The position numbers were made by a program, and so were the translations under genes. The notes under the pieces were generated by a model that was not told the DNA's origin, ran no database searches, and saw only the letters and a list, made by a program, of their open reading frames with translations. This document shows positions 1 through 64,000 of a stretch of 64,000 bases of DNA, piece by piece. The stretch is taken from contig NZ_CP077085.1 of assembly GCF_014268455.2 (NCBI RefSeq), positions 1,054,001 through 1,118,000 on the forward strand. Reading direction: 5' to 3'. Origin of the DNA: Pseudomonas shahriarae (GTDB lineage: Bacteria; Pseudomonadota; Gammaproteobacteria; Pseudomonadales; Pseudomonadaceae). The first letter of the stretch is position 1. Every line of letters begins with the position of its first letter.

Positions 1-96
1 TCGGTGCAATCAAAGGGGTTCTGATAGGTGCCGACGCCGCCGCAATAGGCCAGAATAGAGGGCCCGGCGAGTGGCCGGGATCGTGGAGAGTCAGTT

Positions 97-864
97 ATGG
101 CGTTTGATCAGGTGCGTCAGCGCCGTTTGTCCGACGATATTGTCGAGCAGCTTGAGGGGATGATCCTTGAGGGCACGTTGAAGTCGGGTGAGCGATTGCC
201 TGCCGAGCGCGCACTGGCTGAACAGTTCGGTGTGTCGCGTCCGTCATTGCGCGAGGCGATCCAGAAGCTGGCGGCCAAGGGGCTGCTGGTCAGTCGCCAG
301 GGCGGCGGCAATTATGTGGTGGAGACGCTGGGTTCAACCTTCAGCGATCCATTGTTGCATCTGCTGGAAAGCAACCCCGAAGCCCAGCGTGATCTGTTGG
401 AATTTCGTCAGACGCTTGAAGCGTCTTGCGCTTATTACGCCGCCTTGCGTGCCACGGAAGTGGATCGCGAACGGCTGACTGCCGCCTTTGACGCCTTGCA
501 GGATTGCTATGCACGGGATGATGAGGTGAGTCGCATTGAGGAAGGCGCGGCCGACGCCAGGTTTCACTTGGCTATCGCCGAAGCCAGCCATAACGCGGTA
601 TTGCTGCACACCATCCGGGGCTTGTTTGATTTGCTCAAGCGTAACGTGGTGACCAATATCGGCGGCATGTACCAGCAACGCACCGAAACCCGGGATATGC
701 TGATCAACCAGCATCGGGATTTGTATCTGGCGATTATCGAGGGGCGGGCGGAACAGGCGCGCGAGGTCTCAACACGTCACCTGCTGTACGTGCAGGAAGT
801 GTTGGAAGAGGTGCGTCAGGAAGTGCAGCGTATGGCTCGGGCAGAGCGGCGCAAGGGGATATAG
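97..864 (+). CDS. lldR: GntR/FadR-family regulator, likely LldR
   Basis: A 255-residue FadR-subfamily GntR repressor. The N-terminal winged HTH spans about residues 8-75 (motif ERLPAERALAEQFGVSRPSL) and the C-terminal all-helical FCD ligand domain covers about 95-235, with the usual Asp/His-rich metal or ligand residues. LldR controls L-lactate uptake and oxidation genes. The assignment rests on its position beside smpB, where P. aeruginosa has lldR, and on sequence familiarity; a lactate permease would be expected just upstream, outside the window. The ATG at 97 follows GGAGAG. It converges on smpB. PdhR or GlcC-like function is the alternative. Confidence 0.8.
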   Translation: MAFDQVRQRRLSDDIVEQLEGMILEGTLKSGERLPAERALAEQFGVSRPSLREAIQKLAAKGLLVSRQGGGNYVVETLGSTFSDPLLHLLESNPEAQRDLLEFRQTLEASCAYYAALRATEVDRERLTAAFDALQDCYARDDEVSRIEEGAADARFHLAIAEASHNAVLLHTIRGLFDLLKRNVVTNIGGMYQQRTETRDMLINQHRDLYLAIIEGRAEQAREVSTRHLLYVQEVLEEVRQEVQRMARAERRKGI

Positions 865-880
865 CCTGCAATTGCGGCGC

Positions 881-896
881 AGGGAGCAGGCTCCCT
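881..896. terminator. Short hairpin between convergent lldR and smpB
   Basis: AGGGAG-cagg-CTCCCT inverted repeat in the 66-bp gap between two convergent genes. It has no T-tract on either strand, so it may be a degenerate REP-like hairpin rather than a true intrinsic terminator. Confidence 0.35.
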
Positions 897-930
897 GGCC
901 ACATCGGCTCGCTTCAAGAGGCGGGGAAGA

Positions 931-1413
931 TCAGTCTTCCTTGCCCTTGTTGCGTACGGCGCGCTGCAATTCCCGATTGGAGTCGCGTTCGCGCTCGGTA
1001 TCACGCTTGTCGTATTCCTTCTTGCCCTTGCCCAGTGCGATCTCGCACTTGACCAGGTGCTTGCTCCAGTACCACGACAGGCAGACGCAGGCATAACCCT
1101 TCTGCTGGACCGCAGCAGCGAGCTTTTCCAGTTCGCGGGCATTGAGCAGCAGCTTGCGTGTGCGCACCGGGTCGGCAATAACGTGGGTACTGGCGGTCAT
1201 CAACGGCGTGATATGACTGCCGAGCAGCCAGGCCTCGCCATCCTTGAGCAGCACGTAACTGTCGACCAGTTGCAACTTGCTGGCGCGCAGACTTTTTACT
1301 TCCCAGCCGGCCAGGACCAGACCAGCCTCGAACCGATGTTCGATGAAGTAATCGTGTCGCGCCTTTTTGTTCTGCGCGATGGTCCCTGTTGGGTGTTTCT
1401 TTTGTTTAGCCAT
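931..1413 (-). CDS. smpB: SsrA-binding protein SmpB
   Basis: 160 residues, the usual SmpB length. The protein binds tmRNA and delivers it to stalled ribosomes for trans-translation. It opens with [21 protein letters not shown], followed by the OB-fold segment [16 protein letters not shown], and ends in the basic tail ([20 protein letters not shown]) that reads the empty A site. The ORF is open further upstream, but family alignment and the basic start MAKQKK fix the start at 1413. It is divergent from ratA. The tmRNA gene itself is not in the window. Confidence 0.97.
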
Positions 1414-1581
1414 AGGGGCGGCATTATAGGCAGTTGCGAGCGTGTCGGCTACGGTCAACCTGCGTGCTTGAGCGTGTTGGATGAATCCCGGACAATACCG
1501 CCAGTTTTCTGGTTTTTTTCTCTCGCGAATCGGGCAGTCTTTTCGCGATGTTTGCCGCTCAGCTTCGGAAATAACGCTCCC

Positions 1582-2016
1582 ATGACGACGCATATTCAAC
1601 GCTCGGCCCTGCTGCCTTACCCGGCGCAAGCGCTCTATGACCTGGTCAATGACGTGGCGAGCTACCCGGATTTCCTGCCCTGGTGCTCCTCATCCACGGT
1701 GCTGGAGAGCAGCGATGAGCATATGCGCGCGAGCCTGGAGGTATCCAAGGGCGGGCTTGGTCAGAAGTTTGTGACGAGTAATGTGCTGGTTCCCGGTCAG
1801 TCGATTGAGATGAATCTGGAAGAAGGGCCGTTCACTCAACTGCACGGCGTCTGGGTGTTCAAGCCGCTGGGAGAGAAGGCATGCAAGATCAGCCTGGACC
1901 TGACGTTTGATTACGCGGGCTCCATTGTGCGGGCGACCTTGGGGCCGCTGTTCAATCAGGCGGCGAATACCCTGGTGGATGCGTTTTGCCAGCGGGCCAA
2001 GCAACTGCATGGCTGA
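1582..2016 (+). CDS. ratA: RatA-family START/coenzyme Q-binding protein
   Basis: 144 residues of a polyketide-cyclase/START-like fold ([23 protein letters not shown] near the N-terminus), the family annotated as RatA, a toxin reported to block 70S assembly in E. coli and related to the coenzyme-Q chaperone Coq10. The reading frame is open much further upstream, but [15 protein letters not shown] is the conserved N-terminus, so the start is put at 1582. Its stop overlaps the rnfH start by 8 bp, the usual RatA-RnfH (RatAB) pairing. Whether it acts as a toxin or in ubiquinone biology is unresolved from sequence. Confidence 0.9.
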
Positions 2017-2323
2017 GTCGTTGATCGAAATTGAGGTGGTCTACGCTGCGGTAGACCGGCAACGGTTGTTGAGCCTGGCGGTTGCGCCGGGTACGAGCCT
2101 GAGGGCTGCGGTGCTGGCGTCGGGCATTGCGGCACAGTTTCCCGAGCTGGATATCGCCGCTTGCCCCTTGGGGATTTTCGGCAAGGTTGTGGCCGACGCT
2201 GAAACCCGTAATGTCCAGGTCGGCGATCGCATCGAGATTTATCGCCCCTTGCTGGCGGATCCCAGAGAGGTCAGGCGCCTGCGAGCAGCTAAAGCGGCTG
2301 AAGCCCGGCGGCAAAATTCATAA
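2009..2323 (+). CDS. rnfH: RnfH family (UPF0125) protein
   Basis: 104 residues with a ubiquitin-like beta-grasp fold typical of RnfH/RatB (IEIEVVYAAVDRQRLLSLAV, then VGDRIEIYRPLLADPREVRRLRA at the end). Function is poorly defined; the family was named for proximity to rnf genes and is also called the putative antitoxin RatB. The ATG at 2009 lies inside the ratA 3' end, so the two are probably translationally coupled. A perfect bidirectional terminator follows. Confidence 0.92.
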   Translation: MAESLIEIEVVYAAVDRQRLLSLAVAPGTSLRAAVLASGIAAQFPELDIAACPLGIFGKVVADAETRNVQVGDRIEIYRPLLADPREVRRLRAAKAAEARRQNS

Positions 2324-2339
2324 CCTGTGAAATAGCAGG

Positions 2340-2373
2340 CAACAAAAAGCCCGGCATGCCGGGCTTTTTGTTG
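2340..2373. terminator. Bidirectional intrinsic terminator (rnfH / bamE)
   Basis: A perfect 34-bp palindrome with a GCCCGGCATGCCGGGC core flanked by AAAAA on one side and TTTTT on the other, so it can terminate both the rnfH transcript and the convergent bamE transcript. Confidence 0.9.
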
Positions 2374-2384
2374 AACGATACAAA

Positions 2385-2912
2385 TTATTGCGGGGTTGTA
2401 TCCAGAGGTTCTGGCGTTGGCACCGGAACGGTTTCCACGCTGTCGATGTCTTTCTGGATGGTATCCAGCAAGGAGCCAGGCTTGGCCGGCAGCTCGGACT
2501 TGGGTTTTTCAGCATTCTGCGCTGGCGCAGTGACGCTGGTCCCGCTGTCCTTGCCCAACAGGGCTTCATCACGGCTCACGCCGGGCATGAAGTCACCGGA
2601 AAGGCTGACCAGTTGGTCGTTGCCATTAAAGATGACACTGACGCGCTCCTGTTGGCGCTCTCCGCCTCCAGGCTGCAGGCTATAGAGATAATCCCAGCGA
2701 TCGGCATGGAATGTGTCGGTCAGCAGGGGATTGCCCATAATAAACCGTACTTGCCGTCGGGTCATTCCCGGGCGTAACTGGTCTATCATGTCCTGCGTGA
2801 CGACATTGCCCTGCTGGATGTCGATTTTGTAAACCCCGGGGAATGAACAACCGGCGAGTGCGAGCAGTCCCACAAGGGTGAAACTGGTTAGCAAGAGCTT
2901 GGTGTTTTGCAT
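2385..2912 (-). CDS. bamE: Outer membrane lipoprotein BamE (OmlA/SmpA)
   Basis: 175-residue lipoprotein: signal peptide with lipobox LLALAGC (Cys22), then the SmpA/OmlA domain with [22 protein letters not shown] and the later W-D-Y-L-Y stretch. BamE is an accessory lipoprotein of the BAM complex that inserts outer-membrane beta-barrels. The C-terminal about 60 residues (Pro/Glu/Thr-rich) are a Pseudomonas-type extension beyond the E. coli protein. It is divergent from fur, the omlA-fur arrangement known in P. aeruginosa. Confidence 0.96.
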
Positions 2913-3010
2913 CGGTGGGCGACTTCCACTATCTTGGCTGGGACAACGTAAACGCCGATCATACCCGTATTAAGAGAAGCTGCGAAGCAGCATCCGCGAG
3001 AAAGCTAACC

Positions 3011-3415
3011 ATGGTTGAAAATAGCGAACTACGCAAAGCCGGTCTTAAAGTGACTCTGCCACGAGTCAAGATTCTACAAATGCTCGATTCCGCCGAGCAG
3101 CGCCACATGAGTGCCGAGGATGTTTACAAGGCGCTGATGGAGTCTAACGAGGACGTCGGCCTGGCCACGGTTTACCGTGTACTGACCCAGTTCGAAGCCG
3201 CAGGGCTGGTGGTTCGTCATAATTTCGACGGCGGTCATGCGGTGTTTGAATTGGCTGACGGTGGTCATCACGACCACATGGTTGACCTGGATACCAATGA
3301 GGTTATCGAGTTCACCAGCCCGGCAATCGAAAAGCTTCAGCACGAAATCGCTGAGGAGCATGGATTCGATTTGGTTGACCACAATCTTGTGTTGTACATC
3401 CGTAAGAAAAAGTAA
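3011..3415 (+). CDS. fur: Ferric uptake regulator Fur
   Basis: 134 residues, the usual Pseudomonas length, starting MVENSELRKAGLKVTLPR; the frame is open upstream but the family start is at 3011. An N-terminal winged HTH (about 10-80, DVGLATVYRVLTQFEAAGLV) is followed by the metal-binding dimerisation domain with HHDHM at 86-90. Fe(II)-Fur represses iron uptake genes, here probably including hmuTUV and the PrrF RNA found in this window. The protein contains no cysteine, so the CxxC structural zinc site of E. coli Fur is absent. Confidence 0.98.
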   Translation: MVENSELRKAGLKVTLPRVKILQMLDSAEQRHMSAEDVYKALMESNEDVGLATVYRVLTQFEAAGLVVRHNFDGGHAVFELADGGHHDHMVDLDTNEVIEFTSPAIEKLQHEIAEEHGFDLVDHNLVLYIRKKK

Positions 3416-3448
3416 AAAAGCGCTGCAGATTCGCTCTGCGCAACGATC

Positions 3449-3472
3449 GAAGGCGACCCTAGGGTCGCCTTC
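3449..3472. terminator. Hairpin between convergent fur and recN
   Basis: A perfect 24-bp palindrome (GAAGGCGACCCT and its complement) between the fur stop and the recN stop. It has only a short T-run, but its place between two convergent genes supports a shared terminator. Confidence 0.7.
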
Positions 3473-3511
3473 ATGCTATCTGCCGCCAGAGAAAATCCGA
3501 TAAAAAAGGAT

Positions 3512-5185
3512 TCAAACCTTCGCCGTTACCACCATTTTCTTCGCGTGGGCCAGGGACTCCTTGGTCAGGTCGATGCCGCCAAGCATGCGCGCGACTTCTT
3601 CCACCCGTTCGGTCTTGTTCAGCTTGGACACGGCGGTATGTGTCGCGTCGCTGCCCCGTACCTTGTGCACAAATAGATGCTGATGCCCTTGGGCTGCAAC
3701 TTGTGGCAAGTGGGTAACGGTCAGCACTTGTCCGCGCTCCCCCAGGCGGCGCAGCAATTGGCCGACAATTTCAGCGGTCGGCCCGCCAATCCCCACATCC
3801 ACTTCGTCGAAGACCAGGGTCGGTACGCGCGAGGTCTGGGCGGTAATAACCTGGATTGCCAGGCTGATCCGTGACAGTTCACCGCCGGAGGCGACTTTGG
3901 CCAGAGCCTTCAGGGGTTGCCCCGGGTTGGCGCTTACCAGCAATTCGACCTGTTCCAGGCCATTGGGCTGTAGTTCGTTGCCACTGTTGGCGTGCAACTC
4001 GATGGTAAAGCGTCCGCCCGGCATGCCCAGGCGTTGGATCTCCTGCTCAACGGCGCAGGCCAGTCCGGTTGCGGCCTGGTGCCGCAGGTCGCTCAGTTCC
4101 CGGGCCTTTTCCTGGTAATGACGGGCAAAGGAAGCCAGTTCATCGCCCAGGCGCTCGATGGATTCATCATTGGCATTCAGGGTTTCGATCTCGTCCAGCA
4201 GCTTTTGCTGCATGGCCGCCACTTCGGTCGGCTGGATCCGATGTTTGCGCGCCAGGGTATAAATAGTGTCGAGGCGCTCTTCGATCTCTTGCAGGCGGGC
4301 CGGGTCAGCATCGAAGTGGTCAAGGAAGCGGTTCAGTTCACCAACGGCCTCTTCGACCTGAATCTGCGCACTGGTCAGCAGGGTAGTGGCTTCATTCAGG
4401 GAGCCAGAGCCACTGTTTACGCTCGACAGGCGGTTAAGGCTTGCCGTCAGTGCGTTCAGTACATTGCCGGAGTCACTTTCGCTGCATTGCTCGACAACCT
4501 GGCGGCAGATGCCCAGCAGGGTTTCGGCATTGGTCAGGTTCTTGTGCTCCTGCTCCAGCTGTTCCAGCTCGGTTTCGCCCAGGCCCAGACTTTCCAGTTC
4601 TTCCAACTGATAGCTGAGGAGTTGGTGGCGGGCGCGTTGCTCGTCGCCGGAATTGGACAGGCGCTCCAGTTCCAGGCGGGTCTGGCGCCAGCGTTGTGCA
4701 GCCAATTGCACCTGGCGGGCGAGGTCGGTGGCGCCGGCGTATTCATCCAGCAGTCGGCGATGGGTATCGGTTTTCAGCAGGGATTGATGTTCGTGCTGGC
4801 TGTGGATGTCGATCAGCAACTCGCCGAGGGCCTTCAGGTCGCCGAGGGGGCAGGGCGTGCCATTGATGTAGCCCCGCGAGCGGCCTTCGGCGGTAATCAC
4901 CCGGCGCAGAATGCACGGGCTATCGCTGTCAAGGTCGCGCTCGGCCAGCCAGGCGCTGGCTTCCGGAATATCTGCCAGGTCAAAGGTCGCCAGAATATCG
5001 GCCTTGTCTGCGCCGGGGCGAACCACGCCGCTGTCGGCGCGATCACCCAGGGTCAGGCCCAGGGCGTCGAGCATGATCGACTTGCCGGCGCCGGTTTCGC
5101 CTGTGATTACGCTCATCCCGCGATCCAGTTCAAGATCCAGATGCTCAACGATGGCGTAGTTATGTACGGACAGGTGAACCAGCAT
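3512..5185 (-). CDS. recN: DNA repair protein RecN
   Basis: 557 residues, full family length. SMC-like ATPase of double-strand break repair: Walker A GETGAGKS at 29-36, central coiled-coil arms (about 150-370), a signature SGGELSRISLAIQ region and Walker B TLVFDEVDVGIGG near the C-terminus. A canonical LexA box lies 25-40 bp upstream of its start, so it is expected to be induced in the SOS response. It is monocistronic and convergent with fur. Confidence 0.97.
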   Translation of the reverse strand: MLVHLSVHNYAIVEHLDLELDRGMSVITGETGAGKSIMLDALGLTLGDRADSGVVRPGADKADILATFDLADIPEASAWLAERDLDSDSPCILRRVITAEGRSRGYINGTPCPLGDLKALGELLIDIHSQHEHQSLLKTDTHRRLLDEYAGATDLARQVQLAAQRWRQTRLELERLSNSGDEQRARHQLLSYQLEELESLGLGETELEQLEQEHKNLTNAETLLGICRQVVEQCSESDSGNVLNALTASLNRLSSVNSGSGSLNEATTLLTSAQIQVEEAVGELNRFLDHFDADPARLQEIEERLDTIYTLARKHRIQPTEVAAMQQKLLDEIETLNANDESIERLGDELASFARHYQEKARELSDLRHQAATGLACAVEQEIQRLGMPGGRFTIELHANSGNELQPNGLEQVELLVSANPGQPLKALAKVASGGELSRISLAIQVITAQTSRVPTLVFDEVDVGIGGPTAEIVGQLLRRLGERGQVLTVTHLPQVAAQGHQHLFVHKVRGSDATHTAVSKLNKTERVEEVARMLGGIDLTKESLAHAKKMVVTAKV

Positions 5186-5209
5186 AGTGGCCGCTCCCAG
5201 GCTTTAGGT

Positions 5210-5225
5210 CTGGTTATTTATACAG
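5210..5225 (-). promoter_or_regulatory. LexA (SOS) box of recN
   Basis: CTGGTTATTTATACAG fits the CTG-N10-CAG LexA consensus with an AT-rich centre. It sits 25 bp upstream of the recN ATG, where it would overlap the recN promoter. The grpE heat-shock promoter points the other way about 110 bp further on. Confidence 0.85.
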
Positions 5226-5336
5226 TGTTTTGTTTGGCGCTGACAATCCTGCGACTTAGCTCAATTTGCTTGGATAAAGGGTTTTTTTAGCTCTATGTGG
5301 AATGTGCGGGAAAGTGTGAGTCGGGGTATGTCCGCC

Positions 5337-5364
5337 CTTGAACCTGGAAATTGTGGCCCCATAT
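5337..5364 (+). promoter_or_regulatory. Sigma-32 heat-shock promoter of grpE
   Basis: CTTGAA, 14-nt spacer, CCCCATAT: an essentially perfect RpoH promoter about 55 bp upstream of the grpE ATG. Expected start of transcription is about 5371. Confidence 0.92.
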
Positions 5365-5417
5365 ACCGGAACAGAAGCGCGAGTTGAGTTCGCGCAGGAT
5401 TTCGAAAGGAGAAAACT

Positions 5418-5987
5418 ATGGCTGACGAACAGACGCTGGATACGCAAAACCCAGACGCCAACCAGGCCTCGCAGGCAGCGGGTGAAGACCTGGCGGCTCG
5501 TGTGCAAGTGCTCGAAGAGCAACTGGCAGGCGCTCAGGATCAGGCTTTGCGTGTTGCTGCCGATCTGCAGAACGTCCGCCGCCGCGCCGAGCAGGATGTA
5601 GAGAAAGCCCACAAGTTTGCGCTGGAGAAGTTTGCCGGTGATCTGTTGCCGATCATCGACAGCCTGGAGCGTGGCCTGGAGCTGTCCAGTCCGGACGACG
5701 AAAACATCCGTGCCATGCGCGAAGGGATCGAACTGACCCTGAAAATGTTCCAGGACACCCTGAAGCGTTATCAGTTGGAAGCAATCGATCCGCAAGGCGG
5801 CGAGCCGTTCAACGCGGAGCATCACCAGGCCATGGCCATGCAGGAAAATGCTGACCTTGAGCCTAATAGCGTGTTGAAGGTGTTCCAGAAGGGCTACCAG
5901 CTTAATGGTCGCCTGTTGCGCCCGGCGATGGTGGTGGTGAGCAAGGCTCCCGCACTGGTTTCGCCGTCGATTGACGAGCAGGCTTGA
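5418..5987 (+). CDS. grpE: Nucleotide exchange factor GrpE
   Basis: 189 residues. An N-terminal acidic, helical coiled coil (about 20-90) leads into the beta-domain with [25 protein letters not shown], the GrpE signature. It drives ADP release from DnaK. The ATG follows AAAGGAGAA. It is preceded by a sigma-32 promoter and stands 103 bp before dnaK; the dnaK heat-shock promoter begins inside its last codons. Confidence 0.98.
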
Positions 5988-6010
5988 AATCGTTCGTAAC
6001 GACCCCATTT
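5983..6010 (+). promoter_or_regulatory. Sigma-32 heat-shock promoter of dnaK
   Basis: CTTGAA, 14-nt spacer, CCCCATTT. The -35 hexamer overlaps the grpE stop codon (5985-5987), so dnaK can be heat-induced independently of grpE. The predicted start near 6017 leaves a leader of about 75 nt. Confidence 0.9.
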
Positions 6011-6090
6011 ATAAGTCAAGCGTTTAAGTGCTACCGCAGTTAGCCACCACTGCTGCGGCAACCAAATCCAAAGTTTCGGGAGAGTGAATC

Positions 6091-8013
<1,923 letters not shown>

Positions 8014-8329
8014 CTTGGTCGCCCGGTTGACCGCTATCAAGCGGTGACTGGTAGGATGTCGCCGCGCGGGAGCTTGCTCCCGCGTTGGCGTGTCTGGGGT
8101 ACGCGAATTTTTACAGCATGCGACAAGGTTCGGATGTTGGCGGTGTGATCGGGAATGCTCCTGCTTTGCGATCGACAGGCACCGCGTTTTTGGCTGGGTC
8201 TCGGCTGAAAGCAGTAAAGACCAGGATCGTTGAATTTGACGTGAGTTGGGTCCGGGCCTGTATTGGGGCTCAACGAGTTTGGCAGGCTCAGGAGGGTTTT
8301 GCCGGACGTCCTTAAGAGTGCAAAGACTT
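8014..8329. other. dnaK-dnaJ intergenic region (316 bp)
   Basis: Holds a REP-like hairpin at 8060-8090. I see no protein-coding gene and no clear CTTGAA-N13/14-CCCCAT promoter like those of grpE and dnaK, so dnaJ is probably read through from dnaK or uses an unrecognised promoter. An upstream in-frame extension of dnaJ (from 8246) lacks the conserved J-domain start and is not coding. Confidence 0.6.
8060..8090. repeat. REP-like hairpin
   Basis: CGCGGGAG-cttg-CTCCCGCG with outer CGCC/GGCG pairing: the GGGAGCTTGCTCCC core typical of P. fluorescens-group repetitive extragenic palindromes. It may also attenuate or stabilise the dnaK mRNA end; there is no T-tract. Confidence 0.65.
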
Positions 8330-10271
<1,942 letters not shown>

Positions 10272-10279
10272 TCAGTAGC

Positions 10280-10318
10280 AAAAACGGGCCCGGAGGATTA
10301 CTCTAGGGCCCCGTTTTT
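10280..10318 (+). terminator. dapB terminator
   Basis: AAAAACGGGCCC pairs with GGGCCCCGTTTTT with one bulged C and ends in a T-run, just after the dapB stop. Confidence 0.85.
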
Positions 10319-10447
10319 ACCCGCTAAGCGACGTCCTGTCGCATTCTCCTGCCTTTTCGGCTCATTAGCGGTGGACCCAAAAAGCCTTTTTCTGTAAGCT
10401 ACAGCTTTAGTGTGTCCACTAAAAGCGCGCAGAATAATTCAGTGAAG

Positions 10448-10485
10448 AAGCGGGGTGACGTGTCCATACGTCACTCCGCTTTTTT
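10448..10485 (+). terminator. Leader terminator/attenuator upstream of carA
   Basis: AAGCGGGGTGACGT pairs with ACGTCACTCCGCTT (one G-T pair, 6-nt loop) and is followed by a T-run: a textbook intrinsic terminator 45 bp before the carA start and about 130 bp after the dapB terminator. A second hairpin, CTTTAGTG/CACTAAAAG at about 10405-10425, precedes it. A terminator here is best explained as an attenuator in the carA leader. Confidence 0.7.
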
Positions 10486-10530
10486 GCAACCTGCGATCGC
10501 CCTTTCAGGCTTTATTTACGGGAGGTCTTC

Positions 10531-11667
10531 TTGACTAAGCCAGCCATACTCGCCCTTGCTGATGGCAGCATTTTTCGCGGCGAAGCCATTGGAGCCGACG
10601 GTCAGACCGTTGGAGAGGTGGTGTTCAACACCGCCATGACCGGCTATCAGGAAATCCTTACCGATCCTTCCTACGCCCAACAGATCGTTACCCTGACTTA
10701 TCCACATATCGGCAACACCGGTACTACACCGGAAGACGTCGAGTCTGATCGTGTCTGGTCGGCCGGTCTGGTGATTCGTGACCTGCCACTGGTTGCGAGC
10801 AACTGGCGTAACACGATGTCGCTGTCCGATTACCTGAAAGCCAACAATGTTGTGGCGATCGCCGGTATCGATACGCGCCGCCTGACACGCATCCTGCGTG
10901 AAAAAGGCTCGCAGAACGGCTGCATCATGGCCGGTGACAATATTTCCGAAGAAGCGGCAATTGCTGCAGCGCAGGGCTTCCCTGGCCTCAAAGGCATGGA
11001 CCTGGCGAAAGTCGTCAGCACCAAAGAGAAGTACGAGTGGCGCTCCACTGTCTGGGACTTGAAGACCGACAGTCACGCGACCATCGAAGCGGCTGAGCTG
11101 CCGTATCACGTCGTGGCCTACGACTACGGCATCAAGTACAACATTCTGCGCATGCTGGTCGAGCGCGGTTGCCGTGTGACCGTGGTCCCGGCCCAGACCC
11201 CGGCCAGCGATGTGCTGGCCCTGCAACCGGATGGCGTGTTCCTGTCCAACGGCCCGGGTGACCCTGAGCCATGCGACTACGCGATCAAGGCCATCAAGGA
11301 AGTGCTGGACACCGAGATCCCGGTATTCGGTATCTGCCTCGGCCACCAGCTGTTGGCCCTGGCCTCCGGCGCCAAGACCCTGAAAATGGGCCACGGCCAT
11401 CACGGTGCCAACCACCCGGTACAAGACCTGGACACCGGTGTCGTGATGATCACCAGCCAGAACCACGGTTTTGCGGTGGATGAAGCCACCTTGCCGGCCA
11501 ACGTGCGTGCCATTCACAAGTCGCTGTTCGACGGTTCCCTGCAGGGTATCGAGCGCACCGACAAGAGCGCGTTCAGCTTCCAGGGCCACCCTGAAGCGAG
11601 CCCGGGCCCGAACGACGTAGCGCCGCTGTTCGACCGTTTCATCAATGAGATGGCCAAGCGACGCTGA
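10531..11667 (+). CDS. carA: Carbamoyl-phosphate synthase small subunit
   Basis: 378 residues. Glutamine amidotransferase subunit that supplies ammonia to CarB for arginine and pyrimidine synthesis. The C-terminal class I domain has the catalytic Cys in [12 protein letters not shown] and the His/Glu pair in GHPEASPGP. The start is TTG at 10531, 5 nt after GGAGGT; no ATG fits the conserved [13 protein letters not shown]-terminus. Expected to be controlled by arginine and pyrimidines, possibly through the leader terminator. Confidence 0.98.
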
Positions 11668-11772
11668 CTGAGTGGCTTGCGGGCGGCCCCGACTCTCGGT
11701 GGCCCCCGCAGGCTCTTCAAAGATTGTTCAAGACGGCTTGCCGACTGACCTGCGGATTTGAGTGACAAACCC

Positions 11773-14990
<3,218 letters not shown>

Positions 14991-14994
<4 letters not shown>

Positions 14995-15467
14995 TCAAAT
15001 ACCCAATGACTGTCCAGGGCGCCAAGGCCCTGGAAGAGGAGCACGCCCATCTGACCAAGGTCGTACGTCCAAAGCTGAGCCAGGACATCGGTACGGCCCG
15101 TGAGCTGGGCGACTTGAAGGAAAACGCCGAATACCATGCTGCCCGTGAGCAGCAGGGGATGGTCGAGGCGCGGATCCGTGATATCGAAGGGCGCATGCAG
15201 AATGCGGTCATCATTGATGTCACGACTATTCCCAAGACCGGCAAGGTGATTTTCGGCACGACTGTAGAAATCGCCAACGTCGAGACGGATGAAAGCGTGA
15301 CTTACCACATCGTGGGTGAGGACGAGGCTGACTTCAAGCTCGGCAAGATCTCCGTCGGTTCGCCCCTGGCCCGCGCCTTGATTGCCAAGGAAGAGGGTGA
15401 TGTGGTGGCCGTCAAGACGCCCGGTGGCGTGATCGAGTACGAGATTGTCGAAGTTCGTCACATCTGA
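14991..15467 (+). CDS. greA: Transcription elongation factor GreA
   Basis: 158 residues: an N-terminal coiled-coil finger ([14 protein letters not shown], then [20 protein letters not shown], with the acidic tip that stimulates transcript cleavage) and a C-terminal FKBP-like domain. It rescues backtracked RNA polymerase. The ATGA overlap with carB implies coupling in one operon. A GC hairpin follows at 15473. Confidence 0.98.
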
Positions 15468-15472
15468 AAAAC

Positions 15473-15495
15473 GGCGCCCGCTTCGAGCGGGCGCC
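15473..15495 (+). terminator. GC hairpin after greA
   Basis: GGCGCCCG-cttcgag-CGGGCGCC. It lacks a T-tract and directly abuts the ATG of the next gene at 15496, so it could lower that gene's translation rather than stop transcription. Confidence 0.5.
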
Positions 15496-15900
15496 ATGCT
15501 TTGGCAGTTGGCCCAGATGCTTTGGGTTGGCGGGCTATGGCTGCTGCATCTTGGTGTATTGCCGGTGCTGGGCATGATTGGCCTGGCGCCGTTGCTGATC
15601 GATGAGATCGGCGGATTATTGAGTGCGCTGCTGGTGGGATTTGCGGCGGCGTGCGTGATTCTCCAGGCATTGGTGCTGGTCAAGGCCGAGGGCTTGGGGA
15701 GTTTGTGGCGGGATATGCGCGGGCAACTGCTGTTGATGGCGCTGTATGCGTGCGCAATGTATTGCGTGGTGCGCATATTGCTGCCGGAAGCGTTGCGCTG
15801 GCAGCTGTTCAGCTATCTTGTGCTAGGGTTTTCTGGCTTGGTGCTGGTGGTACAGCCTGCGCCGGGATGGAGTGGCAGGGCGCGCGAAGCGCGCCCGTGA
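15496..15900 (+). CDS. Small inner-membrane protein, DUF4149-like
   Basis: 134 residues, about four hydrophobic helices (WQLAQMLWVGGLWLLHLGVLPVL; the LLVGFAAACVILQALVLV segment; LLLMALYACAMYCVVRIL; LFSYLVLGFSGLVLVV) and a basic end. The first helix with its W-GG and PVL pattern resembles DUF4149 proteins. A conserved hypothetical protein of this kind sits between greA and yhbY in other pseudomonads. The ATG at 15496 is chosen because an upstream start at 15445 would overlap greA; function unknown. Confidence 0.7.
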   Translation: MLWQLAQMLWVGGLWLLHLGVLPVLGMIGLAPLLIDEIGGLLSALLVGFAAACVILQALVLVKAEGLGSLWRDMRGQLLLMALYACAMYCVVRILLPEALRWQLFSYLVLGFSGLVLVVQPAPGWSGRAREARP

Positions 15901-15908
15901 CCCTTGCA

Positions 15909-16217
15909 TCATTTGAAGCGATGAACGTTCGACAGTTGCTTGTTGGCGCTGAAATTCTTGCGATACAGCAGCGCCATCTTGCCGATGACCTGAACCAGGT
16001 CCGCTTTGCCCACCTTGCACAGTTCTGCAATGGCGGCCAGGCGCGCTTCGCGATCAAGGATGTTGACCTTGATCTTGATCAGCTCGTGATCGCCTAATGC
16101 GCGTTCAAGTTCGGCTAACACACCTTCAGTCAAACCGTTGTCGGCCACAATCAAAACTGGTTTCAGATGGTGGCCAATGGATTTGTACTGTTTCTTCTGC
16201 TCTTGAGTGAGCGGCAT
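15909..16217 (-). CDS. yhbY: YhbY family RNA-binding CRM-domain protein
   Basis: 102 residues, a single CRM domain (MPLTQEQKKQYKSIGHHLKP, then the conserved GLTEGVLAELERAL and LIKIKVN). YhbY associates with pre-50S ribosomes in E. coli. It is divergent from rlmE, a 23S rRNA methyltransferase, which fits a ribosome-assembly neighbourhood. Confidence 0.95.
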   Translation of the reverse strand: MPLTQEQKKQYKSIGHHLKPVLIVADNGLTEGVLAELERALGDHELIKIKVNILDREARLAAIAELCKVGKADLVQVIGKMALLYRKNFSANKQLSNVHRFK

Positions 16218-16322
16218 AATCTGACCCCTGCGTCTGATCTTGTAAAAAGCGGCGGCCAGTTTACCCGAGCGAGTCCGGGACCGCCCAGTTAATCACGACC
16301 CGTTTTATTTTCGAGGTGGCCC

Positions 16323-16973
16323 GTGGCCCGTTCCAAAACTAGCCTTAATTGGCTTAAAGAGCATTTCAACGATCCTTACGTCAAAAAGGCGCAAAAGGAT
16401 GGCTACCGTTCCCGGGCCAGCTACAAGCTGCTGGAAATCCAGGAAAAGGACCGGTTGATCCGTCCCGGCATGAGCGTAATTGATCTCGGCGCAGCCCCCG
16501 GTGGCTGGTCCCAGGTGACCAGTCGTCTGATTGGTGGGCAAGGCCGTTTGATCGCTTCCGATATCCTGGAAATGGATAGCATCCCTGATGTGACCTTCGT
16601 GCATGGCGACTTTACCCGTGATGATGTACTGGCACAGATCCTCGAGGCTGTCGGAAATTCGCAGGTAGACCTTGTGATTTCGGATATGGCCCCCAATATG
16701 AGTGGATTACCAGCCGTGGATATGCCACGCGCCATGTTCCTGTGCGAATTGGCACTGGATCTGGCAGGAAGGGTTCTGCGTCCGGGTGGTGATTTTCTGG
16801 TCAAGGTCTTCCTTGGGGAAGGTTTTGACGAGTACCACAAGAACATGCGCAAGCTGTTCGACAAGGTGCAGACCCGCAAGCCTGACTCCTCGAGGGACAG
16901 GTCTCGCGAGCAGTATTTGCTGGGCCGCGGCTATCGCGGTGTCGAAGGCGCTGCCAGTGATGAGCGTCTTTAA
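16323..16973 (+). CDS. rlmE: 23S rRNA (uridine-2'-O)-methyltransferase RlmE (FtsJ/RrmJ)
   Basis: 216 residues. SAM-binding motif [11 protein letters not shown] at about 57-67 and the K-D-K-E catalytic residues (K in YKLLEI, D in [12 protein letters not shown] in FLVKVF). It methylates U2552 of 23S rRNA and is a heat-shock protein in E. coli, where it also precedes ftsH. The start is GTG at 16323 behind GAGGT, matching the conserved N-terminus [10 protein letters not shown]. Confidence 0.97.
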
Positions 16974-17164
16974 AGGTTTTAAGGGAGTCGATAGGTTTTT
17001 TTATATCGCTTTCGTCACGAAGCTTTACGAATATTGTGTAGTCAAAGTTTCACAAAGGGTTACAGACGGCGCCTGCCAGAGTTGTAGGTAATGTAGTAAG
17101 TTAGGCCGGTGAATATCATGCGAAGCGCGCGCCAGTAGCGGAGCTTGCTTCAGAGGGTAGTTAA

Positions 17165-19084
<1,920 letters not shown>

Positions 19085-19092
19085 GGCTTGAA

Positions 19093-19944
19093 ATGACTTC
19101 TGTGTTGTCCTCCGCCCGGTTGCCTTGCGGCAACCGGGTTCTTGATTTGGCCCATACGCATGTAATGGGCATTCTCAATGTAACCCCTGATTCCTTTTCC
19201 GATGGTGGTCGCTTCAGCCAGTTGGATGCGGCGTTGCGCCATGCGGCGGCAATGGTAGCTGCAGGTGCGACCATTATTGATGTGGGGGGCGAATCGACCC
19301 GGCCTGGCGCGCGTGCTGTTTCCCCTGTGGAGGAAATGGAGCGTGTTGCGCCGATTGTCGAGCGTATTCACCGCGAACTGGATGTCATCATTTCGGTAGA
19401 CACCTCGACCCCGGCGGTCATGCGCGAAACCGCGCGGCTTGGGGCCGGGCTGATCAATGACGTGCGCTCGCTGCAGCGCGACGGCGCGCTGGATGCGGCG
19501 GCGGCCACCGGGTTGCCTGTCTGCCTGATGCATATGCTCGGCGAGCCCGGGACGATGCAGGACGCGCCGCACTATGATCACCTGGTCGCAGAAGTGACGG
19601 AATTTCTTGGCGATCGCATTGCCCAATGCGCCGCTGTGGGAATTGCCCCTGAGCGGATCATTCTCGATCCCGGGTTTGGTTTTGCCAAAACCCTGCAGCA
19701 CAATCTGAGCCTGTTCAAACATATGGAATCCCTTCATGCCCTTGGTCGCCCCCTGTTGGTTGGGGTGTCGCGCAAGAGCATGATAGGCATGGCCCTGAAT
19801 CGCCCTGTGGGTGAGCGTCTGTACGGTGGCCTGGCCCTGGCGGCGCTTGCCGTGGCCAAGGGTGCGCGTATTCTGCGGGTACACGATGTGGCCGAGACAG
19901 TTGATGTTGTACGGATGATCGAAGCAGTAGAATCAGCCGAATAA
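19093..19944 (+). CDS. folP: Dihydropteroate synthase FolP
   Basis: 283 residues of TIM-barrel enzyme joining pABA to the pterin pyrophosphate in folate synthesis, the sulfonamide target. Signatures [15 protein letters not shown] and the later [11 protein letters not shown]. The frame stays open back into ftsH; the ATG at 19093 gives the family length. It sits 8 bp behind ftsH and 16 bp before glmM, the standard ftsH-folP-glmM order. Confidence 0.97.
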
Positions 19945-19960
19945 GAATGATGGAGCACTT

Positions 19961-21298
19961 ATGACAAAGAAATATTTTGGCACCGACGGTATTCGTGGTC
20001 GGGTCGGCGAATTCCCGATCACTCCGGACTTTATGCTCAAGCTGGGCTGGGCGGCCGGGATGGCCTTCCGCAGCATGGGGGCATGCCGCATCCTGGTGGG
20101 TAAGGACACGCGGATTTCTGGCTATATGTTCGAGTCTGCGCTGGAGGCGGGCCTGTCTGCCGCCGGGGCAGATGTGATGTTGCTGGGGCCGATGCCTACG
20201 CCGGCGATCGCTTACCTGACGCGTACCTTTCACGCTGAAGCCGGTATTGTGATCAGTGCCTCGCACAATCCCCATGATGACAATGGCATCAAATTCTTCT
20301 CGGGCCAGGGCACCAAGCTGCCGGACGCGATCGAGCACATGATTGAAGAGTTGCTGGATGCGCCGATGACCGTCGTCGAATCGAGCAAGCTGGGCAAGGT
20401 CTCACGGATTAACGATGCGTCTGGCCGTTATATCGAATTCTGCAAAAGCAGCGTGCCTACCAGCACTAATTTTGCCGGGCTCAAGGTGGTCATCGACTGT
20501 GCCCATGGTGCAACCTACAAGGTTGCTCCGAGTGTATTCAAGGAGTTGGGTGCCGAGGTTACAGTGCTGTCGGCCCAGCCCAACGGCCTGAACATCAACG
20601 ATAACTGTGGTTCGACCCATATGGGTCAATTGCAGGCAGCGGTATTGGCCGAGCACGCGGACCTGGGTATTGCCTTCGATGGCGACGGTGACCGCGTGTT
20701 GATGGTCGATCATACCGGCGCCATCGTCGACGGTGACGACCTGCTGTTCATCATTGCCCGCGACCTGCATGAGCGTAACAAGCTGCAAGGTGGCGTGGTC
20801 GGTACCCTGATGAGTAATCTGGGGCTGGAGCTGGCCCTGGCAGACCTGGGGATCCCGTTCGTGCGGGCCAATGTGGGCGACCGCTACGTGATTGCCGAGC
20901 TGCTGGAGCGCAACTGGCTGGTAGGTGGCGAGAATTCGGGGCATGTCGTGTGCTTCCAGCACACCACGACCGGGGATGCGATCATTGCGGCGCTGCAGGT
21001 GCTGTTGGCCCTGCGTCGGCGTGACGAAAGCCTGGCCCTGGCGCGCCAGGCGCTGCGCAAGTGCCCGCAGGTGCTGCTCAATGTGCGCTTTTCGGGTGGC
21101 GAAAACCCTATCGAGCACCCGGCGATCAAGGAAGCCTGTGAGCGCGTTACCGTCGCTATGGCGGGGCGTGGTCGGGTCTTGTTGCGCAAGTCGGGGACCG
21201 AGCCTTTGGTGCGTGTGATGGTCGAAGGCGATGATGAAACACAGGTTCGCGGCTACGCCGAAGAGCTGGCAAAACTGGTAACTGAAGTTTGCGCCTGA
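19961..21298 (+). CDS. glmM: Phosphoglucosamine mutase GlmM
   Basis: 445 residues. It interconverts GlcN-6-P and GlcN-1-P for UDP-GlcNAc and hence peptidoglycan and LPS. Catalytic phosphoserine loop [15 protein letters not shown] near residue 100, metal loop DGDGDR near 241-246, sugar loop GGENSGH, and phosphate-binding [12 protein letters not shown] near the C-terminus. The ATG follows GGAG. Confidence 0.98.
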
Positions 21299-21364
21299 AT
21301 TCGGCTTGCCAGTGTTGATGTGGTTGGGTAACATCTGCGCCCACTTTGACCGACGAGGTACAGC

Positions 21365-22120
21365 ATGCGTCGCACTATGGTAGCTGGTAACTGGAAGATG
21401 CACGGTACCCGCGCCAGTGTCGCTGAGCTGGTCAATGGCCTTCGTCACCTGGCCCTGCCGAGCGGTGTTGATATCGCGGTATTCCCGCCTTGCTTGCATA
21501 TCAACCAAGTGGTTGATGGCTTGAAAGGCAAGTCGATCCAGGTCGGCGCGCAGAATTCTGCGGTGGAAGCCATGCAGGGTGCGTTGACCGGTGAGATTGC
21601 ACCGAGTCAGCTGGTGGATGCGGGTTGTTCCTATGTGCTTGTTGGGCACTCCGAGCGCCGTCAGATGATGGGCGAACGTGATGGGATACTCAATCGCAAG
21701 TTCGCAGCAGCACAGGCTTGTGGCCTGATTCCGGTGTTGTGCATAGGGGAGACCCTTGAGCAGCGTGAATCGGGCAAGACTCTTGAAGTTGTCTCGCGTC
21801 AGCTGGGCAGCATCATCGAGGAGTTGGGTGTTGGTGCGTTTGCAAAGGCAGTGATTGCTTACGAGCCGGTCTGGGCCATTGGCACCGGGCTGACTGCTAC
21901 ACCGCAACAGGCGCAGGATGTGCACGCAGCCATTCGCGCGCAGTTGGCGGCAGAGAATTCTGAGGTCGCACAAGGTGTGCGGCTTCTATACGGCGGCAGC
22001 GTGAAGGCGGCCAATGCGGTCGAACTGTTCGGCATGCCGGATATCGATGGGGGGCTCATTGGTGGAGCTTCCCTGAATGCAGATGAGTTCGGTGCGATTT
22101 GTCGCGCCGCGGGAAACTGA
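21365..22120 (+). CDS. tpiA: Triosephosphate isomerase
   Basis: 251 residues. GNWKMHG supplies the substrate Lys, LVGHSERR the catalytic His, and [11 protein letters not shown] the catalytic Glu. Glycolytic and gluconeogenic interconversion of DHAP and GAP. In line with glmM and 4 bp before secG. Confidence 0.99.
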
Positions 22121-22124
22121 GAAA

Positions 22125-22508
22125 ATGCTGGAAACAGTCGTAGTCGTTTTTCATCTGTTGGGTGCACTGGGCGTTGTTGCCCTGGTATTGCTGCAACAGG
22201 GTAAAGGTGCGGACGCTGGTGCGTCTTTCGGGGCAGGTGCTTCAAATACTGTGTTCGGAAGCCAAGGTTCCTCTACCTTTCTTAGTAAGTTTACTGCTAT
22301 ACTTGCCGCCGGTTTCTTCATAACCAGCCTGGGGTTAGGTTACTTTGCTAAAGAGAAAGCTCATGTGCTGACTCAAGCAGGTTTGCCAGATCCAGCAGTG
22401 TTGGAAGTTCCAAAAGCAAAACCGGCTTCTGATGATGTCCCGGTGCTTCAAGAGCAAAAGTCGGCTACTCCAGCGACTGACGTGCCTCCAGCTCAAGAGC
22501 AGAAGTAA
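22125..22508 (+). CDS. secG: Preprotein translocase subunit SecG
   Basis: 127 residues: two TM helices (about 3-23 and 52-72) around the conserved cytosolic loop [19 protein letters not shown], then a Pro/Ala-rich tail of some 50 residues that is longer than in E. coli. Accessory subunit of Sec[24 protein letters not shown] is the family start, fixing 22125. tRNA-Leu follows 21 bp downstream. Confidence 0.96.
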
Positions 22509-22529
22509 GAAGGTTGTAAACGCTGTATT

Positions 22530-22615
22530 GCCGAGGTGGTGGAATTGGTAGACACGCAACCTTGAGGTGGTTGTGCCCATAGGGTGTAGGGGTTCGAGTC
22601 CCCTTCTCGGTACCA
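22530..22615 (+). tRNA. tRNA-Leu (GAG)
   Basis: 86-nt class II cloverleaf: acceptor GCCGAGG pairs with TCTCGGT, anticodon stem CAACC/GGTTG with loop TTGAGGT (anticodon GAG), a long variable arm, T-arm with GGTTCGAGTCC, and an encoded CCA. secG-tRNA-Leu-tRNA-Met-rimP is the classic Pseudomonas/E. coli order. Confidence 0.97.
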
Positions 22616-22711
22616 ATTATCAGGAGAGCCCGCTGTTGCGGGCTTTCTTGTAGGTGGAAGGTTACATTGACCCTGTAAGGGATCGGTCGTATACTTCCGC
22701 CCCAGCTTTGT

Positions 22712-22788
<77 letters not shown>

Positions 22789-22798
22789 GTTTTAGCGG

Positions 22799-22820
22799 AG
22801 CCCCTTTTAAGGGGCTTTTT
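22799..22820 (+). terminator. Terminator after tRNA-fMet
   Basis: AGCCCC-ttttaa-GGGGCT followed by TTTTT, 10 bp after the tRNA CCA. Confidence 0.85.
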
Positions 22821-22837
22821 GTTAGCTGGACACTTTC

Positions 22838-22859
22838 AACGCCGCTGTTCGACGGCGTT
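22838..22859 (+). terminator. Second hairpin before rimP
   Basis: AACGCCG-ctgttcga-CGGCGTT, without a strong T-run. The middle of three hairpins in the metY-rimP gap. Confidence 0.45.
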
Positions 22860-22865
22860 TCAAGG

Positions 22866-22889
22866 ATGGGCGTTTCGCCCATTTTTTTA
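22866..22889 (+). terminator. Third hairpin, terminator-like, in the rimP leader
   Basis: ATGGGCG-ttt-CGCCCAT followed by seven Ts, 40 bp before the rimP GTG. If the operon promoter lies upstream, this must be read through or regulated, so it is a candidate attenuator of rimP-nusA-infB. Confidence 0.7.
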
Positions 22890-22928
22890 TTTTGCACAGC
22901 ATGCACATACATGCACGAGGGGGTTCAG

Positions 22929-23387
22929 GTGTCGAGCAAGCTAGAAGAGTTGCAGGCCTTGCTGGCCCCGGTGGTCGTGGCCCTAGGCTATGAATGCTGG
23001 GGTATTGAGTTTTCGGCTCAAGGTCGCCACTCAATGTTGCGCGTTTATATCGATAAAGAGGGCGGTGTGCTGGTGGACGATTGTGCCATCGTCAGCCGTC
23101 AGATCAGCGGTGTCCTGGATGTTGAAGATCCGATCGCCGTTGAATACACCCTCGAAGTTTCCTCGCCAGGCATGGAACGCCCACTGTTCACTATTGAGCA
23201 GTTTGCTAAATATGTCGGTGAACAAGTGAAGATCAAGCTGCGATCCCCTTTCGAAGGGCGACGCAACTTTCAGGGCCTTCTGCGCGGTGTAGAAGAACAG
23301 GATGTAGTGGTGCAGGTAGAAGACCACGAGTTCCTGTTGCCGATCGATATGATCGACAAGGCCAACATTATTCCCAGTTTTGACTGA
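22929..23387 (+). CDS. rimP: Ribosome maturation factor RimP
   Basis: 152 residues, standard length. Required for 30S assembly. Core [30 protein letters not shown] and [12 protein letters not shown] motifs. The GTG at 22929, a few bases after GAGGGGG, gives the conserved [11 protein letters not shown] start; an upstream ATG at 22914 would add a non-family MHEGVQ. First gene of the rimP-nusA-infB cluster. Confidence 0.97.
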
Positions 23388-23446
23388 GACGTGCCAGAAA
23401 CTGCGGATCCCGCGGATCCAATGGCTTGCGAAAGGCGAGGCGTACG

Positions 23447-24928
23447 ATGAGCAAAGAAGTACTGCTGGTTGTTGAGTCGGTATCCAATGAAAAGGGCGTA
23501 CCGGCTAACGTGATTTTTGAAGCGCTGGAGTTGGCCCTGGCCACTGCTACCAAAAAGCGTTTTGAAGACGAAGTTGATCTGCGTGTGGAAATCAATCGCC
23601 ATACCGGAGCTTATGAGACTTTCCGTCGCTGGACAGTCGTTGAAGAAGCCGATCTTGATGATCCGGCCATCGAAACCTGGCCAAGCAAGGTTGCGCAAAC
23701 GCATCCGGGCGCCCAGGTGGGTGACGTCGTCGAGGAAAAGATCGAGTCCATCGAGTTCGGCCGCATCGCTGCACAGACTGCCAAGCAAGTCATTGTGCAA
23801 AAGGTCCGTGAAGCCGAGCGCGCTCAAGTCGTTGACGCCTATCGCGAGCGCCTGGGGGAAATCATCTCCGGCACCGTGAAGAAAGTGACCCGCGACAACG
23901 TGATCGTCGATCTGGGTAACAATGCTGAAGCGTTGCTGGCCCGTGAAGACATCATTTCCCGCGAAACCTTCCGTGTCGGCGTGCGTTTGCGTGCGCTGCT
24001 CAAGGAAATCCGCACTGAGAACCGTGGCCCTCAACTGATCCTGTCGCGTACCGCGCCGGAAATGTTGATCGAGCTGTTCCGTATCGAAGTGCCGGAAATT
24101 GCCGAAGGCCTGATCGAAGTCATGGCTGCGTCCCGCGACCCGGGTTCGCGCGCCAAGATCGCGGTCCGCTCCAAGGACAAACGCATCGACCCGCAGGGTG
24201 CTTGCATTGGTATGCGCGGTTCGCGCGTCCAGGCAGTGTCGGGCGAATTGGGCGGTGAGCGTGTGGATATCGTGCTGTGGGACGATAACCCGGCGCAGTT
24301 CGTGATCAACGCCATGTCCCCGGCTGAAGTCGCGGCAATTATTGTTGACGAGGATGCCCATGCAATGGACATCGCCGTTGGCGCAGACAATCTGGCCCAG
24401 GCCATCGGTCGCGGTGGTCAGAACGTGCGTCTGGCCAGCCAGTTGACTGGCTGGACCCTGAACGTCATGACCGAATCGGACATCCAGGCTAAGCAGCAAG
24501 CAGAAACCGGCGACATCCTGCGCAACTTCATCGACGAGCTGGAAGTCGACGAAGATCTGGCACAGGTGCTGGTAGATGAAGGCTTTACCAGCCTGGAAGA
24601 GATTGCCTACGTACCGGTGGAGGAAATGCTCAACATCGACGGCTTTGACGAAGACACCGTCAACGAGCTTCGCGCTCGGGCCAAGGATCGCTTGTTGACT
24701 AAAGCCATCGCTACTGAGGAAAAGCTGGCAGACGCCCATCCGGCCGAAGACCTGCTCTCGCTTGAGGGTATGGACAAGGATTTGGCGATGGAACTGGCGG
24801 TGCGCGGCGTAATTACCCGCGAAGACCTGGCCGAGCAGTCTATTGACGACCTGCTCGACATCGACGGCATTGACGATGATCGTGCCGGCAAGTTGATCAT
24901 GGCCGCCCGAGCCCATTGGTTCGAGTAA
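23447..24928 (+). CDS. nusA: Transcription termination/antitermination factor NusA
   Basis: 493 residues: N-terminal RNA polymerase domain (1-125), S1 domain (about 135-200), two KH domains (about 230-345) and two C-terminal acidic repeat domains (about 360-490), the gamma-proteobacterial layout. It controls pausing and termination. [17 protein letters not shown] is the family start, at 23447; an upstream ATG at 23426 is not conserved. Confidence 0.98.
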
Positions 24929-24955
24929 TTAGGCGCGGCCTGAGGAGAGAAGTGC

Positions 24956-27481
24956 ATGACGCAAGTCACGGTGAAACAACTGGCCGATGAGGTCAAAACA
25001 CCGGTAGAGCGCCTGTTGCAGCAGATGCGTGAGGCAGGTCTGCCGCACACCGCCGCCGAGGAACATGTGAGCGACAGTGAGAAGCAATCGTTGCTGACTC
25101 ACTTGAAAAGCAGCCACAAGGCGAAAGTGGAAGAACCGCGCAAGATTACATTGCAGCGCAAAACAACCAGCACCCTGCGGGTGGCTGGTAGCAAGAGCAT
25201 CAGCGTTGAAGTGCGTAAGAAGAAAGTCTTCGTACAGCGCAGCCCGGAAGAAATCGAAGCCGAGCGCAAACGCGAGATGGACGAACGTCGCGCAGTAGAA
25301 AATGCTGCACGTCAGAAGGCTGAAGAAGAAGCCAAGCGTCGCGCCGAAGAAGAAGCGCGTCGCCAGCCTGCTGCTGCGCAACCTGCTGGTACTGACGCAG
25401 TCGCTGCGCCTAGCGCGCCTGTAGAAGCTGTGCGTGAGGCCGCTCCGGTTGCCGCTGCACCAGCGCCTGCTGCTGACGCTCGCAAGCGCGACGAACCTCG
25501 TCGTCCGGACAAACCACGTGCCGACGATAACAATCGTCGTAGCGGCGGTGGCGATGGCGAGCGTAAAAACGCTCCACATCGTGCTTCGGTCAAAGAGAAA
25601 GCGCCTGCTCCGCGCGTTGCCCCACGTACTACCGACGAAGAAAGCGATGGCTTCCGTCGTGGTGGTCGCGGCAAGGCCAAGCTGAAGAAACGCAACGCCC
25701 ACGGTTTCCAGAGCCCAACCGGCCCTGTCGTGCGTGAAGTGAAGATCGGCGAGACCATCACTGTTGGCGATCTCGCTCAGCAGATGTCGGTCAAGGCTGC
25801 TGAAATCATCAAGTTCATGTTCAAGCTGGGTACTCCAGCCACCATCAACCAGGTACTGGACCAGGAAACTGCCCAACTGGTTGCTGAAGAGCTGGGCCAC
25901 AAAGTGACCCTTGTCAGCGACACCGCCCTGGAAGATTCCCTGGCCGAGTCCCTGAAGTTTGAAGGTGAAGCGGTTTCCCGTGCTCCAGTCGTGACCGTCA
26001 TGGGCCACGTTGACCACGGTAAGACTTCCCTGCTCGACTACATCCGTCGTGCCAAGGTTGCAGCGGGCGAAGCCGGCGGCATTACCCAGCACATCGGTGC
26101 CTACCACGTTGAAACCGACCGTGGCATGGTGACGTTCCTCGACACCCCTGGTCACGCCGCGTTTACCGCCATGCGTGCCCGTGGTGCCAAGGCGACCGAC
26201 ATCGTGATCCTGGTGGTTGCAGCGGACGACGGCGTGATGCCGCAAACCATCGAAGCCGTTCAGCATGCTAAAGCAGCTGGCGTGCCGCTGGTGGTTGCCG
26301 TGAACAAAATCGACAAGCCGGGCGCTGATCTCGATCGCATCCGTAGCGAACTGTCGGTTCATGGCGTGACTTCCGAAGAGTGGGGTGGCGACACTCCATT
26401 CGTACCGGTCTCGGCGAAGATGGGTACCGGCGTTGACGAACTGCTCGAAGCAGTCCTGTTGCAAGCCGAGGTCCTGGAACTGACCGCTACCCCATCGGCT
26501 CCTGGCCGTGGTGTTGTGGTTGAATCCCGCCTCGACAAGGGCCGTGGCCCGGTTGCGACCGTTCTGGTTCAAGACGGTACCCTGCGCCAAGGCGACATGG
26601 TGCTGGTCGGTTCGAACTACGGCCGTGTACGTGCCATGCTCGACGAGAACGGCAAGCCAATCAAGGAAGCCGGTCCAGCCATCCCTGTCGAGATTCTCGG
26701 CCTGGACGGTACCCCGGACGCTGGCGACGAGATGAGCGTAGTTGCTGACGAGAAGAAAGCCCGTGAAGTGGCTCTGTTCCGTCAAGGCAAGTTCCGCGAA
26801 GTCAAGCTGGCCCGTGCTCACGCCGGCAAGCTGGAAAACATCTTCGAGAACATGGGCCAGGAAGAGAAGAAGACGCTTAACATCGTCCTCAAATCTGACG
26901 TCCGTGGTTCCCTCGAAGCGTTGAACGGCGCCTTGAATGGCCTGGGTAACGACGAAGTGCAAGTGCGTGTTGTCGGTGGCGGTGTCGGTGGTATCACCGA
27001 ATCCGACGCCAACCTGGCACTGGCTTCCAACGCTGTACTGTTCGGCTTCAACGTGCGTGCCGATGCTGGCGCACGGAAGATCGTCGAGCAGGAAGGCCTG
27101 GACATGCGTTACTACAACGTCATCTACGACATCATCGAAGACGTCAAGAAAGCCCTCACCGGCATGCTTGGCAGTGACGTTCGGGAAAATATCCTGGGTG
27201 TCGCCGAAGTCCGTGACGTGTTCCGTTCGCCGAAGTTTGGCGCGATCGCCGGTTGCATGGTTATCGAAGGTACTGTGCACCGTAACCGTCCAATCCGTGT
27301 ACTGCGTGAAGACATCGTTATCTTCGAAGGCGAGCTGGAATCCCTGCGCCGCTTCAAGGATGACGCTTCCGAAGTACGTGCCGGCATGGAGTGCGGTATT
27401 GGCGTCAAGAGCTACAACGACGTCAAGCCTGGCGACAAGATCGAAGTCTACGAGAAGGTTCAGGTTGCTCGCAGCCTCTAA
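24956..27481 (+). CDS. infB: Translation initiation factor IF-2
   Basis: 841 residues. N-terminal IF2-N helical module ([23 protein letters not shown]), then a long Ala/Glu/Arg-rich variable stretch (about 85-245), the G domain with [17 protein letters not shown] and NKID, and C-terminal domains binding fMet-tRNA. It recruits initiator tRNA to the 30S subunit. It lies 27 bp after nusA. Confidence 0.99.
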
Positions 27482-27552
27482 CTCGCGCACTTCAGGAGCC
27501 ACGCCGCGTGTGGGCATGCAAATGCCCCGCGCAGTGTCCGGACTCTAAACGC

Positions 27553-27587
27553 AACGCCCGGTCTGGCTTTTGTCAGGCCGGGCGTTT
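27553..27587 (+). terminator. Hairpin between infB and rbfA
   Basis: AACGCCCGGTCTG pairs with CAGGCCGGGCGTT (13 bp, one G-T). Only a short T-run follows, so partial termination is likely inside the operon. Confidence 0.65.
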
Positions 27588-27640
27588 GCCGCTTTCAGAC
27601 CCCACGGGTTTCACCGTGTGGCAGTAACAGGTAACAAGAC

Positions 27641-28036
27641 ATGGCAAAAGAATACAGCCGTACCCAACGTATCGGCGATCAGATGCAGCGCGAGCTGGCC
27701 CAACTGATCCGTCGCGAAGTCAAAGACCCGCGCGTTGGCCTGGTCACCATCACCGCTGTTGAAGTGAGCCGTGACGTCGGTCACGCCAAGATCTTCATCA
27801 CCGTGATGGGTCAGGACAACAGCGAAGAAATCGCGCAAAGCATCAAGGTGCTCAACTCCGCTGCAGGTTTCCTGCGTATGCAGTTGGCCCGTGAGATGAA
27901 GCTGCGCAGCGTGCCCCAGTTGCACTTCCACTACGACGAAAGCGTCGTGCGTGGTGCGCACCTGTCGGCCCTGATCGAGCGCGCCGTGGCTGAAGACAAT
28001 CAGCATCCGTCCACACCTGAAGACGCCAAGGAGTAA
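27641..28036 (+). CDS. rbfA: 30S ribosome-binding factor RbfA
   Basis: 131 residues with a KH-type fold: [25 protein letters not shown] at the N-terminus and [22 protein letters not shown] near the C-terminus. Cold-shock factor needed for 16S 5'-end maturation. It is 3 bp ahead of truB. Confidence 0.98.
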
Positions 28037-28039
28037 GCG

Positions 28040-28957
28040 GTGGCTCAGGTCAAACGTATCCGTCGTAACGTCAGCGGCATCATCCTGCTCGACAAGCCCA
28101 TTGGTTTTACCTCCAATGCGGCGTTGCAGAAGGTCCGCTGGCTGCTCAATGCCGAAAAGGCCGGGCACACTGGTAGCCTCGACCCCCTGGCTACTGGCGT
28201 GTTGCCATTGTGCTTTGGCGAGGCCACCAAGTTCTCGCAATACCTGCTCGATTCGGACAAGGGTTACGAAACCCTTATGCAGCTGGGCAAGACCACCACC
28301 ACGGCAGACGCCGAAGGTGATGTTCTGCAGGTTCGCGACGTGACCGTTGGTCGTGCAGATATCGAGGCTGCCTTACCCGCTTTTCGTGGGCAAATCAGTC
28401 AGATACCGCCGATGTACTCGGCTCTCAAGCGTGATGGCCAGCCTCTTTACAAGCTGGCACGTGCGGGCGAAGTAGTGGAGCGTGAACCGCGTTCTGTTAC
28501 TATTGCGCGCTTGGAATTGCTCGCCTGTGAAGGCGACACCGCCCGCTTGGCCGTGGACTGCAGCAAAGGCACCTATATCCGTACCCTGGTGGAAGATATT
28601 GGTGAACAGCTCGGTTGCGGCGCGTACGTTGCAGAACTGCGACGCACCCAGGCTGGCCCTTTCACCCTGGCCCAGACGGTCACGTTGGAAGAGTTGGAAG
28701 CTGTACATGCCGAAGGCGGCAATGAAGCAGTTGATCGCTTCCTGATGCCATCGGACAGCGGTTTGCTGGATTGGCCATTGCTGCACTTCTCGGAACACAG
28801 CGCGTTCTACTGGCTCAACGGCCAGCCGGTCCGCGCACCGGATGCTCCGAAGTTCGGCATGGTGCGGGTACAAGATCATAACGGTCGCTTTATCGGTATC
28901 GGTGAAGTGAGCGAAGACGGGCGCATCGCGCCGCGTCGGCTGATTCGGTCAGAATGA
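28040..28957 (+). CDS. truB: tRNA pseudouridine(55) synthase TruB
   Basis: 305 residues. Catalytic Asp in [15 protein letters not shown] (about residue 48), plus a C-terminal PUA-like domain. It makes pseudouridine 55 in the T-loop of tRNAs. GTG start at 28040, overlapping in effect with the rbfA end (3-bp gap) and matching the conserved [19 protein letters not shown] start. Confidence 0.97.
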
Positions 28958-29072
28958 CCGAACGAGTGTGGCTGTTAACAGGCACGGTCAACACTCATTT
29001 TTAGATACAGGGATTTGTCCCTGGCCTGTTGAAACTGCCCTTTGGGTGGTTTCCTGAAAAAAGGATTGCCTC

Positions 29073-29342
29073 ATGGCTCTCGACGTTCAAGAAAAAGCAC
29101 AAATCGTAGCTGACTATCAGCAAGCTGTTGGTGACACTGGTTCGCCAGAAGTGCAAGTTGCACTGCTGACCCACAACATCAACAAGCTGCAGGGTCACTT
29201 CAAGGCCAACGGTAAAGATCACCACTCCCGTCGTGGTCTGATCCGCATGGTAAACCAGCGCCGTAAGTTGCTGGACTACCTGAAAGGCAAGGATCTGGGC
29301 CGTTACCAGGCTCTGATCGGTCGCCTGGGTCTGCGTCGCTAA
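29073..29342 (+). CDS. rpsO: 30S ribosomal protein S15
   Basis: 89 residues with the S15 signature HKAD-like stretch [22 protein letters not shown]. It nucleates the central domain of 16S rRNA assembly. The ATG follows AAAAAGGAT. In E. coli S15 autoregulates through its leader; the 115-bp leader here could hold such a structure, but I cannot identify the pseudoknot by eye. Confidence 0.99.
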
Positions 29343-29536
29343 TCAGCGATTGCGCTAGAGGTTGGTTGTTTGCCGTGTGTCAGTGGGTTTCCCGCTGGCC
29401 CATGGCAGGCTCCCAGCCTCAAGTTTTATCTGGATACACGTTTTACCCTGGACAAGGGTTGGGCCGATTCCCGACATTGCCCAAGAATTTCGCAAGAAGA
29501 CAAGTTCCCCAAGAGCCACAAAGAAGGTAGGACACC

Positions 29537-31642
29537 GTGAACCCGGTAATCAAAAAATTCCAGTTCGGTCAGTCGACCGTTACCCTCGAGACAGGCCGTA
29601 TTGCCCGTCAAGCCTCCGGCGCAGTGCTGGTCACCGTTGACGACGACGTTACCGTATTGGTAACCGTTGTAGGCGCCAAGACCGCTGACCCAAGCAAAGG
29701 CTTCTTCCCTCTTTCCGTTCACTACCAGGAAAAGACTTACGCTGCCGGTAAGATCCCTGGTGGTTTCTTCAAGCGCGAAGGCCGTCCTTCCGAGAAAGAA
29801 ACCCTGACTTCCCGACTGATCGACCGTCCGATCCGTCCGCTGTTCCCAGAAGGCTTCATGAACGAAGTGCAGGTTGTCTGCACCGTCGTTTCCACCAGCA
29901 AGAAGACCGATCCGGACATCGCTGCGATGATCGGCACCTCGGCTGCCCTGGCCATCTCCGGTATTCCTTTCGATGGCCCGATCGGCGCAGCTCGCGTTGC
30001 TTTCCACGAAAGCACCGGCTACCTGCTGAACCCAACTTACGAACAACAGAAAGCTTCGAGCCTGGACATGGTCGTTGCCGGTACTTCGGAAGCCGTGTTG
30101 ATGGTTGAATCGGAAGCCAAAGAGCTGACCGAAGACCAGATGCTGGGCGCTGTACTGTTTGCTCACGACGAGTTCCAGGTTGTGATCAACGCTGTTAAAG
30201 AACTGGCTGCCGAAGCCGCCAAGCCGACCTGGACCTGGGCTCCTCAGCCAGAAGCCACTGAACTGCTGGGCGCTATCCGCTCCGAGTTCGGTGCTGCGAT
30301 CTCCGACGCCTACACCATCACCATCAAGGCCGACCGTTACGCTCGCCTGGGTGAACTGAAGGATCAGGTTGTTGCCAAGCTGTCCGGTGAAGAAGGCCAG
30401 CCTTCTTCCAGCGAAGTCAAAGCAGCCTTCGGCGAAATCGAATACCGCACCGTTCGCGAAAATATCGTTAACGGCAAGCCACGTATTGACGGTCGCGACA
30501 CCCGCACCGTACGTCCGCTGAATATTGAAGTCGGCGTTCTGCCGAAGACCCACGGTTCGGCCCTGTTCACCCGTGGTGAAACCCAGGCCCTGGTAGTCGC
30601 GACTCTGGGTACTGCCCGTGACGCACAACTGCTGGACACCCTGGAAGGCGAGAAAAAAGACCCGTTCATGCTTCACTACAACTTCCCTCCGTTCTCGGTA
30701 GGTGAGTGTGGTCGCATGGGGGGTGCTGGTCGCCGCGAAATCGGTCACGGCCGCCTGGCCCGTCGTTCGATTGCAGCCATGCTGCCTGCCGCCGACGTGT
30801 TCCCGTACACCATCCGTGTGGTGTCGGAAATCACCGAGTCCAACGGTTCCAGCTCCATGGCTTCCGTTTGCGGTGCTTCCCTGGCATTGATGGACGCTGG
30901 TGTGCCGATGAAGGCGCCAGTTGCCGGTATCGCCATGGGTCTGGTTAAAGAAGGCGAGAAGTTCGCCGTCCTGACCGACATCCTGGGTGACGAAGACCAC
31001 CTCGGCGACATGGACTTCAAAGTAGCCGGTACCGCCAAAGGTGTTACCGCGCTGCAGATGGACATCAAAATCAAGGGCATCACCGAAGAAATCATGGAAA
31101 TCGCTCTGGGCCAAGCCCTGGAAGCGCGCCTGAACATCCTCGGCCAGATGAACCAGATCATTGGTCAGTCCCGCACCGAGCTGTCGGAAAATGCTCCGAC
31201 CATGATCGCGATGAAAATCGACACCGACAAAATCCGTGATGTCATCGGTAAAGGCGGCGCGACCATCCGTGCGATCTGTGAAGAAACCAAGGCTTCGATC
31301 GACATCGAAGACGACGGTTCGATCAAGATCTTCGGCGAAACCAAGGAAGCGGCTGAAGCTGCACGCCAGCGCGTCCTGGGCATCACCGCTGAAGCCGAGA
31401 TCGGCAAGATCTACGTCGGTAAGGTTGAGCGCATCGTCGACTTCGGCGCGTTCGTCAACATCCTGCCGGGCAAGGACGGTCTGGTTCACATCTCCATGCT
31501 GAGCGATGCTCGCGTAGAGAAAGTGACCGACATCCTGAAAGAAGGCCAGGAAGTGGAAGTGCTGGTACTGGACGTGGACAACCGCGGCCGTATCAAGCTG
31601 TCCATCAAGGACGTAGCAGCAGCCAAGGCTTCGGGCGTTTAA
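29537..31642 (+). CDS. pnp: Polyribonucleotide nucleotidyltransferase (PNPase)
   Basis: 701 residues: two RNase PH domains (about 10-230 and 305-545) joined by a helical linker, then KH (about 550-620, [25 protein letters not shown]) and S1 (about 620-690, [24 protein letters not shown]). 3'-to-5' phosphorolytic exoribonuclease of the degradosome. GTG start at 29537 after AGAAGGTAGG. Confidence 0.99.
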
Positions 31643-31663
31643 TTACTCCCAGGCTTTACGCTG

Positions 31664-31693
31664 AAAAAGAGGACTCTTCGGAGTCCTTTTTTT
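31664..31693 (+). terminator. pnp terminator
   Basis: GAGGACTC-ttcg-GAGTCC with a UUCG tetraloop, flanked by A5 and followed by seven Ts: a strong intrinsic terminator closing the rimP-pnp cluster. Confidence 0.95.
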
Positions 31694-31744
31694 GGGCTGC
31701 AGGAAAGTGAAGGTAAATCAGCCGTTTAGCCCAGGACAAAAGCC

Positions 31745-31784
31745 GCAACTTGCATGCAGGCACGATGGGCTTCATGCAAGTTGC
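31745..31784 (+). promoter_or_regulatory. Candidate activator-binding site upstream of the BON gene
   Basis: Perfect 12-bp inverted repeat GCAACTTGCATG-N16-CATGCAAGTTGC. Its centre is about 113 bp upstream of the predicted sigma-54 start, where upstream activator sequences of enhancer-binding proteins normally lie. The cognate protein is not identified. Confidence 0.65.
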
Positions 31785-31810
31785 ACGATTCTGAATTTCG
31801 ACAAAAAACA

Positions 31811-31823
31811 TAAGCTATTGAAT
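31811..31823 (-). promoter_or_regulatory. Candidate IHF site
   Basis: On the minus strand ATTCAATAGCTTA matches the IHF consensus WATCAANNNNTTR with one mismatch, in an AT-rich stretch midway between the inverted repeat and the sigma-54 promoter, the usual place for IHF-assisted looping. Confidence 0.5.
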
Positions 31824-31851
31824 TTAAAGGTTTTTATTCTTATGCGAAAGT

Positions 31852-31867
31852 TGGCACAGCGCCTGCA
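31852..31867 (+). promoter_or_regulatory. Sigma-54 promoter of the BON-domain gene
   Basis: TGGCACAGCGCCTGCA: TGGCAC at -24 and TGC at -12 with exact GG-to-GC spacing, close to the TGGCACGN4TTGCA consensus. Predicted start about 31878, giving a leader of some 60 nt with a CTGCAGC/GCTGCAG hairpin (31883-31910) before the GGAG of the BON gene. Confidence 0.8.
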
Positions 31868-31937
31868 ACAGTACTGGTAACCCTGCAGCATTAACGTTGA
31901 AACGCTGCAGACCTTCGAAAAAACAGGAGTTACTCGT

Positions 31938-32285
31938 ATGAAGAAGTTCGCTATCGCTGCTGCAACTGCCACCGCGCTGACCCTGACCATGGCTAACGTT
32001 GCGTTCGCCCAAACTTCCCAGGCTCCAATGGTTGTAGCCGCCGGTGAAGTGGACAAGGCCAAAGAAGCGACCACCGATACCTGGATCACCACTAAAGTCA
32101 AAGCTGACCTGGTTACCGAGAAAGGCATTCCTGGCACCGACATCAAAGTCGAAACCAACAAAGGTGTGGTCTCCCTGTCCTCCACTGTTGCTGTGACTGA
32201 TGCACAAAAGGAAATGGCAGTAGCCATCGCCAAGAAAATCAAAGGCGTTAAAGCTGTATCGGCCGACGGCCTGAAAGCAGAGTAA
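31938..32285 (+). CDS. Periplasmic BON-domain protein (OsmY-like)
   Basis: 115 residues: signal peptide cut after VAFA (about residue 24), then a single BON domain (about 45-113) with TDTWITTKVKADLV, the conserved GVVSLSSTV turn and KGVKAV. BON domains bind membranes or phospholipid and are found in envelope-stress proteins such as OsmY. Exact role unknown. SD CAGGAG. It stands alone between the pnp terminator and its own terminator, behind a sigma-54-type promoter with candidate UAS and IHF site, which implies signal-dependent expression. Confidence 0.9.
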   Translation: MKKFAIAAATATALTLTMANVAFAQTSQAPMVVAAGEVDKAKEATTDTWITTKVKADLVTEKGIPGTDIKVETNKGVVSLSSTVAVTDAQKEMAVAIAKKIKGVKAVSADGLKAE

Positions 32286-32391
32286 CGCGCAACGACTCGA
32301 CTGGACTTAGGCAAGGCGGCCACGAGCGAGGCAGATATCCGCTCAATGCACCTTACAGGTTCATGCGACCGACCACAGGGATGTGGTCACT

Positions 32392-32425
32392 ACGGGCCCC
32401 GACACTTGTGTCGGGGCCCGTTTTA
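32392..32425 (+). terminator. Terminator of the BON gene
   Basis: Perfect 14-bp stem ACGGGCCCCGACAC/GTGTCGGGGCCCGT with a TT loop followed by TTTTA. Confidence 0.93.
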
Positions 32426-32463
32426 TTGTGGCGGGGAATACATGTCTGCGGATTATGCAGATC

Positions 32464-32496
32464 AAGTGTGGGAGCAGGCAGCCAGCTCCCACACTT
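32464..32496. repeat. REP-like palindrome
   Basis: AAGTGTGGGAGC-N9-GCTCCCACACTT, 12-bp perfect arms carrying the TGTGGGAGC head of the Pseudomonas REP family, between two convergent genes. Confidence 0.65.
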
Positions 32497-32516
32497 TGGA
32501 CTTATGGTGCCGGTAG

Positions 32517-35462
32517 TTACTCGGCATCCAGGTGCATTGGCGTAATTACCCGGCCATCTTTCTCGGCCTGGCCGAGGCTGGCATCAATGAAGTACACCCG
32601 ATCGTCTTCCAACTGGCCCTTGTCGACCAGATAGTCCTTGATTGCACTCGCGCGGTCCTGGCCCAGTTTGCGTAGCAGCACATCACTGCCGCTCCAGAAC
32701 TTGATCACGCCGTCGCGCAGCTTCGCCGAGCGCTCATCGCTGCCCAGGTCTTTCCACTCAGCCGGTGGCTGTTGCTTCAAGCGGGTGCGATAGATGCCTT
32801 CGAGCAGTGGCGCCTTTTCCTTTTCCGGTACTACAAGCAATGACGCCTGGGCCGGGACTTTATCGCCACGGCGCTGGAGTATCTTGTAGTAGTTGTACTG
32901 ATACTCACGCTCAAGCCGCTCGGCGGCCAGGAACGGACCATCGCTGCTGGCTGCCGCAGTGCCTTCGATTTCCAGGCGCAGGGCAGGGCGCTCCTTGAGG
33001 GCTTTGGCGAGGCTGTTGAGGGCCGACTCGGCGTCTTTGCTCAGGGCGCTGGAGCCTGCGGCGAACGACACGTTGCCCAGGTCTTGCGAGCCTCCACCGG
33101 TCACCAGCCCGCCAATGAACTTGAACGGCGCCGTTGCCGCGCGCACTACCAGGTTGCGCAGGGTCTGCCAGACGATCGGCATCACACTGAACTGCGGGTT
33201 GTTCAAGTCGCCGGTCACCGGCAACTCGATGGAGATCTTGCCGTCGGTGTCCTTGAGCAGGGCAATTGCCAGGCGAATCGGCAGGTCCACCGCGTCCGCG
33301 CTGTCGACTTTCTCGCCCAGTTGCAGTTGCTCCACCACCACCTTGTTCTCGGCCTTCAACTGGCCCTTGGTGATCACGTAGTGCAGGTCCAGGTTGAGTC
33401 GGCCCTTGCGGATACGGAACCCGGCAAACTTGCCCGAGTACGGTGTCAGGGTGGTCAGCTCGACGCGTTTGAAGCTGGTGGCGATATCCAGCGCGGCCAT
33501 CGGGTCAAACGGGTTGACACTGCCCTTGATCGTCACGGGTGCATAGCGGTCAACCTTACCCTTGATGTCCACGCTGGCCGGTTTGGCCTGGCGGCTGTCG
33601 ATGGTGCCGATCTGGCCATTGAGTTGCTGGATCGCCGTGGCAAAGTTCGGCGTCAGGCTGAAGTCGGCAAAGTTGGCCGAGCCGTCATTGATCGCGATCT
33701 GCCCGATACGGATGCCCAGGGGTTTTTCATTGCTCGCGCTGGATTTGGCCGTCGATTTGGCGCCACTGTCGGCAGGCTGTGGGATCAGCAGGTCATCGAC
33801 GTTGGTGGTGCGATCATCGTTGATCATAAAGCGCGCATAGGGTTGCAGCAGGTTGATCTTGTCGATCGACAGGCTGTTGCCGTGCTGGTAGTTCAAGCCT
33901 TCCACCACCAGTCGCTGCCACTTGAGGAAGTCGCGGGTCTTGAGCGTGTCCAGGGTGTGCAGCTGATCCACTTGGGCGCGGCCGGTGATCTGCAGCGCGA
34001 GGGGCTCGGTGCTCTTGAGGTTCACATCGAGGTTACTGCCGAGCATGCCGCTGCGCAGTTCCAGGCGGATAAAGGGGCTGATATAGGACTGGGCAACCCG
34101 CAGGTCGATATCCTTGGTGTCGACTTTCAACTTGGCGCTGACCGGGTTCAGGTTGACCTGGCCGCTCGCCTGGATCTTGCCCTGCTTGCCCAGGCCACTG
34201 TCGATCTTGAGGGTGAAGGGGCTTTGATTGAGGCTGTCGAAGTCTTGTACACCGACATTCAGCGGGCCCAGCTCCAGGGCCACCGCAGGTTTTACCTGGC
34301 GATCAGCCAAGTGCACCTGATAGTTACGCAGTTGCACATCCTTGAGCAGCACTTGCCAAGGCTTGCTCGGCGCTGTCGACTCGGGTTTTGGCGAATCGGC
34401 CGCGGCGGGAGCGCTTGCTGGTTCAGGCTTGGTGGCTGGCTTGCTCGGCTGGCTGGCGAACAGTTTCTGCCAGTCCAGTTGGCCATCGGCTTCACGGGCG
34501 GCCCAGGTTTCGAGCTTGTTACTGCGGATTTTGCCCACGATCACTTGCTGCTTGGCCAGGTCGATCGAGGTTTCGCTGACATCCAGGCGCTCCAGGCGGG
34601 CCAGTGGCCGGCCATCCGGGGCCTTGATCGCGAACGGCGCGATGCTCGCCGAGACGTTGGTCAGGTTCAGTTCGGTTTCTTTGGCCAGGTTCAGCTTGTA
34701 GTCGGTACTGAAATTAAGGGTGCCGTCTTCCAAGACCAGGGGCACGGCGTCCCGCACATAGGGCCACCAGACTTTCATCTTGCCATCTGTGACCTTCAAC
34801 TTACCCTCAGAGGCGATTGGCACCAGGCTGAAATTGCCGGTCCAGTCGATCTGCCCGCCCTCGGGGCCTGCGGCGACCAGGGTCATGTCGGCATTGTCTT
34901 CGGGCAGGGTGCTGAGGTTTTTCAGCTCGAAGTCGAGTTTGTCGTAGAGGAACTCGATAGGCTCGCTGGGGCGCACGTCTTCGAAGTGCACGTAACCGCT
35001 CGCCAGCTTGATGCGTTCGATGCGCAGCGGGAACGGTTTGCTTTCGGGGTCATCGGGTGTCGGTTCGCTCGGCGGCAACTTGAACAGTTGTGCCAGGTTG
35101 AGGGTACCGGTCTTGTCGAAGAGGATTTCGGTCTTCGGCTTGTCCAACTGCACATCGGCCAGGTGCAGGGCGCGGGTCCAGAGGCTGTCGATCTGCAGGT
35201 TGGCGTAGAGGCGTTCAAAGCCCACCTGTTCCTTGCCCGGCTCACCGATTTTCAGGCCCCAGAGGGTCAGTTCCAGGCTGAACGGGTTGAGCTCGATACG
35301 CTCGATACGGGCCGGCACGGTAGCGTAATTGGCCAACTGTTGGTTGGCCACGCGAAGCGCAATACCGGGCAGAATCAAAAAGCCCAGCAAGCTGTAGAGT
35401 GCAAGGGCGGTCAGCAAGGCGCCTGTGGCGCGAATCAATCCTTTGGGCATGGGTGACGCCAT
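32517..35462 (-). CDS. DUF748 / AsmA-like large envelope protein
   Basis: 981 residues: an N-terminal membrane anchor (LTALALYSLLGFLILPGIAL, about 14-33), many repeated beta-rich segments typical of DUF748/AsmA-like proteins (about 40-800), Pro/Ala/Ser-rich linker near 345-370, and a C-terminal OmpA-like stretch (NVSFAAGSSALSKDAESALNSLAKALKERPALRLEIEG). AsmA-like proteins are linked to lipid transport across the periplasm, and the OmpA-like end may contact peptidoglycan or the outer membrane. Function unproven. The ATG at 35462 is kept; internal alternatives would remove the anchor. Confidence 0.85.
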   Translation of the reverse strand: MASPMPKGLIRATGALLTALALYSLLGFLILPGIALRVANQQLANYATVPARIERIELNPFSLELTLWGLKIGEPGKEQVGFERLYANLQIDSLWTRALHLADVQLDKPKTEILFDKTGTLNLAQLFKLPPSEPTPDDPESKPFPLRIERIKLASGYVHFEDVRPSEPIEFLYDKLDFELKNLSTLPEDNADMTLVAAGPEGGQIDWTGNFSLVPIASEGKLKVTDGKMKVWWPYVRDAVPLVLEDGTLNFSTDYKLNLAKETELNLTNVSASIAPFAIKAPDGRPLARLERLDVSETSIDLAKQQVIVGKIRSNKLETWAAREADGQLDWQKLFASQPSKPATKPEPASAPAAADSPKPESTAPSKPWQVLLKDVQLRNYQVHLADRQVKPAVALELGPLNVGVQDFDSLNQSPFTLKIDSGLGKQGKIQASGQVNLNPVSAKLKVDTKDIDLRVAQSYISPFIRLELRSGMLGSNLDVNLKSTEPLALQITGRAQVDQLHTLDTLKTRDFLKWQRLVVEGLNYQHGNSLSIDKINLLQPYARFMINDDRTTNVDDLLIPQPADSGAKSTAKSSASNEKPLGIRIGQIAINDGSANFADFSLTPNFATAIQQLNGQIGTIDSRQAKPASVDIKGKVDRYAPVTIKGSVNPFDPMAALDIATSFKRVELTTLTPYSGKFAGFRIRKGRLNLDLHYVITKGQLKAENKVVVEQLQLGEKVDSADAVDLPIRLAIALLKDTDGKISIELPVTGDLNNPQFSVMPIVWQTLRNLVVRAATAPFKFIGGLVTGGGSQDLGNVSFAAGSSALSKDAESALNSLAKALKERPALRLEIEGTAAASSDGPFLAAERLEREYQYNYYKILQRRGDKVPAQASLLVVPEKEKAPLLEGIYRTRLKQQPPAEWKDLGSDERSAKLRDGVIKFWSGSDVLLRKLGQDRASAIKDYLVDKGQLEDDRVYFIDASLGQAEKDGRVITPMHLDAE

Positions 35463-35557
35463 CTATGTCGATCAGGAGTGCCTTGGAGTATGGCACGGGT
35501 TTACGGTTCCGAAGAACCGCGCCTTTATTACGCCAGACAGGTTCTTTCAGGGCAATC

Positions 35558-36574
35558 CTACAACTGCAGGATCAGGGTCTTCAGCGGCGGCTGCTGGTCT
35601 TGTGAGGGAAAGTCAGCGCCGGGTGTCATCACTGTCCAGTCGCGTACGGGGCGGCCGGCCTTTTCAGCACAGCGCAAGACCTGCTCGCGCCAGTCATCCA
35701 TGCTGACCTTTGCCAGGTTGTTGCAGCAGATCAGTACACCGTTTTGCGCGGTGGCCAGCAATGCCGGCTTGAGCAGGCTCTGGTAGTCACGCATCAGGTC
35801 CACGGTACCAAAGGCGCTCTTGGCCCAGGCGGGTGGGTCGAGCAGCACCAGGTCATATTGACGTTGCTCCAGGCGCGGGTAGCTCGGCAGTTTTTGCCCG
35901 CGACGCTGGGTGATCGGCAGCCCGGCCAGTTGGCGGATTGCCGGGAAGTAATCGGACTGTACAAACGTCATGGCTGGCAGTTGCGGGTTCAACTCGCCGT
36001 TTTCGCGACCGACTGCCAGGTTGCCCTCGGCGAAGTCCAGGTTGCACACCTCGCGGGCCCCGCCGGCCGCTGCACTGAGGCCGACGCCGCAGGTGTAGGC
36101 AAACAGGTTCAGCACGCTTTTGCCGGCACTGTGCGCCTTGACCCAGCCGCGGGTATTGCGCAGGTCCAGGAACAGCAGCGGGTCCTGCCCCGGGTGGCGA
36201 CCGCGCACGCGATAGTTCAGGCCCCATTCGTGGCCAACCAGGTCTTCCAGGGCCGCAGGTTCGGCGCGGTACACCGTGTCTTCGCGGTCGATACGCGAGT
36301 TGCCTCGGGAGCGGTCGTTATAGACCAGCAGCAACTCCAGGCCCAGGTACTGGTTGATCGTCAGGTGCAATTGCAGGAGCGCATCGCTGTCCAGGGACTG
36401 GTGAAAGCTCTGCACCATCAATTGCGGGCCGTAACGGTCGATGGTCAGGCCCCCCGCGCCTTCCTGGCTGCCATGAAACAGCCGATAGCAATCGGTGCCT
36501 TGGGCATGCAGCTCGGCGAGCAGGTCTTGGCGGTGATCGAGGGCGGCGCGCAGCGCCTGATTCAGGGACGACAT
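35558..36574 (-). CDS. RlmI-like class I SAM methyltransferase
   Basis: 338 residues. N-terminal EEHD/PUA-adjacent segment with YRLFHGSQEGAGGLTIDRYG, then the Rossmann methyltransferase domain with VLNLFAYTCGVGLSAAAGGA (SAM loop) and the catalytic LLDPPAWAKS motif. This architecture is shared with 23S rRNA m5C methyltransferases such as RlmI and RlmK C-terminal domains. The target base cannot be named from sequence. Single-gene unit between the DUF748 and DUF2236 genes. Confidence 0.82.
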   Translation of the reverse strand: MSSLNQALRAALDHRQDLLAELHAQGTDCYRLFHGSQEGAGGLTIDRYGPQLMVQSFHQSLDSDALLQLHLTINQYLGLELLLVYNDRSRGNSRIDREDTVYRAEPAALEDLVGHEWGLNYRVRGRHPGQDPLLFLDLRNTRGWVKAHSAGKSVLNLFAYTCGVGLSAAAGGAREVCNLDFAEGNLAVGRENGELNPQLPAMTFVQSDYFPAIRQLAGLPITQRRGQKLPSYPRLEQRQYDLVLLDPPAWAKSAFGTVDLMRDYQSLLKPALLATAQNGVLICCNNLAKVSMDDWREQVLRCAEKAGRPVRDWTVMTPGADFPSQDQQPPLKTLILQL

Positions 36575-36621
36575 GGAGCGCGCCTTGCTGGGGAATTTAA
36601 GCGCGCAAGTTTAACAGCTCC

Positions 36622-36647
36622 TGTGGGCGTCGGCTTGCCGGCGATGG
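36622..36647. repeat. Single REP element
   Basis: A TGTGGG head followed by GGCTTGCCGGCGATGG, the same 26-nt layout as each half of the REPIN at 41527, but present once. It lies in the 130-bp gap upstream of the methyltransferase gene. Confidence 0.7.
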
Positions 36648-36704
36648 CGCGGGTGCAGGTCGATCAGTATCGCGGGCAGGCCAGGTGCCACAGGGTGTGT
36701 GTCG

Positions 36705-37574
36705 TTACAGCAGGCCCATCCGCCTGTGGGCCCGTTGCACCGAACCATTGCGCATCGCCCAGCGCAGCAGCGGCGCGCTGCGCCTGACCCCGGCGCGGAT
36801 CAGTTGGCGTTGCAGCGGGCTTTGCTGTTGACCCAGCATGTCACCCGCCCAGTCCGGTAGCAGGTCGATCCCGGCCTGCATCATCAGCGCCCCGAACGGC
36901 TTGGCCAGGGCGCTGGGAGCCGGGGCATCGAGCAACAGGCGCAGTACTTCGCGGCTGCGTTCGTCACACAGCAGTTGTGGGCGAATACGTTGCAGGTAAT
37001 CAGCAATTTCCTGCCTTGAACGCGGCACGTGGCGAGCCCCCAGTTGTTCGGCGACCAGGGCAATCTCGCTGTAATACCGATCCTGGTCTCTGGGCGATAG
37101 ATCCGGGTTTTTGTAGCGCAAATGCGCCGCCAGAAAGCTGCTGACTTCGGCGACGTGAACCCAGGTCAGCAATTCAGGATCACTGGCCGCGTAGGGGCGC
37201 CCGTCAGGTGCGTGCCCGACCACTTGCAGGTGGATGGTGCGCACCTTTTCGATCAGCCATAACGCGTCGCGGCGCGAGCCAAACGTAGTACCGGAAATAA
37301 ACTGCGAAGTGCGGCGCAAACGCCCAAGCATGTCCTGGCGAAAATTCGAATGGTCCCACACACCGGCCAGCGCCAGGGGATGAAGCGCCTGCAACATCAA
37401 GGCGCTGATACCCCCGATCAGCATGCTGCTGAAGTCACCATGGACCTTCCAGCTCACCGAGTCCGGGCCGAACAGCCCTGGGTCGCCCTTGGGGCTTTCC
37501 AGGTCCAGATTGCCCAGGGACAGCCCCGTCAGGCTCATCAGTTGGGATTCGATACGGTTGCGCAGAAATTCCAT
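36705..37574 (-). CDS. DUF2236 / oxygenase MpaB-family protein
   Basis: 289 residues with the DUF2236 hallmarks: LQALHPLALAGVWDHSNF (the His-containing haem or metal-site segment) near 62-79, FISGTTFGSRRDA, HAPDGRPYAASDPELLTWVHVA and a C-terminal basic end. The family includes rubber oxygenase Lcp and fungal MpaB. Substrate unknown. It is 16 bp downstream of acs on the same strand, so probably cotranscribed with it. Confidence 0.8.
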   Translation of the reverse strand: MEFLRNRIESQLMSLTGLSLGNLDLESPKGDPGLFGPDSVSWKVHGDFSSMLIGGISALMLQALHPLALAGVWDHSNFRQDMLGRLRRTSQFISGTTFGSRRDALWLIEKVRTIHLQVVGHAPDGRPYAASDPELLTWVHVAEVSSFLAAHLRYKNPDLSPRDQDRYYSEIALVAEQLGARHVPRSRQEIADYLQRIRPQLLCDERSREVLRLLLDAPAPSALAKPFGALMMQAGIDLLPDWAGDMLGQQQSPLQRQLIRAGVRRSAPLLRWAMRNGSVQRAHRRMGLL

Positions 37575-37590
37575 GGTGGCTTGGGGGTTC

Positions 37591-39528
<1,938 letters not shown>

Positions 39529-39540
39529 TAGGGATCCCTC

Positions 39541-39548
39541 TTCTTGTT
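39541..39548 (-). promoter_or_regulatory. Candidate Crc/Hfq (CA) motif in the acs leader
   Basis: AACAAGAA, matching the AANAANAA consensus, lies 13-20 nt before the acs ATG and directly next to the AGAGGG Shine-Dalgarno, which itself forms the palindrome AGGGATCCCT. Hfq-Crc bound here would block initiation. Confidence 0.55.
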
Positions 39549-39574
39549 ATAGAGACAAGAGTTCAAGGCTGGTC

Positions 39575-39606
39575 CCTGGGGGAGCTGGCAAGCCAGCTCC
39601 CCCAGG
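39575..39606. repeat. Perfect 32-bp palindrome between pgi and acs
   Basis: Arms CCTGGGGGAGCTGGC and its complement (15 bp each) around AA. It may terminate pgi transcription but has no T-tract; it resembles REP-derived hairpins seen elsewhere in the window. Confidence 0.65.
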
Positions 39607-39650
39607 GGGCGCTTGTGCAGGTTCAATCCCTGATTGTAGTGCCGATCACA

Positions 39651-41315
39651 TCAACCGCGGTGACGACCACGGAAGTAGTTGATCAAGCCTTGGGTCGAGG
39701 CATCGTCGGCCAAGGTTTCCTCGGCGCCCGTCAGGCGGTTGTAGACGCCCTTGCCCAGTTCCTTGCCCAGCTCCACGCCCCATTGGTCAAAGGCGTTGAT
39801 GCCCCAGATGACGCTTTGTACGAATACTTTGTGTTCATACATCGCCACCAGCGCGCCCAGACGGCGCGGGCTGATCCGCTCCACCACCAGGGTGTTGCTC
39901 GGGCGGTTGCCCGGGATCACCTTGTGCGGCGCCAGCTTTTGTATTTCGTCTTCGGCCATGCCTTTGTCACGCAACTCTGCTTCGGCTTCGCTGCGGGTTT
40001 TGCCGAGCATCAGCGCCTGGCTCTGGGACAGGCAGTTGGCATACAGCCACTGATGGTGGTCGGAGACCGGGTTGAAGCTGACGATCGGCACAATGAAGTC
40101 GGCCGGGATCAACTGGGTGCCCTGGTGCAGCAACTGGTGGTACGCGTGCTGACCGTTGCAGCCCACGCCGCCCCAGATAACCGGGCCAGTATCGGTGGAA
40201 ACCGGCGTGCCGTCCTGGCGTACGCTCTTGCCGTTGGATTCCATGTCCAACTGTTGCAAGTGCTTGGTGATGTTACGCAGGTAGTGGTCGTACGGCAGGA
40301 TCGCGTGGCTCTGGGCGCCCCAGAAGTTGCCGTACCACACACCCAGCAGGCCCAGCAGCACCGGCATGTTTGCCTCGAACGGCGCGGTCTGGAAGTGCTG
40401 GTCCATGGTGTAGGCACCCGACAGCAGTTCCTTGAAGTTGGACATGCCAATGGCCAGGGCGATTGGCAAGCCGATGGCCGACCACAACGAGTAACGGCCG
40501 CCGACCCAATCCCACATCGGGAAGATGTTCTCTTCACGGATACCGAAGGCCACGGCCGCCGCGTTGTTGCTCGACACGGCGATAAAGTGGCGATACAGCT
40601 CGGCTTCCGAGCCACCCTGGGCCAGGTACCAGGCGCGGGCGGCCTGGGCGTTTTTCAGGGTTTCCAGGGTGTTGAAGGACTTCGACGAGACGATAAACAG
40701 CGTGGTCTCGGCGCGCAGCTTCTGGGTTAGCTCGTGGAATTCACTGCCATCGATATTCGCCAGGTAGTGGCAGCGCACGCCTTTATGGGCGTAGGACAAC
40801 AGTGCCTCGGAGACCAGCTCTGGGCCGAGGAACGAACCGCCGATGCCGATGTTGACCACGTCGGTGATCGGCTTCTCGGTGTAGCCACGCCACAGGCCGT
40901 CATGGATGCGGCCCACCAGGTCGGTGATCTGGTTCAGCACCTTGTGCACGTCGGGCATGATATTGGTGCCGTTGACCGACAACTTGTCGCCCACCGGGCG
41001 GCGCAGTGCGGTGTGCAGCGCCGGACGACCTTCCGAAGAGTTGACCGGCTCGCCATCGAACAGCGCCTTGATTGCGCTTTTGAGATCGACTTCGTTGGCC
41101 AGGCCCACCAGCAGGTCGCGGGTTTCAGGGGTAATCAGGTTTTTCGAGTAATCGAGGAAAAGTCCGCAGCTGCTCAACGTGAACTGGGTAAAGCGCTGGG
41201 GATCGGCATTAAACGCTTCGCGCATGCTGAAATCCTGCATGGCTTGGCGATGTTGATTGAGCGCTTGCCAGGCGGGCAGAGCGGTAACGTCATGAGGGGT
41301 GCGGTAATACGCCAT
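39651..41315 (-). CDS. pgi: Glucose-6-phosphate isomerase
   Basis: 554 residues, normal family length. Two SIS-type domains with [31 protein letters not shown] and [23 protein letters not shown] (the PGI signature). It interconverts G6P and F6P, in Pseudomonas mainly gluconeogenic or Entner-Doudoroff recycling. Start [16 protein letters not shown] at 41315. Confidence 0.98.
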
Positions 41316-41632
41316 CGCTGCGGGTTTCCTTTTTATTACTGGGACTGCTTTTAGGACACTTCTAAACCCGGAACATCCAGTTTTGTATCAAGGTTTGGGT
41401 TCCAGACAGCGCTAACTATAACGCCGGGCGATTACATTAAACCTAGCGTGTCGATATGTCTTGGCTTTGTCTGCGCGCAAGCCGGTACTTTTTTATACCG
41501 GGGCCTGGGAGGCGCTAAAAACTGAATGTGGGAGCGAGCTTGCCCGCGATGGTGCTGGGTCAGCGACAAATACATCGACTGACCGTCCGCCATCGAGGGC
41601 AAGCCCGCTCCCACATGGGGAGATTGCCAGGC
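41316..41632. other. pgi-panC gap (317 bp) holding a REPIN, no panD
   Basis: Contains a CCGGTA/TACCGG hairpin at about 41481-41501 in the pgi upstream area and a REPIN at 41527-41615. No aspartate decarboxylase (panD, about 126 codons) or visible remnant is present, although panD usually lies here in other pseudomonads. Confidence 0.75.
41527..41615. repeat. REPIN (two inverted REP elements)
   Basis: Two inverted 26-nt REP units, 41527-41552 and 41590-41615, each starting TGTGGGAGCG and ending CGATGG on its own strand, identical at 24 of 26 positions, separated by 37 bp. This is the head-to-head doublet form (REPIN) mobilised by RAYT transposases in the P. fluorescens group. Confidence 0.9.
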
Positions 41633-42487
41633 TTAAGCGCTGAGGTTGAGGTGCAGGTTGTCGATCAACCGTGTTGCGCCCAGGTACGCGGCGACCAGGA
41701 TCACCACATCACGATCCTCGGCGGTTGCCGGACGCAGATGCTGGCCCTGGCAGACTTCCAGGTAGTCCATGCGCAGGCCGGCGGCCTCGATGTGCTGGAC
41801 CTGCTCGGCCCGCAGCTTGGCGAAGTCGCGGTCGCCGTTTTCAATGGCGGTGGCGATATGACGGAGGCTGCGGTACAGCACCGGGGCGATGGCGCGCTGT
41901 TCTTCAGTCAGGTAACCGTTGCGCGAGGACAGCGCCAGGCCGTCCTCGGCGCGCACGGTGGGCTCGCCAATGATCTGGATCGGCATGTTCAGGTCGCGCA
42001 CCATGGCGCGGATCACCGCCAGTTGCTGGTAGTCCTTTTGCCCGAACACCGCCAGGTCGGGCTGGGCCATGTTGAACAGTTTGCTCACCACCGTCGCCAC
42101 GCCCTCGAAGTGACCCGGGCGGCTGGCGCCGCACAGGCCTTCGGACAGTTGCGGCACGCTGACCCGGGTCTGCACCGTCATGCCGTCGGGGTACATCTCG
42201 TCGACGGTGGGGGCGAACAGCAGGTTGCAGCCCGCCACCAGCAGCTTTTCCTGGTCGGCGGCCAGAGTGCGCGGGTACTTGTCCAGGTCTTCACCGGCGC
42301 CAAACTGCAGTGGGTTGACGAAAATGCTCGCCACCACGAAGTCGGCTTGTTCGGCGGCGCGTGTCACCAGCGTAGCGTGGCCGGCATGCAGGTTGCCCAT
42401 GGTCGGCACGAAGCCAATGCGCTTGCCGGCGTTACGCGCGTGAGTGACGGCGGCCCGCAGTTCGCGCAGGGTTTTTACGGTGTTCAT
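41633..42487 (-). CDS. panC: Pantothenate synthetase
   Basis: 284 residues. It condenses pantoate and beta-alanine with ATP. HIGH-type loop [16 protein letters not shown] at 27-42 and KMSKS-like ALSSRNGYL. It overlaps panB by 4 bp (ATGA), so panB-panC is an operon. Confidence 0.98.
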
Positions 42488-43284
42488 GCAGAGAATCCGT
42501 GTTCGAGGCCAGGGAAGGTAACGGCTTTGACTTCAGCCACATAGGCGCTCAGCGCGGCCTGGATGTTGTCCTGGCCGGTCATGAAGTTCTTCACGAATTT
42601 GGGGGCGCGGCCGGTGAGGTTCAGGCCGAGCATGTCATGCAGCACCAGGACCTGGCCGTCGGTCGCGCTGCCGGCGCCAATGCCGATCACCGGGATTTTC
42701 ACCGCCTGGGTGATTTCTTCCGCCAGTTCGCTAGGCACGCACTCGAGCACAATCATTGCAGCGCCGGCCTGCTCCAGGGCGATGGCGTCGGCCCGCATCT
42801 GCCGGGCTTGGGCTTCATTACGGCCCTGGACCTTGTAGCCACCCAGGATATTGACGGACTGTGGCGTGAGGCCCATGTGTGCGCATACCGGAACGCCGCG
42901 TTCAGCCAACAATCGGATCGACTCGGCAAGCCACAAGGCACCTTCGACCTTGATCATATGTGCCCCGGCCTGCATCAGCTTGCCGGCGTTCTGGAAGGTC
43001 TGCTCAAGCGTTGCGTACGCCATGAACGGCAGGTCGGCGATGATAAAGGCGCCTTCGTTACCGCGCTTGACGCTGGCGGTGTGGTAGGCAAGTTCATCGG
43101 TGGTGACGGGGAGGGTGCTGTCATTCCCTTGAAGAACCATGCCCAGGGAGTCGCCCACCAGTAACACCTCGACCCCGGCCTGGCAGCAAGCCTGGGCGAA
43201 CGTGGCGTCATAGCAGGTCAGCATGGTGATTTTTTCACCCTTGAGTTTGAGGCTCTGCAAGGTGGTCAGGGTAATGTCTGGCAT
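42484..43284 (-). CDS. panB: 3-methyl-2-oxobutanoate hydroxymethyltransferase
   Basis: 266 residues. First committed step of pantothenate synthesis, forming ketopantoate. Barrel motifs [24 protein letters not shown] (metal-binding Asp) and [10 protein letters not shown]. First gene of the panBC unit; the upstream region to folK carries four GTAACA hexamers and a promoter-like sequence. Confidence 0.98.
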
Positions 43285-43429
43285 GAAAAGGGTCCTCGTT
43301 CAGGCGCTTGGAAACAGCGAGTAACGCGCGTGAGTCTTCGTTTATACAGGCGCACTTTCTTCAGAGCAGTGCTTATAAGGCCTGGATTGCGCCCTTCAGC
43401 GCCGGGTTGGCGGCAGCGGGACGCCTATA

Positions 43430-43502
43430 GTCGTGAGGAGGACTCTGGAAGTCAATTGGATGTGTTACCGCATTGTTACGAGCGGGGTGTTACCGCTGTT
43501 AC
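43430..43502 (-). promoter_or_regulatory. Putative panB promoter with four GTAACA hexamers
   Basis: On the minus strand four GTAACA copies (43497-43502, 43488-43493, 43474-43479, 43463-43468) run just upstream of TTGACT (about 43450-43455) and ACTATA (about 43426-43431). The hexamer equals the CbrB-type half-site seen before crcZ, but here copies are direct, not inverted, and no sigma-54 promoter is visible. Confidence 0.4.
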
Positions 43503-43556
43503 TGATGCGATTCAGCAGGTAAAAGGCGTGCTCGGCCAGCGCCCACAGGGCTTGAG

Positions 43557-44042
43557 TCAAGCAGGAGGCAGGCGTTCCAGGCCGACGAATGGGCATTGAT
43601 CGAGCAGATCACTGAGTAGGCGGCCGTCAGGCAGTTGCAAAGTGGCCGGTGCCAGTTCGGCAAGTGGATACAACACAAAAGCCCTTAGATGCATCTGGTA
43701 ATGAGGCACCTTGAGGCGCGGCTCATCAATCAGGCGATCGCCAAACAGCAGGATATCCAGGTCCAGGGTGCGCGGGCCCCAGCGCTCAAGGCGTTCGCGG
43801 CCCTGGTCGTTCTCGATGGCTTGCAGCGCATCCAGCAGTTCCAGTGGCGCGAGGGTACTGTCCAGCGCCGCCACCGCATTGGTATAGCGGGGCTGGCCGG
43901 GAAGCAGGGAATCACTTTGGTAGAAGGCAGAAACACCGACGAATGTGGTGTTCGGCAACTGCGCCAACGCCTCGATGGCGTTGCGCAATTGCTGTTGCGG
44001 GGCAGCGAGGTTGCTGCCCATACCGATGTAGATACGCTCCAC
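43557..44042 (-). CDS. folK: 6-hydroxymethyl-dihydropterin pyrophosphokinase
   Basis: 161 residues. Transfers pyrophosphate to hydroxymethyl-dihydropterin in folate synthesis, the step before FolP (also in this window). Signature RWGPRTLDLDILLFGD; N-terminal YIGMGSNLAAPQQQL. It is 5 bp after pcnB and shares its transcript. Confidence 0.97.
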   Translation of the reverse strand: MERIYIGMGSNLAAPQQQLRNAIEALAQLPNTTFVGVSAFYQSDSLLPGQPRYTNAVAALDSTLAPLELLDALQAIENDQGRERLERWGPRTLDLDILLFGDRLIDEPRLKVPHYQMHLRAFVLYPLAELAPATLQLPDGRLLSDLLDQCPFVGLERLPPA

Positions 44043-44047
44043 GGTGC

Positions 44048-45445
44048 TTATTCGCCAGAGGTATCGGCGGCACTGCGCTTGCGTTTGCTACCGCTGCTGC
44101 GGCGGCGCTTTTTCGGGCCGTCGCCAGTGGGTTCGCCTTTGCTGCTCAGTTCACGAATCATCTCGCGACGTTCGCTGTCATTGGCGTCCTGGTAGTCGGT
44201 CCACCATTCGCCCAGGCCATCAGTCTGCTCGCCGGCGCTTTCACGCAGCAGCAGGAAGTCATAGCCGGCACGGAAGCGCGGGTTGTCCAGCAGCAGGTCG
44301 GCACGTTTGCCACTGCGCCGTGGCAGGCGTTCCTGCATGTCCCAGATCTCGCGGATCGGCATGGTGAAACGCTTGGGGATTGCGATGCGCTGGCATTGCT
44401 CGGCGATCAACTCGTGCGCCGCTTCCTGCATCGCTGGAATCGGCGGCATGCCACGGTTCTGCAGGCGCAGCACGCGGGCGGGCAGTGCCGGCCAGAGCAG
44501 GGCGGCAAACAGGAACGCCGGGGTCACCGGTTTGTTCTGTTTGATCCGCAGGTCAGTGTTGATCAACGCTTCACTGATCAGCGTGTGGGTGTACGTGGGG
44601 TTGTGCTCCAGTGCATCGGCGCTGGTCGGGAACAGTGGGTCGAACAACTGCAGGTCCACCAGCATTTCGAAGGTGTCGGCGGCATGCCCGGAAAGGAACA
44701 GCTTGAGCACTTCCTCGAACAGGCGTGCCGAAGGGATTTCCCGCAGCATCGGCGCCAGCTCGCGAATCGGCGCGGCCGTATGTTTCTCGATGCCGAAGTT
44801 CAGCTTGGCGGCAAAGCGCACGGCCCGCAGCATGCGCACCGGGTCTTCCTGGTAGCGCTGCGTAGGGTCGCCGATCAGGCGGATCAGGTGGTTGCGAATA
44901 TCGTGTACGCCGTTGGCGTAATCGAGGATGCGCTCGCTGACCGGATCGTAATAGAGGGCATTGATGGTGAAGTCGCGGCGTTGCGCGTCTTCTTCCAGGG
45001 TGCCGTACACATTGTCCCGCAGGATGCGTCCGCTTTCGTTGCGGGAAGACTGGTTGCTGTCTTCCTCTTCATCGTTTTGCGGGTGGCCTGCTCGGAAGGT
45101 GGCGACCTCGATGATCTCGCGACCAAAGTGGATATGCACCAACTTGAAGCGCCGACCGATGATCCGCGCGTTGCGAAACTCGGCGCGCACTTGTTCAGGC
45201 GTGGCGCTGGTGGCGACGTCGAAATCCTTGGGAGTGATGTTGAGCAACATGTCGCGCACACAACCACCGACCAGGTAGGCCTGGTAGCCAGCGTTCTGCA
45301 GGCGTTCGACGATGTTCACCGCATAACGGCTGAACTGGGCGCGCTGCAGCGAATGTTGATTGCTGTTGAGCACTTCAGGCGTGCTGCGAATGTGTTGCGT
45401 ACGACGCAAGGGGGAACGGAATGACTGGAACAACTTCTTCAGCAT
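44048..45445 (-). CDS. pcnB: Poly(A) polymerase I PcnB
   Basis: 465 residues. Class II nucleotidyltransferase head (AYLVGGCVRDMLL, KDFDVATSATPEQ), RNA-binding neck and body, and a very basic C-terminal tail (KKRRRSSGSKRKR). Adds poly(A) to RNA 3' ends and promotes decay with PNPase. A GTG three codons upstream (45454) is possible, but the ATG at 45445 yields the conserved MLKKLFQSFRSPLRR start. pcnB-folK is an operon. Confidence 0.96.
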   Translation of the reverse strand: MLKKLFQSFRSPLRRTQHIRSTPEVLNSNQHSLQRAQFSRYAVNIVERLQNAGYQAYLVGGCVRDMLLNITPKDFDVATSATPEQVRAEFRNARIIGRRFKLVHIHFGREIIEVATFRAGHPQNDEEEDSNQSSRNESGRILRDNVYGTLEEDAQRRDFTINALYYDPVSERILDYANGVHDIRNHLIRLIGDPTQRYQEDPVRMLRAVRFAAKLNFGIEKHTAAPIRELAPMLREIPSARLFEEVLKLFLSGHAADTFEMLVDLQLFDPLFPTSADALEHNPTYTHTLISEALINTDLRIKQNKPVTPAFLFAALLWPALPARVLRLQNRGMPPIPAMQEAAHELIAEQCQRIAIPKRFTMPIREIWDMQERLPRRSGKRADLLLDNPRFRAGYDFLLLRESAGEQTDGLGEWWTDYQDANDSERREMIRELSSKGEPTGDGPKKRRRSSGSKRKRSAADTSGE

Positions 45446-45596
45446 GGGATGCACTGTTTGAAGGAATGTTCGGCCATAACGAAGAATGACCGCATGATGG
45501 GCCGGGATTCTAGCATTTAGTCAGGGGATGGTGTAGGAACTAGCTGCAAGCGTTGAGCCAGATGCTTAAATAAGCCGGTGTGGCGCTCAAATCGCA

Positions 45597-45966
45597 GAAA
45601 CTACAAGGGGAGCCGAAGCTCCCCCAGAAAGTAGTTGCGTGCTCTATTTTTATTATTGGTTTCGGGCTTCTTGTTTTTGTTGATCGCCCTCGCCATGAGA
45701 TTTGACCTTCATGACACTCCCAATCGGGAGTCAAGAGCAAACGGATTGCTTTGGTCGCTGTGTTGCGATGATCAATGATCCAACCAGTTCAGGCTCTGCC
45801 TTAGGGCAGTTTTTGTTGTTCTCGGCCTGGTTGCGGGGCAAGCCCCAAATGCAACGCCTCTCCAAAAGAATCAGTTAGCTGCGCCTCCGCCGTGTTGTTT
45901 TTATTGTGCGTGAGTCGATTCGTCTTATTTTTATTGTGTGTGTACGGTGCTTTTTATTGTTCTTGT
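45597..45966 (-). ncRNA. crcZ: CrcZ small RNA (Crc/Hfq decoy)
   Basis: A 370-nt transcript predicted from a sigma-54 promoter at its 5' end and a GGGGAGC-ttcg-GCTCCCC hairpin (45607-45624) at its 3' end, directly downstream of cbrB as in other pseudomonads. It carries at least six A-rich clusters that contain AANAANAA motifs: 45954-45961 (AACAATAA), 45928-45935, 45895-45902, 45813-45820 (AACAACAA), 45668-45681, 45650-45657 (AATAATAA). CrcZ sequesters Hfq and so relieves carbon catabolite repression. No protein-coding ORF is credible here. A REP-like GGGGCTTGCCCC lies inside it. Confidence 0.92.
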
Positions 45967-45977
45967 ACTAAGCATAT

Positions 45978-45993
45978 AGCAGGGTGCGTGCCA
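45978..45993 (-). promoter_or_regulatory. Sigma-54 promoter of crcZ
   Basis: Minus strand TGGCACGCACCCTGCT: perfect -24 TGGCACG and -12 TGC with correct spacing. Start predicted near 45966. Confidence 0.92.
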
Positions 45994-46052
45994 ACTTTTG
46001 CGAGCCCCAGCAAAATCAGGGGGTTGGCCGGGTTTTGGGTGTTTGGAGGACG

Positions 46053-46093
46053 AAAAAAAGCCGGGGCTTCGTTACCGTAAGCCCCGGCTTTTT
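46053..46093. terminator. Terminator between cbrB and crcZ
   Basis: AAGCCGGGGCTT with a 9-nt loop and AAGCCCCGGCTT, flanked by A-run and T-run on the two sides; stops cbrB transcription 65 bp after its stop codon. A GTTAC half-site lies in the loop. Confidence 0.9.
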
Positions 46094-46141
46094 GTTACGT
46101 GAATATCTGAGGTAACAGTTTTTTCACGTTTGGGGTGTTAC
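46093..46141 (-). promoter_or_regulatory. CbrB-type upstream activator sites of crcZ
   Basis: TGTTAC-N13-GTAACA at 46093-46117 plus a further TGTTAC at 46136-46141, 125-175 bp upstream of the crcZ start. TGTTAC/GTAACA pairs are the reported CbrB recognition pattern. They lie between the cbrB stop codon and terminator, so the control region of crcZ overlaps the 3' end of cbrB's transcript. Confidence 0.8.
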
Positions 46142-46157
46142 CCAATGTGAGTTGACC

Positions 46158-47585
46158 TCAGCTTTCGCTGGCAACCCCGGTCTTGCGCCGTGGAATGCCC
46201 AGGCGCTGGCGCCGTTCCCACAGGCACTTGCGGCTGACGCCCAGTTTGCGCGCCAGTTCGGTCTCGGTCATATGGTCCTGGTGCTCCAGGACGAAGTGCT
46301 GGAAGTAGTCTTCCAGGGACAAGTCTTCCGTAGGCTCATGGCTGGTGTTACTGCCGCCCTGTTGTGGTGCCAGGCCAATGAAGTCGTCATCGTCCAGGTC
46401 ACTCAGTTCGATATCAATGCCCAGCAGCTCGGCGGAGATCTGCGGGCTCTCCGAAAGAATCACAGCCCGCTCCACGGCGTTTTCCAGCTCGCGCACGTTA
46501 CCTGGCCACGAATAGTGGCGGATAGCTTGCTCGGCGTCGGCCGCAAACGTCAGGTCGGTACGGTTGACGCGCGCGCTCTGGCGCAACAGGAATGCATTGG
46601 CAATCTCGTTGACGTCGGCACCGCGTTCGCGCAGGGCCGGCAGCTTGAGGGCGATTACGTGCAGGCGGTAATACAGGTCTTCGCGGAACTGGCCGATTTT
46701 CGCCAGGCTCTTCAGGTCCCGGTGAGTCGCGGCGATCAGGCGCACATCGACTTTTTGTGACTGCACCGAGCCGACCCGGCGAATCTCGCCTTCCTGCAAT
46801 ACGCGCAGCAGGCGTGCCTGGGCTTCCAGGGGCAGCTCACCGATTTCGTCGAGGAACAGCGTGCCGCCGTCCGCCGCTTCCACCAAGCCGGCGCGTCCGG
46901 CGCTGGCGCCGGTAAAGGCACCTTTCTCGTGGCCGAACAGTTCGGATTCGATCAAGGATTCGGGGATTGCCGCGCAGTTCACCGAGATCATCGGGGCCTT
47001 GGCGCGCTTGGACAGGTTGTGCAGGGCGCGGGCCACCAGCTCTTTGCCGGTGCCGGACTCGCCCTGGATCAGGACATTGGAGTCCGTGGGCGCAACCTTG
47101 CGGATCTTGACGTACAGGTCCTGCATGGGCGGGCAGGAGCCGATGATGCCGATTTCGCCATTGCTGTTGTCGACCCCGGGTTTGTCGCTGGCGGCCTTGC
47201 CGGCCGGCCGTTCCGCCGGGGCACTGTTGGTGGACTGGCGGTCACGCAGGATGCGCGCCACGGCCTGGAGCATTTCGTCGTGGTCGAAGGGCTTGGCGAT
47301 GTAGTCCACCGCGCCCATCTTCATGGAGTCTACGGCCGAGCGCAGGCTGGCATAGCTGGTCATGATCAGCACCGGCGTGCCCTGGCCCAGCTTGATCAGT
47401 TCGGTACCGGGCGCGCCAGGCAGGCGCAGGTCACTGACAATCAGGTCGAATGTGGGAATGCTGAAACGCTCTTGGGCTTCCTGCACCGAGCCGGCTTCGC
47501 TGACCTGGTACTGATTACGTTCAAGCAGGCGACGCAAGGCAGAGCGGATAATGGTTTCGTCTTCGACGATCAAAATGTGCGGCAT
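46158..47585 (-). CDS. cbrB: Sigma-54 response regulator CbrB
   Basis: 475 residues, NtrC family: receiver domain (phospho-acceptor Asp in [10 protein letters not shown] near 52), AAA+ domain with GESGTGKE and the sigma-54 contact loop GAFTGA, and a Fis-type HTH ([23 protein letters not shown]) at the end. With CbrA it controls carbon/nitrogen balance, mainly by switching on crcZ. It lies 22 bp after cbrA. Confidence 0.97.
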
Positions 47586-47607
47586 TGATTCAATTCTCTC
47601 GACGGTC

Positions 47608-50556
47608 TCAGTTCACAGCGGACGTCGCTTCGACATGACGCGGCAAGGTCACCCGAATACGGGTGCCGCGTTGGCTTTCGGTGTCAGCCGGGCTGTCGAT
47701 GGTGATTTGTCCATAATGCTCTTCAACGATGGAATAGACCAGTGCAAGGCCCAGACCGGTACCTTCACCAGGATCCTTGGTGGTGAAGAAGGGTTCGAAC
47801 AATCGGTCCATGATGTTCTGTGGAATACCGCTGCCTTCGTCTTCGACGATCAGGTCTACCGTGTGCTCGTAAGCCTCGCTCTTGACCCTTACCGCACTGC
47901 CGGCGGGTGTCGCGTCGCGGGCATTGGACAGCAGGTTGATCAGCACCTGGGCCAGGCGTTGTGAGTCGCCGACCACCCAGTGTTCCGGATCGCACAAGTT
48001 ATAGAACTGTACTTCGAAATTACGCCGGTTCAAGGCCAGCAGCCCAATAGCATCCTGGGCGACTTCGGCCAGGCACACCGCTTCATCGTGATTCTGGTGG
48101 CCGCCGGCATGGGCGAAGCTCATCAGCGATTGCACGATGCGCGAGACGCGTTTGGTCTGCTCGAGGATCTGCCCGCTGATTTCGGTGATTTCGTCGTCTT
48201 CTTCGCGCTCCTCGCGCAGGTTCTGCGCCAGGCAGGCGATACCGGTGATCGGATTGCCGATCTCGTGGGCCACGCCTGCCGCCAGGCGCCCGATACTGGC
48301 CAGGCGCTCGGAATGCACCAGCTTGTCTTCGAGCATCTGGGTTTCAGTGAGATCCTCGACCAGCAATACCAAGCCACTGTTGCCTGGGGCCAGGGGTTCG
48401 TCGATGGCCGCTTTGTGCAGGTTCAGCCAGCGGGTCTGGCCATCCAGGGCCAGGTGCTGTTTGTGCAAGTGTTCGTCGGGCAGGTTGATAAAGCCCTGCA
48501 GCAACTCGCGCCAGGGATCGCCGATGGTGGTCAGGCGCGAGCCGACCACGCGCTGGGCGGCGATGCCGGTCAGCTCTTCCATGGCCTTGTTCCACATCAG
48601 GATCTCCTGGTCCTTGGCCAGGGAGCACACGCCCATGGGCAGTTCCTGCAGGGTCTGGCGGTGGTAGCGGCGCAGGGCATCGAGTTCGGCGGCAAGGCCG
48701 GTGAGGCGTGAGTGGTAGTCTTCCAGCCGGCTCTCGATAAAGTGGATATCTTCAGTTACATAGTTTTCGCCGCCGGCCTTGTAGGGCAGGAAGGTCTCGA
48801 CCATGTCCTGGGACACGCTGGGGCCCATCAACCCGGACAGGTTGGCCTCGATGCGGTCGCGCAGGCGGCGCAGGGCATAGGGGCGGCGCTCGTCGAAAGG
48901 CAGGTACAGATCGCGCAGTGCCTGTTCCACTTCCTTTTGTGCAGCCTTGGCGCCCAGGGGCTTGGCCAGTTGCGTGGCGAATTCCTGGGGCGAGGCGGCA
49001 TGCAGTTCGCGGCGTTGCGGGCGGCGTACGTTATCCACCGCGCAGGCTTCGGCCGCACTGGTTTCTTCGGGGCTGGCGTTGGTGAACAGGGAGATCAGGG
49101 TGAACATCAGTACGTTGGCCGCCAGCGAGGCGATGGCTGCCATGTGCCAACTGGTGTCATCCAGCACGTAGATCATGTTCAGCAGCGGGATGTAGAAACC
49201 CTGCAGGTTGCCGACCAGTGGTAGCAGCATGGTCACCAGCCACACCAGGATCCCCGCCAGCAGCCCGGCGATAAATCCACGCCGATTGGCGGTTGGCCAG
49301 TACAGCACCGACAACACCCCCGGCAGGAACTGCAAGGTGGCGACGAAGGCCACAATGCCGAGGTTGGCCAGGTCTTGCTCGGCCGCCATCAGCAGGTAGA
49401 AGCCATAGCCGGCCATGATGATGGCCACGATCAGCGCGCGGCGTGTCCATTTCAGCCAGCGGTAGATATTGCCTTCGGCGGGCGGCTGATACAGCGGCAG
49501 CACCAGGTGGTTGAGGGCCATGCCCGACAGCGCCAGGGTGGTGACGATAATCAAGCCACTGGCCGCCGATAACCCACCGACATAGGCCAGCAGCGCCAGG
49601 GATTTACTGTTGGCGGCGATGCCGATGCCGAGGGTGAAGTATTCCGGGTTGGTGGTGGCCCCCAGTTTCAGCCCGGCCCAGAGGATCAGCGGCACCGCCA
49701 GGCTCATCAGCAACAGGAACAGGGGCAGGCCCCAGCTGGCGCTGACCAGCGAACGCGGGTTGAGGTTCTCGGTGAAGGTCATGTGGTACATGTGCGGCAT
49801 GACGATGGCCGAGGCAAAGAACACCAGCAGCAACGTGCGCCAGGGGCCTTCCTGCAGCGGGGTGTGCAGGGCGGCGAGGGCGGTCTGGTTTTGCAGCAGC
49901 CACAGCTCAAGCTGTTGCGGGCCGTCGAACACCCCGTACAGCGCGTACAAGCCCACGCCACCGATGGCGATCAGCTTGATCACCGACTCGAAGGCAATCG
50001 CAAACACCAGGCCTTCGTGTTTTTCCCGGGTGGCGATATGCCGCGAGCCGAAAAAAATCGTGAACAGGGTGATCAGCGCACAAAAGCTCAGGGCCACCCG
50101 ATGTTGCACCGGCTCGTGGGTAAGAATACCGATGGAATCGGCCACTGCCTGGATCTGCAGGGCCAGCAGCGGCAGCACGCCGATCAGCATGAAGATCGTG
50201 GTCAGCGCGCCGGCCCAGGTGCTGCGAAAGCGGAAGGCAAACAGGTCAGCCAGCGACGACAGTTGGTAGGTGCGGGTGATTTTCAGGATCGGGTACAGCA
50301 GCACCGGCGCCAGCAGGAAGGCCCCGGATACCCCGAGGTAGCTGGAAAGAAACCCATAGCCATATTGGTAGGCCAGGCCCACCGTGCCATAGAACGCCCA
50401 AGCGCTGGCATAGACGCCCAGGGACAAGGTGTAGGTCAGCGGGTGGCGAATGATCGCCCGCGGGATCATCCCACGCTCACTGATCCAGGCCACCCCGAAC
50501 AGCGCGGCCAGGTAGGCGGCGCTGATCAGCAGCATCTGGGTCAGGCTAAAGCTCAT
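47608..50556 (-). CDS. cbrA: Sensor histidine kinase CbrA with SSS transporter domain
   Basis: 983 residues. The N-terminal half is a 12-13 TM sodium/solute symporter-like domain (about 1-500), followed by a STAC-like linker, a PAS domain ([22 protein letters not shown]), HisKA with the phospho-His in [13 protein letters not shown], and HATPase_c with [14 protein letters not shown] transporter-kinase fusion reported to take up histidine. A start two codons upstream (50562) is possible; [16 protein letters not shown] is the conserved start. It overlaps cbrX. Confidence 0.97.
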
Positions 50557-50722
50557 CGGCATCTTTTTGGCTCTGCAGGATGAAAGTCACGACGATCAGG
50601 ATCAACCACAGCAGATAGGGGCGATACCAGGCGCCCGTGGCGTCGATCCACCAGTCCATGATGGCGGGAGAAAACAGGTAGATCCCGACGACCAGCAGCA
50701 GGACCAATCGATAGATGTACAT
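50546..50722 (-). CDS. cbrX: Small membrane protein CbrX
   Basis: 58 residues, nearly all membrane: two hydrophobic helices (MYIYRLVLLLVVGIYLFSP and YLLWLILIVVTFIL) around a short acidic loop with IMDWWIDATG. It overlaps the cbrA start by about 10 bp, so cbrA is probably translationally coupled to it. A protein of this size and place, CbrX, is known in P. putida. The start at 50722 is chosen since upstream residues are not membrane-like and a longer frame would run into gluQ. Confidence 0.75.
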   Translation of the reverse strand: MYIYRLVLLLVVGIYLFSPAIMDWWIDATGAWYRPYLLWLILIVVTFILQSQKDADEL

Positions 50723-50784
50723 GTTGGCCTCTGATTGAAAAACTGCGGCGATGTTAACGGATGGTTGGCAGGCTGCAAGCGTCT

Positions 50785-51672
50785 TCAGTGCAATTGCGCT
50801 TCGGCCAGGGTCAGTGTGCGCGGGATCCGGGTGGCATCCCAGTGCCGGATGCCCCAACCGAGCAGTTCCTGTGGGCTGGCGTGGAGCAGCTCATCCCCCG
50901 GCTGCTGGCCGAGGGCGCGCAGGGCCCTGAGTAGCAGAGGTGTGGCCTGGTCGGGCGTTAGCGGCGGCGAGCGGTAGGATTTACCCAGCTTGTTACCGTC
51001 CGGCTGGATGATCAGCGGTACATGCAGGTAGCGCGGCTGGCGCAGGCCCAGCAGTTCTTGCAGGTACAGCTGGCGCGGCGTGGAGTCCAGCAGGTCGGCG
51101 CCGCGCACGATATCGGTGACACCTTGCCAGGCATCGTCGAGCACCACCGCCAGTTGGTAGGCATACAGGCCGTCGCGGCGGCGGATGACGAAATCGCCTA
51201 CATCGCGGCCCAAGTGTTGTCGGAATTGGCCTTGTACGCGGTCAGTGAAATGGTATTCCAGTTCGGGAACCCGTAGGCGAATGGCAGCATCCTGCTGAGC
51301 GTGGCCGGCGTTGCGGCACAGGCCCGGGTAAATGCCGTTATACGGTTCCAGTTGCTTGCGTGAGCAGGTGCAGGCGTAGGCCAGGCCATGGTTGAACATG
51401 TCGTTCAGGACTTTGGCGTAGGCATCATGCCGCTCGCTTTGTCGGACCAGTTCCCCGTCCCATTCAAAACCATAGCTTTCCAGAGCATGCAGGATCGCCG
51501 CCTGGGCGCCGGGCTCTTCACGGGGAGGGTCGAGGTCTTCCATGCGCATCAGCCAGCGGCCTTGATTGGCGCGGGCGTCGAGATAGGACGCGAGGGCTGC
51601 AACCAGGGAGCCGAAGTGCAAATGGCCGCTGGGGGTGGGGGCGAAACGCCCGATATAAGGAGAGGCTGTCAT
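50785..51672 (-). CDS. gluQ: Glutamyl-Q tRNA(Asp) synthetase
   Basis: 295 residues. GluRS catalytic core without the anticodon-binding domain: HIGH-type GRFAPTPSGHLHFGS, KLGKS, and a zinc site (CTCSRKQLEPYNGIYPGLCR). It glutamylates queuosine-34 of tRNA-Asp. It lies between dksA and cbrX, all on the minus strand; the dksA-gluQ pair is typical of gamma-proteobacteria. Confidence 0.96.
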   Translation of the reverse strand: MTASPYIGRFAPTPSGHLHFGSLVAALASYLDARANQGRWLMRMEDLDPPREEPGAQAAILHALESYGFEWDGELVRQSERHDAYAKVLNDMFNHGLAYACTCSRKQLEPYNGIYPGLCRNAGHAQQDAAIRLRVPELEYHFTDRVQGQFRQHLGRDVGDFVIRRRDGLYAYQLAVVLDDAWQGVTDIVRGADLLDSTPRQLYLQELLGLRQPRYLHVPLIIQPDGNKLGKSYRSPPLTPDQATPLLLRALRALGQQPGDELLHASPQELLGWGIRHWDATRIPRTLTLAEAQLH

Positions 51673-51706
51673 GGCCTGGATATTACTGGAAAACCGCCAA
51701 ACCCCA

Positions 51707-51739
51707 GAAACAAAAATGGGGCGTTTGCACGCCCCATTT
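51707..51739 (-). terminator. dksA terminator
   Basis: Minus strand AAATGGGGCG-tgcaaa-CGCCCCATTT followed by TTGTTT: intrinsic terminator between dksA and gluQ, only partly blocking read-through if the two are cotranscribed. Confidence 0.85.
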
Positions 51740-51756
51740 GTTCGGCCGGGCAGGGA

Positions 51757-52200
51757 TTACTTGCCGACCTGTTTTTCCTTGATTTCTGCAAGGTTCTTGC
51801 AGTCCACACACATGTCTGCGGTAGGACGGGCTTCCAGGCGACGAATACCGATCTCGATGCCACAGGATTCGCACCAGCCGTATTCTTCGTCCTTGATCAG
51901 TTGCAGCGTCTTGTCGATCTTCTTGATCAACTTGCGCTCGCGATCGCGCGCACGCAATTCCAGGGCAAATTCTTCTTCCTGGCTGGCACGGTCTGCCGGG
52001 TCAGGAAAGTTGGCTGCTTCGTCCTTCATATGGCCAACGGTACGATCGACCTCCTGCATCAAGTCCTGTTTCCACTTGTTCAGGATCTTGGTGAAGTGCT
52101 CGCGCATGGGCTCGCCCATGTATTCTTCGCCCTTCTTTTCTACGTAAGGTTCGAAGCCGCCGAGACCTTGAGTCTGCTGTTGCTTTGCTTGGGTGGACAT
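51757..52200 (-). CDS. dksA: RNA polymerase-binding transcription factor DksA
   Basis: 147 residues. N-terminal coiled coil with the acidic tip (DPADRASQEEEFALELRARDRERKLI), and a four-Cys zinc module CESCGIEIG...CVDCK. ppGpp co-regulator of the stringent response. An upstream in-frame ATG at 52218 is rejected because MSTQAKQQQTQG is the family N-terminus. Confidence 0.98.
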   Translation of the reverse strand: MSTQAKQQQTQGLGGFEPYVEKKGEEYMGEPMREHFTKILNKWKQDLMQEVDRTVGHMKDEAANFPDPADRASQEEEFALELRARDRERKLIKKIDKTLQLIKDEEYGWCESCGIEIGIRRLEARPTADMCVDCKNLAEIKEKQVGK

Positions 52201-52520
52201 GAATAGACCGCCTCTCACTCTTCTAATCCATTGCGCAGGATTGCAACATCACCGACACCTGCCGGCCCTGCGGCTGCAAGCGGGCGAACTTACCAGATAG
52301 CTTCGGGGTGCGCCACTCCCGGTTGTCGAGGCCCGTCGTGCCGGGGTTGCAAACTGCTGCGACCGGCAATGGCTGGGTATGCATTGTCTCGAATGTTGAT
52401 TTTAGTCGTTTTGCAGGTGCTTGCCCGGCTCATTGCCCTGGGCCAGGCAGGCAATAGAGCATGTTTTACCTCGCGGGTTCGGTAGAATCCCGATTTTGTC
52501 CTCATTGTTAAGGAAGGCTA
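52201..52520. other. dksA-aminotransferase gap (320 bp)
   Basis: Divergent promoter region. I see a TAGAAT -10-like hexamer at 52481-52486 for the aminotransferase, then AAGGA before its ATG, and no ORF or hairpin of note. Confidence 0.5.
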
Positions 52521-53693
52521 ATGGCTCAGCCCTACAGTGCTCGCAGTCGAGCTATCGAACCTTTTCATGTCATGGCGTTACTGGCGCGGGCCAATGAGCT
52601 ACAGGCCGCAGGCCATGATGTGATTCATTTGGAAATCGGCGAGCCGGACTTCACCACCGCCGAACCGATCATCCAGGCCGGCCAGGCCGCGCTGGCCAAC
52701 GGCAAAACCCGCTACACCGCCGCCCGTGGCTTGCCGGAACTGCGCGAGGCCATCAGTGGCTTCTACCAGCAGCGTTATGGCTTGAGTATCGACCCCGAGC
52801 GCATCCTGATCACCCCGGGCGGCTCCGGGGCCTTGCTCCTGGCCAGTAGCCTGCTGGTGGACCCCGGCAAGCATTGGCTACTCGCGGACCCGGGCTACCC
52901 CTGCAACCGGCATTTCCTGCGCTTGGTGGAAGGTGCGGCGCAACTGGTGCCGGTCGGCCCCGAGGTGCGCTACCAACTGACTGCCGATCTGGTGGAGCGC
53001 TACTGGGATCAGGACAGCGTGGGGGCCTTGGTCGCTTCGCCGGCCAACCCGACCGGGACCATCCTGACCCGTGATGAACTGGCGGGCCTGTCCAGCGCGA
53101 TCAAGGCCCGCAACGGCCACCTGGTAGTGGATGAGATCTATCACGGCCTGACCTACGGCACTGACGCGGCCAGCGTGCTGGAAGTGGATGACGAGGCGTT
53201 TGTCTTAAACAGTTTTTCAAAGTATTTCGGCATGACCGGCTGGCGTCTGGGCTGGCTGGTGGCGCCCCCTGCAGCCGTGGGCGAACTGGAGAAGCTGGCG
53301 CAGAACCTGTACATCAGCGCGCCGAGCATGGCCCAGCATGCGGCATTGGCCTGCTTTACCCCGCAGACTCTGGCGATCCTTGAAGAGCGACGGGCCGAAT
53401 TCGGTCGCCGGCGTGACTTTTTGCTACCGGCTTTGCGCGAATTGGGTTTTGGTATTGCGGTCGAGCCTGAAGGGGCGTTTTACCTGTATGCCGATATCAG
53501 CGCCTTTGGTGGCGATGCCTTTGCATTTTGCCGGCATTTTCTTGAAACCGAACACGTGGCATTCACGCCCGGGTTGGATTTTGGTCGCTTCCAGGCGGGG
53601 CATCATGTGCGTTTTGCCTACACGCAAAATCTTGATCGACTACAGGAAGCGGTGGAGCGGATTGCCCGTGGTTTGCGGAGCTGGCAAGGCTGA
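52521..53693 (+). CDS. Class I/II PLP-dependent aminotransferase
   Basis: 390 residues of fold type I aspartate aminotransferase-like enzyme: [28 protein letters not shown], and the PLP-Lys in [16 protein letters not shown]. The substrate is not evident from sequence; it is annotated as a probable aspartate-type aminotransferase in related species. The stop overlaps the sfsA start by 1 bp (TGATG). Confidence 0.9.
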
Positions 53694-54406
53694 TGCGCTT
53701 TCATCCTCCCCTCGAAGAAGGTCGGCTGATTCGCCGCTACAAGCGTTTTCTGGCCGATATCGAAACCGCTACCGGCGAGTTGCTCACCATTCACTGCCCG
53801 AACACGGGCTCGATGTTCAACTGCATGGTCGAGGGCGGACAAGTCTGGTTCAGCCGCTCCAACGACCCCAAGCGCAAGCTGCCGGGCACCTGGGAAATCG
53901 CTGAAACGCCCCAGGGTCGCCTGGCGTGCGTCAACACCGCACGTGCCAACCCGTTGGTCGAAGAAGCGCTGCATGCCGGGGTGATCACCGAGCTCAATGG
54001 CTTTACCGGACTAAAGCGTGAAGTGCCGTATGGCCAGGAAAAAAGCCGCATCGACTTTCGCCTGGACTATCCCGACGGCGCGGCCTATGTCGAAGTCAAA
54101 AGTGTCACCCTGGGGTTTGACGGCACCTCTGTCGCGGCGTTTCCCGATGCGGTGACTCAGCGTGGGGCCAAGCATTTGCGCGAATTGGCGCATTTGGCCC
54201 GCAGCGGCGTGCGGGCGGTGCAGTTGTACTGTGTGAACCTGTCGGGCATCGACAGCGTAAGGCCGGCCGAGGAAATCGACGCGGGCTACGCGGCGGCACT
54301 GCGTGAAGCCAAAGCTGCCGGGGTGGAAGTCCTGGCGTACGGCGTGCAGGTGGGGGCGCAGCAAATCTATATTGATCGGCCATTGACGGTGTTGCTCAAC
54401 GACTAG
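53693..54406 (+). CDS. sfsA: Sugar fermentation stimulation protein SfsA
   Basis: 237 residues. SfsA fold, related to restriction-type nucleases and reported to bind [34 protein letters not shown] and YVEVKSVTL (PD-ExK-like). The actual role is unclear. Translationally coupled to the aminotransferase; its 3' end overlaps the convergent Rieske gene by 4 bp. Confidence 0.95.
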
Positions 54407-54720
54407 AGTTGCACCCACAACCCCTGTGCGTCTTCGCGGCCGGGCAGGGGGCTGAGGCTTTGGCCCGCGCACGGGCCGGCCACGCACTCACCGTTTTCGA
54501 TCAGAAACAACGCGCCGTGGGTGGCGCATTGGATCATGCTCGCGCTGGGATCGAGAAAGCGGTCCGGCTGCCATTCCAGCGGAACGCCGCGATGAGGGCA
54601 GCGGTTGATATAGAAATACACCCGGCCTTCGCGGCGCACGGCAAACAGCTTGCGGCCGTCGATATCGAAGCCGCGGCTGCTGTCGGGTGCCAGTTCGTGG
54701 GAGGGGCATAGAAACTTCAT
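54403..54720 (-). CDS. Rieske [2Fe-2S] protein
   Basis: 105 residues, a lone Rieske domain: ligands CPH (in [12 protein letters not shown]) and CATH (in [11 protein letters not shown]). Such stand-alone ferredoxin-like proteins carry electrons to unidentified partners. The start [14 protein letters not shown] at 54720 is picked since the longer frame to 54804 has no sensible extra sequence. Confidence 0.85.
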
Positions 54721-54788
54721 AAGCGTTCTCAGGTGGTGCGGGTCAAGGGCTGTAGAGTGATCCAGGGTTTGCGGGTGAGCCCGGTGCT

Positions 54789-54813
54789 TGACGTTCAAAT
54801 GCAAACAATTATC
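54789..54813 (+). promoter_or_regulatory. Promoter with Fur box upstream of hmuT
   Basis: TTGACG at 54789 with an AT-rich TATCAA region downstream, overlapped by a 19-bp stretch at 54795-54813 matching the GATAATGATAATCATTATC Fur consensus at 12 positions, including ATTATC. It lies 80 bp before the hmuT ATG. Confidence 0.6.
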
Positions 54814-54894
54814 AAATGCCGGCTTCGCCTGTTAGCTGACTGCGTGCTCAGACGGTCGCATGACTGGCTCCACCCCCTGGAAGGAAACCCTTTT

Positions 54895-55773
54895 ATGCGC
54901 CTGAGTACCAGCGCTATTGCGCTTGTTGTCGGACTGCTGGTCAACCACGTGGCGCAAGCCGCTGAACCGCCACAACGCTGGGTCAGCGCCGGCGGGGCGT
55001 TGTCGGAGTGGGTGGTGGCCCTGGGGGGCGAGTCAAAGCTGGTGGGCGTCGACACCACTAGCCAGCACCCACAATCGCTCAAGGCATTACCCAGTATCGG
55101 TTACCAGCGCCAGCTGTCGGCCGAAGGGATCTTGAGCCTGCGCCCGCAAATCCTGGTGGGCACTGAGGAAATGGGACCGCCCCCGGTGCTGGCGCAGATT
55201 CGCAATGCCGGGGTGCAAGTGGAGCTGTTTTCCGCACAGCCTGACTTACCGACCCTGCAAGGCAACCTGCAACACTTGGGCACGCTGCTGGGGGCTGAAG
55301 ATCGGGCCATGGCACTGTTCAGTACGTATCAACAGCAACTAAACCTGCAAAAAAACGCCGTGACCCAGGCGCAAACCCGGCAAAAGGCCCCAGGCGTGCT
55401 GTTGGTGCTCGGGCATGCTGGCGGCAAGCCATTGATCGCCGGCAAGGACACCGCCGCCGATTGGGTACTGCAACAAGCCGGTGGGCGCAATCTGGCGACG
55501 CACACCGGGTACAAGCCGTTTTCGGTGGAGTCCCTGGCGGGGCTGAGCCCTGAAGTGCTGGTGTTCTCCGACCGTGCCCTGAGTGGCGAGGCGGCCCGCG
55601 CAGCCTTGTTCAAGGAAAATCCGATTCTGGCGAACACCTCGGCGGCCAAGACCGGTCGGGTCGTTGAGTTGGACCCCACCTTGTTGGTCGGGGGCCTGGG
55701 CCCACGGTTGCCGGCCAGCCTGCAAGCCTTGTCCGCCGGGTTCTACCCCGCTAAAACCCAAGCCGCCCCATGA
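54895..55773 (+). CDS. hmuT: Haem ABC transporter, periplasmic binding protein
   Basis: 292 residues: signal peptide cut near AQAAEPP, then a TroA/FecB-like binding fold with RWVSAGGALSEWVVALGG, PSIGYQRQLSAEGILSLRPQIL and the C-terminal GRVVELDPTLLVGGLGPRLP. Haem carrier for HmuUV. Start at 54895 follows AAGGAA. First gene of hmuTUV, which overlap end to end. The name phuT is used in P. aeruginosa. Confidence 0.93.
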   Translation: MRLSTSAIALVVGLLVNHVAQAAEPPQRWVSAGGALSEWVVALGGESKLVGVDTTSQHPQSLKALPSIGYQRQLSAEGILSLRPQILVGTEEMGPPPVLAQIRNAGVQVELFSAQPDLPTLQGNLQHLGTLLGAEDRAMALFSTYQQQLNLQKNAVTQAQTRQKAPGVLLVLGHAGGKPLIAGKDTAADWVLQQAGGRNLATHTGYKPFSVESLAGLSPEVLVFSDRALSGEAARAALFKENPILANTSAAKTGRVVELDPTLLVGGLGPRLPASLQALSAGFYPAKTQAAP

Positions 55774-56807
55774 CCACTCTGGTTAAACCACGCGCCCTGT
55801 TTATAGGCCTGAGCCTGTTGTGTGTATTGGCGATCTGGCTGTCCTTGGCTTTGGGGCCTGTCAGCCTGCCGTTGCTCGACACATTGCGCGCCGCGTTACG
55901 CTTGCTTGGCGTGCCCCTTGAGGCTCAGGGGCTGGAGCAGGCAGAGTTGATTCTGGGGCAGATCCGTTTGCCGCGCACCTTGTTGGGGTTGGCGGTCGGC
56001 GGGGTGCTGGCGCTGTCGGGGGTGGCCATGCAGGGGTTGTTTCGCAACCCCTTGGCCGACCCGGGGCTGGTTGGTGTGTCCAGTGGCGCCGCGCTCGGGG
56101 CGGCGGTGGCTATCGTCGGCGGCGCGGCCTTTGGTGGCCTGCCGGATGCGGTGGGGCCGTATCTGCTGTCGCTGTGTGCATTCCTCGGTGGCTTGGGCGT
56201 GACGGCGCTGGTCTATCGCCTGGGGCGGCGTGATGGCCAGACCAATGTCGCAACCATGCTGTTGGCCGGTATCGCCCTGACCGCCCTGGCGGCCTCGGCG
56301 GTGGGCCTGTTCACTTACCTGGCGGATGACGCCACCTTGCGCACCCTGACGTTCTGGAACCTCGGCAGCCTCAATGGCGCCAGTTACTCGCGGCTGTGGC
56401 CGTTGCTGCTGGTCAGTGCCGGGGTGGCGCTGTGGCTGCCGCGCCGGGCCAAGGCGCTCAATGCCTTGCTCCTCGGGGAGTCGGAAGCCAGTCATCTGGG
56501 GATCAATGTCGAGGGGCTCAAGCGTGAGCTGGTGTTTTGCACGGCCCTGGGGGTTGGCGCCGCGGTCGCCGCAGCGGGGTTGATTGGTTTTGTCGGGCTG
56601 GTGGTGCCGCATCTGGTGCGCCTGCTGGCGGGGCCGGATCATCGCGTGCTGCTGCCGGCCTCGGTGCTGGCGGGGGCGAGCCTGTTGTTATTCGCCGACC
56701 TGGTGGCCCGCCTGGCCCTGGCGCCCGCTGAGTTGCCCATTGGCATTGTTACCGCCTTTATTGGCGCGCCGTTTTTTCTTTACCTGCTGTTGCGAGGGCG
56801 CGCCTGA
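55770..56807 (+). CDS. hmuU: Haem ABC transporter, permease
   Basis: 345 residues, FecCD family with about ten TM helices: [43 protein letters not shown] is the BtuC/FecCD hallmark, and [16 protein letters not shown] the ATPase contact segment. Moves haem across the inner membrane. Overlaps hmuT by 4 bp and hmuV by 1 bp. Confidence 0.95.
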
Positions 56808-57574
56808 TGCTGCGAGTGGAAAACCTGCAGATCCGCCGCGGTCGCAAAACCGTATTGACCGACGTGACCCTGGACCTGAAGCCCAGTGAAGTCCTGGGTG
56901 TGCTTGGCCCCAATGGCGCCGGCAAAAGTACGTTGCTGGGCGCGTTGTGCGCGCAGTTGCAGGCGGATGAAGGCCAGGTCTGGCTGGATGACCGCGAACT
57001 CAAGGATTGGCAGGGTGCGCAACGGGCCCAGCGGCTGGCGGTGCTGCCACAGGTGTCGACCCTGGATTTCGCGTTTCGCGTCGAGGAAGTGGTGGGCATG
57101 GGACGACTGCCCCATCAGACCGGTCGGGCGCGCGACGCTGAAATCATCGACGCCGCCTTGCAGGCCGCTGACGTGAGCCACTTGAGCGGGCGCAGTTACC
57201 TGGCCTTGTCTGGCGGCGAGCGCCAGCGTGTGCACCTGGCGCGAGTGCTGGCGCAGCTCTGGCCGGGCGAGGCGGGGCAGACATTATTGCTGGACGAACC
57301 GACGTCGATGCTCGACCCGCTGCACCAGCACACCACCTTACAGGCGATCCGCAGCTTTGCTGATCGTGGCGCGGCTGTGCTGGTGATCCTCCACGACCTG
57401 AACCTGGCGGCGCGCTACTGTGACCGCATTCTGCTGCTGGAAAACGGCCGCCCCCATGCCCTGGGTACGCCGGCGCAGGTATTGCGCCCGGAACTGCTCA
57501 AGGCCGTGTTTGGCCTGGATGTGCTGGTGCAGCCCCATCCTGAACTAGGTCATCCATTGGTCATTGCCCGCTGA
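56807..57574 (+). CDS. hmuV: Haem ABC transporter, ATPase
   Basis: 255 residues: Walker [11 protein letters not shown]-loop at VLPQVSTL, signature LSGGERQRV, Walker B LLLDEPTS, switch His in [11 protein letters not shown]. Energises HmuU. No TonB receptor or HmuS/PhuS gene follows; the PrrF small RNA converges on its 3' end. Confidence 0.96.
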
Positions 57575-57620
57575 GGTTCGTCGTGGCTGCAGCGATGTAC
57601 CGGGTTCATAAAACCCAGGC

Positions 57621-57732
57621 AAAAAAAGACCCGGCAAGAGCCGGGTCAAATAACCGTGATTAGCCTGATGAGGAGATAAACTGAGAGTCCGAACCAAGGG
57701 TCTTTCAGTTATCGGCTGATCTCGCGACCAGT
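57621..57732 (-). ncRNA. prrF: PrrF iron-responsive small RNA
   Basis: About 112 nt on the minus strand from a TTGACT/TATGAT promoter to a GACCCGGC-tcttg-CCGGGTC terminator with a U7 tail (57621-57647). The 5' end AACTGGTCGCGAGATCAGCC and the later CTCCTCATCAGGCTAATCAC are, from memory, PrrF hallmarks of P. aeruginosa, where prrF1-prrF2 also lie beside the haem uptake genes. PrrF RNAs are transcribed when Fur is inactive and repress iron-rich proteins such as SodB and aconitase. Only one copy is present here. Confidence 0.92.
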
Positions 57733-57739
57733 TGTGATA

Positions 57740-57767
57740 ATCATAACGATTCTCATTTGAGAGTCAA
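57740..57767 (-). promoter_or_regulatory. prrF promoter with Fur box
   Basis: TTGACT (57762-57767), 16-bp spacer, TATGAT (57740-57745) on the minus strand. A 19-bp Fur-box match (57736-57754, 14 of 19 positions of GATAATGATAATCATTATC) covers the spacer and -10. Confidence 0.9.
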
Positions 57768-57843
57768 TATTTGTTTTTACGCCCTGGGGCTTTTCCTCAA
57801 ACGCATGTTTGAAATTCCCGTAAATCCTGGGCTCCGGACTGTT

Positions 57844-58116
57844 TCAGTTCTTGTTGCGTACCGACAAAACTTCCAATTGGCGATTCAAGGCTTCCTTGCG
57901 CTCAGTTGGAATATCGTTCCAATGCACATCCATCAATGCGCCTTCGATGGCATACAGCAGGACTTTGGACGCCCGAAAGCCACGACTGCGTACCGCCCGA
58001 TAGGCGTCCACGGCGCCCAGGCGACGCAGGTCTGAAGCGCTATGGATGCCCACCGCATGCAGCCATTGCGCAGAGGTCTTGCCAAGGTTTTTCAGGTGTT
58101 GCAGCTCATCGTTCAT
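57844..58116 (-). CDS. TfoX C-terminal-domain-family protein
   Basis: 90 residues matching only the helix-hairpin-helix C-terminal domain of TfoX/Sxy (LKNLGKTSAQWLHAVGIHSASDLRRLGAVDAYRAVR). TfoX activates competence genes in other bacteria; stand-alone C-terminal domains have no defined role. Start MNDELQHL at 58116 behind AGGAGG; the longer frame to 58167 is not supported. Minus-strand neighbour of prrF with its own unit. Confidence 0.83.
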   Translation of the reverse strand: MNDELQHLKNLGKTSAQWLHAVGIHSASDLRRLGAVDAYRAVRSRGFRASKVLLYAIEGALMDVHWNDIPTERKEALNRQLEVLSVRNKN

Positions 58117-58317
58117 TAAGCCTCCTTGCGACGGCCGAATGGTTCGGTGGGTATCGTGACCAGGCAAGCCTGAAAGGAGTGTAGCGCTCAGTAGGAAAAG
58201 CGTAGTTCTTTGCTCAGAAACGATGTAAACGCTTCTAAGGCTGGCGCTGGATTATTGACGGCGAGTGGCGCAAGCCCCCAGCCCGCGTTGCGCGTAGCTG
58301 GGGATAAGGGCGTGTTG

Positions 58318-58662
58318 TCAGCGGGTGCGGTAACGCAGGCGAGTGCCGAAATTGACCGACATCAGGATCTCGTCAGCGCTCAGCTCAGGCGGGAAGTAAG
58401 TGCCCGAAATCTGCGCATGGGCCAAGCTGGCGCCTTCCAGCGCGCAAGCGCGCAGGTCCAGGCCACGCAAATCGGCCGAACGGAAATAGGCGTCGGTAAA
58501 ATCCACGCCCTCGGCATCCAGGTGGCGCAGGTCGAGCCCGCGGAAGTCACCGCCACGCATATCAATGGGGCCATCCTTGGGGCGTTCCTGATTGAAGCCA
58601 TGGATGTCATCTTTATGCAGCAGCGCGTAGAGCGGGGTATCAAGCAACTTCGGCTGGCCCAT
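58318..58662 (-). CDS. Pentapeptide-repeat protein
   Basis: 114 residues: central A(D/N)LxX-type repeats (GGDFRGLDLRHLDAEGVDFTDAYFRSADLRGLDLRACALEGASL) forming a right-handed beta-helix, and the remainder unrelated. Some pentapeptide proteins mimic DNA and protect gyrase; too short and generic to claim that here. The ATG at 58662, 7 bp after AGGAGA, beats the upstream ATG at 58686. Confidence 0.8.
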   Translation of the reverse strand: MGQPKLLDTPLYALLHKDDIHGFNQERPKDGPIDMRGGDFRGLDLRHLDAEGVDFTDAYFRSADLRGLDLRACALEGASLAHAQISGTYFPPELSADEILMSVNFGTRLRYRTR

Positions 58663-58753
58663 GGCGGCATCTCCTGTTGGATTCATGGCGCCATTATAGT
58701 GCCACTATTGCTGGCTGTGAGCTGTTAACTGCTTCACAGCCAGGAAATATTTC

Positions 58754-60310
58754 TTACAGCCCTGGCAGGTGTTGACGAACATGGGCAACCAGCGCGTCCA
58801 GCGTCCCGCTTTCATTGGTCTCGACCCGCTTGCTCAGTAGCAGTTCCTCGGCGCTCAGAGGATCGCGGCTGGCTTGCTGCTGCTCAATGACCTCCAGGGT
58901 GGCGTCAGAAGGATCGTTTTTATCTGCCTGACGTTTCGCCAGCCAGTTGGCGATCACTGCCTGTGGTGCATTGCAATCGAGGATCAGGAAGGGCGCGCCA
59001 GTGGCCTCTGCGACTTTGGCGGCGGCGTCGCGTTGTTCACGCTTGAGGTAGGTGGCGTCCAGGACCACCGGGAAGCCCGCGCGCAGCACGGTTTCGGCGA
59101 GGGTATGCAGGCGGGCGTAGGTCGCTGCGCTGGCATCCGAGGCATAGATCCCAGCTTGTGGGGTGTTCTCCACTTGCTGCTCGCCAAACAAGCGCTTGCG
59201 TTCTACATCGGAGCGCAGGCGTATGGCACCGAGCGCGTCGACCAGGCGCATTGCCACATGGCTTTTGCCGGTGGCCGACACACCGTGGGTAATTGCCAGG
59301 AAGCGCGAGGGGATGGTGCTGTAGCTTTCGGCCAGGTTGGCGTAGTTACGGTATTGGCGCAGGGTGGTTGCACGCTCTACAGGCGTTGCTTCGGACGGCA
59401 TGCTGAACAGGGCGACCTTGGCCCGCACCAGGGCACGGTAGGCCTTATAGAAGTTCAGCAGTTCGAGGCTCTGGTAATCGCCAGTCAGTTCCAGGTACTG
59501 GCTGATAAAACGTCGGGCCAGGGACTTGAGGCCACGGTCTTCCAGGTCCATGGCCAGGAAGCCAGTGTCGGCACATACGTCGGTGAAGCGGAACGGCTCG
59601 TTGAACTCGATGCAGTCGAAGATCACCACGTGATCGTCGATCATCGTTGCGTTGCCCAGGTGAATGTCGCCGTGGCACTCGCGGATAAAGCCATTGAGCT
59701 TGCGTTGCTCCAGCAGGGGCTTGAGGCGTTCGAAGCTGCTCTGGGCCCAGGCTTGCAGTGCTTGCAGTTGGGCCAGGTCGGCCTTGTCGCTGAGAAACGG
59801 GCGGATCTGCTCGAAGTTCTGCTGTACAGGTGCCATCACCTCGTCCGGCGTGCCGGCCGGGTGCGCCTCGGGAACCTTGGGCGCGTTCAAGTGGAACTGC
59901 GCAATCTGGCTGGCCATTTCGTCGATGTGGCCGCTGGTCAGCTCGCCATTGGCCTGCAAGGTGCTCAGCAGTTGGCTTTGCGGGAACTGGCGCATTTTCA
60001 GCACATATTCGATGGCCGGACCTTCGCCGGCCAGTTGCGGGGCTTCAACGCTGCCGGTGATCGGTAACACTTCAAGATACAAATCTTGTGTCAGGCGCTG
60101 GTTGAGGCGCAGTTCCTCGTTGCAGAAGTGGGAGCGGGCGTCCAACTGGGTAAAGTCGAGGAAGCCGAAGTTCACCGGTTTCTTGATCTTGTAGGCGTAG
60201 GGGCCAGTGAGCAGAACCCAGGAAATATGGGTTTCGATGACTTGAAACGCTTCGACCGGATGAGGAAACAGGGCCGGGTTTTGCAGGGCGGCAATCAGGG
60301 GCTGGCTCAC
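58754..60310 (-). CDS. APH-like and P-loop kinase fusion protein
   Basis: 518 residues. The N-terminal half (about 40-290) resembles the aminoglycoside-phosphotransferase/choline-kinase fold (IRECHGDIHLGNATMI with its catalytic HGD..N motif, then VIFDCIEFNEPFRFTDVCAD); the C-terminal part is a P-loop zeta-toxin/AAA kinase (THGVSATGKSHVAMRLVDALG, P-loop GVSATGKS, then VVLDATYLK). Function unknown; both halves could be sugar or nucleotide kinases. GTG at 60310 follows AAGGA; an ATG at 60349 adds 13 residues. Confidence 0.8.
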   Translation of the reverse strand: MSQPLIAALQNPALFPHPVEAFQVIETHISWVLLTGPYAYKIKKPVNFGFLDFTQLDARSHFCNEELRLNQRLTQDLYLEVLPITGSVEAPQLAGEGPAIEYVLKMRQFPQSQLLSTLQANGELTSGHIDEMASQIAQFHLNAPKVPEAHPAGTPDEVMAPVQQNFEQIRPFLSDKADLAQLQALQAWAQSSFERLKPLLEQRKLNGFIRECHGDIHLGNATMIDDHVVIFDCIEFNEPFRFTDVCADTGFLAMDLEDRGLKSLARRFISQYLELTGDYQSLELLNFYKAYRALVRAKVALFSMPSEATPVERATTLRQYRNYANLAESYSTIPSRFLAITHGVSATGKSHVAMRLVDALGAIRLRSDVERKRLFGEQQVENTPQAGIYASDASAATYARLHTLAETVLRAGFPVVLDATYLKREQRDAAAKVAEATGAPFLILDCNAPQAVIANWLAKRQADKNDPSDATLEVIEQQQASRDPLSAEELLLSKRVETNESGTLDALVAHVRQHLPGL

Positions 60311-60413
60311 GGGCGATCCTTCGGAGTCTGGGAAAATAATGGAGCGCATTATGGCCGCTCAAGTCGGTCATGCAAACCGCCGTCCGGTTCATGTTGATCA
60401 TCAATAAAATGCG

Positions 60414-60419
60414 TATAAT
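60414..60419 (+). promoter_or_regulatory. Consensus -10 element directly upstream of mrcB
   Basis: Perfect TATAAT ending 8 bp before the mrcB ATG, with a TTGATC 14 bp upstream. A start 6-7 nt downstream would make an almost leaderless mrcB mRNA. No Shine-Dalgarno lies before the ATG. Confidence 0.5.
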
Positions 60420-60427
60420 CCGCCGCC

Positions 60428-62752
60428 ATGACTCGTACCCGATCTCCCCGTTCCCGTAAAAAACCTCCTCCCCGCAGCCTGCGCCCCTGGCTGGGCTGGG
60501 CGATCAAGCTCGGCCTGGTTGGCCTGGTGGCACTCGCAGGCGTCGCGGTGTACCTCGATGCCGTGGTCCAGGAGAAGTTCTCTGGCAAGCGCTGGACCAT
60601 CCCGGCGAAGGTGTACGCTCGCCCGCTGGAGCTGTTTACCGGCCAGAAATTGAGCAAGGCTGACTTCCTTACCGAACTCGATGCGCTGGGTTACCGACGC
60701 GAAGCCGTGGCCAACGGTCCGGGGGCGGCGGCGGTCAGCGGCAATACCGTGGACTTGAACACCCGGGGCTTCCAGTTCTATGAAGGCCTGGAAAAGGCCC
60801 AGCCGGTGCGTGTGCGTTTCTCCGGGGATTACGTGGCCGAGCTTTCCGCACTCAACGGCGGCAAGCTGCCGGTGGTGCGCCTTGAGCCATTGCTGATCGG
60901 CGGGATTTACCCGAAGAACCTTGAAGATCGCATCCTGATCAAGATTGATCAGGTCCCGCCGTATCTGTTGGAAACCCTGGTCGCGGTTGAAGACCGGGAT
61001 TTCTACAGCCACTGGGGCGTATCGCCCAAGTCCATCGCCCGCGCCATCTGGGTCAACACCTCGGGTGGCCGCATGACCCAGGGCGGCAGTACGCTGACGC
61101 AACAATTGGTCAAGAATTTCTACCTGACCAGTGAGCGCAGCCTGACCCGTAAACTCACTGAAGCCATGATGGCGATGTTGCTGGAGCTGCATTACAGCAA
61201 GCAGGAGATCCTGGAGGCCTACCTCAACGAAGTGTTCGTCGGCCAGGATGGCCAGCGCGCGGTGCATGGTTTCGGCCTGGCCAGTCAGTTCTTCTTCGGC
61301 CAGCCATTGTCCGAGCTCAAGCTGCATCAGGTGGCGTTGCTGGTGGGCATGGTCAAGGGGCCGTCCTATTACAACCCGCGCCGCAACCCGGAGCGGGCCC
61401 TGGAACGTCGTAACCTGGTCCTCGACGTGCTGGAACAGCAGGGCGTGGCCACCGCAGAACAGGTCGCTGCCGCGAAGAAGATGCCTCTGGGTGTCACTAC
61501 CCGTGGCAAGTTGGCCGACAGTTCATTCCCCGGCTTCATCGACCTGGTCAAGCGCCAGTTGCGCGAAGACTATCGCGACGAGGACTTGACCGAAGAAGGC
61601 CTGCGGATCTTCACCAGTTTCGACCCGATCCTGCAGATGAAGGCCGAAGCGTCGGTCAGCGATACCTTCAAGCGCCTGGCCGGGCGCAAGGGTTCGGATG
61701 AGGTTGAGGCGGCCATGGTGGTGACCAATCCGGAAACCGGTGAAGTCCAGGCCATGATCGGCAGCCGCCAGGCCAGTTTTGCCGGCTTCAACCGTGCCCT
61801 GGATGCCGTACGGCCGATTGGCTCGCTGATCAAGCCGGCGGTGTACCTCACGGCGCTGGAAAAACCGAGCAAGTACACCCTGACCAGTTGGTTGTCCGAC
61901 GAAGCGTTTTCGGTCAAGGGCGCCGATGGCCAGGTGTGGAAGCCGCAGAACTATGACCGTCGCTCCCACGGTACGGTGTTCCTGTACCAGGGCCTGGCAC
62001 ACTCCTACAATCTGTCCACGGCGCGGCTGGGCCTGGAGCTGGGGGTGCCGAACGTCCTCAAGACCCTGGCGCGCCTGGGCGTGAGCCGCGAGTTCCCGGC
62101 GTTCCCTTCGATGTTGCTGGGGGCGGGGGGCTTGAGCCCGATGGAAGTGGCGACCATGTACCAGACCCTGGCCAACGGTGGTTTCAATACACCGATGCGC
62201 GGGATCCGCAGTGTGCTTACGGCGGAAGGCGAGCCGCTCAAGCGCTACCCGTTCCAGATCGAGCAGCGCTTTGATCCGGCCTCCATCTATCTGACCCAGA
62301 ACGCCATGCAGCGGGTCATGCGCGAAGGTACCGGGCGCTCGGTGTACAGCTCACTGCCTGGCAACCTGACGCTGGCCGGCAAGACCGGTACCAGTAACGA
62401 TTCCCGGGACAGTTGGTTCGCCGGTTTCAGCCAGGACCTGCTCGCGGTGGTGTGGCTGGGGCGCGATGACAATGGCAAGACACCCTTCACGGGGGCGACC
62501 GGCGCCTTGCAGGTCTGGACCAGTTTTATGCGCAAGGCCGACCCGCTGCCACTGAACATGCCGCAACCCGACAACATCGTGCAGGCCTGGATCGACCCCC
62601 ATACCGGGCAGGGCTCCGATGCCAACTGTCCGGGCGCGGTGCAGATGCCGTATATTCGCGGCAGTGAACCGCCAGCCGGCGCTCCATGTGGCACAGGTGT
62701 GCCCACGGATGCCGATTCGGTGATGGATTGGGTCAAGGGCTGGATGAATTAA
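60428..62752 (+). CDS. mrcB: Penicillin-binding protein 1B
   Basis: 774 residues, bifunctional class A PBP: basic cytoplasmic N-terminus, TM helix at about 25-45 (GWAIKLGLVGLVALAGVAVYL), UB2H regulatory domain, GT51 glycosyltransferase (EDRDFYSHWGV, GGSTLTQQLVKN), and transpeptidase with SxxK in GSLIKP, SYN in HSYNLS and KTGTS. Polymerises and crosslinks peptidoglycan. It is followed 16 bp later by its activator LpoP. Confidence 0.98.
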   Translation: MTRTRSPRSRKKPPPRSLRPWLGWAIKLGLVGLVALAGVAVYLDAVVQEKFSGKRWTIPAKVYARPLELFTGQKLSKADFLTELDALGYRREAVANGPGAAAVSGNTVDLNTRGFQFYEGLEKAQPVRVRFSGDYVAELSALNGGKLPVVRLEPLLIGGIYPKNLEDRILIKIDQVPPYLLETLVAVEDRDFYSHWGVSPKSIARAIWVNTSGGRMTQGGSTLTQQLVKNFYLTSERSLTRKLTEAMMAMLLELHYSKQEILEAYLNEVFVGQDGQRAVHGFGLASQFFFGQPLSELKLHQVALLVGMVKGPSYYNPRRNPERALERRNLVLDVLEQQGVATAEQVAAAKKMPLGVTTRGKLADSSFPGFIDLVKRQLREDYRDEDLTEEGLRIFTSFDPILQMKAEASVSDTFKRLAGRKGSDEVEAAMVVTNPETGEVQAMIGSRQASFAGFNRALDAVRPIGSLIKPAVYLTALEKPSKYTLTSWLSDEAFSVKGADGQVWKPQNYDRRSHGTVFLYQGLAHSYNLSTARLGLELGVPNVLKTLARLGVSREFPAFPSMLLGAGGLSPMEVATMYQTLANGGFNTPMRGIRSVLTAEGEPLKRYPFQIEQRFDPASIYLTQNAMQRVMREGTGRSVYSSLPGNLTLAGKTGTSNDSRDSWFAGFSQDLLAVVWLGRDDNGKTPFTGATGALQVWTSFMRKADPLPLNMPQPDNIVQAWIDPHTGQGSDANCPGAVQMPYIRGSEPPAGAPCGTGVPTDADSVMDWVKGWMN

Positions 62753-62768
62753 GCAAAGAGGATTTCAA

Positions 62769-63500
62769 GTGAACAAGTGGTTGATTCCGGCTATTACAAC
62801 GTTAGCTTTGCTCAGTGGTTGCTCCACCGTGCAGCGCGGGTCCATCCCGGTGGTGGATTCCGGCACGGCCGTGTCCAACAATGACCGGATCTCGGCCAAC
62901 GGCGGCTTCCGCCAGACCGTGACCACGCGTCCAAACCCTGCCACAACCCAGGCTGTACCCCAGGATTCCGGAGTGGTGGTAATGGTTCCGGGGGGCGGCG
63001 CTACTACGTCTGCGCCGATCAGCTCGGCGCCATGGACACCGGGCCCGATCACACCTGGGCCGTCGAACTCCGCGCCGATTGATAGCGCGCCGATCAACCA
63101 GGGCACCTACAACATGCCCTCGACCCCGAGCGGGATTCCTTCGGCCAACGCCGGTGGCCTGTCCGCCGACGAGCAGTTGGACGGTCCGGTCCTGGCCTTG
63201 CTCACCACTGCGCAGCAACAGCAAGCCGGTGGAGACTTGAACGGTGCATCGTCCAGCCTCGAGCGCGCCCAGCGTGTCGCGCCACGTGAACCGCAGGTGC
63301 TCTACCGCCTGGCGCAAGTGCGCATGGCCCAGGGGGATGCGCCACAAGCCGAACAGTTCGCCCGTCGTGGCCTGACCATGGCTAACGGTCGTCCTGACCT
63401 GCAGGCCAGTCTGTGGGCCCTGATTGGCGACGCGCGCGCTGCGCAAGGTGATGCTGCCGGTGCTGCCCAGGCTCGGCAAAAGGCCAAGGTCAGTCTCTGA
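62769..63500 (+). CDS. lpoP: PBP1b activator lipoprotein LpoP (TPR)
   Basis: 243 residues: signal peptide with lipobox LLSGC (Cys18), a disordered Pro/Ser/Thr-rich tether (about 40-130, with repeated SAPI units), and C-terminal TPR repeats (about 140-240, LLTTAQQQQAGGDLNGASSSLERAQRVAP, then LYRLAQVRMAQGDAPQAEQFARRGL). LpoP was identified as the activator of PBP1b in P. aeruginosa, encoded next to it. GTG start. It overlaps yqcC by 1 bp. Confidence 0.9.
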   Translation: MNKWLIPAITTLALLSGCSTVQRGSIPVVDSGTAVSNNDRISANGGFRQTVTTRPNPATTQAVPQDSGVVVMVPGGGATTSAPISSAPWTPGPITPGPSNSAPIDSAPINQGTYNMPSTPSGIPSANAGGLSADEQLDGPVLALLTTAQQQQAGGDLNGASSSLERAQRVAPREPQVLYRLAQVRMAQGDAPQAEQFARRGLTMANGRPDLQASLWALIGDARAAQGDAAGAAQARQKAKVSL

Positions 63501-63829
63501 TGGATCCTCGTTTTCCGGCAATTGCCGAGCAGTTATTGCTGATTGAGCGCGAATTGCGCCTGGCGGGCTGGTGGGATGAAGTGTCCCCCAGTGCCGAGGC
63601 GCTGAGCAGCGTCGAGCCGTTTTCGGTTGATACCCTGGATTTTCATCAGTGGTTGCAGTGGATCTTCCTGGGTCGCATGAAACAGATCCTCGAGCAGGAC
63701 CTGCCGTTGCCCAATGCCTCGGGCATTCTGGAGATGGCCGAGATGGTCTACGCCGATCGTCTTCAAGAGAGCCTCGGCCTACGGTCGGCGCTGAAAAAGT
63801 TCGACCAACTGATCGTCGGCGCTCGTTAA
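63500..63829 (+). CDS. YqcC family protein
   Basis: 109 residues, DUF446/YqcC: helical, with WWDEVSPSAEAL, PFSVDTLDFHQWLQWIFLGRM and LEQDLPLPNASGILEMAE. Function unknown. Start ATG overlaps the lpoP stop (TGATG). Confidence 0.9.
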   Translation: MDPRFPAIAEQLLLIERELRLAGWWDEVSPSAEALSSVEPFSVDTLDFHQWLQWIFLGRMKQILEQDLPLPNASGILEMAEMVYADRLQESLGLRSALKKFDQLIVGAR

Positions 63830-63835
63830 TTGCCT

Positions 63836-63860
63836 GACTGCCGGGTTTTCCGGCAGTCTT
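63836..63860 (+). terminator. Hairpin closing mrcB-lpoP-yqcC
   Basis: GACTGCCGG-gtttt-CCGGCAGTC followed by TT, right after the yqcC stop. Confidence 0.75.
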
Positions 63861-64000
63861 GCGCACATTTCTACCGCTTGACGACATTCAGGCGAGTTTT
63901 ATCCCTCCTCAAAGCCCTTTCTTCTACGTTCACATGCGCTTAGTTGGAAAAAAGCGCAATTATTGCTTGACTTGAAGGGGCTGAAACAGAAGAATCCAAA

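Follow-up and report, generated by a model that had tools for sequence, protein, structure and literature searches.

A putative AlgB-activated sigma-54 promoter upstream of a BON-domain gene and its probable regulon in Pseudomonas

AlgB, an NtrC-type response regulator, and sigma-54 promoters that work with an enhancer and an IHF site are both known. In the KinB-AlgB system of P. aeruginosa, AlgB acts at algD in its unphosphorylated form, for which there are three binding sites, and KinB is able both to phosphorylate and to dephosphorylate AlgB, according to part of a review (PMC10418997). An excerpt of another report describes phosphorylation of AlgB by BphP (PMC6932827). The CbrB-activated promoters of crcZ, crcY and PP2810 in P. 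putida combine upstream activator sites, an intervening IHF site and a GG-N10-GC element, as far as the available portion of the source describes them (PMC6296734). The control region presented here, upstream of a BON-domain gene of Pseudomonas shahriarae, is alike in these three respects and unlike in its recognition sequence, which in the same portion of that source is TGTTAC/GTAACA (PMC6296734), whereas here two dyads stand rigidly 31 bp apart. Judging from sequence comparisons, we consider it very probable that this region is a sigma-54 enhancer-dependent promoter activated by AlgB.

The window, i.e., the whole stretch of 64,000 nucleotides that was analysed, contains the BON gene at 31938..32285 on the plus strand; it encodes 115 amino acids with a signal-like N-terminus and is the presumed target of the control region. 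Upstream of it lies a 701-aa ORF that we take to be polynucleotide phosphorylase (pnp), at the end of which a hairpin and T run (31670..31693, plus strand) sets pnp apart from the promoter. After the BON gene, at 32517-35462, there is a convergent 981-aa DUF748/AsmA-like gene with an OmpA-like stretch C-terminally. The ribosome binding site AGGAG is found at 31925..31929 (plus strand), and the sigma-54 -24/-12 element TGGCACAGCGCCTGCA at 31852-31867 (plus strand), where it had been predicted, with GG at 31853-31854 and GC at 31865-31866 in the GG-N10-GC arrangement. Its score on a simple sigma-54 scale is 22, a value equalled or exceeded by just three sites in the window when both strands are counted. 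By spacing only, the predicted transcription start falls at 31878 (plus strand), 12 nt past the C of the -12 motif. The IHF-like sequence ATTCAATAGCTTA occupies plus-strand positions 31811-31823 and has one mismatch to WATCAANNNNTTR, the IHF consensus; the near-perfect site of the original prediction is present, on the minus strand. Two dyads, to which no strand is assigned, are putative AlgB sites: the distal CGCA-ACT-TGCA at 31744..31754 (centre 31749, about -129 from the predicted start) and the proximal TGCA-AGT-TGCA at 31775..31785 (centre 31780, about -98). An inverted repeat with perfect 12-bp arms, GCAACTTGCATG-N16-CATGCAAGTTGC, spans 31745-31784; with up to three mismatches allowed, the window contains no other match, and 100 dinucleotide shuffles contain none at all.

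The comparison across pseudomonads that had been proposed was made with the best 80 of 372 confirmed Pseudomonas relatives of the BON gene plus the window, giving 81 loci that are related and hence not independent. When aligned, the upstream regions consist of conserved blocks amid drifting sequence. The conserved unit, hereafter the module, has the pattern TGCA-N3-TGCA-N20-TGCA-N3-TGCA, with the dyads 31 bp apart from centre to centre. It is found with at most one mismatch in 80/81 loci, together with an in-phase promoter element (score 20-23) 86-88 bp past its centre; the sole exception, L063, has a gap of 21 bp and a promoter element of score 22. The minus-strand IHF consensus occurs with zero or one mismatch in 74/80 loci, whereas mononucleotide shuffling of these stretches predicts 8.5. 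The region is a real control region, and its arrangement of palindrome, IHF site and promoter is far from chance. Lack of conservation, named beforehand as a finding that would speak against the prediction, was not observed.

Perfect 12-16-12 mirror symmetry is confined to 12/81 BON loci, all similar to this strain. Because the dyads are kept in 80/81, one long palindrome was rejected as the recognition unit: the perfect repeat exists as predicted, but the unit would be the two 11-bp dyads of the module. The same figures bear on a reading of the inverted repeat as a terminator or RNA structure, with a coincidental promoter match. Its position downstream of a gene would suit such a role, but the end of pnp already has its own hairpin and T run, the conserved part is the dyads and their spacing and not the mirror symmetry, and the module recurs ahead of unrelated genes. 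A terminator or RNA role is contradicted by this conservation pattern, and we give it hardly any credence.

Beyond the BON loci, all 59 genomes of a genus sample contain the module, with 1-7 matches each, and the reversed control pattern gave no match in any of them. Among genomes of the order outside the family, just 6/111 contain the module, with one match each, and five of these six matches have no sigma-54 element at 40-200 bp; the sixth, the exact match L287, has two weak elements, one of them at 88 bp. Phasing was analysed in 59 loci from the family and genus scans, which are part of all the places found. A sigma-54 element (score at least 20) is found 70-100 bp from the module in 55 of them, and no such element in the other four (L172, L205, L212, L216). 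The 55 promoter-linked modules have TGCA-A-N-T-TGCA as their core consensus. Their promoter distances are 85-89 or 75-77 bp in 54 cases, the latter group being one helical turn closer, and 95 bp in L215 (88 bp in the second register). The 25-bp bin starting at 75 bp contains 56 sigma-54 elements, and every other bin at most four. The region thus has the marks of the enhancer-dependent class, a GG-N10-GC element and conserved upstream sites in fixed helical phase, and the promoter layout originally proposed is backed by conservation, phasing and recurrence alike.

Short symmetric dyads are common to many repressors, and the module could in principle be occupied by a regulator unconnected with sigma-54, a repressor or antiactivator, with a separate activator working from an unseen site. 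We regard this as very unlikely, since an activator fits the fixed distance and direction to the sigma-54 elements, including the group that lies a turn nearer, and also fits the position of the module beside algB.

The double-dyad pattern is found with up to two mismatches at 10 places in the 6.05-Mb genome, and the reversed control pattern at none. At five of the 10, a sigma-54 element with a score of 21-23 lies 85-88 bp away from the centre of the module; the other five have none at 60-115 bp. The search for further copies, suggested along with the original prediction, adds at least four promoters to that of the BON gene. The second (L103) precedes a 100-aa ORF divergent from algB-kinB and followed by DUF1328 and Ivy-family genes; the third (L104) a DUF3509 gene; the fourth (L105) a gene for a 295-aa membrane-type protein with no significant family; and the fifth (L106) a 74-aa ORF followed by a PA3371-family gene. 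In genus relatives, a double dyad is also found upstream of DUF1652 genes (L167, L171, L176, L177, L181, L184, L193; positions of about 1380-2090), which were assigned by Pfam for L167 and L176 and by eye for L171, L177, L181, L184 and L193; these loci have a variant -24/-12 element, e.g., AGGCACG...TATGCG.

In L103, the gene beside the module codes for a regulator with a receiver, a GAFTGA-containing sigma-54 interaction domain and a Fis-type HTH, and the neighbour of this regulator gene for a kinase whose sensor domain is that of KinB (PF16767). On the basis of these domains and this neighbour we take the pair to be KinB-AlgB, and the locus is in this respect like KinB-AlgB of P. aeruginosa; it is unlike the control of algD in that the targets here are small envelope/stress genes with -24/-12 promoters. 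The genome contains 30 matches to the sigma-54 interaction domain, 23 of them strong, and a comparison of the 23 strong activator loci, at 3.5 kb each, gave the module at algB alone (two mismatches), with the others differing by at least four. With a search threshold of E <= 1e-120, AlgB was found in 66/99 family genomes, and the 30 best loci were examined. All but one of them (29/30) have the module, roughly 48-242 bp outside the start of algB and accompanied by an in-phase sigma-54 element that faces away from this gene; the module is exact in 19, has one mismatch in four and two in six. Only L156 has no module. As controls, no cbrB locus out of 30 has the module at up to three mismatches (best 4-6), and when the gap between the dyads was varied at the algB loci (up to one mismatch), 20 bp gave 23/30, 21 bp gave 2/30 and the other gaps from 14 to 26 bp gave 0/30. 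A single dyad-like GCAAGTTGCATG is also present just upstream of algB (L103:3541-3552), and is perhaps an autoregulatory site of this gene.

The distribution of the module over the family follows that of algB. With at most one mismatch it is present in 62/99 family genomes (reversed control 0/99), i.e., in 59/66 algB-bearing and 3/33 algB-less genomes (Fisher p = 2e-15, ignoring relatedness; loss of the algB locus may also take the adjacent site along). Of the three algB-less genomes with a module, two (L205, L216) have it without any sigma-54 element at a distance of 40-200 bp, the third being G006, and the seven algB-bearing genomes that have no module at this threshold include all three algB-bearing genomes of genus g17. 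The BON gene itself fits this distribution. A relative is present in 11/33 algB-less genomes (16 loci), and in none of these 16 is there a module (up to three mismatches), an in-phase promoter element or, in the 420 bp upstream, a sigma-54 element scoring at least 21; in one of them (L298) the BON relative still adjoins pnp-like sequence. Among 30 genomes chosen from the 66 with algB, all 30 have a BON relative, and the best-matching locus has the module (up to three mismatches) and a phased promoter in 22/30; the remaining eight, some of which may not be orthologues, lack one or the other. With these exceptions, the site is linked to algB and missing from genomes that lack this gene, as would be expected of an AlgB regulon.

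The window also contains, 15 kb downstream on the minus strand (46158-50562), a gene pair that we take to be cbrB-cbrA. The co-occurrence comparison covered AlgB and CbrB, two of the 23 strong activators. A different enhancer-binding protein might sit on the dyads of this sigma-54 promoter, and CbrB would be an apt candidate, since it is a pseudomonad sigma-54 activator encoded as near as 46158-47585 and its promoters use IHF too, according to the available portion of the source (PMC6296734). However, 99/99 family genomes contain CbrB, among them 30 that have neither algB nor the module, and the distribution of CbrB does not follow the module. The cbrB loci have no module, none of the CbrB subsites TGTTAC/GTAACA is found in 31700-31938, and the 22 other activator loci of the genome have no module at up to three mismatches. 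CbrB was therefore rejected as the binder of the dyads, and activation by an enhancer-binding protein other than AlgB is in our opinion unlikely.

With AlgB as the activator, two AlgB dimers would occupy the TGCA-N3-TGCA dyads, one near -129 and the other near -98, on the same face of the DNA, since a step of 31 bp is about three helical turns. IHF would bend the DNA at about -61, allowing the AlgB AAA+ assembly to contact the sigma-54 RNA polymerase at the -24/-12 element and to open its promoter complex, with transcription beginning near 31878; the product would be a small BON-domain protein that is probably exported. Such a layout, with two dyads separated by three turns, a site for bending and an in-phase -24/-12 element, is classical for a hexamer-forming activator, and would be expected to function as such. 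We infer AlgB binding, the action of sigma-54 and IHF, the start site, the sign of control and the role of KinB from this arrangement.

Beyond this promoter, the module probably defines an AlgB-sigma-54 envelope-stress regulon together with its DNA site, and on sequence grounds the DUF1652 genes are probably a further target family outside the five promoters of this genome. We also considered algD as a target, using 13 loci of the genus that we take to be algD from the N-terminus. The module is found in 0/13, with five mismatches at best, and algD was rejected as a further target; the target set is thus distinct there from the classical alginate target. About 430-460 bp upstream of algD in L267 there are two exact TGCAATTTGCA dyads 22 bp apart, unlike the 31-bp module. 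Despite the sigma-54 contact motif of AlgB, no such module is present here at algD, the classical target, and a site found family-wide with a short target list makes a sigma-54 role of AlgB in envelope or water stress plausible. We would give even odds to the view that the main and older role of KinB-AlgB in Pseudomonadaceae is a sigma-54 regulon of small exported or membrane stress proteins, algD being a separate branch without the module. In this view, the regulon would comprise the BON, Ivy, DUF1328, DUF3509, DUF1652 and PA3371 families, under a rigid grammar of two TGCA-N3-TGCA dyads at a 31-bp step. An otherwise unexplained palindrome is in this way assigned, and several protein families of unknown function gain leads for future study.

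The BON protein contains one BON match (PF04972) in its 115 aa. It is like OsmY in this domain and in a weak match to the OsmY model NF007858 (53.4 bits), and unlike it in that this score is far below the cut-off of the model (174 bits), so that the protein does not qualify as an OsmY equivalog. PP_4707 of P. putida and PA4739 of P. aeruginosa are BON proteins that we presume to be orthologues. PP_4707 is overexpressed on solid medium and annotated with water subsaturation (unpublished), according to an excerpt of the source (PMC6922523), and the PA4739 transcript is raised by KCl, again according to part of a report (PMC11538994). These two reports suggest that the inducing condition would be osmotic, water or envelope stress. 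The open-access literature searched yielded no tie of PP_4707 or PA4739 to AlgB or sigma-54, nor any of the palindrome or the BON gene, although binding surveys may contain the motif. The site, its rigid grammar and its target set were likewise not found there. For comparison with response-regulator binding data, the relevant sequence is TGCAANTTGCA; for the response regulators of P. aeruginosa, a DAP-seq survey reportedly exists and may contain an AlgB motif. An HT-SELEX survey (PMC8041468) may also contain an AlgB motif.

In the leader of the BON gene, the sequence AACAGGAG at the ribosome binding site is invariant in 35 aligned BON leaders. Consensus folding of a leader hairpin is weak, with four consensus pairs and a covariation term near zero (-0.03). 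An inverted repeat with an invariant outer CTG...CAG is found at 31885-31913 and at the corresponding position in 34 relatives, at the predicted 5' end of the mRNA.
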